Assembly (NCBI GenBank): GCA_026709815.1
Contig: JAPOSH010000091.1
Coordinates: 1-40,776 of the forward strand
Origin: a bacterium
Lineage (GTDB): Bacteria > Actinomycetota > Acidimicrobiia > Acidimicrobiales > Bin134
Reading direction: 5' to 3'
Length of the DNA stretch: 40,776 nucleotides
Below are positions 1 through 40,776 of the stretch, piece after piece. The notes under the pieces are model-generated. The model had not been told where the DNA came from, made no database searches, and saw only the letters and a list, made by a program, of their open reading frames with translations. The number at the start of each line of letters is the position of its first letter. The first letter of the stretch is position 1. A program made the position numbers and the translations under genes.

Positions 1-95
1 GCTACTCCCTCATCATCTCGATAGAAGCCCCAGATGTTGACGTAGACATCTACACTCCGGTAGCCCAAGAAATCGGCATCCCGGTAGAAGTGTAA
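1..95 (+). CDS. 3' end of an unidentified plus-strand gene (5' truncated by window edge)
   Basis: Reading from base 3, the plus strand is open for 30 codons and ends in TAA at 93-95. The peptide contains IEAPDVDVDIYTPVAQEIG, a mix of acidic and beta-branched residues that looks like a folded protein C-terminus. The other two plus frames hit stops within this stretch, and the minus strand has no recognisable product here. The gene would converge on the SURF1 gene with a gap of about 44 bases. I do not recognise the family and assign no function. With so little sequence, chance remains possible. Confidence 0.45.
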   Translation, partial: YSLIISIEAPDVDVDIYTPVAQEIGIPVEV

Positions 96-139
96 AACCA
101 GAAAGAGCGCCAGAACACCCCTTCAAGCTCGCCCGCGGC

Positions 140-877
140 TTATTCATCCACGGTTTCAGCAGAAGAGCGTTTCTGGTGGCGCAGGATGAGGGGATAGCCC
201 ACGAGGGCGATGGTGGCGAAGACGAACCATTGGACGGCGTAGGCCAGATGGGAGCCCTCCCCGAGGTCGGGCGCAGGCACGGGAACGGGCAGCTCGCCGG
301 GCGGCGGCGTCTGGGCCTGGAGCTGCACATACACCGGCAACAGCTGGGCCTCGAGCTGTTGGGACAGGCGGGCCAAATCCGGCCGGGCCATCTCGGCCAG
401 CACACCGTTTGACGGATCAGGCTGTTGGAGTCCCGCAGCGGTGACGGTGGAGCGGACCAGTCCCGTCACCTCCACCTCCCCCACAGGGGGGGCGAAGCCC
501 GCCGGCACTTCGGCCCCGCGGGGAATCCAGCCCCGATTCACCGCCACGACCGAGCCCGATCTGAGCCGCAGCGGCGTGAGCACCCAATAGCCGGCCGCTC
601 CCTGATAGGAGCGGTTGCGGATCAGCACCTGATCGCCGGGCTCGTAGACGCCCACCGCCTGCACCGTCCGGAACTCGAGCTCTGCCCCCGCCTCATAGTC
701 GTCGCCGACCTCTATGAGGTCTTGCACCTCCACCGCCGGTAGCCGGCCGCGGTCTGAGACCTTGGCGTTGTGCTCTCGGCGCTCAGACAACCGGTGGAGT
801 TGCCAGAACCCCGCGGTCACCATGGCGACCACCGCTAACAGCACAGCAATGCTCAACGCCAGGCGTCTCAGCGACAT
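140..877 (-). CDS. SURF1 family cytochrome oxidase biogenesis protein
   Basis: SURF1 proteins are inner-membrane factors that help insert heme a or assemble subunit I of aa3-type cytochrome c oxidase. The 245-aa product shows the family layout: an N-terminal membrane span (about residues 3-23) followed by GFWQLHRL, a soluble beta-rich domain containing NRGWIPRG, and a C-terminal span after HLAYAVQWFVFA with GYPLILRHQKR at its cytosolic end. The ORF track starts at GTG 904. I prefer ATG 877 (MSLRRLAL) because it puts the span at the very N-terminus as is usual, although neither start has a clear ribosome binding site. It follows dapB on the same strand. Its presence implies an aerobic organism with a heme-copper oxidase encoded elsewhere. 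Confidence 0.9.
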   Translation of the reverse strand: MSLRRLALSIAVLLAVVAMVTAGFWQLHRLSERREHNAKVSDRGRLPAVEVQDLIEVGDDYEAGAELEFRTVQAVGVYEPGDQVLIRNRSYQGAAGYWVLTPLRLRSGSVVAVNRGWIPRGAEVPAGFAPPVGEVEVTGLVRSTVTAAGLQQPDPSNGVLAEMARPDLARLSQQLEAQLLPVYVQLQAQTPPPGELPVPVPAPDLGEGSHLAYAVQWFVFATIALVGYPLILRHQKRSSAETVDE

Positions 878-966
878 GATTCGACTGTTTCTGCACCCGA
901 CCACAGGCCAGAGACCAGCAGCCAGTATCGGGGGCGCATCAACGACACGACACGATTTGGCTGTCT

Positions 967-1731
967 CTACACGTCCAGCAAAGCGTCGAGGCCGATGATG
1001 AGCCCTGAGCGGTCGGGGGCCGCTTTCACTGCGGCGAGCACGCCGGGCATGAACGAGGTGCGGTCGGTTGAGTCCTGGCGAATGGTGAGCGTTTGGCCCT
1101 CTGCGCCCAAGATCACCTCGTGATGGGCCACCATGCCCCTCATGCGCACGGCATGCACCCGGATCCCCGCGTGCCCTTCAGCCCCCCGAACTCCGGCCAG
1201 CATCTCGTGCTCGGTGGGGTCGGGGGCCCAACTCCCCGACGCCGCGGCCATCTTCTCCACCGTGAGCCGGGCGGTTCCCGACGGGGCGTCGATCTTGGCG
1301 TCATGGTGCAGCTCGATAACCTCGGCGGTGTCGAAATACGGCGCGGCCAGCTCTGCGAAGCGCATCATCAAAACGGCGCTGATGGCGAAGTTGGGGGCGA
1401 TGATGCACGCCCGATCCGCTGCGGTGAACGCAGCCCCGAATCGCTCCATGTCGGAATCGGTGAACCCCGTGGTTCCCACCACGGCATGGATTTTCTGCTC
1501 CGCCAGCCAGACCAGGTTGTCGCGGGCGGCCTCCGCAACGGTGAAGTCCACCACGACATCGGCGCCGGCTGCGGCATGACGATCGGCCACTGCGGTCAAA
1601 CCGCCCGCCGGCGCTCCCACTCGGTTGGGGTCAACGGCGACCATCAACTCCAGCTCGGGGTCGCCAGCCACAGCTTGGCAAACCGCTCCGCCCATTCTGC
1701 CCCCCGAGCCGAACACCCCTACCCGAAGCAT
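967..1731 (-). CDS. dapB: 4-hydroxy-tetrahydrodipicolinate reductase
   Basis: DapB reduces 4-hydroxy-tetrahydrodipicolinate to tetrahydrodipicolinate with NAD(P)H in the lysine and meso-diaminopimelate pathway, feeding protein and peptidoglycan synthesis in the cytosol. The 254-aa length is normal. The N-terminus MLRVGVFGSGGRMG is the Rossmann dinucleotide motif. VDFTV and VGTTGF follow, and residues around 150 give the signature ELHHDAKIDAPSGTA, which holds the catalytic His-His, the Lys and the substrate-binding loop. The gene starts at ATG, 60 bases downstream of the pnp stop, without an evident Shine-Dalgarno sequence, so it may be co-transcribed with pnp. That pairing is common in actinobacteria. 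Confidence 0.97.
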   Translation of the reverse strand: MLRVGVFGSGGRMGGAVCQAVAGDPELELMVAVDPNRVGAPAGGLTAVADRHAAAGADVVVDFTVAEAARDNLVWLAEQKIHAVVGTTGFTDSDMERFGAAFTAADRACIIAPNFAISAVLMMRFAELAAPYFDTAEVIELHHDAKIDAPSGTARLTVEKMAAASGSWAPDPTEHEMLAGVRGAEGHAGIRVHAVRMRGMVAHHEVILGAEGQTLTIRQDSTDRTSFMPGVLAAVKAAPDRSGLIIGLDALLDV

Positions 1732-1791
1732 GATTGAGACGATATAGGGCCGAGCGGACGGGCCGAGCGGACAAGCGAGATGCGGACCGAG

Positions 1792-4356
1792 TTAGCGAGC
1801 TCGGCCTCGGCCTCCGCCTCGACGCTGCGAGCCCCCACTGGGCCCGAGTTCGCCGAACTCATCTCGCAGCTGAGACTCGAAGTCGTCTTCGAACGAGGCC
1901 GCCTGCTCAGGGGCACCTCGGTCTCTGACCCCGCGGCCGTCTCGATCATCCCGATCACGACGATCATCACGGCGACCCCGGCCGTCTCGATCATCACGAC
2001 CACCCCGGCGATCATCCCGATCACGACGATCATCACGGCGACCCCGGCCGTCTCGATCATCACGACCACCCCGGCGATCATCCCGATCACGACGATCATC
2101 ACGGCGACCCCGGCCGTCTCGATCATCACGACCACCCCGGCGATCATCCCGATCACGACGATCATCACGGCGATCGTCGCTGCTGTCATCGCCCACTAGT
2201 TTGAGGCTGATCTTTCCGTTGGGATCGATGTCCTCCACGACGACTTCGAGATCGTCGCCCAACGCGACCACATCCTCAACCCGATCAATGCGTCGGCCTC
2301 GTCCGAGCTTGGAGATGTGCACCAAGCCATCGCGGCCCGGGAGGATGTTCACAAAGGCCCCGAAGGAGGTGATGTTGACCACTTTGCCGCTGTACACCTC
2401 CCCGACGTCGGCAGTCGGCGGGTCCAAGATCAGGCGGATTTGGCGCTCCGCCTCGTCGACGCAGTCCCGGTCGGGGGAGGAAATGGTGACGATGCCAGAA
2501 TCCTGGGCGTCGTCGACGTTGACCTCAGCCCCGGTCTCTGACTGTATGGCGTTGATGACCTTTCCTTTGGGGCCGATCACCTCGCCGATCTTGTCCAGCG
2601 GGATCTCGAACTTGATGATCTTGGGAGCAGTGGGCCGAACATCATCGCGGGGAGCGGCAATGGCCCCTGCCATAACCTCCAAGATCTTGAGCCGGGCATC
2701 GCGGGCCTGGCTCAGGGCGCCGGCCAACACCTCAGCAGGCAGGCCGTCGATCTTGGTGTCGAGCTGCAGCGCAGTCACGAAGTCGGCAGTGCCCGCCACT
2801 TTGAAGTCCATGTCGCCAAAGGCGTCCTCAGCGCCCAAGATGTCGGTGAGGGTGGTGTAGCGCCCCTCGTGGAACACCAGTCCCATGGCGATGCCGGCCA
2901 CCGGCGCCTTGATGGGCACGCCGGCGTCCATGAGCGACAGGGTGGACGAGCACACCGAGCCCATCGAGGTGGATCCGTTGGACGAGAGCACCTCTGACAC
3001 CAGGCGCAGGGTGTAGGGGAATTCATCCATGCTGGGAACCACCGGGATGAGGGCCTTCTCCGCCAGAGCCCCGTGGCCGATCTCCCGGCGCTTGGGACCT
3101 CGCATGAAGCCGGTCTCACCAGTGGAGTAAGGAGGGAAGTTGTAGTGGTGTATGTACCGCTTCTTGTCGGTGGGATCGATCCCGTCGATCATCTGGTCCA
3201 TGCGGGCGGTGCCCAGCGTGGTGATGTTCAGCACCTGGGTCTCGCCCCGCTCGAACAGCCCCGACCCGTGGGCGGTCTCTACCACCCCCACCTCAGAGCC
3301 CAGCGGGCGGAGGCCGGTGGCCCCCCGACCGTCTATCCGGATGCCCTCGCTCACGATACGGCCCCGGACGATGCTCTTGGTGAGCGAGCGAACCGCAGCC
3401 GAGATCTGCTTGTCGGCGCCCTCCATCTCGCCGAACCGATCAGAGAGCGACGCGAGGATCTCCTCCTTGGCCTGCGACTCTGCCTCTTGTCGATCGGCCT
3501 TGTCGGCGATTGACATGGCGGCGGACAGCTTCGCGGCACCGACCTCGGCCACCGCAGCCTCGACCTCAGGGCTGTAGTCCACCTGGAGCTCGTATTCCAT
3601 CGGGGGCTTGACCCCGGCAGTGGCGATCAGGCGGCGCTGGAGGCCCACCGCGTCCTTGATCCACTCCTTGGACCGCTCCAATCCCTCGGCCAGCGCGGCC
3701 TCGTCTACTTTGGGGGTGCCGGCTTGGTAGAGGGACCAGCTGTTCTCGGTGCCGTTGGCCTCGACCATCATGATGGCCACATCGCCGTCGTCGAGAACCC
3801 GGCCGGCAACCACCATCTCAAACGTCGACTCGGCCCCCTCGGCGTAGGTCGGGTGGGGAATCCACTGGCCATCGGCGCCGTGGGCCACCCGAACTGCCCC
3901 TATCGGACCGGCAAAGGGGATCCCCGAGATGCTCAACGCGGCCGACGCGCCGTTGATGGCGATCACGTCATAGGGGTTCTCCTGATCGGCGCCCAAAACG
4001 GTGCCGACAACATGGATCTCGTTGCGAAAGCCGTCGGGAAACGAGGGCCGCAGCGGCCGGTCGATCAGACGGCAGGTCAGGATGGCCGATTCGGAGGCCC
4101 GGCCCTCACGCCGGAAGAACGAGCCGGGGATTTTGCCCGCGGCGTACATCCGCTCCTCGATGTCCACCGTGAGAGGGAAGAAGTCTGTGCCCTCCCGAAC
4201 CCGACGAGCGGCAGTGGCGGCCACCAGGATGGTGGTGTCGCCCATGCGGGCGACCACTGCTCCGTCGGCTTGCCCGGCCAGACGGCCGGTTTCAAACGAT
4301 AGTGATTTGTCCTCCGCACCGCCGACAACGGCTGACACGGTGATGGCTTCCGCCAT
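1792..4356 (-). CDS. pnp: Polyribonucleotide nucleotidyltransferase (PNPase)
   Basis: PNPase degrades RNA 3' to 5' by phosphorolysis and can add 3' tails; it is a trimeric cytosolic ring. The 854-aa protein has a first RNase PH domain (about 10-150), a helical linker, a second catalytic RNase PH domain (about 320-540, with GERGETQVL-like and SNGSTSMGSVC segments), a KH domain with IGPKGKVIN (about 575) and an S1 domain with GAFVNILPGRDGLVHIS (about 650). It is longer than usual because of an Arg/Asp/Gly-rich tail of about 130 residues made of 22-residue repeats, ending GGGRGRAR. Such basic-acidic tails occur in other actinobacterial PNPases and probably bind RNA or partners. A strong ribosome binding site (GGAGAGGAG) precedes ATG 4356. 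The gene follows rpsO, the classic arrangement. Confidence 0.97.
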   Translation of the reverse strand: MAEAITVSAVVGGAEDKSLSFETGRLAGQADGAVVARMGDTTILVAATAARRVREGTDFFPLTVDIEERMYAAGKIPGSFFRREGRASESAILTCRLIDRPLRPSFPDGFRNEIHVVGTVLGADQENPYDVIAINGASAALSISGIPFAGPIGAVRVAHGADGQWIPHPTYAEGAESTFEMVVAGRVLDDGDVAIMMVEANGTENSWSLYQAGTPKVDEAALAEGLERSKEWIKDAVGLQRRLIATAGVKPPMEYELQVDYSPEVEAAVAEVGAAKLSAAMSIADKADRQEAESQAKEEILASLSDRFGEMEGADKQISAAVRSLTKSIVRGRIVSEGIRIDGRGATGLRPLGSEVGVVETAHGSGLFERGETQVLNITTLGTARMDQMIDGIDPTDKKRYIHHYNFPPYSTGETGFMRGPKRREIGHGALAEKALIPVVPSMDEFPYTLRLVSEVLSSNGSTSMGSVCSSTLSLMDAGVPIKAPVAGIAMGLVFHEGRYTTLTDILGAEDAFGDMDFKVAGTADFVTALQLDTKIDGLPAEVLAGALSQARDARLKILEVMAGAIAAPRDDVRPTAPKIIKFEIPLDKIGEVIGPKGKVINAIQSETGAEVNVDDAQDSGIVTISSPDRDCVDEAERQIRLILDPPTADVGEVYSGKVVNITSFGAFVNILPGRDGLVHISKLGRGRRIDRVEDVVALGDDLEVVVEDIDPNGKISLKLVGDDSSDDRRDDRRDRDDRRGGRDDRDGRGRRDDRRDRDDRRGGRDDRDGRGRRDDRRDRDDRRGGRDDRDGRGRRDDRRDRDDRDGRGVRDRGAPEQAASFEDDFESQLRDEFGELGPSGGSQRRGGGRGRAR
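1936..2173. repeat. 66-bp tandem repeat inside the pnp 3' end
   Basis: A 66-bp unit beginning gccgtctcgatcatcacg occurs at 1981, 2047 and 2113. The first two copies are identical and the third matches to about base 2172. A fourth, partial copy starts at 1936 and lacks a 21-bp internal segment. The unit is a multiple of three and encodes 22 residues of the type DDRRDRDDRRGGRDDRDGRG in PNPase. Because neither strand of the unit contains a stop in any frame, it creates spurious ORFs on both strands. Confidence 0.95.
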
Positions 4357-4410
4357 TTTTGCTCCTCTCCGGACCCCGCAGGATCCGAGCAGGCCGCATG
4401 GAGCCAGTTC

Positions 4411-4451
4411 CCAGTTGGAGGCGCCCAGCTCAACTCGGCGCCTTCAACTGG
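4411..4451 (-). promoter_or_regulatory. Long stem-loop between rpsO and pnp
   Basis: The 159-bp gap between rpsO and pnp contains an inverted repeat with 14-base arms, ccagttggaggcgc (4411-4424) and gcgccttcaactgg (4438-4451), paired at 13 of 14 positions around a 13-base loop. In the minus-strand transcript the mismatch is A-C. No U-tract follows, so it is not a standard intrinsic terminator. In E. coli the rpsO-pnp leader holds a double-stranded RNase III site used for PNPase autoregulation. The position here suggests the same role, but that is inference. Confidence 0.6.
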
Positions 4452-4515
4452 CAGCTGCCTCTCTGAAGGCCCGCTTCTGTGTTTTTCCATTTGTCGCCTG
4501 GGCGACACCCACTTC

Positions 4516-4785
4516 TCAGCGGCGGAGACCTAGTTCGGCGATGATGCCGCGGTACCGCTCCACATCGTTGTCCTTGACGTAATCAAGCAGTCGCCGTCGA
4601 CGACCCACCATGATCAGCAAGCCCCGCCTGCTGTGGTGGTCCTTCTCATGCACCTTCAAATGCTCGGTGAGGTGGTTGATGCGCTCGGTGAGCAACGCTA
4701 TCTGCACCTCGGGCGAGCCCGTGTCGGTGTCGTGCAAGCGATGCTTGTTGATCGTCGCGGTCTTTGACAGTAGCTTCTCGGCCAT
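4516..4785 (-). CDS. rpsO: 30S ribosomal protein S15
   Basis: S15 is a primary 16S rRNA-binding protein of the 30S platform that nucleates S6/S18 binding. The 89-aa length is exactly that of the family. The sequence carries the conserved [19 protein letters not shown] and [19 protein letters not shown] segments and ends in the helix [15 protein letters not shown]. It starts at ATG 4785 and is the first gene after a 148-bp divergent region shared with the ribokinase-like gene, so a promoter should lie there. It precedes pnp as in most bacteria. Confidence 0.98.
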
Positions 4786-4912
4786 CCCTACTCAGTGTGT
4801 CCGTCGGTCAGAAAACGGGCGAGTGAACTGCTCCATGTGACTTGATGCGATACCAGCGCCCGGGGGACTAACAAAAACTACCACCCTCGCGGCACGAACA
4901 CCTACCTGAGGG

Positions 4913-4924
4913 ATTTCGCGAAAT
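4913..4924. promoter_or_regulatory. 12-bp perfect palindrome upstream of the ribokinase-like gene (possible operator)
   Basis: The sequence atttcgcgaaat is its own reverse complement and ends 9 bases before the ATG of the plus-strand sugar kinase gene. It is AT-flanked within GC-rich surroundings, in the 148-bp divergent region between rpsO and the kinase gene. A repressor site is plausible because sugar kinase genes are often regulated, but no regulator is encoded nearby and the palindrome is short. Confidence 0.35.
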
Positions 4925-4933
4925 ACTGGTGGG

Positions 4934-5803
4934 ATGAGAATCGTTTCCTTCGGGAGCATCAACTACGACCTCTCCATCTGGCTGGATCGTCTTCCCGGCC
5001 CCGATGAGACTTTGCCGGCGCAGCGGATCGAGGCGTTTTCCGGGGGCAAGGGGGCCAACCAGGCCACGGCGGCCGCCCGACTCGGCGCCGTGGCCCAGAT
5101 GGCAGGATGCGTGGGCCGCGACGACAGGGGACGCTGGCTGCTGGAAGCGCTCAACGAAAGCGGCGTGGACACCAGCCTGGTGCGGGTCGTGGATGAGCCC
5201 ACCGGCACCGCAGTGCCGCTCATCACCCCATCAGACGTCTGCATCGTGGTCGTGGCCGGGGCCAACGCCAGTACCGGAGCAGCCGACGCCGACAAGGCCG
5301 CCGAGGCCATCGCCGCCGCCGACGTGCTCTTGCTCCAGGGCGAGGTGGGGGCGGCAGGGGCCAGAAGAGCGGCCCAGGCCGCCCGCTCGGGCGGCACCAT
5401 CGTGGTGTTCAACCCCGCCCCGGTAGACCTATTCCTAGTAGAGGCCGTCGTTCCGCTCGCCGATGTGCTGGTGGTGAACCGGGCCGAGCAGGCCCAAATC
5501 GAGGGGATCGCCAGCCGATGCGACACGGTGGTGACGCTGGGCGGCCGCGGCGCTCAGATCGGCGATGTCCTGATTCCCTCCTACCCCGCGGAAGTGGTCG
5601 ACCCCACCGGCGCAGGAGATGCCTTCTGCGCCGCCTTGGGCGTTGCCCTGGCCGAAGAGCGCTCCCTCGTCGAAGCCGTCCGCTTCGCCAACGCCGCCGG
5701 CGCCCTCTCGGTGCAAACCCCGGGCGCCCAGCCCTCCATGCCGTCTCGATCCGCGGTCGAAGCCCTGCTCGACAGCTCCCCCAACCCCGATCTGCCAGCG
5801 TAA
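4934..5803 (+). CDS. rbsK: PfkB-family carbohydrate kinase, ribokinase-like
   Basis: The product phosphorylates a sugar or nucleoside with ATP in the cytosol; ribose to ribose 5-phosphate is the most likely reaction. The 289-aa protein has the PfkB N-terminal signature SGGKGANQATAAARLGA (about residue 36) and the C-terminal signature DPTGAGDAFCAALG (about 222), which holds the anion hole and the catalytic Asp. SINYDLSIWLDRLP near the start matches the sugar-binding strand of ribokinases. Family members differ in substrate, so the gene symbol is tentative; a nucleoside or other sugar is possible. It is the only full-size plus-strand gene in the window, inserted between ribF and rpsO and convergent with ribF. 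The GGTGGG upstream sits too close to the ATG to be a normal ribosome binding site, so initiation may be leaderless. Confidence 0.85.
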   Translation: MRIVSFGSINYDLSIWLDRLPGPDETLPAQRIEAFSGGKGANQATAAARLGAVAQMAGCVGRDDRGRWLLEALNESGVDTSLVRVVDEPTGTAVPLITPSDVCIVVVAGANASTGAADADKAAEAIAAADVLLLQGEVGAAGARRAAQAARSGGTIVVFNPAPVDLFLVEAVVPLADVLVVNRAEQAQIEGIASRCDTVVTLGGRGAQIGDVLIPSYPAEVVDPTGAGDAFCAALGVALAEERSLVEAVRFANAAGALSVQTPGAQPSMPSRSAVEALLDSSPNPDLPA

Positions 5804-5871
5804 AGCCGGGGCAAGAGCACGGTGCAAACAGGCGCCGAGAACCGGTGCTTTCTGGCTGCCGGTATGAACTT

Positions 5872-6858
5872 TCAGTGGGATGGCGGCTCAGCCATCAGGA
5901 TCTCCCGGGACTGCTCAACGTCGACTCGGAGCTGTCTGACTAGCGAATCGATCCCGTCGAAGCGGTGCTCGCTGCGCAGCAGCTCCACAAACTCAACCCT
6001 GGCTTCCTCGCCGTAGAGGTCGCCATCGAAGTCCAAAAGATGCGCTTCGAGCAGCGATTGCTGCGCGTGCTGATAGAAGGTGGGGCGTCGGCCGATGTTG
6101 ATGGCCGCCATATGCCGGGATCCGTCGGGACGGGTGTACCAGCCGGCGTAAACCGCATCGGCCGGCCAAGCCATGACCACAGAAACCGGGATGTTGGCGG
6201 TGGGAAACCCTATTGTCATCCCTCGCCGGTCTCCGAGCACGACCTTGCCTCTGATCTCGTGGTATCGCCCCAGCATGGCCGCCGCCGTGCGAACATCCCC
6301 GCCGGCTAGGGCTCGGCGCACCGCCGTGGACGACACCGGCTCAGGCCATCTGTCGTCATGATGGAGCAGCTTCACCGCGTGGACGTCGAAGCCCATCTCC
6401 ATGCCGAATTCTCGCAGCGTGTCGATATTGCCCAGGCGAGCTCGACCGAAGTGGAAATCCTCCCCCACCACGATGCTTCGCACTCGAAGCCTCTTCACGA
6501 AAACCTGGCGCACGAATTCCTCGGGCATGGTGTGGGCCCGGTCAGGGGAGAATGCGATCAGGTACACATACCCGATGCCCGCGGCTTCGAGCAGCTCGAG
6601 CTTTTGATCGAGGGAGTTCAACAGCTTGGGAGCGTTCTCAGGCCGCAGGACCAGTGCCGGATGGCGGTCGAAGGTGACCACGGCCGGTGCCACGCCCAGC
6701 CGATCCGCCTCGGCCAGAAGCTGGTTGATCACAGCCTGATGGCCGACGTGGACACCATCGTAAACTCCGATACTGGCCGCGGTCTCCTCGATTCCCCCAA
6801 GACGGCCGAAGTCTTCTATGACCTGCACCGCTCTGCACGGTAGCGGCCGCAGCTTCAT
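5872..6858 (-). CDS. ribF: Bifunctional riboflavin kinase / FAD synthetase
   Basis: RibF phosphorylates riboflavin to FMN and adenylylates FMN to FAD. The N-terminal adenylyltransferase module contains GVYDGVHVGHQ (the nucleotidyltransferase HxGH-type motif), VVTFDRHPALVL, VVGEDFHFGRARLG and SSTAVRRAL. The C-terminal flavokinase module contains GDRRGMTIGFPTANI, a variant of the GFPTAN signature, then NIGRRPTF and a final helical part with EEARVEFVELLRSEHRF. Length (328 aa) is normal. The track begins at TTG 6867; ATG 6858 (MKLRPLPCRAV) is more likely, with GGGA upstream. It is the last gene of the rimP-nusA-infB-rbfA-truB-ribF run, 40 bases after truB, a standard arrangement. Confidence 0.96.
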   Translation of the reverse strand: MKLRPLPCRAVQVIEDFGRLGGIEETAASIGVYDGVHVGHQAVINQLLAEADRLGVAPAVVTFDRHPALVLRPENAPKLLNSLDQKLELLEAAGIGYVYLIAFSPDRAHTMPEEFVRQVFVKRLRVRSIVVGEDFHFGRARLGNIDTLREFGMEMGFDVHAVKLLHHDDRWPEPVSSTAVRRALAGGDVRTAAAMLGRYHEIRGKVVLGDRRGMTIGFPTANIPVSVVMAWPADAVYAGWYTRPDGSRHMAAINIGRRPTFYQHAQQSLLEAHLLDFDGDLYGEEARVEFVELLRSEHRFDGIDSLVRQLRVDVEQSREILMAEPPSH

Positions 6859-6898
6859 ACCGAACAATCCCGTTCAGCCAATGGCGCCCGGGAGGGCC

Positions 6899-7765
6899 CT
6901 AACCAGGAATCACCACCGCCGGTTTGACCACGCCGGGGCGATGAGTCTCGTAAACGGCCAGAAGCTGTCCTTGGGGTCCGAGCACGACCCATGGACCCTC
7001 GCCGACCACGGCGAGCTCATCGGCATCGAGCACCTGCCCGTCGCCCACCCGGCGACCGAGGGCGTCGGCGACCGAGACCGAGGGATAATCGCGCAGGGCA
7101 TCGGCCATCGACAGCAGCTCAGGGGCGTCAACCGGCCGGGCCTGCTCCACCGAGAACGAGCCGATGGCAACCCGGCGCAGCGCCCGCAGGTGCCCGCCGC
7201 CGCCCAGAGCCGAGCCGATATCGGCGGCCAGCGACCGGATGTAGGTGCCCGAAGAGCACCTCACCTCCATCCGGTACACCCCGGCCCCAGCATCTAATGG
7301 CGCCACCGCCAGCTCGTGAACCAGCACCTTGCGGGGTTCGCGCTCGACTTCGAGTCCCTCGCGGGCCAGCTCGTGCAGCCGGCGACCCCCGACTCTGACC
7401 GCCGAGACCATCGGCGGCACTTGCATGATCTCGCCGACGAAGCCGGCAGCGGCATCGGCCACCTCCTCCGGGGTTACCTGGGACATGTCGTAAACCGCGG
7501 TGACGTCGCCGGACGCGTCCAGCGTGGAGGTCTCCGCGCCCAGCACCATCTCGCCCAAGTACTGCTTGGTGAGCGGACTCAGAAATCGCAGCAGCCGGGT
7601 GGCTCGGCCCACGCCCAACAGCAGCACACCGGTGGCATCGGGATCGAGCGTGCCGGCATGGCCTACTTTGCGAGTTCCGAACACCCCTCTGGCTTTGGCC
7701 ACCACGTCATGGGAGGTCCACCCCGCCTCTTTGTCGATAACCGCCACCCCGTCGGATGGGCTCAC
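6899..7765 (-). CDS. truB: tRNA pseudouridine(55) synthase
   Basis: TruB converts U55 in the T-loop of tRNAs to pseudouridine. The 288-aa sequence has the KEAGWTSHDVV motif at the N-terminus and the catalytic GHAGTLDPDATGVLLLG segment, with the active-site Asp after TL. KQYLGEMVLG and SGTYIRSLAADIGSALG follow, as expected in the TruB core, and a C-terminal PUA-like part is present (PWVVLGPQGQLLAVYE). Its start overlaps the rbfA stop by four bases (ATGA type), indicating translational coupling. Confidence 0.97.
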   Translation of the reverse strand: MSPSDGVAVIDKEAGWTSHDVVAKARGVFGTRKVGHAGTLDPDATGVLLLGVGRATRLLRFLSPLTKQYLGEMVLGAETSTLDASGDVTAVYDMSQVTPEEVADAAAGFVGEIMQVPPMVSAVRVGGRRLHELAREGLEVEREPRKVLVHELAVAPLDAGAGVYRMEVRCSSGTYIRSLAADIGSALGGGGHLRALRRVAIGSFSVEQARPVDAPELLSMADALRDYPSVSVADALGRRVGDGQVLDADELAVVGEGPWVVLGPQGQLLAVYETHRPGVVKPAVVIPG

Positions 7766-8136
7766 CCCCCGGCCTCGTCGGCAAGGTCACCCAGAATCCG
7801 GTCGATTCGCTCGCCAGCCGAGATCGCCGGGTCGAGGGCGAACACCAACTCGGGTACTTTGCGGACGGCTGAGGATCGAGCCACGGCCTGCTTCAGCCGA
7901 GGGCCATGCTCCGCCAAGGCGTCGAGAGCCGCCGGCGCCGACTCGCCGTCCAGTGTGCTGATGTACACCGTGGCCCGACTCAGCTCGACACTGGTCTCGA
8001 CTCCGGTCACGCTGGCCAGCTCCAGACGGTCGTCATCCAAACGGGACAGCTCAGAGGCCACGATCTCGCGGAGCAGCTCTCCGAGCCGGGCCGAGCGCGA
8101 GTACTGCGAAGGGCGCGATGAGCGGCCGCGAGCCAT
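7762..8136 (-). CDS. rbfA: 30S ribosome-binding factor A
   Basis: RbfA binds immature 30S subunits and supports 16S rRNA 5'-end maturation. The product is a small single KH-like domain with the usual order: RSARLGELLREIVASELSRL, DDDRLELASVTGVETSVELSRATVYI, then LKQAVARSSAVRKVPELVFALDPAISAGERIDRIL. I chose ATG 8136 ([10 protein letters not shown]), which overlaps the infB stop as TGATG, rather than the track start at 8157; it gives 124 residues and the typical family N-terminus. It sits in the canonical infB-rbfA-truB order. Confidence 0.94.
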   Translation of the reverse strand: MARGRSSRPSQYSRSARLGELLREIVASELSRLDDDRLELASVTGVETSVELSRATVYISTLDGESAPAALDALAEHGPRLKQAVARSSAVRKVPELVFALDPAISAGERIDRILGDLADEAGG

Positions 8137-10787
8137 CAGGCTCGGGCCACTTCCCACTCCTCAAACGTCTCGATGACGTCGCCCTGCTTGAGGTCTTGGA
8201 AGTCGGACAGGCCGATGCCGCACTCGTATCCGGATTGCACTTCGCGCACGTCTTCCTTGAAGCGTTTCAGCGATGACACCGTGCCCCGCCAGATGACTGT
8301 CCCGTCCCGCAAGAACCGGACTTTCGAGCCCCGGCTGATGGCGCCGTTGAGCACATAGCAGCCGGCCACCGCACCCACTCGGGGGATTCGGAAGATCTCT
8401 CGCACTTCGGCGTCGCCGGTGACCACCTCTTCGAACTCCGGCGCCAGCATCCCGACCATGGCGTTCTCCACATCCTCGATCAGGTTGTAGATGATCTCGT
8501 AGGTGCGGATCTCCACGTTCTCCAAGTCGGCCAATTCCCGGGCCTTGCGATCGGGCCGCACGTTGAAGCCGATAATGGTGGCATTGGACGCCGCGGCCAA
8601 TTGGATGTCGTTGGCAGTCACGCCGCCCACGCCCCGGTGGACGAATGCCAGCTTCACGTCATCTCGCCCGAGGCGTCCGAGACTGTCCACGACCGCCTCG
8701 AGCGATCCGTTCACATCGGCTTTGACGATGAGGTTCAGCGTGGCAGCCTCGCCAGCCTGAATCTGGCTGAAGATGTCTTCCAAACGAGCCCCGCCCGCAG
8801 TGGCCGCCGCGTCCCGGCCCAAGCTGGCGATCCGCTGGGAGTGCTCCCTGGTCTCGGCCACCTTGGCCGCCACTTTCTCGTTGGGCGCCACCACGAAAGA
8901 GTCGCCAGCGTTGGCCACATCGGAGAGCCCGAGCACCTGCACCGGCTTCGACGGCGGAGCTTCGTGGATCGGGTTGCCGCGGTCGTCCAGCAAGGCTCGG
9001 GCCCGGCCCCAAGATGCCCCTGCAACCACCGGATCTCCCCGCCGCAGAGTTCCGTGCTGGATCAACAACGTGGCCACGGGGCCCCGGCCGATGTCCAGAT
9101 TGGACTCGAGCACGACTCCTCGGGCCCGGCCCTCGGCGGCGGCCCGCAAGTCCTCCACCTCAGCCACCACAGCCAGCTGCTCGAGCAAGTCGTCGATACC
9201 CAGGTTCTGAAGAGCGGAGATCTCCACCATGATGGTGTCTCCCCCCCACTGCTCGGGCACGAGGTCGTGCTCGGCCAGCTGCTGCATGGTCCGATTGGGA
9301 TCGGCGTTGTTGCGATCCACCTTGTTGACCGCGACCACGATGGGCGCCTCGGCGGCCCGAGCGTGGTTGATGGCCTCCAAGGTCTGGGGCATCACCCCGT
9401 CGTCGGCTGCCACGACCAAGACCACGATGTCGGTGGCATCGGCCCCCCGGGCCCGCATCGCCGTGAACGCGGCGTGGCCGGGCGTGTCGATGAAGGTCAG
9501 AGTCCGCCCGTCCTTGTCCACCTGATAAGCGCCGATGTGCTGGGTGATTCCCCCGGCTTCGCCCTCGACCACGTTGGCGCTGCGGATCTGATCCAGCAAC
9601 TTCGTCTTGCCATGGTCCACATGGCCCATGACCGTTACCACCGGAGGCCGAACTGGGAGGTCTTCTTGGGGCTCAAGATCATCGACATCGGCCTCGAGCA
9701 GCTTGAGCAACTCGTTTTCCTGCTCCTCGCCCGGGTCGACCAGTCTTATTTCGGCGCCGACCTCGGCGGCGAAAAGCTCGATCATGTCGTCGGTCAGCGA
9801 TTGGGTGGCGGTGACCATCTCCCCCTGTTGCATGAGGAAGCGGACGACGTCGGCCGCCGTTTGATTCAGCTTCGGACCCATCTCCAGCGGCGTGGAAGCG
9901 CGCTCGATCACGACCACCCCCGTGGGCACGGCTGCCTCCGTCGGGGCGTAGTCGGGAATGTTCATGGGTTGCAGGTCTTCGGCCACCCGCCGACGCCGCC
10001 GGCTCTTGCGCCGCCTCTGCTGTGGGCGCTGCGGACCTCCTCGACCTCGACCGCCGGGGCCGGCAGGACCGCTGGAAGGCCCGCCGAGGGCGCCAGCGGG
10101 CCCGCGCGCCGCCAATGGGGCGGGTGGGCGGCCAGGCGAGCCTGCCGCCGGCCTTTGCGTGCCGACTCCCGGGCGGGCGGGCCCGCGAGGACCCCGGCGC
10201 GGACCCGGCGCCGGACCCCGTCCACCACGGCCGGGGGGCGGCGGGATGGGCTTGCCGGAAGAGGACATCGGCGGACGGCCCGGGGGCGGCGGGATCGGCT
10301 TGCCCGAGCGCGACAGCGGCGGACTGGGGGTCATAGAGGCCGCGGGCGCCGCAGCCGGGGGTTCCGATACCGGTTTGGGCGCGGCTCGCGGCGGTGGCGG
10401 GGAAACGCTGGGGGGCAGTTCAACCGGCGGCGGTGCCGGGCGAGAACGCGGCGGCAAGCCCCCACTGGACGTGACCACCCGCGGCGGCTTTGCAGGCTTG
10501 GGCTCCGGCTCCGGCTCAACCGCCACCGGCTCCGGCTCAACCGCCACCGGCTCGGGCGACGGCACCGGCTCCGGCGACGGCACCGGCTCGGGCGACGGCA
10601 CCGGCTCGGGGGATCGGATCAGGCCATCACGATCCGCTCGCCGGCGGACGCGATCCGCTTGAGCATCCACGATGCTCGAAGAATGGCTGTTGACGCCGAT
10701 CCCCAGAAGCACGCAGAGATCAAGCGTTTCCTTGTTCGTGAGGCCGAGTTCACGAGCGAGCTCGTACACCCGAATCTTTGCTGGCAA
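8136..10787 (-). CDS. infB: Translation initiation factor IF-2
   Basis: IF-2 is the GTPase that places initiator fMet-tRNA on the 30S subunit and promotes 50S joining. The 883-aa protein starts with the IF2N domain ([15 protein letters not shown]), then a long low-complexity Pro/Glu and Pro/Gly/Arg region (about 60-260), then the RRRRRVAED block leading to the GTPase. The G domain near residue 390 shows [12 protein letters not shown] (G1), GGITQHIGA (G2), DTPGH (G3) and NKVD (G4). Domains II-IV follow, with the domain IV signature ending [24 protein letters not shown]. Low-complexity linkers of this kind are usual in actinobacterial IF-2. A gap of 109 bases separates it from nusA, with no ylxR gene in it. 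Confidence 0.97.
10551..10613. repeat. 18-bp tandem repeat in the IF-2 linker coding region
   Basis: The unit ctcgggcgacggcaccgg occurs at 10551, 10569 (one mismatch) and 10587, with half a copy from 10605. It encodes the hexapeptide SPEPVP repeated in the IF-2 N-terminal linker. Just beside it (about 10511-10550) a related 21-base unit encodes VAVEPEP twice. The repeat keeps the reading frame and is a low-complexity feature of the linker. Confidence 0.85.
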
Positions 10788-10896
10788 AAGGCTCTTTCCT
10801 GATTGTTCCGCGTAGCGCGGCCGACCCGTTCGGGCCGGGGTTTCATTGTCTCACGCCCAGCCTTCGGATTTCGAAGTCAATCCAAGGCGATGGCTG

Positions 10897-12060
10897 CTAT
10901 TCTGGTTGCGGACCACCTCGCATAGTCTCTCCCGACTCTGCCGCCGAGGTTTCCTCGGCCCCTTCGGCCGCCCACTCTTCAGCCGACAGGGCTGGACCCC
11001 CCTCGGCTGGCCGCCAAACCTGCTCGCCGGTTGCCTCGTCTATGACCCATTCGCCTTCGGCCCAGTCCATGTCCTTGTAAGCAGCTTCTTGGGCGAGCTG
11101 GCTTTCGCTCTTGATATCGATTCGCCACCCGGTCAAACGGGCCGACAACCGAGCATTCTGGCCTTCTTTGCCAATGGCCAGTGAAAGCTGGTAGTCGGGC
11201 ACGACAACCTCGGCCACTCCCGACTCTTCATCGATGTTCACCTCTTTGATCTTGGCCGGGGACAGCGCCTTGGCCACGAAATCAGCCGGATCCTCCGCAA
11301 AGGGGACGATATCGATCTTCTCCCCCCGCAACTCGTTGACCACCATGCGCACCCGCGCGCCACGCGCCCCCACGCACGCCCCAACCGGGTCCACATTGAC
11401 GTCGTTCGACGCCACCGCGATCTTCGTCCGATGGCCAGGCTCTCGAGCGCAAGCCCTGATCTCCACCACCCCATCGGCGATCTCAGGCACCTCGAGCTCG
11501 AACAACCGCCGGATCAGCCCGGGATGCGTGCGGCTGACCACGATTTGCGGGCCCTTCGCCGTCTTGCGGACCTCCACGATGTAGGCCTTGAGACGGCTGT
11601 TGGCCTCGGGACGCTCGAAGGGCACCTGCTCGGCCTGAGGCAAGAGCGCCTCCACCCGACCCAAGTCCAACAGCGTGTAGCGAGCGTCATTCTGCTGGAT
11701 GATCCCGGTGACGATGTCGCCCTCCCGACCGGCGTATTCCTCGTACTTCAGCTCGCGCTCCACCTCGCGAATCCGCTGCGTCATGACCTGTTTGGCCGTC
11801 TGCGCCGCGATGCGGCCGAAGCCCTGCGGCGTGACGTCGAACGGCTCCCCGACCGGCTCCCCGCCCTCATCCAGCTTTTGCGCGAAAACCTGGATGTCGG
11901 CCGTGTCGGGGTTGATGGTGACCCAGGCGTATTCCTCGCTGTCGGGCATGCGCTTATAGGCCGATTCGAGGGCATCGGCCAAAGCAGCCAATAGGGCGTC
12001 CACCGAGATCCCCTTGTCCACGGCCAGCGCTTGGAGGGCTTCCAGCATGTCGGGATTCAC
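10897..12060 (-). CDS. nusA: Transcription termination/antitermination protein NusA
   Basis: NusA binds RNA polymerase and modulates pausing, termination, antitermination and coupling to translation. The 387-aa protein has the N-terminal polymerase-binding domain (about 1-125, starting MNPDMLEALQALA), an S1 domain (GDIVTGIIQQNDARYTLLDLG, about 133-200), KH1 with TKIAVASNDVNVDPVGACVG (about 230-285) and KH2 with SLAIGKEGQNARLSARLTGW (about 305-345). A short acidic tail follows instead of the duplicated acidic repeats of E. coli, the usual actinobacterial form. Its start overlaps the rimP stop by four bases. Confidence 0.97.
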   Translation of the reverse strand: MNPDMLEALQALAVDKGISVDALLAALADALESAYKRMPDSEEYAWVTINPDTADIQVFAQKLDEGGEPVGEPFDVTPQGFGRIAAQTAKQVMTQRIREVERELKYEEYAGREGDIVTGIIQQNDARYTLLDLGRVEALLPQAEQVPFERPEANSRLKAYIVEVRKTAKGPQIVVSRTHPGLIRRLFELEVPEIADGVVEIRACAREPGHRTKIAVASNDVNVDPVGACVGARGARVRMVVNELRGEKIDIVPFAEDPADFVAKALSPAKIKEVNIDEESGVAEVVVPDYQLSLAIGKEGQNARLSARLTGWRIDIKSESQLAQEAAYKDMDWAEGEWVIDEATGEQVWRPAEGGPALSAEEWAAEGAEETSAAESGETMRGGPQPE

Positions 12061-12608
12061 TGCTGATCCTTTCTGTCAATCGGCAGCCTGGATTCCTTCC
12101 CCAATGGCTCCCCGGACGTCGGCACCAATCGACTGCCCTTGTTCTTTGTCTTCTTCAATGGCTTCGGGCCCCATTCGAAAACGGTTCTGGCCTTGGTGAT
12201 CTCGCTGAAGGGCATCCAGAGGGGAACCCCGTTCTGCTCTACCGTGATCCCGCCATCGTCATATCCGGTCAGCACTCCTTGAATCCGGCGCTCCCCCTCG
12301 ACTTGGGGCGCGAGCTTGATGCTCACGGCCTCACCCACCGCACGGGCATAGTGCTCGGGCCGGCGCAGCGGTCGCTCCAGGCCGGGGCTGGTGATCTCCA
12401 GGGTGTACCGACCAGGGACGAGATCGCTGTCGTCCAACAAGCGGGAGGCCACCTTGGAGGCATCGGCCACCTCATCGAGGCTGACGCCGCCGGGCTTGTC
12501 CACGATGATGCGCAACACGCCGCCGCCGAAAGTCAAGTCGTAGATTTCCAACTCCCGTCCCTGGAACAAGGGCGCGAGCAGATCGCGCACGCTCTCCGCC
12601 ACTGACAT
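12057..12608 (-). CDS. rimP: Ribosome maturation factor RimP
   Basis: RimP binds free 30S subunits and aids their late assembly, acting early on S12 and the central pseudoknot region. The 183-aa protein has the family N-terminal domain (LEIYDLTFGGGVLRIIVDKPGGVSLDEVADASK) with SPGLERPLRRPEHYARAVGE between the two domains and a C-terminal Sm-like barrel (GERRIQGVLTGYDDGGITVE), then a Lys-rich tail. It opens the rimP-nusA-infB operon, with a promoter expected in the 12609-12656 stretch just downstream of the proS terminator. Confidence 0.95.
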   Translation of the reverse strand: MSVAESVRDLLAPLFQGRELEIYDLTFGGGVLRIIVDKPGGVSLDEVADASKVASRLLDDSDLVPGRYTLEITSPGLERPLRRPEHYARAVGEAVSIKLAPQVEGERRIQGVLTGYDDGGITVEQNGVPLWMPFSEITKARTVFEWGPKPLKKTKNKGSRLVPTSGEPLGKESRLPIDRKDQQ

Positions 12609-12656
12609 CTTGCCCCTTTCCTGGCCGACGGTCCTCTGCGCCTCCCCAAATTCAGA

Positions 12657-12680
12657 AGGCGTGGGCCCCAGCCCACGCCT
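12657..12680 (-). terminator. Intrinsic-type terminator hairpin after proS
   Basis: The sequence aggcgtgggc/ccca/gcccacgcct forms a perfect 10-bp stem with a four-base loop. It lies 82 bases beyond the proS stop in the direction of transcription and before rimP. The transcript after it reads TCTGAATTTGGGG, a weak U-rich stretch, so termination may be partial. It probably separates the rpsB-to-proS unit from the rimP-nusA-infB unit. Confidence 0.7.
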
Positions 12681-12761
12681 GACCCGAACAAAGAGATCGA
12701 CGATACCCGGGCAATCTTACCCGGTGCCGGGGCCGCTGTCGCTGTATGGGCGACGAGAATC

Positions 12762-14174
12762 TCAATAGCTGCGGCCGCACACTGCCACCAGATCGGGCTC
12801 GTCGCCGCTCTCGGGCAATGACCCGTCGGGACGCTGCAAGCACCGCACCGTGACCGCGTCTTCAGCGAGTTCGGCTTCCCCCTCAGGGCCGAGCCGGGCC
12901 CACGGAATCCGAGCGAAACCGGTTGCCGCCGCCTCCCTTACCTCTGCCGGCGTCGCAGCCTCGGCAATCCGCGAGTCCCGCCAGGCAACGGCACTGTCGT
13001 ACATGCGCTCCTGGATGCCCTCCAGCAGCGACGCCACCCGCTCCGACGCGCCCGACAGCCCGACCGACTCTTTCTCGCCGCCGATCCGGGTCGCCAAAGT
13101 GGCCTGCCCCCGCTCGATGTCGCGGGGGCCGATCTCCACCCGGACCGGCACGCCCTTCAACTCCCAGTCGGTGGCTCGGCGGCCGAACCCGGTTCCCGTC
13201 CGATCATCCACCCTCGCCCGTATCCCGACAGCGGCCAATTCGGCGGCCAACCGGTGGCAGGCATCCACCACGCCCTCGGCGTCGCGCACTGCGACAACCG
13301 CGGCTTGGACGGGTGCCAAACGGGGGGGTACCAGCAGTCCCCGGTCATCGCCGTGAGCCATGATCAGCCCGCCGACCATGCGAGACGAAACTCCCCATGA
13401 GGTCTGCCAAACGAGGGACTGGTTGCCGTCGGCGTCTAGGTAGCTGATGTCGAACATGGTGGCGAAGCTCTGCCCCAGTTCGTGGGAAGTCCCCATCTGG
13501 AGCGCCTTGCCGTCGCGCATCATCGCCTCGAGGCACATGGAGTTGATGGCGCCGGGAAACCGCTCGGCCTCGGTCTTGTAACCGACGAGCACTGGGATGG
13601 CCAGCACCGACTCCATGAAGTCCCTGTACACCTCGTGAAGTATCCGGGCGGCGTAGTCGCGGGCCTCCTGGCGGGTGGCATGGGCAGTATGGCCCTCTTG
13701 CCACAAGAACTCCGTGGTCCGCAAGAAGATCCGCGGGCGCATCTCCCAGCGAACCACATTGGCCCACTGGTTGATCAAAAGCGGCAAGTCGCGATGACTC
13801 TGCACCCATTTCGAGAAGTAGGCGTTGATAATGGTCTCGCTGGTGGGGCGCACCACCACCGGCTCAGCGAGCTCTTTGCCCCCGCCCTGGGTGACAACCG
13901 CCAATTCGGGGCTGAACCCGTCCACATGGTCGGATTCCCGACTCAGGTAACTCTCGGGGATGAACAGCGGAAAATAGGCGTTTTCGGCGCCGGCCGCCTT
14001 GATGCGCTGGTCCACCTCGGCCTGCATCCGCTCCCAGAGGGCGAAACCGTAGGGCCGGATGACCATGGTGCCCCGCACCGGACCGTTGTCGGCCAACTCC
14101 GCTTTGTTCAAGACATCCTGATACCAGCGGGGAAAGTCCTCGCTCTGGGGGGTGAGCACCCCTTTGTCGGCCAT
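12762..14174 (-). CDS. proS: Prolyl-tRNA synthetase, short archaeal/eukaryotic-type
   Basis: ProRS charges tRNA-Pro with proline; it is a class II synthetase. The product (470 aa) lacks the large editing insertion of the bacterial-type enzyme and begins like the archaeal/eukaryotic group: DFPRWYQDVLNKAELADNGPVRGTMVIRPYGFALWE. Class II motif 2 is seen at EMRPRIFLRTTEFLWQEGHTAHA, followed by the anticodon-binding domain (LAPVQAAVVAVRD, DDRTGTGFGRRATDWELKGVPVRVEIGPRD), and the chain ends in a typical C-terminal Tyr. AGGAGA lies upstream: it is too close to ATG 14180 but well placed for ATG 14174 (MADKGVL), which I prefer. It overlaps or abuts ispG. A terminator hairpin follows it. Confidence 0.96.
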   Translation of the reverse strand: MADKGVLTPQSEDFPRWYQDVLNKAELADNGPVRGTMVIRPYGFALWERMQAEVDQRIKAAGAENAYFPLFIPESYLSRESDHVDGFSPELAVVTQGGGKELAEPVVVRPTSETIINAYFSKWVQSHRDLPLLINQWANVVRWEMRPRIFLRTTEFLWQEGHTAHATRQEARDYAARILHEVYRDFMESVLAIPVLVGYKTEAERFPGAINSMCLEAMMRDGKALQMGTSHELGQSFATMFDISYLDADGNQSLVWQTSWGVSSRMVGGLIMAHGDDRGLLVPPRLAPVQAAVVAVRDAEGVVDACHRLAAELAAVGIRARVDDRTGTGFGRRATDWELKGVPVRVEIGPRDIERGQATLATRIGGEKESVGLSGASERVASLLEGIQERMYDSAVAWRDSRIAEAATPAEVREAAATGFARIPWARLGPEGEAELAEDAVTVRCLQRPDGSLPESGDEPDLVAVCGRSY

Positions 14175-14176
14175 GT

Positions 14177-15400
14177 TCATGCTCTCCTGCGAATGTGCTC
14201 GATCTTGTCACCCGCCCGGTTGGCATCCTCGCCTTGCTCGGCTAGCAGGCGTCTCCGGTCGCGCTCAGCCTCGCGTGCCGCAGCCACCGTGTCAGCCCGC
14301 TCGAGCGCGGCCTCGAACCCGTGCTCGTGGATCAGCTCCGCCCATTCCACCAGCGCCGGCACCATGTCATTCTCGGCGATCACCGCCACGTTGCGGCCCT
14401 TCACGAACAGATGGCCCCGCTTGTTGCCCGCGGCGATGCCGATGTCGGCGTCACGGGCTTCGCCGGGGCCGTTCACCACACAACCCATAACCGCCACTTG
14501 CAGGGGGATCTCCCGGTCGCCGAACGCCTCCATGGCCTGCTCGGCCACCGCATAAACGTCGATCTCCGCCCGCCCGCAGCTCGGGCAGGCGATGAGATCC
14601 ACGTTCTTGCGCTCCCGCAGCCCCATCGACTCAAGAAGCCACCGGCCGGCCTTCGCCTCCTGCACCGGATCGGCGGTCAGGCTGTAGCGGATGGTGTCGC
14701 CGATGCCCTCGGCCAACAGCGCGCCGATGCCCGCAGTGGACTTGATCAACCCCACCGGGGGCGGCCCCGCCTCGGTCACCCCGAGGTGCAGGGGATGATC
14801 GGTGACCTCGGCCAGCTGGCGGTAGGACTCGATCATGAGGGACACGCTGGATGCCTTGACCGATATCTTGACGTCGTCGAAGTCCACGTCGGCGAAGTAG
14901 CCGAGTTCCATCTGGGCCGATTCCACCAAGGCCTCCGGAACGACCCGGTCGTTGTATTTCCGGTACAAATCAGGGTGCAGCGACCCCCCGTTGACCCCGA
15001 TGCGAATGGGGACTCCGCGATCTCGGCACTCCGAGGCCACCGCCCGAATGTGCTCAGGCTTGCGGATATTGCCGGGATTCAGCCTCAGACACTGGACTCC
15101 GGCTTCCAGCGCGGCCAGAGCCATGCGATGCTGGTGATGGATGTCGGCCACGATGGGCACCGGAGACCGGGGCACGATCTGAGCAAGCCCCTCGGCGGCC
15201 TCGATCTCATTGCAGGTACAGCGCACGATGTCGGCACCCGCCGCGGCCAGGGCGTAAATCTGCTGGAGAGTGCCCTCCACATCAGCGGTGCGGGTGGTGG
15301 TCATGGACTGGACGGTGATCGGCGCGCCGCCGCCAACGGCCACGTCGCCCACGTGAATCTGACGAGTCCGCCGCCGCTCGAAGGCTGATGCAACTTCCAT
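14177..15400 (-). CDS. ispG: 4-hydroxy-3-methylbut-2-enyl-diphosphate synthase
   Basis: IspG (GcpE) converts MEcPP to HMBPP with a 4Fe-4S cluster in the MEP isoprenoid pathway. The sequence shows VGGGAPITVQSMTTTRT at the start of the TIM barrel, RLNPGNI in its middle, and the cluster cysteines in DLIACPSCGRAEID and VMGCVVNGPGEA near the C-terminus. A charged tail ends the chain. Two ATG starts are possible, 15439 and 15400; the second (MEVASAFERRRTRQIHVG) matches the usual N-terminus, and neither has a strong ribosome binding site. It lies between rseP and proS in the dxr-rseP-ispG order that places two MEP pathway genes around the protease. Confidence 0.96.
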   Translation of the reverse strand: MEVASAFERRRTRQIHVGDVAVGGGAPITVQSMTTTRTADVEGTLQQIYALAAAGADIVRCTCNEIEAAEGLAQIVPRSPVPIVADIHHQHRMALAALEAGVQCLRLNPGNIRKPEHIRAVASECRDRGVPIRIGVNGGSLHPDLYRKYNDRVVPEALVESAQMELGYFADVDFDDVKISVKASSVSLMIESYRQLAEVTDHPLHLGVTEAGPPPVGLIKSTAGIGALLAEGIGDTIRYSLTADPVQEAKAGRWLLESMGLRERKNVDLIACPSCGRAEIDVYAVAEQAMEAFGDREIPLQVAVMGCVVNGPGEARDADIGIAAGNKRGHLFVKGRNVAVIAENDMVPALVEWAELIHEHGFEAALERADTVAAAREAERDRRRLLAEQGEDANRAGDKIEHIRRRA

Positions 15401-15460
15401 GCTCTCAGCTTGGCACGCTTGGCGGGGGGGAGTCTCCATCGCCCGCAGCCATCGCAGACC

Positions 15461-16743
15461 TCAGCTCGGAAGCCGCACCGGATCGGTGAGGTCAAGATAA
15501 ACCGATCCGATGAAGACGAACACCAGAATCAGGATCACGGCGTAGGCCACCGGCACCATCTTCGTCACATCAGCGGTATACCGATTGCCCCGCCAGGAGC
15601 GGAGGCGCTCATAGGTGGCGATCACCACATGGCCCCCGTCCAGGGGCAGCAGCGGAATCATGTTGAAAACTCCGATGAACACGTTGAGCAGCGCCAAGAA
15701 CAAGAGCAGGTTCCCATAGCCGCTCTCGGTGAGATCGGCGCCGATTCTGAGCGCGCCGAATATCGAGACCACGCGGTCTTGGGCGTCGGCCGGCGCCGCG
15801 ACCGGGATGCCGCCGCCGGCCGGGGCGACCGCATCCGGGGCCGTCTGATCGGCAACATTGCGGAAGAAGCTGCTGAGACCACTGGGGGAGAAGAACCGGG
15901 CGATGCCGTAGACCGACTCTTTGACCAGGAACCCGAACTCCTCCAGCGTCTCGCCGGCAGCCTCGAGGTAACCGACGTCCACCGACTGGGATGACCAAGC
16001 CGACCGAGAGCCGATGCCGATGTAGCCGCGGCTGGAGTCCCCGGGATGGACGTCGAGCACCAGCGAGCGGACCAGCAAGCTGCTCCCCCGCTCCACCCCG
16101 AGGCTCACCGTCGCTCCCGGGCCGGGCAGCAACCCGGCCATGTCTTCCATGTTGGCCACCGCAATGTCGTCGACCGACACGATGCGATCACCGGGCAGCA
16201 ACCCGGCACGGTGGGCCGGCGATCCGCTGACCACTTGGCTGACCGCCCAATCCGGCGAGGGCACGCTCTGGGTTCTGCCCCCGACCACCAGGAAGGAGAA
16301 GATCAGCACCAGCGCCAACAAGAAGTGCACGGTCGAGCCGGCCACGGCCACCGACATGCGCCGCCAATAGGGCTTGCTGCGATACGTGCGGTGCTCGTCA
16401 ACCGGGGCCACCTCCTCCAAGTTGTTCATTCCGATGATCCGCACATAGGCGCCGGCCGGGATTGCCTTGAGGCCGTACACCGTGTCGCCTCGGCGCATCG
16501 ACCACAGGCGGGGCCCGAACCCCAGGAAGAACTCGGTGACCTTCATGCCCGCGGCCCGGGCCGCGACGAAGTGGCCCATCTCGTGCAAGAAGATCATGCC
16601 GATAACGGCCAGCACCACGATCAGCATCGGCAGGCCCCATACCGCCAGGACTGCCGCGAGCAGGCCGACCGCCAACGCCAAGCCGCCCCAGCCGTCGCGA
16701 TGCGCTCGCAGGTCGGGCTTTGGCGGCGGCGGAGAAGGGCGGC

Positions 16744-16747
<4 letters not shown>
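15461..16747 (-). CDS. rseP: Site-2 intramembrane metalloprotease, RIP family
   Basis: Site-2 proteases cut membrane-embedded anti-sigma factors and other single-span proteins. The 428-aa protein has a membrane span with the zinc motif FLHEMGHFVAARAAG (HExxH, about residue 54), the GFGPRL segment, a further span, a PDZ domain (VVSGSPAHRAGLLPGDRIVSVDDIAV, about 175-250), and the second metal-binding span NMIPLLPLDGGHV (about 365), with a final membrane span. It matches the actinobacterial Rip1-type protein by context and layout. Its start overlaps the dxr stop by four bases. Which regulator it cleaves cannot be seen here. Confidence 0.95.
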
Positions 16748-17916
<1,169 letters not shown>

Positions 17917-17934
17917 GAACCGGCAGACCTCGGC

Positions 17935-19203
17935 TCAGATCACCTCGAGCACGAGCGCGGCGAAGTACGTGGCGGGAAGCACGAAGAGCAGCGCATCGAT
18001 GCGATCCAACATGCCCCCGTGACCGGGCAGCAGGGCGCCCATGTCCTTGATGCCCAGGTCTCGTTTGAGGGCCGATTCCAAGAGGTCGGCCACCGGGGCC
18101 ACCGCCGCCACCACGATGCCCAAGACCACGCCGTCGGAGCGAGACCCGGACGCGTCTCCGAAGGGTCCGATCTCCAGAATGGAGATGAACACCAAGGCAG
18201 CTGCGATGGTGAGGATGGTGCCGCCTATCAACCCCTCCACTGTCTTGTTGGGGCTGGACTTGGACAGCGGCGTGCGACCTGCGGCCCGCCCGACGGCAAA
18301 CGCGCCGATGTCGTGGGCTGCCGTCAATATGACGGCCGTCAGCACCAGTTCGGCGCCGTCCGGCCGGTCGAGGAGGAGTCCGCCGAACGCCCCGGTTACT
18401 CCGATGTAGACAATCCCCAGCAGGGTCACCCCCAGGTTGGGCAGCATGCGGTCGCGGCCCACGCCGCTCAGGTACCAGAGCCCGGCGCCGAACAGGGCGA
18501 AAACCAGCACCAGCACCATGCCGTCGGCGCCTCGCCAATAGGCGGCGAGCGGCAAAGCCCCCACCGCGACGAAGCCCACCAGGGTGGGAGGGTGATAGCC
18601 CGCATGCCGCAAGGCGGCGAACCACTCTGCGGCGGCAATCAACAGCGCGACGACGAGCAGCCCCAGCGCCACCCGCTCCCCCAAAGCGATCGCCCCCAAG
18701 ACCAATCCGCCCAGCAACAGGCCGACCACCACAGCCGCCGTCAGATTGCCTCCGGCGGTCACAGGCGGGGAGTGCGTCCCCGCGGGGGGCGGCGCCGACA
18801 AAGGCGGCGGCATGTCGACCATCCCTGTGGCCACCGGAGGGCCGGCGGTATCCAAGGACAGCACTTCGTCCACCCGGTCTACCGAGGGAAACTGCACCGC
18901 CTCGGTAGGCTCGGGATCTTCAAAGACGCTCACTCCCTCGGCCGCCCCGCCGAGGGCCGCAGGGTCGGTCAGCGTCCGCTCTTCAGCGTCTTCGCGCCAC
19001 ACGGGGGCTCGATCAGCGAGATCTCCCCAGTTCTCCCCTTTTTCGGACTCGGCATCGTCCGGCTCCTCCCAGCGGGGAAGGCCGGGCGCCTCCTCATCTT
19101 CGTCGAATAAGGACGTCAGGTCGTCCAGGAACATGGCCTGCTCGTCTTCAGATGCGTCATCAGACCGAGTGCTCGGCCTTTCGAAAGGATTGTCCTCGTC
19201 CAC
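17935..19203 (-). CDS. cdsA: Phosphatidate cytidylyltransferase with long acidic N-terminal extension
   Basis: CdsA makes CDP-diacylglycerol from phosphatidic acid and CTP at the membrane, the branch point for phospholipid synthesis. About 140 residues of Asp/Glu/Pro-rich cytosolic extension precede a series of hydrophobic spans. The catalytic region shows GRTPLSKSSPNKTVEGLIGG and the C-terminal signature DMGALLPGHGGMLDRIDALLF. The track start (19275) runs back into frr. The real start is GTG 19203, since GGGAGG stands five bases before it and the frr stop lies just upstream at 19217. The extension is longer than in the E. coli enzyme; acidic extensions are known in actinobacterial CdsA. Confidence 0.96.
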   Translation of the reverse strand: MDEDNPFERPSTRSDDASEDEQAMFLDDLTSLFDEDEEAPGLPRWEEPDDAESEKGENWGDLADRAPVWREDAEERTLTDPAALGGAAEGVSVFEDPEPTEAVQFPSVDRVDEVLSLDTAGPPVATGMVDMPPPLSAPPPAGTHSPPVTAGGNLTAAVVVGLLLGGLVLGAIALGERVALGLLVVALLIAAAEWFAALRHAGYHPPTLVGFVAVGALPLAAYWRGADGMVLVLVFALFGAGLWYLSGVGRDRMLPNLGVTLLGIVYIGVTGAFGGLLLDRPDGAELVLTAVILTAAHDIGAFAVGRAAGRTPLSKSSPNKTVEGLIGGTILTIAAALVFISILEIGPFGDASGSRSDGVVLGIVVAAVAPVADLLESALKRDLGIKDMGALLPGHGGMLDRIDALLFVLPATYFAALVLEVI

Positions 19204-19216
19204 TGCGCCTCCCTGG

Positions 19217-19792
19217 CTAGATCTCGAGCAGCTCCAGCTCTTTGGCGCCCAAGGCGTCATTGATGAGCTGCTCATGATCGTGGGTTGTCCGATCGAGCTC
19301 TTTTTCGGCTCGGGCGGCTATGTCTTCTGATACATCGCCGCCTTTGCTGAGTTGATCGATCTCCTGGCGTCCGCTGCGGCGAGCACTGCGAACGGCTACC
19401 CGCCCATCTTCGGCCATCTGCTTGACCATTCTGACCAGCTCGCGCCGGCGTTCTTCGGTGAGCGGGGGGAAGGCGAGACGCACCACGCTGCCGTCATTGC
19501 TGGGGTTGATCCCCAGATCAGCTTGGACGATCGCCCGTTCGATCGCAGCGATAGCGCTCTTGTCGAACGGGGAGATAACGAGAAGCTGCGCTTCGGGCAC
19601 GCTGAAACTGGCCAGCTGTTGCAGCGGCAGCTCGGTCCCGTAGTAGTCCACGAGGAACCTCTCGAACAACGCCGGAGACGCTCGACCGGTTCTTACGGTG
19701 GCGAACTGCTGTCGAGTATGGCGGACCGCGGAGTCCATGCGCTCGCCGGCCTCGTCCAGAACCAAATCGGCCATTTCGTCGCCGGTGGTCAT
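19217..19792 (-). CDS. frr: Ribosome recycling factor
   Basis: RRF splits post-termination ribosomes together with EF-G. The sequence has the usual two-domain pattern: the three-helix bundle starts at LVLDEAGERMDSAVRHTRQQFATVRTGRASPALFERFLVDYYG, the beta domain contains LPLQQLASFSVPEAQLLVISPFDKSAI and GINPSNDGSVVRLAFPPLTEERRRELV, and a long C-terminal helix follows. Length is 191 aa. GGAGG lies upstream of ATG 19792; ATG 19774 (MADLVLDEA) is an alternative. It stands between pyrH and cdsA, the standard order. Confidence 0.97.
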   Translation of the reverse strand: MTTGDEMADLVLDEAGERMDSAVRHTRQQFATVRTGRASPALFERFLVDYYGTELPLQQLASFSVPEAQLLVISPFDKSAIAAIERAIVQADLGINPSNDGSVVRLAFPPLTEERRRELVRMVKQMAEDGRVAVRSARRSGRQEIDQLSKGGDVSEDIAARAEKELDRTTHDHEQLINDALGAKELELLEI

Positions 19793-19870
19793 CCCGCCCG
19801 CATCCTCCGGCGACGCGGCGACAGCATTTCCGAAGGAGCGGTCATGACTTCGAGGTCTTCGGGTAACTCT

Positions 19871-20611
19871 TCACGACACCAGAGTACCGATCTGCTGGCC
19901 GTCGAGTATGGCGCGCACATTTCCGGGCTTCATGAGATCGAAGACCACGATGGGCAGCTTGTTGTCCATGCACAAGGAGACGGCGGTGCTGTCCATGGCC
20001 CGCAAGCCCCGGGAGAGCACGTCCAAGTACTGCACCTCGGGGAGCTTCTCGGCGGTTGGATCGGTCCGCGGGTCGGCGGTGTAGACCCCGTCGGTGCCGC
20101 TGTGGGTTCCTTTGAGCAAGACCCCGGCCTCGATCTCCACGGCACGAAGCGCGGCCGCGGTGTCGGTGGTGAAGAATGGGTTGCCGGTTCCCGCGGCGAA
20201 GACCACGACCCGGCCTTTCTCCAGGTGGCGGATGGCCCGGCGCCGGATGTACGGCTCGGCCACTTGGGCCATGCCGATGGCCGTCTGCACCCGGGTGGGC
20301 TGGTTGAGTCGCTCCAGGGTGTCTTGAAGGGCAAGGGCGTTGATCACCGTGGCCAGCATCCCCATGTAGTCGGCTTGCGCCCGGTCCATTCCGGCGCCCG
20401 CCCCGGTCATCCCCCTCCAGATATTCCCACCGCCCACCACAACCGCGACGTCCACCTCGAACTCGGCCCTGACTCTGACGATCTCGTCGGCGATCTGTGC
20501 GGCGATCTGGCCGTCGATGCCATATCCGGCCTCTCCGGCAAAGGCCTCGCCGGAGAGCTTCAACACGATCCGGTCCCATCGGCCCGCTCGCCTGACGCCC
20601 TCTGCGATCAT
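19871..20611 (-). CDS. pyrH: Uridylate kinase
   Basis: PyrH phosphorylates UMP to UDP and is a hexameric amino-acid-kinase-fold enzyme regulated by GTP and UTP. The 246-aa product shows [13 protein letters not shown] at the N-terminus (phosphate-binding Lys), [13 protein letters not shown] (glycine-rich loop), [17 protein letters not shown], and [16 protein letters not shown] (nucleotide site). It lies 9 bases downstream of tsf, and about 80 bases upstream of frr, in the rpsB-tsf-pyrH-frr cluster. Confidence 0.97.
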
Positions 20612-20620
20612 TGGTCGGTG

Positions 20621-21412
20621 CTAACTGCCAATGGCCGCCAGCTCGAACCGAACGATTTCGCCGCTTCCCAACCGGGACTGCACCGTTTCCTTCTCTCCGA
20701 ACATGCCCTGCTCCAGCAACACCCGCTCGGCATACCAGGCCCGCAGCCGGCCGGTGACGATCTTGTCCCAGGCCTGTTCAGGCTTGCCCTCGGCCTTGGT
20801 CAGCTCCGTCAGCGCGATGCGCTCCCTCTCCACCTCGTCGGGATCGACCTCATCTCGGTGCAGCACCGAGGGTTTGGCGAAGGCGATGTGAAGGGCGATC
20901 TCGTGAGCCAGATCCTGGCTGACGCCGCGGGCCTCGACCACCACTGCGCTGGTGCCCCGCCCATCCTGGGTGTGGAGGTAGGTGTCAAGGATGCTGCCTT
21001 CGGATGCCTCGACCTTGACGACCTTGCCCAGCCGGACATTCTCCTTCTTAGCCAGACTTAGGTCTTCGATGGCCGCCTTGCGGGTTTCCACCGAGTCCTC
21101 GCCATCGGCCAGCACAAGCCGGGCCAACTCGTCGGCCAACGCGGTGAAGTCGTCTGCTTTGGCGGAGAAGTCGGTCTCGCAGCGCAGCTCCACGACCGCG
21201 GCGGCGTTGCCGCCCACCGCGAGGGCAACCGCTCCCTGATCGCTGGCCCGGTCGGCCCGAGCAGCCGCTTTGGCCATCCCCTTCTCCCGCAGCCACTGGG
21301 TCGCGGCCTCCATGTCGCCGTCATTGTCGGCCAGGGCGCGCTTGCAGTCCATCATGCCGGCGCCAGTGGCTTGGCGCAGCGCCTTGACGTCTTGGGCTGA
21401 AAAAGAACTCAC
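20621..21412 (-). CDS. tsf: Elongation factor Ts
   Basis: EF-Ts is the GDP-GTP exchange factor of EF-Tu. The N-terminal module [41 protein letters not shown] includes the TDFV-equivalent region that follows ([12 protein letters not shown]). The C-terminal end [18 protein letters not shown] is also typical. The track start at 21562 lies inside rpsB; the real start is GTG 21412, where GTGA overlaps the rpsB stop and GGAGGGG precedes it. The resulting 263 residues fit the shorter actinobacterial form. Confidence 0.97.
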
Positions 21413-22203
21413 GCCTGCCCCTCCGATTGCATTTGCCCGGCTCCAACGGCCGGCGCCGCTCTGTCGGCCGGCGGGGCTTCCCCAACCGCTTGGGGCTTGT
21501 TGGCGGCATTTCCCCGCGCCATGTAACGGCCCTCGAGAACAGCGTCGCTGACTATCCGGCACATCAGCTCGCCGGATCGGATGGCGTCGTCATTGCCGGG
21601 AATGACGTACTGGATGACATCAGGATCGCAGTTGGTATCCACCACGGCGATAACCGGCAGCTTCAGCTTGTTGGCTTCGGCCACCGCGATGTGCTCCTTT
21701 TTGGTGTCGAGCACGAATACCGCGTCCGGCGGCCGGGTCAGGTCGCGAATGCCGTTGAGGTTGCGCTCGAGCTTCGCCAACTCCCGAGAGATGAGGAGGG
21801 CTTCCTTCTTGGGCATGACGTCGAGTTCGCCCGAACTGCGCATCCGCTGGAACTCTTTCATTTTTCCCATGCGCTTGGAGATGGTTTCGAAGTTGGTCAG
21901 GAGACCGCCTAGCCATCGCTCGTTCACATAGGGCATTCCCACACGCTCCGCATAGCTCTGCACGCTGTCTTGAGCTTGCTTCTTGGTGCCCACGAAAAGC
22001 ACCTGGCCGCCTTTGGCCACCAGATCGCGGACAAAGCTGTAGGCCGACTCGATGCGGGACAGCGTCTGAGTCAGATCGATGATGTAGATGCCGTTTCGCT
22101 CTCCGAAGATGAAGCGCTGCATCTTCGGATTCCAGCGCCGGGTCTGGTGTCCGAAGTGGACTCCGGCATCGAGCAGCTGACGCATGGTGACGACTGGCGC
22201 CAT
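21409..22203 (-). CDS. rpsB: 30S ribosomal protein S2
   Basis: S2 is a late-binding 30S protein contacting helices 26 and 35-40 and helping S1 dock. The 264-aa chain starts [44 protein letters not shown], an unmistakable S2 N-terminus, and contains [12 protein letters not shown] and [27 protein letters not shown]. The C-terminal tail is Ala/Pro rich. It begins the rpsB-tsf operon after a 113-bp gap that holds a stem-loop. GGAGAGGAG stands upstream of ATG. Confidence 0.98.
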
Positions 22204-22286
22204 GGTGTTTCTCCTCTCCCAGCGGTTCAGCGAAACCCGAGGTCAGCACCGAATGGCGACCGTGGGATGCCCCGGGCGGTGATTGT

Positions 22287-22315
22287 CTTGGGCCAGAAGA
22301 GGTTTCTGGGCCAAG
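22287..22315 (-). terminator. Stem-loop between the LytM-like gene and rpsB
   Basis: Arms cttgggccagaa (22287-22298) and ttctgggccaag (22304-22315) pair at 11 of 12 positions around a five-base loop. It starts one base after the stop codon of the LytM-like gene in the sense of transcription and lies about 84 bases before rpsB. No U-tract follows. It may act as a rho-assisted or weak terminator, or as part of an rpsB leader structure. Confidence 0.5.
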
Positions 22316-22316
22316 A

Positions 22317-22877
22317 TCAACCATAGCCGGGGAAGCCGCCCGGGCCATAAGCCAAAGGCCCACTGCGGCCGGGATGGGGTACCAGTCGCACACGCCCGGC
22401 GTTCAAGACCCAGGCCGGGTCGAGATAGCGCGCTCCATCGCGGACGCTGAAGAAAAACCGCTCAGAGGTGGTGCCCAGCAGCTGTCCCGGCACCACCCAT
22501 TCACCCTCTTCGACGGCAAGCCAGCCCAAGTACCCGTAGGCAGTGCGCAGTCCGTCTCGGTGGAGCACGGTCACGAACCGGTTGTAGGCCACCGACCCGG
22601 CGAACACCACCTCGCCCTCAGCCGACGCCCTCGCCGGCAATCCCGGCTCGGTATCGTATTCCCAGCCCCGATTTCCCGGGGCGCCAATGTGCGACGGAGC
22701 TCGGAACCAGTCGATCACCGGGGCATCCACCGGGGTTCGGTACTCCGGAGGCGACGCCGGCGTGGCCTCCGGTTGAGCCGTCGGCGGCGGGGTCTCATGG
22801 GTTGGCTGCGCAGGTTGCAGCATCATCCAGGCCGATGCCGCCGCTGCGGCCAACACGCCGATTCGCATTCCCAGCAC
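22317..22877 (-). CDS. Exported LytM/M23-like protein lacking the zinc ligands
   Basis: The 186-aa product has a short N-terminal hydrophobic signal (RIGVLAAAAASAWMM), a Pro/Thr/Glu-rich linker, and a domain that aligns with LytM/M23 endopeptidases through GLPARASAEGEVVFAG, VTVLHRDGLRTAYGYLG, GEWVVPGQLLG and VRDGARYLDP. The metal ligands are gone: the usual HRGxD motif reads NRGWE, and HxHF before the VR strand reads RFFF. It is therefore probably not a hydrolase; degenerate LytM domains in EnvC and NlpD activate amidases instead. GGGGAGG five bases before GTG 22877 supports the start. An M23 gene upstream of rpsB is also found in mycobacteria (Rv2891 context), so the location is conserved though the active site is not. 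Confidence 0.8.
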   Translation of the reverse strand: MLGMRIGVLAAAAASAWMMLQPAQPTHETPPPTAQPEATPASPPEYRTPVDAPVIDWFRAPSHIGAPGNRGWEYDTEPGLPARASAEGEVVFAGSVAYNRFVTVLHRDGLRTAYGYLGWLAVEEGEWVVPGQLLGTTSERFFFSVRDGARYLDPAWVLNAGRVRLVPHPGRSGPLAYGPGGFPGYG

Positions 22878-22944
22878 GATGACCTCCCCGCGGTGTTCCG
22901 GAGTCGAGGGGAAGCCGAACCAGGCTACCGGGTTTCAGCGGCCG

Positions 22945-23895
22945 TCAAGCCCGCGGATGGTTCTCCTCTACCACTTTTCGGAGTCTGTCTCGGCTGACAT
23001 GGGTATAGATCTGCGTGGATCCCAGATCGGAATGGCCCAACAGCTCTTGCACCTGCCTGAGGTCGGCCCCTCCGTCGAGCAGGTGGGTGGCGAAGGTGTG
23101 GCGCAGTGCGTGGGGGTTGGTCCGGGTGCTGGCCCGGCGATTGACCAGCCGTCGAACCGCTTGGGTGTTCAACGGGCGCCCGTACAGGTTCACGAACAGA
23201 GCATCGCCGGCGGCGACCGGATCGGCCATCTCCGCCCTGCCGTCGTCTAGCCAATCGGCGACCGCAGCGGCCGCGGGCTCGCTCAACGGAACGATCCGCT
23301 CCTTGGCGCCCTTGCCTCGCACCAGCAGGCGCCGCCGCTCTATGTCGATGTCGCCGACTCTGATGGCGCATACTTCACCGACCCGAAGACCGCTGCCGTA
23401 CAGCAGTTCCAAAACCGCCTGGTCGCGCCGGCGCCGAGCGCCGCTGTCGTCGGCCACCGCGGGGCGGGGCTTGTCCAACAGCGTTTCCAGCTCATCAGAT
23501 CGCAGCACGCGAGGCAGGCGCCGCTCCTGCGTCGGGGTCACGGCACCGATCGTGGGGTCGGCGGCGACCCGGGCCGTGCGCTCCGCCCAGCGGAAATAGC
23601 GGCGCAGAGCAGATGCCTTTCGGGCTATCGTCTTGCGGGCATAACCCTGCGTGCTCAAGTGGGCCAGGTACCGCCGAACAGCCCGCAGATCGACATCGCA
23701 GGGGTCGATATCTCGAGCGGCGACCGAATCGACGTCTCGGGGAGCAAGATCTCGGTCAGCAACCGAATCAGGGACCGCTCGAGACGCAGCAAGCCACTCG
23801 GCAAATGCCTCTGCCTCGCGGCAATACATCGCCGCGGTGTCGGCGCGAACCGAAGCGACAGACGCCGCAAAGGCATCCAGATCCCACCCCATCAC
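22945..23895 (-). CDS. xerC: Tyrosine recombinase, XerC-like
   Basis: Xer recombinases resolve chromosome dimers at dif sites. The 316-aa protein has an N-terminal SAM-like DNA-binding domain (to about 115) and a catalytic domain with LLYGSGLRVGEVCAIRVGDID (Arg), LLVRGKGAKERIVPLS (Lys), HALRHTFATHLLDGGADLRQVQELLGHSDLGS (His, Arg, His) and QIYTHVSRDRL (nucleophile Tyr), so the active site is complete. An Asp-rich insert (VADRDLAPRDVDSVAARDID) lengthens the N-terminal domain. The start is GTG 23895 or ATG 23892. It follows dprA, the usual dprA-xerC neighbourhood in actinobacteria, which favours a housekeeping Xer role over a mobile element integrase. Confidence 0.92.
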   Translation of the reverse strand: MMGWDLDAFAASVASVRADTAAMYCREAEAFAEWLAASRAVPDSVADRDLAPRDVDSVAARDIDPCDVDLRAVRRYLAHLSTQGYARKTIARKASALRRYFRWAERTARVAADPTIGAVTPTQERRLPRVLRSDELETLLDKPRPAVADDSGARRRRDQAVLELLYGSGLRVGEVCAIRVGDIDIERRRLLVRGKGAKERIVPLSEPAAAAVADWLDDGRAEMADPVAAGDALFVNLYGRPLNTQAVRRLVNRRASTRTNPHALRHTFATHLLDGGADLRQVQELLGHSDLGSTQIYTHVSRDRLRKVVEENHPRA

Positions 23896-23923
23896 CCGTT
23901 GATTTTACCAGCGGTGCGTCGTC

Positions 23924-25075
23924 TCACCGGGTGATGCCCACTCGTTCGATCCAACGGCCCGAGACCGCCACCCAGCCCGCAACCCGCAGCTCTTCCACCG
24001 CCCTGGCCACCTCGGCCACGGCCAAACCGGTGCGGCCCTTGATCTGCTCGGCATCGGCAGGCTGCCAGCCCAGCGCATCCAGAACCTGCTGGCCGACGCA
24101 GTCCGGACACGAACGGGAGTCCACCGCAGCGGCCTGCGCGCCCGACATGCCCAAGGCCAACAGCACGTCGCCAACATCGCGGCAGGGGGCGCAGCCGTCG
24201 GCCAGCAGATCAATGCAGCCGTCTGACGCGGAGCTGCGAACCGGCCCGGGAACGGCCAACACCGGCCGTTCCCGGGCGGCGGCCTCGGCCACCGTGTGCA
24301 TGGATCCTCCAGAGGCGTGAGACTCCACCACCACCAGCACATCGGCGAGGGCGGCGATAATCCGATTGCGAGCCGGAAACCGCCACCGCTCGGGAGGAGC
24401 GCCCAAGGGCGCCTCTCCCAGCAGCACCCCCTTATCCGCCACTGCCCGCCACAGCGCTCGGTTGCGCTCGGGGTAGGGCTTGTCCAAGCCGTTGCCCACC
24501 ACGGCAATGGGCGGGGCGGCCCCTGCTTCCAGGGCGCCGGCGTGGGCGGCGGCGTCGATTCCCAAAGCCAGACCGGAGACCACGCCCACACCGGCCGAAG
24601 CCAGATCCCGGCCCAGCTCGAATGCCACATCACTGCCGTAGCGAGTGCATCGCCGAGTGCCGACGACGGCCACGCGAGGGCCTCTGACCACATGGGGATC
24701 TCCCCGGTGGAACACCACTGCGGGCGGATCCGTGTCGCAAGACAGTGCGGACAGGTATCCGGGGGTGCCCAGGGCCGCCACCCCCACACCGTGCTCGCGG
24801 TGCCGGGCCCACAGCCGAGCCACGTCGAGGTTTGCAGCGGTGCGGCGCCACTGCTCATACAGATCCTGCTTTCCGGCGACGCGCATCAGCTCGGGTGATG
24901 GTCGGCCCCTCAGGGCGGCCCAGACGGCAAAGGGGCGGCGGGCTGCGAGAAGCGCACGCAGCCGAGCCGGCCCCACTGCGGGCAAAGAGGCCAGCGCCAC
25001 CAGCCATGCCTCCACCGGCAGGCGTCCCTCTTGTTCGGCGAGGGTTTCAGCCCAGGGGGTGTCACCGACAGGCAT
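23924..25075 (-). CDS. dprA: DNA processing protein DprA
   Basis: DprA binds incoming single-stranded DNA and loads RecA during natural transformation; it is also widespread in bacteria not known to be competent. The protein has an N-terminal helical domain (LPAVGPARLRALLAAR), a Rossmann-type domain with VAVVGTRRCTRYG, VVSGLALGIDAAAHAGAL, VVGNGLDKPYPERN and FPARNRIIAALADVLVVVE, and a C-terminal winged-helix part (GRTGLAVAEVARAVEELRVAGWV). I prefer ATG 25075 over the track's GTG 25084 because GGAG lies eight bases before it. It overlaps the end of yifB by 14 bases, so the two are coupled. Confidence 0.95.
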   Translation of the reverse strand: MPVGDTPWAETLAEQEGRLPVEAWLVALASLPAVGPARLRALLAARRPFAVWAALRGRPSPELMRVAGKQDLYEQWRRTAANLDVARLWARHREHGVGVAALGTPGYLSALSCDTDPPAVVFHRGDPHVVRGPRVAVVGTRRCTRYGSDVAFELGRDLASAGVGVVSGLALGIDAAAHAGALEAGAAPPIAVVGNGLDKPYPERNRALWRAVADKGVLLGEAPLGAPPERWRFPARNRIIAALADVLVVVESHASGGSMHTVAEAAARERPVLAVPGPVRSSASDGCIDLLADGCAPCRDVGDVLLALGMSGAQAAAVDSRSCPDCVGQQVLDALGWQPADAEQIKGRTGLAVAEVARAVEELRVAGWVAVSGRWIERVGITR

Positions 25076-26621
25076 GGGCAACACTCCAGGGATCGTGAGC
25101 GACGGTCACCGGCTCGGTTCGCATGAACAGCGCCTGCGCGACGATGCCGCCGCTCAGCGGGGGCTGGTGGCCGGACAGGTCGGCCAGCGTGAGGGCCACC
25201 CGTCGCACCCGCTGAAACCCCCGAGCGGTGAGCCGGCCCTCCGCGATGGCTTGGCTGAACAGGTTTCTCGCCTTGGGGTCGAGCGGAGCGAACTTGTCGA
25301 GAGCGTCGTCGGGCAATTCGCTGTTGCAGACCACGCCCCGTTCAACAGCAGCCGCTCGGGCCTGCTCCACCCGGACTCTCACCTCAGCTGAGGATTCTCC
25401 CGACGGCGAGTCGAACAAGTCGCTGACTTCTGGGCGGCCGACATGGATTCTCAGGTCGAACCGGTCCAGCAGAGGCCCGCTCAACCGGCGGGCATAGCGC
25501 AACCGGGCCAAGGGGGTGCACCGGCACATGCCCGGCTGCCCCAACTCGCCGCACGGACACGGGTTCATAGCCCCCACCAGGAGGAATCGAGCGGGAAAGG
25601 ACGCCACAGCCGTGGCTCGGTTGACTCGGATCACCCCTTCTTCAAGAGGCTGGCGCAGCGCGTCCAAGGCCTGGGGGGCGAACTCCCCCATCTCGTCCAA
25701 AAACAGCACTCCGCCGTGGGCGCAGCTGACCGCTCCCGGCCTCAGCGCCCGACTCCCTCCGCCCACCAGAGCGATCATCGAGGCAGAGTGATGGGGCGCC
25801 TGCCACGGGGCTCGGCAGATCAACCCGGAGGAGGGCAGATCCAACCCGGCGGCGGAGTGCACCATGGTGGCCTCGATGGCGGTGGGCTCGTCCAACGGCG
25901 GCAGAAGACCGGGCAGCCTTCGAGCCAGCATGGTCTTGCCCGCCCCCGGAGGACCGATCATCAAGAGGTGATGCCCGCCCGCGGCGGCTACTTCCAAGCC
26001 CAAGCGAGCTATGTGCTGCCCCTTCACATCGGCCAGATCCAAGATCTTGGCTGTGGGGTCTGCCGACTCCGGCGACGGCGGCTCAGGCCAGGACTCCTCC
26101 CCCCGAAGCACAGAGACGAGCTCGCCGAGGGAGACTGGCGCTCGGACTGCAGGACCTCTGGCCAGGGCGGCCTCGGCTGCGCTCTCCGGGGCGACCACAA
26201 CCTCAGCCGCGTCCAGGCAGCGCACTTGGGGCAGCACTCCGGGAACGGCGCGCAGCCGTCCGTCGAGCCCCAGCTCGGCCAAGAACGCCATGCCCACGAG
26301 GTCTTCAGCCGGGAGCCGGCCGTCGGCCACCAGCACTCCCATGGCGATGGCCAGATCCAACCCCGGGCCTTCCTTGCGGATGCCAGAGGGGGCCAGGTTG
26401 ACGGTGATCCGCCCCGGCGGCCAATCGACGCCGCTGGAGAGCAGAGCGGCCCGAACCCGATCGCGGGCCTCTCGGCAAGCAGTGTCGGGCAGGCCCACCA
26501 CGGTGAAGGTGGGCAGGCCCGAGGAAACGTGGACCTCCACCGATACCGGATGTCCGGTGATGCCGGCCAGAACGGAGGCTGAGATGGTGGCAAGCACAGC
26601 TGGTGCTTTCTCGAGGATCAT
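25062..26621 (-). CDS. comM: YifB/ComM-family Mg-chelatase-like AAA+ ATPase
   Basis: ComM is a hexameric helicase that helps integrate transforming DNA by branch migration. The 519-aa protein has the N-terminal ChlI-like domain (VHVSSGLPTFTVVGLPDTACREARDRVRAAL and VNLAPSGIRKEGPGLDLAIA), a Walker A motif MIGPPGAGKTMLARRLPG (about 225), Walker B VLFLDEMGEF (about 305), and a segment with FLLVGAMNPCPCGELG and CRCTP that holds the family's cysteines. The C-terminal domain has LTARGFQRVRRVALTLADL. It runs directly into dprA. The exact start is uncertain: an internal GTG (VLATISASV) would shorten the N-terminus by eight residues. Confidence 0.95.
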   Translation of the reverse strand: MILEKAPAVLATISASVLAGITGHPVSVEVHVSSGLPTFTVVGLPDTACREARDRVRAALLSSGVDWPPGRITVNLAPSGIRKEGPGLDLAIAMGVLVADGRLPAEDLVGMAFLAELGLDGRLRAVPGVLPQVRCLDAAEVVVAPESAAEAALARGPAVRAPVSLGELVSVLRGEESWPEPPSPESADPTAKILDLADVKGQHIARLGLEVAAAGGHHLLMIGPPGAGKTMLARRLPGLLPPLDEPTAIEATMVHSAAGLDLPSSGLICRAPWQAPHHSASMIALVGGGSRALRPGAVSCAHGGVLFLDEMGEFAPQALDALRQPLEEGVIRVNRATAVASFPARFLLVGAMNPCPCGELGQPGMCRCTPLARLRYARRLSGPLLDRFDLRIHVGRPEVSDLFDSPSGESSAEVRVRVEQARAAAVERGVVCNSELPDDALDKFAPLDPKARNLFSQAIAEGRLTARGFQRVRRVALTLADLSGHQPPLSGGIVAQALFMRTEPVTVAHDPWSVAHACR

Positions 26622-26719
26622 TCCCCGTGCCGCAAAGGAGACCCGAAGCGCTGGTCACAAGCGTTTGCGAGACCCTACCCATTCACGGTGACAGTTGCTC
26701 CGCAGCCCCTCCAGGGCCC

Positions 26720-27088
26720 TCAAAGAACCTCGTTGACATAGCGGAGCACGGCGCTGACGTCGCCGGCGCTCAAGATCCCGCCGAAGCCCGGCATGCGGCC
26801 CCGACCTCCGGCCACAACGACGGCGGCGTCGGCTAGATCGGGGTACGCCCGCGAGAGACGGCCTTGATTCAACCGCGGGCCGTTGCCGGTCCCGCTGCCG
26901 TCGGCGTCATGGCAGGAAGAGCACCGGTCGGCGTAGACAGCCCGACCGGCCACCAAAACGGGATCAGGAGTCCCGCCGGGCCCTCCCTGGACTTCTGGAG
27001 GGGCACTCGAGGCGCACCCGGCGGCCCACACCAGGCAAACAGAGACGAGCACCGACCCCCAGGCGATCCCAGCTTCCCGAACTGCCAC
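26720..27088 (-). CDS. Small c-type cytochrome, probable lipoprotein
   Basis: The 122-aa product has a hydrophobic signal (WGSVLVSVCLVWAAG) ending in a lipobox-like AAGC with Cys25, a short Gly/Pro linker, then a monoheme cytochrome c domain: GRAVYADRCSSCHDADGSG contains the CxxCH heme motif, GPRLNQG follows, and GRMPGFGGILSAGDVSAVLRYV supplies the likely axial Met in MPGF. It should act outside the cytoplasmic membrane as an electron carrier, perhaps feeding the oxidase implied by SURF1; the partner is not in this window. The start is GTG 27088. The position between yraN and comM is not a known conserved context. Confidence 0.88.
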   Translation of the reverse strand: MAVREAGIAWGSVLVSVCLVWAAGCASSAPPEVQGGPGGTPDPVLVAGRAVYADRCSSCHDADGSGTGNGPRLNQGRLSRAYPDLADAAVVVAGGRGRMPGFGGILSAGDVSAVLRYVNEVL

Positions 27089-27108
27089 CGCAAAGACGAT
27101 AATCGGAC

Positions 27109-27219
27109 ATGGGCTTCGACCCCACGCGAAAGCATCGGCGCACCCGGTTCGACTACTGGTTCGTCGCCGCCGCTCTTCTGGTCTGCAGCGGGCTGATCCT
27201 ATGGGCGCTCCTGGGCTGA
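27109..27219 (+). CDS. 36-residue single-span membrane protein (hypothetical, not in the ORF track)
   Basis: An ATG at 27109 opens a 36-codon ORF ending TGA at 27217-27219. The product starts MGFDPTRKHRRTRFDYW, strongly basic, and continues with a hydrophobic span of about 19 residues (FVAAALLVCSGLILWALLG) reaching the C-terminus. That is the layout of a real small inner-membrane protein with its N-terminus inside. It sits in the gap between the divergent cytochrome gene (start 27088) and yraN. There is no clear ribosome binding site, so it may be leaderless. Function is unknown. I am fairly convinced by the composition, but not by any recognised family. Confidence 0.6.
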   Translation: MGFDPTRKHRRTRFDYWFVAAALLVCSGLILWALLG

Positions 27220-27272
27220 CTGCGCCCGAGTGGCATATGGCGGACCGGGAGCGGCGAACCCGCCGTATGCGG

Positions 27273-27617
27273 TTAGAACGCCGACTCGATGACCCGGAGT
27301 TCTCGACCCACTACCTCTGCCACATCGAACCGAAGCTGCACCGCTCCCCGGCGCTCCTGTTCCGAGAGCCAGAGGGCGGCCAGCCGGCGTATTCGCCGCT
27401 GCTTCTGCCAGCCGACGGCTTCGGCGGGCGTGCCGAAGGCCAGCGACGACCGGGTCTTGACCTCGCACACCGCAACCACCGGGCCGCGCCGCACGATCAC
27501 GTCCAACTCCCCGTGGCGACAACGCCAGTTGCGCTCTAGAACCTCAAAGCCGCGGCGGCGATACCACCGCACCACGCGGTCTTCTCCCCAACGGCCCAAG
27601 GCCTGCCTGTATGCCAT
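27273..27617 (-). CDS. yraN: YraN/UPF0102 family nuclease-like protein
   Basis: The 114-aa protein matches the UPF0102 family, a small restriction-endonuclease-like fold of unknown exact role. It has LGRWGEDRVVRWYRRRGFEVLERNWRC at the N-terminus and the PD-(D/E)xK-like core GELDVIVRRGPVVAVCEVKTRSS, with the Asp, Glu and Lys expected for metal-dependent cleavage. The C-terminus has LRFDVAEVV. In many actinobacteria yraN lies between rnhB and comM; here it follows rplS directly, and rnhB is absent. Confidence 0.93.
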   Translation of the reverse strand: MAYRQALGRWGEDRVVRWYRRRGFEVLERNWRCRHGELDVIVRRGPVVAVCEVKTRSSLAFGTPAEAVGWQKQRRIRRLAALWLSEQERRGAVQLRFDVAEVVGRELRVIESAF

Positions 27618-27647
27618 CGCCCCACCATAAGCAGGGGGAGCGACAAT

Positions 27648-27992
27648 TTAGAAGCGCTTCTCCTTGACCCGGGCGGCTCGACCGATGCGGTCGCGCAGGT
27701 AGTAGAGCTTGGCCCGGCGCACATCGCCGCGGGCCCCGACCTCGATCTTGGCGATGATGGGCGAGTGAACCGGAAAAGTGCGCTCCACTCCCACGCCGAA
27801 GCTCACCTTTCGAACGGTGAAGGTCTCCCGGACACCGCTGCCCTGTCGGCGGATCACCACCCCCTCGAAAATCTGGACCCGCTCTCGGCTGCCCTCCACA
27901 ACGCGGACATGCACCTTGACCGTGTCGCCGGGGCTGAACTCGGGGACGTCGGCTCGTCGGGTGCCGCGGTCAACGATGTCGGTGGGATTCAT
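27648..27992 (-). CDS. rplS: 50S ribosomal protein L19
   Basis: L19 lies at the 30S-50S interface. The 114-aa length and sequence are typical: [67 protein letters not shown], then [24 protein letters not shown] at the C-terminus. It follows trmD after 73 bases, the standard rpsP-rimM-trmD-rplS order. Confidence 0.98.
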
Positions 27993-28065
27993 GGTGCGCC
28001 TCTTGTGAGTACTTCAGCGCCCAACTCGGGCATCGGGGCGCGACGAGCCATCATACCCGGCTTGT

Positions 28066-28788
28066 TCATGCGAGGCCGAACTCTTCTAGGAGCGCTTGTT
28101 CGGCCCTGGTCAAACCACCGCGGGCCGCAACCAGGTCGGGGCGCAAGGCCGCCGTCCGAGACAGCGACTGGGCTCTCCGCCAGCGATCCACCCGACCATG
28201 ATCTCCCGACCTCAGCACATCGGGAACCGGCCAACCCCGGAATCGGGCCGGCCGGGTGTACTGGGGATGTTCCAGCAAACCCTCGCTGAACGACTCCTCG
28301 TCGGCCGACAGATCGTTTCCCAACACCCCGGGAACAAGCCGCCCCACCGCTTCGATGACCACCATCGCCCCCACCTCGCCGCCGGCCAGCACAAAGTCGC
28401 CGATGGAGAGCTCCCCGTCCGCCAGATGATCTCCAACTCGCTGATCCACCCCCTCGTAGCGGCCGCACAGCAGTGAGAATCCGCGGCCGGCGGCCAGCTC
28501 CCGGGCCGCGGCCTGGTCGAACCGGCGGCCCGTGGGACCCAGCAGAAACAGCGGTCGCGGCGGATCGGCTTGCTCGACCGCGTTGAAAAGGGGTTCCGGC
28601 ATCATGACCTTCCCCGCACCGCCGCCGAAGGGGGCATCGTCCACCGAGCGATGAGGATCGCCCGAGCCGGCTCTGAGATCGCGGACCCGCACATCCAGCC
28701 GTCCGTTGTCCACTGCCCTTCCTATGACGCCGAAGCCCAAGAACGCCTCCAGCATCGCCGGGAATATGGTGAAGACGTCGACTCTCAT
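28066..28788 (-). CDS. trmD: tRNA (guanine(37)-N1)-methyltransferase
   Basis: TrmD methylates G37 of tRNAs with SAM to prevent frameshifting. The 240-aa protein is of the trefoil-knot SPOUT class: MRVDVFTIFPAMLEAFL, then DDAPFGGGAGKVMMPEPLF, LLCGRYEGVDQRV and ELSIGDFVLAGGEVGAMV form the knotted SAM site. The C-terminal domain includes EHPQYTRPARFRGWPVPDVLRSGDH. The GGGxGMV motif reads GGGAGKV, a minor variation. It lies 10 bases after rimM. Confidence 0.97.
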   Translation of the reverse strand: MRVDVFTIFPAMLEAFLGFGVIGRAVDNGRLDVRVRDLRAGSGDPHRSVDDAPFGGGAGKVMMPEPLFNAVEQADPPRPLFLLGPTGRRFDQAAARELAAGRGFSLLCGRYEGVDQRVGDHLADGELSIGDFVLAGGEVGAMVVIEAVGRLVPGVLGNDLSADEESFSEGLLEHPQYTRPARFRGWPVPDVLRSGDHGRVDRWRRAQSLSRTAALRPDLVAARGGLTRAEQALLEEFGLA

Positions 28789-28798
28789 GGACCAACTC

Positions 28799-29257
28799 TC
28801 ATGGATCCCCGAACAACCCGTCCGGCCCGTCCACGATCAGCCGACCGCCCGATTGCCCGACAAGGAAGGTCAGCGGCACCAGCGCCCCGGACTCCAGCAC
28901 CAGGAGATCGCTGGCCGGGTTGGCCTGCACCGCCTCCACCCTTCCCCTTTCTGCTCCGTCGGCCTCGCACACCGTCATGCCGATCAGCTCATGGACCCAC
29001 AATTCGCCAGGATCGGATATGGGCTCGGCCCTCAGCGCCAGTCCGCGCCGAGCATCGGCCGCGTCCCGATCGCCGATCTCGGCAAACCGCATGATCCAGC
29101 GCTGTTGAAAGGCCCGAGCTTCGAGCAGGGTGAGCTCGCCGAGGTCGGTGGCGAGAACCGCTCCCTTCTCGAGCCGCTCGGTGCGGTTGGTCCACAGGGT
29201 GACCACCACCTCCCCCCGGATCCCGTGCGCCCGGTCGATGCGCCCGACTTCTAGCAG
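28799..29257 (-). CDS. rimM: Ribosome maturation factor RimM (probable CTG start or frame error at 5' end)
   Basis: RimM binds S19 and assists 30S head assembly. The track starts at GTG 29209, but the frame is open further upstream and encodes the missing family N-terminus LLEVGRIDRAHGIRGEV, which is conserved in RimM. The only start-like codon before the in-frame TAA is CTG 29257, with GAGGG nine bases before it; that gives 152 residues. The rest has LLEARAFQQRWIMRFAEIGDRDAAD and the PRC barrel (GELWVHELIGMTV, LLVLESGALVPLTFL). Alternatively, removing one T from the TTTT run at 29258-29261 would join the frame to an ATG at 29297. The gene identity is certain; the start is not. Confidence 0.9.
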   Translation of the reverse strand: MLEVGRIDRAHGIRGEVVVTLWTNRTERLEKGAVLATDLGELTLLEARAFQQRWIMRFAEIGDRDAADARRGLALRAEPISDPGELWVHELIGMTVCEADGAERGRVEAVQANPASDLLVLESGALVPLTFLVGQSGGRLIVDGPDGLFGDP

Positions 29258-29314
29258 AAAAGACGCCCTCGTTTACCAGCCACTGCACATCCGGCACCGG
29301 CCCTGGAGTGCGAT

Positions 29315-29356
29315 AACACCCGTTGATCAGTCGACAACACCCGTTGATCAGTCGAC
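29315..29356. repeat. 21-bp perfect tandem duplication across the khpA stop codon
   Basis: The 21-base unit aacacccgttgatcagtcgac is present twice without mismatch (29315-29335 and 29336-29356). On the minus strand the duplicated segment includes the last two codons and the stop codon of the KH-domain gene, so a second in-frame copy of the same Val-Asp-stop follows 21 bases downstream. The protein itself is not changed. Confidence 0.95.
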
Positions 29357-29668
29357 GAAATCAACGTCGATAGAACGGCCGTCCTTGCTGGCTGCGGCGC
29401 GCACAAGGGTGCGAATGGAGTTAGCCACTCGGCCCCGGCGACCGATGACCCGTCCCATATCCCCTTCGGCCACGGTGACTTCCAGCGTGATCGAGCCCTG
29501 TCGCTCGACTGCCTCCACCACCACCTCATCGGGGTTCTCCACCACCGACTTGACCAGGTACTCCAAAACGCTTCTTGCCGTCGGGACTTCGATAGCGTTG
29601 CCGTCTTCGTCGTCGAAGTCGTCGTCGGCGTAGACATCGCTGTCCGCTCCAAAATCATCGTCGCTCAT
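29348..29668 (-). CDS. khpA: KH-domain RNA-binding protein KhpA
   Basis: KhpA-type proteins are small single-KH RNA binders encoded between rpsP and rimM; in Gram-positives KhpA works with KhpB in cell elongation and RNA regulation. The 106-aa product starts with about 25 acidic residues (MSDDDFGADSDVYADDDF), longer than usual, then the KH fold: SVLEYLVKSVVENPDEVVVEAVERQGSITLEVTVAEGDMGRVIGRRGRVANSIRTLVRAAASKDGRSIDVDFVD, with GRRGR as the GxxG-type loop. Its start overlaps the rpsP stop by four bases. Confidence 0.94.
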   Translation of the reverse strand: MSDDDFGADSDVYADDDFDDEDGNAIEVPTARSVLEYLVKSVVENPDEVVVEAVERQGSITLEVTVAEGDMGRVIGRRGRVANSIRTLVRAAASKDGRSIDVDFVD

Positions 29669-30042
29669 GATTCCCCATCCTCAGCGTGCTCGTCTGCCTG
29701 CTCGTCACTTGGATCGAGGCCGTCAGATGCCTCAGCCGACGCGGCGGTGGTCACCTTGGCAACAGAAGCAGCCGCGGACCCGGCTTCCCCGGTGAACTCC
29801 GCCCACGCGCCCGATATGCCCAGCAGCTTCTGCACCCGCTCGCTGGGCTGGGCCCCGTGGCGGAGCCAGTGCAGCGCCCGCTCATTGTCAATCTCAATCA
29901 GAGAAGGCTCCAAGCGGGGGTTATAGGTCCCCAAGATCTCGATGAAGCGCCCATTGCGTGCTTTACGGGAATCGGCGGCCACCACTCGGTAGGTGGGCTG
30001 CTTCTTTTTGCCCATCCGCATCAGCCGGAGTCTTACTGCCAC
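29665..30042 (-). CDS. rpsP: 30S ribosomal protein S16 with C-terminal extension
   Basis: S16 is an early-binding 30S protein. GTG 30042 gives the family N-terminus MAVRLRLMRMGKKKQPTYRVVAADSRKARNGRFIEILGTYNP; the track start at 30153 adds 37 unrelated residues, and AAGGG lies upstream of the GTG. After the core (ALHWLRHGAQPSERVQKLLGISGAW) there is a tail of about 45 residues rich in Ala, Ser, Asp and Glu, as seen in actinobacterial S16. Length is 125 aa. It opens the rpsP-khpA-rimM-trmD-rplS run. Confidence 0.97.
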   Translation of the reverse strand: MAVRLRLMRMGKKKQPTYRVVAADSRKARNGRFIEILGTYNPRLEPSLIEIDNERALHWLRHGAQPSERVQKLLGISGAWAEFTGEAGSAAASVAKVTTAASAEASDGLDPSDEQADEHAEDGES

Positions 30043-30183
30043 TAGCCGGTCAGCCCTTCTGTCATCTCGGGTCCATTGGTCATACTGAGCCCGGTCGGCC
30101 CCGCCATCAGTGCCTTTTAAGGCACAACCCGGCACCAACCGCCGGATGGACACAAAACTCTACCCGCTGGGGCTCCCTGCGGG

Positions 30184-31614
30184 CTACCTCAGCGAGGAGA
30201 GATCGAATTGGCCGTCGTCCAACCCCGGCAAGGTGAGCTTGGGCTTGCCAGGTCTGCTCTGGCGGCCTCCCGGTGGAGTCACCCGGCTCCCCTTACGCCC
30301 CTTCTTGGACTTCTTGCGGGCTGAACCCGAGCCCTTGCCCCCCATCCGCTTCATCATCCGCTGCACTTCGCTGAACTGCCGCAAGAGCTGGGTGACCTCC
30401 GAGGGGCGGGTGCCCGAACCGGCCGCGATTCTCTGCCGCCGCGACCCGTCGATGACGCGGGGGGTGGCCCGCTCTTGGGGCGTCATCGAGCAGATGATGG
30501 CCTCAACCCGCTCGATGCGGTCATCTTCTATCTCGGCCTTGCGCAACTCGGGGGGAACGCCGGGGAGCATCCCCACCAAGTTCTGGAGCGAGCCCATCTT
30601 CTTGAGCTGGCGCATCTGCTCCAAGAAATCCTCCAGCGTGAACTCCCCCTCCAGCAATTTGGCCGCAGCCGCCTCGGCTTCAGCCTCCTCGTACACCTGC
30701 TCGGCCTTCTCCACCAGACTGAGCACGTCACCCATGCCAAGAATCCGACTGGCCACCCGGTCGGGGTGGAACAACTCGAACTCGTCAACCTTCTCGCCGG
30801 TGGAGGAAAAGGCGATGGGCCTTCCCACGACCTCCTTCACCGACAGGGCCGCGCCGCCGCGGGCATCGCCGTCCACCTTGGTGAGGATCACCCCGTCGAT
30901 CCCCAGAACCGCGTGAAACGCCTCTGCGGTGGTGACCGCATCCTGGCCAGTCATGGCATCGACGACCAAGAAGGTGTAATGGGGCTCGATGGCGCCGGAT
31001 ATCCGCCCCAGTTGGTCCATCATCTCCTCGTCGATGGCCAATCGCCCGGCGGTGTCGCAGATCACCACGTCTCGACCACCGGCCGCGGCCTCGGCCACGC
31101 CTTTTCGAGCCACGGCAATCGCATCAGAGGGCTCGCTGAACACCGGAACCTCGATGAAAGCACCCAGGGTGCGGAGCTGCTCGACCGCGGCAGGACGCTG
31201 CAAGTCGGCGCCTACCAGCATGGGGTTGCGGCCCTGCTGCTTGAACCAGGCGGCCAGCTTGGCCGCGTTGGTGGTCTTGCCCGATCCCTGAAGCCCGGCC
31301 AAAAGCACCACCGTGGGGGGTTTGGCCGGATGAGAGATTTCAAGAGTTTCGCCGCCCAGGGTGGCGATCAGCTCCTCGTGGACGAATTTGACCACTTGCT
31401 GGACCGGGTTCAGCGCCTTGTGAACCTCCGCTCCCACACACCGCTGCCGCACTCTGTCCTGGAATCCGCGGACCACATGGAGGTTCACGTCGGCGTCCAA
31501 GAGAGCCAGGCGGATTTCCCGCAGCACCTCGTCGACATCGCTTTCCCGCAGGGTCCCCAAACCCCGCATGCGCTTGAAGATGCCCTCGAATCGGTTGCTC
31601 AGCGTGTCGAACAT
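30184..31614 (-). CDS. ffh: Signal recognition particle protein Ffh
   Basis: Ffh is the SRP54 GTPase that, with 4.5S RNA, binds signal sequences of nascent membrane proteins. The N domain (about 1-90) starts MFDTLSNRFEGIFKRMRGLG; the G domain has GLQGSGKTTNAAKLA (G1, about 107), DTAGRLAIDEEMM (G3) and TKVDGDARGGAALSV (G4). The Met-rich M domain (about 300-440) contains GSLQNLVGMLPGVP, VIDGSRRQRIAAGSGTRPSEVTQLLRQF and RMMKRMGGKGS, the RNA-binding part. Length 476 aa includes a Lys/Arg/Gly tail. It lies 12 bases after ftsY. Confidence 0.97.
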   Translation of the reverse strand: MFDTLSNRFEGIFKRMRGLGTLRESDVDEVLREIRLALLDADVNLHVVRGFQDRVRQRCVGAEVHKALNPVQQVVKFVHEELIATLGGETLEISHPAKPPTVVLLAGLQGSGKTTNAAKLAAWFKQQGRNPMLVGADLQRPAAVEQLRTLGAFIEVPVFSEPSDAIAVARKGVAEAAAGGRDVVICDTAGRLAIDEEMMDQLGRISGAIEPHYTFLVVDAMTGQDAVTTAEAFHAVLGIDGVILTKVDGDARGGAALSVKEVVGRPIAFSSTGEKVDEFELFHPDRVASRILGMGDVLSLVEKAEQVYEEAEAEAAAAKLLEGEFTLEDFLEQMRQLKKMGSLQNLVGMLPGVPPELRKAEIEDDRIERVEAIICSMTPQERATPRVIDGSRRQRIAAGSGTRPSEVTQLLRQFSEVQRMMKRMGGKGSGSARKKSKKGRKGSRVTPPGGRQSRPGKPKLTLPGLDDGQFDLSSLR

Positions 31615-31626
31615 GAGCCGCTCAGG

Positions 31627-32751
31627 CTACGCGCTCGTGGTCATCGGGGACGAGGGCAGGGGCGGCGAGAACAGCGCCTCGACGAATTCATGGGCGTCGA
31701 ACGGCGCCAGATCGCTGATCCCCTCTCCCAGACCCACCAGCTTCACCGGGATTCCCAATTCGTCTTGCACCGCCATGACGATGCCGCCTTTGGCCGACCC
31801 GTCGAGCTTGGTGAGCACGACGCCGGTCAACTCAGCCGATTCGGTGAAGCGCTGCGCCTGGGCCAGGCCGTTCTGGCCGGTGCTGGCATCGATCACCAGC
31901 AGCACCTCGGTCACCGTTCCCGGCCCCTTGCCCGCCACCCGACGGATCTTTGACAGCTCTTCCATCAAATTGGTGCGGGTGTGCAAACGGCCGGCGGTGT
32001 CGGCCATGACCAGCGGCACGCCCGCCGCCGAAGCATGTTCGATAGCGTCGAAGATCACCGAGCTGGGATCGGCGCCTTCCGCGCCCCGCACCAGCTCAGC
32101 GCCCGCCCGATCAGCCCACTGTCCCAGCTGCTCGGCCGCTGCCGCCCGAAACGTGTCCCCGGCGGCCAGCACCGCCCTGCGGCCGCTCTGGGCCTCTCGA
32201 GCCGCCAGCTTGCCGATGGTGGTGGTCTTGCCCACCCCGTTCACGCCCGTGAAAAGCCATACTGCGGGATCACCTTCGGTGCTGAGCTCGAGGTCATGGC
32301 CTTGCAGGCTCTGGGTCATCTGAGCTTTGAGCATGGCCATCAGCTCCTCGGCGTCGACGACCCTGTTCGCCTTGGCCTGCTCCTTGAGCCGGTCTATGAG
32401 TGCTGTGGTCGTGGCGACGCCCGCGTCGGCCAAGATGAGCGCTTCTTCGAGCTCCTCCCAAGCAGCGTCGTCTATGCCCCGAGAAACCACCGACACCATG
32501 AAGCTCGAGAACGCCCCCCGGGCGGTGGAGAGCCGGTCGCGAATACGGGTCCGCTCCGGTTGGGGCCCCGTCCCCGGCGCCAGATCCGGTTCTGCCTCCG
32601 GGGCCTGCTCCGGTTCTGCTTCCCGCTCCGCTGCCTGCTCCGGGGCCTGCTCATTCCCGTGGCCATCCTCGGTTCCGACCTCGGGCTCGGGCGCGGCCTG
32701 ATCAACAGCCCCGGCCTGTTCGCCTTGTTTTCGCCGCCGGCGAAGCACCAC
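31627..32751 (-). CDS. ftsY: Signal recognition particle receptor FtsY
   Basis: FtsY is the membrane-associated SRP receptor GTPase. An acidic, low-complexity N-terminal region of about 80 residues with Glu-Pro-Ala repeats precedes the NG domain: RDRLSTARGAFSSFMVSVV, then TGVNGVGKTTTIGKLAAREA (G1), ADTAGRLHTRTNLMEEL (G3) and TKLDGSAKGGIVMAV (G4), closing with VGLGEGISDLAPFDAHEFVEALF. Length is 374 aa. The GTG start overlaps the stop of the protease gene by one base (TAGTG); a second GTG one codon later has better spacing from GAGGAG. Confidence 0.97.
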   Translation of the reverse strand: MVLRRRRKQGEQAGAVDQAAPEPEVGTEDGHGNEQAPEQAAEREAEPEQAPEAEPDLAPGTGPQPERTRIRDRLSTARGAFSSFMVSVVSRGIDDAAWEELEEALILADAGVATTTALIDRLKEQAKANRVVDAEELMAMLKAQMTQSLQGHDLELSTEGDPAVWLFTGVNGVGKTTTIGKLAAREAQSGRRAVLAAGDTFRAAAAEQLGQWADRAGAELVRGAEGADPSSVIFDAIEHASAAGVPLVMADTAGRLHTRTNLMEELSKIRRVAGKGPGTVTEVLLVIDASTGQNGLAQAQRFTESAELTGVVLTKLDGSAKGGIVMAVQDELGIPVKLVGLGEGISDLAPFDAHEFVEALFSPPLPSSPMTTSA

Positions 32752-34160
32752 TACTCCTCGCCCTGCCCATCGGTTTGCTGCGACACCGGACGAGAGCCGA
32801 TGACCACGGTGATCTCAAGGGGCGCGCCCTCGCGCACCACTTCCAGCCTCGCCTCGGTTCCCGGCACCCTGAACTGAACCTTGGCCGCCAGCTCGGTGAA
32901 GGTCGACACCGCCTCACCGTCTATGTTGACGATCAGGTCCCCTTCCTGCAATCCGGCCTCACCCGCGGGGGTGTCAGGCTCCACCTCGATGATCAGGGCA
33001 CCCGGTTCTCCGATTTCCGGGTCGGTTCCCCAGACTCCCAGGTAGCCGAGATCAGTGCTCTCGCCGTTCAGAATGCGCTGGACGATGTTCAAGGCGATGT
33101 CAGAAGGTATGGCAAAGCCCAGCCCGATGTTGCCGCTCACCTGACCGTCGGTCTGGATGAGGGTGTTCATACCGATAACCTGGCCGAAGCGGTTCGCCAG
33201 GGCGCCGCCCGAGTTGCCCGGGTTGATGGGAGCATCGGTTTGGATCATCTCGACGAATGCGCCGTCGCCCGTGCCCTCTCTGATCGCCCGGCCCACTGCG
33301 CTCACGATCCCGGAGGTCACCGACTGCTGCAATCCGAACGGGCTGCCCACCGCCACCGCCAACTGCCCGACCTCGACGGTCGAGCGGTCGGCAAAGACAG
33401 CAGGCCTGAGCGCCATGTCTGTGTCAACCCTCACCAAGCCGACGTCGATAGCCGGTGCAGCCCCAACCACCACTCCCTCGGCCCGAGTACCGTCGGCGAA
33501 CTGAACCCTGACCGCATCGGCATCGCCGAGCACATGGGCGTTGGTCAGAATCAGGCCGGATGCGTCGTAGATGATACCAGAGCCCTGCCCATATCTCGGC
33601 CGCTCCCCAGGGGGCTCCGTGCCGGAATCGGGGACGCCCTCATCAAGATCGGGAGGGATCGGAATCTCCTGGCCCGTCCTAGACGGGTTCACCTCGATGA
33701 GCACCACCGATGGAATGACCGCCCGGGCCACGGTCACCACCGGGTCGTCGGGCACGAAGGGGCTGTCCGGCTGATCAGAGCCTGTGGCGCCGTCCGAGCG
33801 AGGCTGTTCAGAGGGCGCCTCGGCCAACGGAGCTTGGAGCCGCGGTGCTGAGGCCGGAGCGCTTACCACCTGGGGCCCGGAGACCACAACCACTTCCGGC
33901 AACGGAGCGTCTCGGTTGAAGAAGATGCTGCCGACTCCGATGCCGATGCCGACCAATCCCACCACAGCCAGCAGCACCGAAGCCGCCAGCATGAAAACGA
34001 CAGGATTGCGGGATGGCGGGGATGGGCCTTCTCGGGGCGCCCAGGCGACCACCTCGCCGTCGCGCTGGTCAGGCAGATTGCCGGGCTGCTCGACGGGGCC
34101 TTCCAATTCCCACCCCAGGGGCGCCCACTCCGACCGGGGGTCTTCGGGCTCTGTGCTCAT
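32751..34160 (-). CDS. Membrane-anchored HtrA/DegP-type serine protease with PDZ domain
   Basis: The 469-aa protein has a cytosolic N-terminus of about 55 residues, one membrane span (VVFMLAASVLLAVVGLVGIGIGVGSIFF), a Pro/Ala/Ser linker, and an extracytoplasmic trypsin-like domain with the catalytic triad in ILTNAHVLGDADAV (His), DVGLVRVDTD (Asp) and NPGNSGGALANRFG (Ser). The C-terminal PDZ domain starts near residue 365 (YLGVWGTDPE, DTPAGEAGLQEGDLIVNIDG). It should degrade or handle misfolded envelope proteins. It is placed between smc and ftsY, 16 bases after smc and one base overlapping ftsY; in many actinobacteria smc and ftsY are neighbours without it. Confidence 0.95.
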   Translation of the reverse strand: MSTEPEDPRSEWAPLGWELEGPVEQPGNLPDQRDGEVVAWAPREGPSPPSRNPVVFMLAASVLLAVVGLVGIGIGVGSIFFNRDAPLPEVVVVSGPQVVSAPASAPRLQAPLAEAPSEQPRSDGATGSDQPDSPFVPDDPVVTVARAVIPSVVLIEVNPSRTGQEIPIPPDLDEGVPDSGTEPPGERPRYGQGSGIIYDASGLILTNAHVLGDADAVRVQFADGTRAEGVVVGAAPAIDVGLVRVDTDMALRPAVFADRSTVEVGQLAVAVGSPFGLQQSVTSGIVSAVGRAIREGTGDGAFVEMIQTDAPINPGNSGGALANRFGQVIGMNTLIQTDGQVSGNIGLGFAIPSDIALNIVQRILNGESTDLGYLGVWGTDPEIGEPGALIIEVEPDTPAGEAGLQEGDLIVNIDGEAVSTFTELAAKVQFRVPGTEARLEVVREGAPLEITVVIGSRPVSQQTDGQGEE

Positions 34161-34176
34161 GTTGCGCGGGGAGTCC

Positions 34177-37100
34177 TCAGCCTTGTCCGAGAAGTACCTT
34201 CGGCTCTGAGGCTACCACCGCTTTTTCGGAAAGCACCTTTGAGCTTCCACCCGGCTTCATGGACACGCCGTAGAGGCAGTCGGCTGCTTCCATCGTGCGC
34301 TTCTGGTGGCTCACAATGAGAAGCTGGGCATCGGCTCGGAACTCGTCAACGAGCTGCAGGAAGCGATGCAGATTGATGTCGTCAAGCGCGGCTTCCACCT
34401 CGTCCATGACATAGAAGGGCGATGGCCGGCTGCGGAAGACCGCGAAGAGGAAAGCCAGCGCGGTGAGCGATCTCTCCCCCCCTGAGAGCAGGCTCAATCG
34501 CCGGATGTTCTTGCCCGAAGGACGGGCCTCGATCTCCACCCCGGTGTCTAGCAGCGCGTCGGGCTGGGTGAGCCTCAGCTTGCCCTCGCCGCCGGGGAAC
34601 AGAGTCTGGAACAGGTCGGCGAAGTTGCGGGCCACGTCGGAATACGCCGAGGAGAACACGGAGATGATCTCCTCATCGATCTTGCGGATCACCTTGCGAA
34701 GCTCCCGGCGGCTTTGGCGGATGTCGTCGATCTGGCTCTGCGTGAACTCGTAGCGCTCCGACATCGCTTCGTATTCCTCCAACGCCAACGGGTTCACCGG
34801 CCCCATGATGCGCAGTTCTTGCTCGAGCGACCGGATGCGGTCAACGGGCGCAACGCCCTGCTCGAGGTCGGGGCACGGCGCGGCCACTGCTTCACCGGGC
34901 TCGCAGTCCAGCTCCCGGCGGCACCGGTCAACCGCGGCCTCGAGCCTGACGCCGGCCTCCGCCAGCTCGATCTCGACGCTGCGGTCCCGCTCTCGGCACC
35001 GTCCCAGCCTGGCTTCAGCCTCCGACCGCTGGCGGCGCAAATCCTCCAGCTGCCGGGCGGCCTCTCGCGCCGCTTGCGATTCCCGAGCCCTCCGCCCGCG
35101 AAACTCCTCAAGCTGTTGGCCGGTCTCCTGGGCCCTCTGAGCCACGAGCTGCATCATCTGGTCCACAACGGACAGCCGGAGGTCGATCGCCTGCCGACGG
35201 GAGGCGGCTTCAGCGCGGGCTTGGGCCATCTGGCTCAGCCGGCGCTCGACCTCTGCTCGCTGAGCGGTCAACAACCGGCGCCGTTCATCGATGCCTGCCG
35301 CTCTCACCTGGTAGTCAGAGCGGAGGCTGCCGGTGGCCTGGGACTTCTCGGCCAACTCCTGTCGGGCCCGGCCCATCTCCTCGGCGCGAGCCCGCTGCTC
35401 GGCCTCTTGCGCCTCATGCCGAGGCAGCTCCCGGCTCAGCTCCCCGACCCGGCGGCGATCCCCGTTGATCCTTTCGCCCAGCTCCTCGCAGCGGGGCCCG
35501 AGCGCGGCAATGCCCACCTCTGCATCACGAAGCTCTCGCTCTGTCGCCGCCGCCCGATCCCGAGCGCGGCTGACCGCATCAGACTGGCTGTCGGCCAGCT
35601 CTCGGGCCCGGGCCTCGCGTCGTCCGGCCTCCTCCCGACGGCTGTCCGCCGCGGCCAGCCGCTGCTCGCCCATCCGGACCGCTTCGGCCGCTCGGGCCGA
35701 GGCCAGCTCTGCGTCTTCCAGCAGGCCCTTGGTGGCCCCGGAGCGGCGAACCCCCACCCGCCATCCTGAAGGGGAGAAGCGGTCGCCCCGGCGCGTCACA
35801 ACCACAGAGGCGGGGTGGGCCGCCGCCGCCGCCGCCGCTTCCCTGCTGCTGTCCACCACCCCGACCCCGCCGACGAGGGCGTCGAGCAGCCGGTCCACCC
35901 CCGGCGCCGACGAGCGGACATGGCGCCGCAAGGGGGTGCCGACAACCGGAGACGAAGCCCCCGGCGCCGACGAGCCCAAAGCCAAGACCGCGCCGCTCAT
36001 ATTGTCGGCCTCCAGCGTCGCGACAGCCCTCATCGCCACCTCGGAGTCGGACGCCACCACGGCGGCAATCGCCTCCCCCGCGGCGGCCTCGAAAGCCTCC
36101 TCCCATCCCCTATCGATGTCGACGACGTCGAGCAGGACGCCCACCACGCCTTCGATGCCGACGAGGCGCTGTGCCCCTGACGCGTCGCGCGCCTCGTCCA
36201 ATGCCAGCGACAGCGCCTCCCGCCGGGCCTCCCAGGCCTGCCTCTGGCCGACCGCGTCGGCCAGCACCGCCCGCTCCTGCTCGCAAACGGCCCGGGCCTG
36301 CTCGCTCAGGCGCTCGGACGACTGATGCTCCTCTTGCCGGGATCGCTGAGAGGCTTCGGCCTCGGCGGCTTCGGACCAGTGCCGCTCCAGCTCTTCGACC
36401 AGTGCCTGCCGGCGCTGCTGCAGCTCCTGCAGGTTCCGGCGGAGGCGATCCGACTCTGCTTGATCCCGCAGGATGGAAGCCTCCAAGACCCTGATCTCGC
36501 CCTTGACACGCGGCACCTCTGAACCCGCTGCCGGCGGACGCTCATTTCCCCACTGCTCGTCGAACGACAGGCGGAGCTGTTCGAGCTCCTGCTCCGCATC
36601 GTCGAGGGCGGCCGCATCGGGCCCCAGAGCGGCCTCCGATTCCTCTGCCTCATGCAGCTGTTGGCCCAGACGGTCCGATTCGGCCTCCAACGAGGCCACC
36701 AAATCCTCATCCACCCCTGCACTGCGGTCGCGCAGCAGACGCAGTCGGCGCTCGGCCAACAGCGCCTCCAAGCCCCGCAGCCGCTCGGTCGACCCTTCAA
36801 AGCGCAGCAAGGCGCGGCCGGTGTCGGACCCGTCGGCCTCTGAGAGGCGGGCCTCGGCTGCGGCGAGTTCCCGGCCCAATGCCTCGACTCGCCCGGTGAT
36901 CTGCTGCGTCTCACGGCACCCGGATGCCTGATCTTGGGTCAATTGGCGAACCCGTCGGCGCAGCTGGTCGATCTCCCGCCCGGCGAGAAAGCGGCGAACG
37001 CCGCTCAACTCCGCCACCAGGCCGCCATGGCGCCTGACCGCCTCGGCCTGCCGTTCCAGAGGTTTCAGCTGGCGGCGTATCTCCCGCACCACGTCGGACA

Positions 37101-37671
37101 GCCGGTTGAGGTTGGCTTCTGAAGCGGCCAGCCGCCGCTCCGACTTCTCCTTGCGGCGGCGGTGCTTCAATACTCCGGCCGCCTCCTCGATGACCGCCCG
37201 GCGATCCTCGGGCCGCGCGCTCAGCACTCCCTCTATCTGGCGCTGGGAGACAATGACATGCTGTTGGCGGCCGACGCCGGAATCGCTCAGCAGCTCTTGG
37301 ACGTCGAGCAGACGACAGGGAACCCCGTTGATGGCATAGGTGCTGTCGCCGCTGCGGAACAGCGTGCGGGTGATGGTGACGTCCTCGAAATCAATGGGCA
37401 GCAGTCGGGAGGCGTTGTCGATGCTCAGCGACACTTCTGCCCGGCCCAATCCCGCCCGGGCCGCGGTTCCAGCGAAGATCACGTCGTCCATCTTGGCCGA
37501 GCGCACCGACGTCGGGGCCTGCGCCCCCAGCGCCCAGGCCACTGCGTCCACGACGTTGGACTTGCCGCTGCCATTGGGGCCCACGATGGCGGTGACGCCG
37601 GGCTCGAACACCAGCGTGGTGGGATCGGCGAAAGATTTGAATCCCTTGAGCGTCAGCGCCTTCAAGAACAC
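34177..37671 (-). CDS. smc: Chromosome segregation protein SMC
   Basis: SMC is the ATPase of the bacterial condensin, working with ScpA and ScpB. The 1164-aa length is normal. The N-terminal head has VGPNGSGKSNVVDAVAWALG (Walker A, about 30). Two long coiled coils (about 165-490 and 640-1000) rich in Glu, Arg and Ala flank the hinge (about 500-640, GIEGVVGVLLDVVDIDRGWEEAFEAAAGE). The C-terminal head has RRLSLLSGGERSLTALAFLFAVF (signature) and FYVMDEVEAALDDIN (Walker B). It sits between the Fpg-like gene and the HtrA-like gene. ScpA/ScpB are not in the window. Confidence 0.97.
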   Translation of the reverse strand: MFLKALTLKGFKSFADPTTLVFEPGVTAIVGPNGSGKSNVVDAVAWALGAQAPTSVRSAKMDDVIFAGTAARAGLGRAEVSLSIDNASRLLPIDFEDVTITRTLFRSGDSTYAINGVPCRLLDVQELLSDSGVGRQQHVIVSQRQIEGVLSARPEDRRAVIEEAAGVLKHRRRKEKSERRLAASEANLNRLSDVVREIRRQLKPLERQAEAVRRHGGLVAELSGVRRFLAGREIDQLRRRVRQLTQDQASGCRETQQITGRVEALGRELAAAEARLSEADGSDTGRALLRFEGSTERLRGLEALLAERRLRLLRDRSAGVDEDLVASLEAESDRLGQQLHEAEESEAALGPDAAALDDAEQELEQLRLSFDEQWGNERPPAAGSEVPRVKGEIRVLEASILRDQAESDRLRRNLQELQQRRQALVEELERHWSEAAEAEASQRSRQEEHQSSERLSEQARAVCEQERAVLADAVGQRQAWEARREALSLALDEARDASGAQRLVGIEGVVGVLLDVVDIDRGWEEAFEAAAGEAIAAVVASDSEVAMRAVATLEADNMSGAVLALGSSAPGASSPVVGTPLRRHVRSSAPGVDRLLDALVGGVGVVDSSREAAAAAAAHPASVVVTRRGDRFSPSGWRVGVRRSGATKGLLEDAELASARAAEAVRMGEQRLAAADSRREEAGRREARARELADSQSDAVSRARDRAAATERELRDAEVGIAALGPRCEELGERINGDRRRVGELSRELPRHEAQEAEQRARAEEMGRARQELAEKSQATGSLRSDYQVRAAGIDERRRLLTAQRAEVERRLSQMAQARAEAASRRQAIDLRLSVVDQMMQLVAQRAQETGQQLEEFRGRRARESQAAREAARQLEDLRRQRSEAEARLGRCRERDRSVEIELAEAGVRLEAAVDRCRRELDCEPGEAVAAPCPDLEQGVAPVDRIRSLEQELRIMGPVNPLALEEYEAMSERYEFTQSQIDDIRQSRRELRKVIRKIDEEIISVFSSAYSDVARNFADLFQTLFPGGEGKLRLTQPDALLDTGVEIEARPSGKNIRRLSLLSGGERSLTALAFLFAVFRSRPSPFYVMDEVEAALDDINLHRFLQLVDEFRADAQLLIVSHQKRTMEAADCLYGVSMKPGGSSKVLSEKAVVASEPKVLLGQG

Positions 37672-37737
37672 CTATTGGACCCTACCCACCGCAGCGCCGC
37701 GGTTTGCGGAACCGCGAGCTCAAGCATCCCTCGGAGA

Positions 37738-38583
37738 TCAGATCTGGCACTGCTCGCAGTAGTACGTCCACCGGCGACGGAAGCGGTATTTCTGGATGGG
37801 ACGGTGGCAGCGGGGGCAAGGCCGGCCTTTCTGACCTGCTTGCTTGAACACGTTGAGATATGCCTCATAGCCCCCCGGCTGACCGTGAGCATCCACGTAG
37901 AGCCCGTCTTCCAGGGTGGTGCCCCGATGTTTGGCGGCATCATGGAGGGTCTCCACCATCGCCCGATGCAAACGCCTGACCTCTTGAGGCCCCAACGAAC
38001 TCGGCAGGCGGTCGAACCGCAAACCGGAGGCGAACAGGATCTCGTCGGAGTAGAGCTCCCCTAGGCCGACGACTACGCGGTCATCGGTCAGCACTGCCTT
38101 CAGCTTGGCGTCTTGGGCCAAGAGGAGCTGGCCGAACATCCGCCAGGGCACCGGCTGATCCAGCGGATCAATGCCCAGCCCGTCAAGCTCGGGCACTTCT
38201 TCAAGCAGCTTTTCGGCGTTGACCAAGAACATCTCAGCATCGCCGACCGCGTCCACCAGCCGAAGCTGCCCGCTCTTGGTGAAGGTGATCGACACCATGG
38301 TGTCGGGTTCGACATCGTCCCGGTTGGCGTGGCGACGCAGTCGGCCGCCAGAGCCCAGGTGAACCACCAGCACATCTTCGGTGTCCAACCCCATGATCAG
38401 GTACAGGCCGCGACGGCGCACGTTGTTGACCTTCGCCTTCTCCAACCGCCCGACGAACTTCTTGACGCCTCCCGACCGCTTGGCGTATGCCGCCTTCGCC
38501 ACCTCCGCCGACTTGACTCGCAGACCGGACAGCTCCCGGTCCAGGTCGCGGCGGATGGTCTCGACTTCCGGCAATGCGATCAT
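37738..38583 (-). CDS. Fpg/MutM-like zinc-finger protein lacking catalytic residues
   Basis: The 281-aa protein has the Fpg/Nei fold by sequence: LPEVETIRRDLDRELSG at the N-terminus, VVHLGSGGRLRR in the beta core, a helix-two-turn-helix region (VVVGLGELYSDEILFASGLRFDRLPSSL), HRGTTLEDGLYVDAHGQPG and a C-terminal CPRCx16CEQC zinc finger. The Fpg nucleophile Pro and the Glu after Met are Ile and Ala here (MIALPEVE). The active-site Lys (RRGKY in the family) is Leu (RRRGLY), the DPRRFG-type loop reads DAVGDA, and the GNIYA Asn is Glu. It is unlikely to cut 8-oxoguanine; it may bind DNA only. ATG 38583 is fixed by GAGGAG seven bases before; the track start at 38925 lies inside rnc. Confidence 0.9.
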   Translation of the reverse strand: MIALPEVETIRRDLDRELSGLRVKSAEVAKAAYAKRSGGVKKFVGRLEKAKVNNVRRRGLYLIMGLDTEDVLVVHLGSGGRLRRHANRDDVEPDTMVSITFTKSGQLRLVDAVGDAEMFLVNAEKLLEEVPELDGLGIDPLDQPVPWRMFGQLLLAQDAKLKAVLTDDRVVVGLGELYSDEILFASGLRFDRLPSSLGPQEVRRLHRAMVETLHDAAKHRGTTLEDGLYVDAHGQPGGYEAYLNVFKQAGQKGRPCPRCHRPIQKYRFRRRWTYYCEQCQI

Positions 38584-38611
38584 CGGGTCACTCCTCGTCG
38601 GGCTGCTGTGA

Positions 38612-39319
38612 TCATGGGGCGGCGACCGCCTCGGGTTCCAAGGTGTGCCAGGCGGCGGCGGCGGCGGCCTGCTCAGCCTGCTTTTTGGACCGACCCCCGC
38701 CCCGGCCTCGCTCTTCGCCGTCGACGTGCACAACGGCCAGGAACTGCTTGGCGTGGTCGGGGCCCCTCTCAGACAGCCGGTACTCAGGAGCCTTGTAGCC
38801 GCAGCGAGCGCAATGCTCTTGCAGCCTGGTCTTGAAGTCCCGAAAGCCCGGACCTCGAGAAGCCGAGGCAATGGGTTCAGCCAGCCACCCCCGGACCAGA
38901 TCGACCAGAACCTCCCAGGGAGCATCCAAGTAGACCGCCCCGATCACCGCCTCCATGGCGTCGGAGAGGATGGACGGCTTTTCCCTGCCCCCGGAGACCT
39001 CCTCGCCGCGCCCGAGGCGGAGGGCCTTCGCCAGCTGAAGCTGCTCAGCCAGATCAGCCAGAGTCTCGGCCCGCACCACTTCAGATCGCAAAGGGGCCAG
39101 CTGGCCCTCGGCCATCTCCGGAAATGCGGTGTAGATGTGGTCGGTCACCACCAGAGCCAAAACGGAATCTCCCAAGAACTCCAGCCGCTCGTTGGAGGAG
39201 GCTCCGGCGTGGTCGGCGCACCAAGAACGGTGGGTCAGCGCCTCGACCAGCAAGCCGGGCTGGTTGAAGCGGTAGCCGAGGCGGTCGACTAGAGCGGCGA
39301 TGTCAGGGTCGGCGGTCAG
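38612..39319 (-). CDS. rnc: Ribonuclease III (apparent CTG start)
   Basis: RNase III cuts double-stranded RNA in rRNA precursors and mRNAs. The RNase III domain shows LTHRSWCADHAGASSNERLEFLGDSVLALVV, the catalytic signature, and SDAMEAVIGAVYLD with the second acidic cluster; a dsRNA-binding domain follows (DFKTRLQEHCARCGYKAPEYRL, GRGGGRSKKQAEQAAAAAAW). The track start at TTG 39253 removes the conserved N-terminal helix. The open frame continues upstream as ADPDIAALVDRLGYRFNQPG, and the only plausible start is CTG 39319, which overlaps the acpP stop as CTGA. That gives 235 residues, the normal length. The start is inferred; the identity is certain. Confidence 0.94.
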   Translation of the reverse strand: MTADPDIAALVDRLGYRFNQPGLLVEALTHRSWCADHAGASSNERLEFLGDSVLALVVTDHIYTAFPEMAEGQLAPLRSEVVRAETLADLAEQLQLAKALRLGRGEEVSGGREKPSILSDAMEAVIGAVYLDAPWEVLVDLVRGWLAEPIASASRGPGFRDFKTRLQEHCARCGYKAPEYRLSERGPDHAKQFLAVVHVDGEERGRGGGRSKKQAEQAAAAAAWHTLEPEAVAAP

Positions 39320-39615
39320 GAGCTTCGACTCAGCCGGCCGTGGACGTAGTCGACGGCATCTCTCACCGTCTTGAGGTCCTCCAAGTCTTCGTCGTCGATG
39401 CTGAAGCCGACCGTCCTCTCGCTCAATTCCTCTTCCAACGTCTCCACCAGCTCAATGAGCGCCAGAGAATCGGCGTCGAGGTCGCCGGCGAAGGCCTGGC
39501 CTTCGGTGATCCGGTCGGGCGAGATCTCCAAGATGTCGGCCAAGCACTCGGTGACGAGGACCAACACCCCGTCGCGATCCAGCGGACTCTGCTCGACATG
39601 GGTTTCGGATGGCAC
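39316..39615 (-). CDS. acpP: Acyl carrier protein
   Basis: ACP carries fatty acyl chains on a 4'-phosphopantetheine attached to Ser. The carrier domain includes VTECLADILEISPDRITEGQAFAGDLDADSLALIELVETLEEEL; the Ser of DADSL is the attachment site. The C-terminus is TVRDAVDYVHGRLSRSS. The track start at 39717 lies upstream of the gap; GTG 39615, preceded by GGAG at five bases, yields 99 residues, near the family's usual 75-100. It sits between plsX and rnc, the common order. Confidence 0.94.
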   Translation of the reverse strand: MPSETHVEQSPLDRDGVLVLVTECLADILEISPDRITEGQAFAGDLDADSLALIELVETLEEELSERTVGFSIDDEDLEDLKTVRDAVDYVHGRLSRSS

Positions 39616-39642
39616 GTCATCTCCGGGGCGGCTCAGCAATAC

Positions 39643-39663
39643 GGCGTATGATGAGTATACGCC
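39643..39663 (-). promoter_or_regulatory. Inverted repeat with a -10-like TATACT upstream of acpP
   Basis: The gap between plsX and acpP contains ggcgtat and atacgcc as perfect 7-base arms around a 7-base loop. On the minus strand the same stretch reads TATACT about 40 bases before the acpP GTG, resembling a -10 box in a GC-rich genome. There is no clear -35 hexamer and no U-tract. It could be a promoter with an overlapping operator or the remains of a plsX terminator. Confidence 0.35.
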
Positions 39664-39704
39664 AATATGCCATCCTTGCTGCCCACTGAGGCGGCCGCGA
39701 ATCT

Positions 39705-40700
39705 CTATTCCGAGCACAGGATCCGGCGCAGCGTTCCGACAGTCCCGCGTTCGGCCAGTTCATAGGCCACCTGTATGGCGTTGGCCAATGCCCGTGGCGA
39801 GGAAGCGCCATGGCTGATGATGCTCACACCGCCCACCCCCAGCAGGATGGCGCCCCCAACCGAATCAGGGTTGAACTCGTCGTACAGCGGTGCCAGCGCG
39901 GGGGCCAGCAGCTCGGCCCCCCGGCGGGCCTCTTCAGAGGAATCGAACGCACGCCGAAGCGCCCCGATCAGCTGCTGGGCCACCCCCTCGGCCGTCTTGA
40001 GCGCGACGTTCCCGGTGAATCCGTCGGTGACGATCACGTCCACCAGGTCCGCCAGCAGGTCCCGACCCTCCACATTGCCGGCGAAAACCGCTCCGGCCGT
40101 GGTCTGCCAGGCCGCGTCCTCCAGCCGCTCGAAAGCTTCTTTGACCAGGGGCGATCCCTTGCCGGCCTCCTCCCCGATGGACAAGAGCCCGACTCTGGGC
40201 TCTGAAACGCCCCAGCGATCGCGGCAGTACACCGCGCCCATCTGGGCGAACTGCACCAGCCATTCGGCGCTGCACTCGGTGTTGGCGCCCGAGTCCAGCA
40301 TCACGTTGGGCCAGGCCCGACCGGGAACGACGATCGGAGTGGCGATGGCCGGTCGAGACACCCCTCGAATCCGGCCCATCCTGAGCAAGGATGCCGCCAT
40401 CGCCGCGCCGGTGTTGCCCGCGCTGACCATGGCCGAGGCCCGACCGTCGCGAACGGCTTCTGCCGCCCGGACCAGCGAAGAGTCCTTCATCTTCCGAACG
40501 CTCGACGCCGCCTCGGCGCCCATGGCGATCACCTGCGACGCCGGAACGACCTCCAGGCCGCCGGCTTCAGACAGCTGCTCGGGCTGTCCCACCAGCAATA
40601 CGGGAACACCCCGTTCGGCGGCCATCCGAGCACCGGCCACCACCGATCGGGGAGCATCGTCACCCCCCATTGCATCGACGGCGACGGGAAGCGGCGTCAA
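39705..40700 (-). CDS. plsX: Phosphate acyltransferase PlsX
   Basis: PlsX makes acyl-phosphate from acyl-ACP and phosphate, feeding PlsY in phosphatidic acid synthesis. The sequence has VAVDAMGGDDAPRSVVAGA near the start, VSAGNTGAAMAASLLRMGRI and MLDSGANTECSAEWLVQFAQMG in the middle, and DVIVTDGFTGNVALKTAEG with VGGAILLGVGGVSIISHG toward the C-terminus. TTG 40700, with AAGGG six bases before it, gives 331 residues; the frame is open to the window edge at 40775 but that part does not resemble PlsX. The genes further upstream (often rpmF) fall outside the window. Confidence 0.96.
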   Translation of the reverse strand: MTPLPVAVDAMGGDDAPRSVVAGARMAAERGVPVLLVGQPEQLSEAGGLEVVPASQVIAMGAEAASSVRKMKDSSLVRAAEAVRDGRASAMVSAGNTGAAMAASLLRMGRIRGVSRPAIATPIVVPGRAWPNVMLDSGANTECSAEWLVQFAQMGAVYCRDRWGVSEPRVGLLSIGEEAGKGSPLVKEAFERLEDAAWQTTAGAVFAGNVEGRDLLADLVDVIVTDGFTGNVALKTAEGVAQQLIGALRRAFDSSEEARRGAELLAPALAPLYDEFNPDSVGGAILLGVGGVSIISHGASSPRALANAIQVAYELAERGTVGTLRRILCSE

Positions 40701-40776
40701 TTCACGCCCTTCGATCGGCGGGGAGGGGAAGATCAGGCCACTTCGACCGCTTCTCGGCCCGCGTCCCAGCCGCAAA

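Follow-up and report, generated by a model that had tools for sequence, protein, structure and literature searches.

What becomes of a DNA repair enzyme when its active site is gone but its fold and its place in the chromosome are not? This is the question raised by one gene in the window, the whole stretch of 40,776 nucleotides of actinobacterial DNA analysed here. The gene lies between rnc and smc, all three on the minus strand, which is the rnc-mutM-smc position of actinobacterial MutM recognised in the first-pass annotation. Its product reads MIALPEVE at the N-terminus (translation of the open reading frame), and it is orthologous to rnc-linked MutM/Fpg. The idea of a paralog inserted next to a canonical rnc-linked copy was rejected, as the window gene is itself the ortholog. 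The features concerned are as follows.

34177..37671, minus strand: smc, downstream neighbour of the pseudo-MutM gene.
37738..38583, minus strand: pseudo-MutM gene, 281 amino acids (open reading frame; PF01149 and H2TH matches; AF2 model and Foldseek).
37747..37818, minus strand: C4 zinc finger with Arg, residues 256-279.
37930..37989, minus strand: helix 199-218, with conserved Q200, R203, R204, R207 and K218; candidate retained interface.
38056..38058, minus strand: codon 176, Glu replacing the H2TH-motif Asn174.
38236..38253, minus strand: codons 111-116, DAVGDA replacing DPRTFG, with Arg112 and Phe114 lost.
38350..38352, minus strand: codon 78, Ser replacing the void-filling Met77.
38404..38406, minus strand: codon 60, Leu replacing the catalytic Lys60.
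38575..38580, minus strand: codons 2-3, Ile-Ala where the catalytic Pro-Glu is expected.
38591..38596, minus strand: ribosome binding site GAGGAG, 7 nt 5' of the ATG.
38612..39253, minus strand: rnc (RNase III), upstream neighbour of the pseudo-MutM gene.

In overall architecture the protein resembles the MutM of Geobacillus stearothermophilus (PDB 1r2y), which is the best Foldseek match of its AF2 model (pLDDT 96): the whole fold is that of MutM (TM 0.89), with an H2TH region and a C4 finger carrying an Arg. Pfam recognises the Fpg N-domain (PF01149, E 8e-20) and the H2TH domain (E 1e-15), both above cut-off, while zf-FPG_IleRS scores below its own. Alignment to the Geobacillus enzyme nevertheless sets the protein apart from MutM/Fpg: Pro2 is replaced by Ile, residue 3 (Glu) by Ala, Lys60 by Leu, Met77 by Ser, Arg112 by Val, Phe114 by Asp and Asn174 by Glu, and both NCBIfam Fpg equivalog cut-offs are missed (PRK01103, 200.8 of 212 bits; TIGR00577, 182.1 of 203.3). 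H74, D110, the four zinc Cys and the finger Arg264 are kept. The glycosylase active site is thus lost and the zinc finger present, as had been read from the sequence at first. In mycobacterial Nei2, Ala at Pro2 or at the Lys equivalent kills the AP lyase, and Ala at Glu3 or at the Lys equivalent kills the glycosylase (PMC11323726). Since all three of these essential residues are absent here, we infer from sequence a pseudoenzyme that would carry out neither base excision nor AP-lyase chemistry.

Could another amine serve as the nucleophile, giving residual or new chemistry? E6 and E181 are indeed kept, but the protein has none of Pro, Glu3 and Lys60, and Ile at position 2 should, given the specificity of MetAP, prevent Met removal, which makes such chemistry very improbable. 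A precedent is NEIL3, in which Pro2 is likewise replaced and which is active with Val2 (PMC11323726); it keeps the adjacent Glu, however, whereas the window protein lacks Glu3 and the Lys as well, and its Ile2 is not the small residue that is exposed in NEIL3 after Met removal. Another comparison is offered by mycobacterial Fpg2 (Rv0944), an additional Fpg/Nei homolog that lacks the catalytic residues at the N-terminus (PMC2734929). Rv0944 is N-terminally truncated, and full-length in M. smegmatis; the window protein is full length, has lost its residues through point changes rather than by truncation of the Fpg2 type, and is the rnc-linked ortholog.

Neither an assembly artefact nor a misplaced start explains the substitutions. 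All 21 congeneric genomes carry the pseudo-MutM (73-89% identity) with the same losses, having I or L at position 2, A at 3, L at 60 and E at 174, and none keeps MPELPEVE at this locus. Since the substitutions recur in all 21, two of which are single-contig assemblies, a sequencing error was rejected. The start, said from the outset to be fixed by a ribosome binding site, is indeed preceded by GAGGAG, and in-frame stops lie 3 codons 5' of it in two relatives (L019 and L024), excluding a longer N-terminus that would hide a Pro; together with the 21 congeners, these stops led us to reject a wrong start. The rnc-X-smc synteny is common to the congeneric genomes. As for selection, dN/dS of the gene within the genus is about 0.03-0.14 (Nei-Gojobori), and mean pN/pS is 0.15, compared with 0.16 for rnc and 0.27 for the genus's other, catalytic-type MutM; the smc pairs L012/L013 and L010/L012 were left unused as unreliable, resting on partial or misaligned segments. 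With these ratios and a frame open in every congener, the gene is not a pseudogene, in agreement with the initial reading. For the same reasons, to which residues invariant across families are added, the view of a relic drifting to loss and held only by its operon position is scarcely credible, complete as the decay of the active site may be.

How far does this loss extend? In the order, rnc-linked orthologs were taken from about 57 families and scored at seven key residues. The distribution is bimodal, with 6-7 of the seven residues present in 49 sequences and at most two in 66; a single sequence (L026) lies in between, with four. Dead copies occur in 21 of the families, to which an intermediate in family f6 is added, and they are flanked by rnc and usually smc wherever the contig reaches. 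Among the dead-copy families of a 198-genome survey, the gene was absent from only one genome, itself 80% complete. With the active-site columns removed, the tree gives a single origin within the order (support 99/80, 65 dead rows), and a tree including them does likewise; several independent losses inside the order were therefore rejected, and the expectation that the substitutions would form a clade was borne out by all congeners and the 21 families. The nearest branch to the dead group is L026, followed by the canonical MutMs of f14, f19 and f53. Dead copies are also found in other Acidimicrobiia, for example Candidatus Microthrix sp. UBA7884, while others have canonical MutMs.

Three loci of this survey deserve a description of their own. 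The intermediate MutM of family f6 (L026:1495-2328, genome G026) keeps Pro2, Glu3, Lys60 and His74, and has lost Met77 (to Thr), Phe114 (to Ser), Asn174 (to Ala) and the finger Arg (to Gly). L204 (G078, family f58), first-branching in the order's dead group, keeps Arg112 and Asn174 and has Ala2 and Thr60. In L049 (G032, family f12; a genome 95% complete in two contigs), a canonical rnc-linked MutM is broken over two frames of 118 and 228 aa.

A phylum-level search of 297 genomes, from which the best ones were retrieved, yielded a second dead group outside the order (families f67, f75, f79, f90, f97, f104 and f123), which also adjoins rnc. Its closest canonical relatives, in f73 and f107, have Pro2 deleted (MELPEVEV) and keep all the other key residues. 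The phylum tree requires two changes to the dead state, no bootstrap tree unites the two dead groups, and forcing them together costs 31.6 lnL, although with an AU p of 0.1; two independent origins are favoured, then, without being proven. The Pro2-deleted genes themselves (L250-L252, L254-L258, L260 and L302), which are rnc-linked, start with GTG or ATG followed by GAG, with a stop codon immediately before the start in L251 and L257, and their products are possibly Met-amine glycosylases or lesion sensors.

Across the dead proteins, the losses centre on the catalytic, void-filling and phosphate-contact sites. The phosphate contacts K60, H74, N174 and mostly R264 are gone across the family, the zinc cysteines are lost in 44 of the 66 dead proteins of the order, and the pI is 5-7 in most dead proteins of both groups, as against mostly 8.3-9.8 in canonical relatives. 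The acidic shift makes plain DNA binding doubtful as a family-wide function, and the initial description of a non-catalytic DNA-binding derivative does not hold as a general claim. The window genus is an exception: its proteins have a pI of about 9 (8.8-9.4) and a C-terminal domain charge of +6 to +7, and they keep the zinc finger, the finger Arg and mostly H74, so that DNA or RNA binding is possible there. A protein of this kind might use the old cleft, which the fold retains, to dock on DNA that is damaged, abasic or structured, and so serve as damage sensor or chromosome factor. With K60, N174 and the void fillers lost even here, and zinc and basic charge mostly lost elsewhere, we regard this as rather unlikely. 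Still less probable is an RNA or ribosome-related role tied to RNase III through the basic finger and helix: rnc adjoins and a basic patch is retained, but that synteny came down from canonical MutM and nothing else indicates RNA. Indeed, the one basis for any link to SMC or RNase III is this synteny, which canonical MutM also has.

What, then, is being kept? Fifteen residues (K24, T102, G105, D139, W147, F150, L188, Q200, R203, R204, R207, K218, R258, R260 and Y274) are shared by both dead groups and, for the most part, by the canonical sisters, and are rare in generic MutM. R203 and R204 reach 100% in both dead groups versus 11% and 37% in generic MutM, and K24 reaches 96-100% versus 11%. 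In the AF2 model, Q200, R203/R204, R207 and K218 recur on helix 199-218, and the helix face with R203, R204 and R207 is nearly invariant, as are K24, R258 and R260. Because this face is common to the canonical sisters and both dead groups, the function it serves would predate the loss of catalysis; because strong purifying selection has preserved both fold and locus in many families, the protein should have some other job.

On balance we think it more likely than not that the protein is a pseudoenzyme which retains a way of binding, independent of catalysis, that was already a property of MutM in this actinobacterial lineage. Another MutM copy would have taken over 8-oxoG repair, thereby freeing the rnc-linked one, and selection would have retained the binding function already present. 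According to the model, binding would probably occur via the basic face of helix 199-218 (R203/R204/R207, K218) with K24 and R258/R260, and the ligand would be either a protein or, away from the repair cleft, a nucleic acid. The Arg helix, found in canonical sisters too, may instead reflect lineage-specific core packing, D139, W147 and F150 being conserved alongside. More tentatively, the MutM of one actinobacterial lineage could have an unrecognised second, non-catalytic function, exposed by two independent losses of catalysis within the phylum, through which strong selection preserved the rnc-linked protein and one basic helix face.

A candidate for this take-over is at hand. The second, catalytic-looking MutM that one was led to look for exists: a further MPELPEVE start is found elsewhere in 22/22 genomes of the genus, and the window genome's own, on contig C235, has this start, the Lys, DVRRFG, GNIY and C4 all intact. 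Additional MPELPE starts also occur in 49/52 other dead-copy genomes, versus 20/32 genomes with a canonical copy (Fisher p 7e-4, uncorrected for phylogeny), and their greater frequency alongside a dead copy fits a paralog taking over repair.

In the open-access papers searched, no description of an rnc-linked dead MutM family was found. A pseudo-MutM that is widespread, strongly selected and probably evolved twice would imply a role of the MutM scaffold beyond base excision, and the dead MutMs would be natural separation-of-function proteins with few candidate residues. As their Pfam domain content reads as formamidopyrimidine-DNA glycosylase, dozens of families have likely been assigned a wrong repair capacity. 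Lastly, the window genome encodes a third Fpg/Nei-like protein on contig C66 (L003:1099-1914, minus strand; start MPEIIEVEYYRR), with an unusual finger, CPRDG...CPRHQ.
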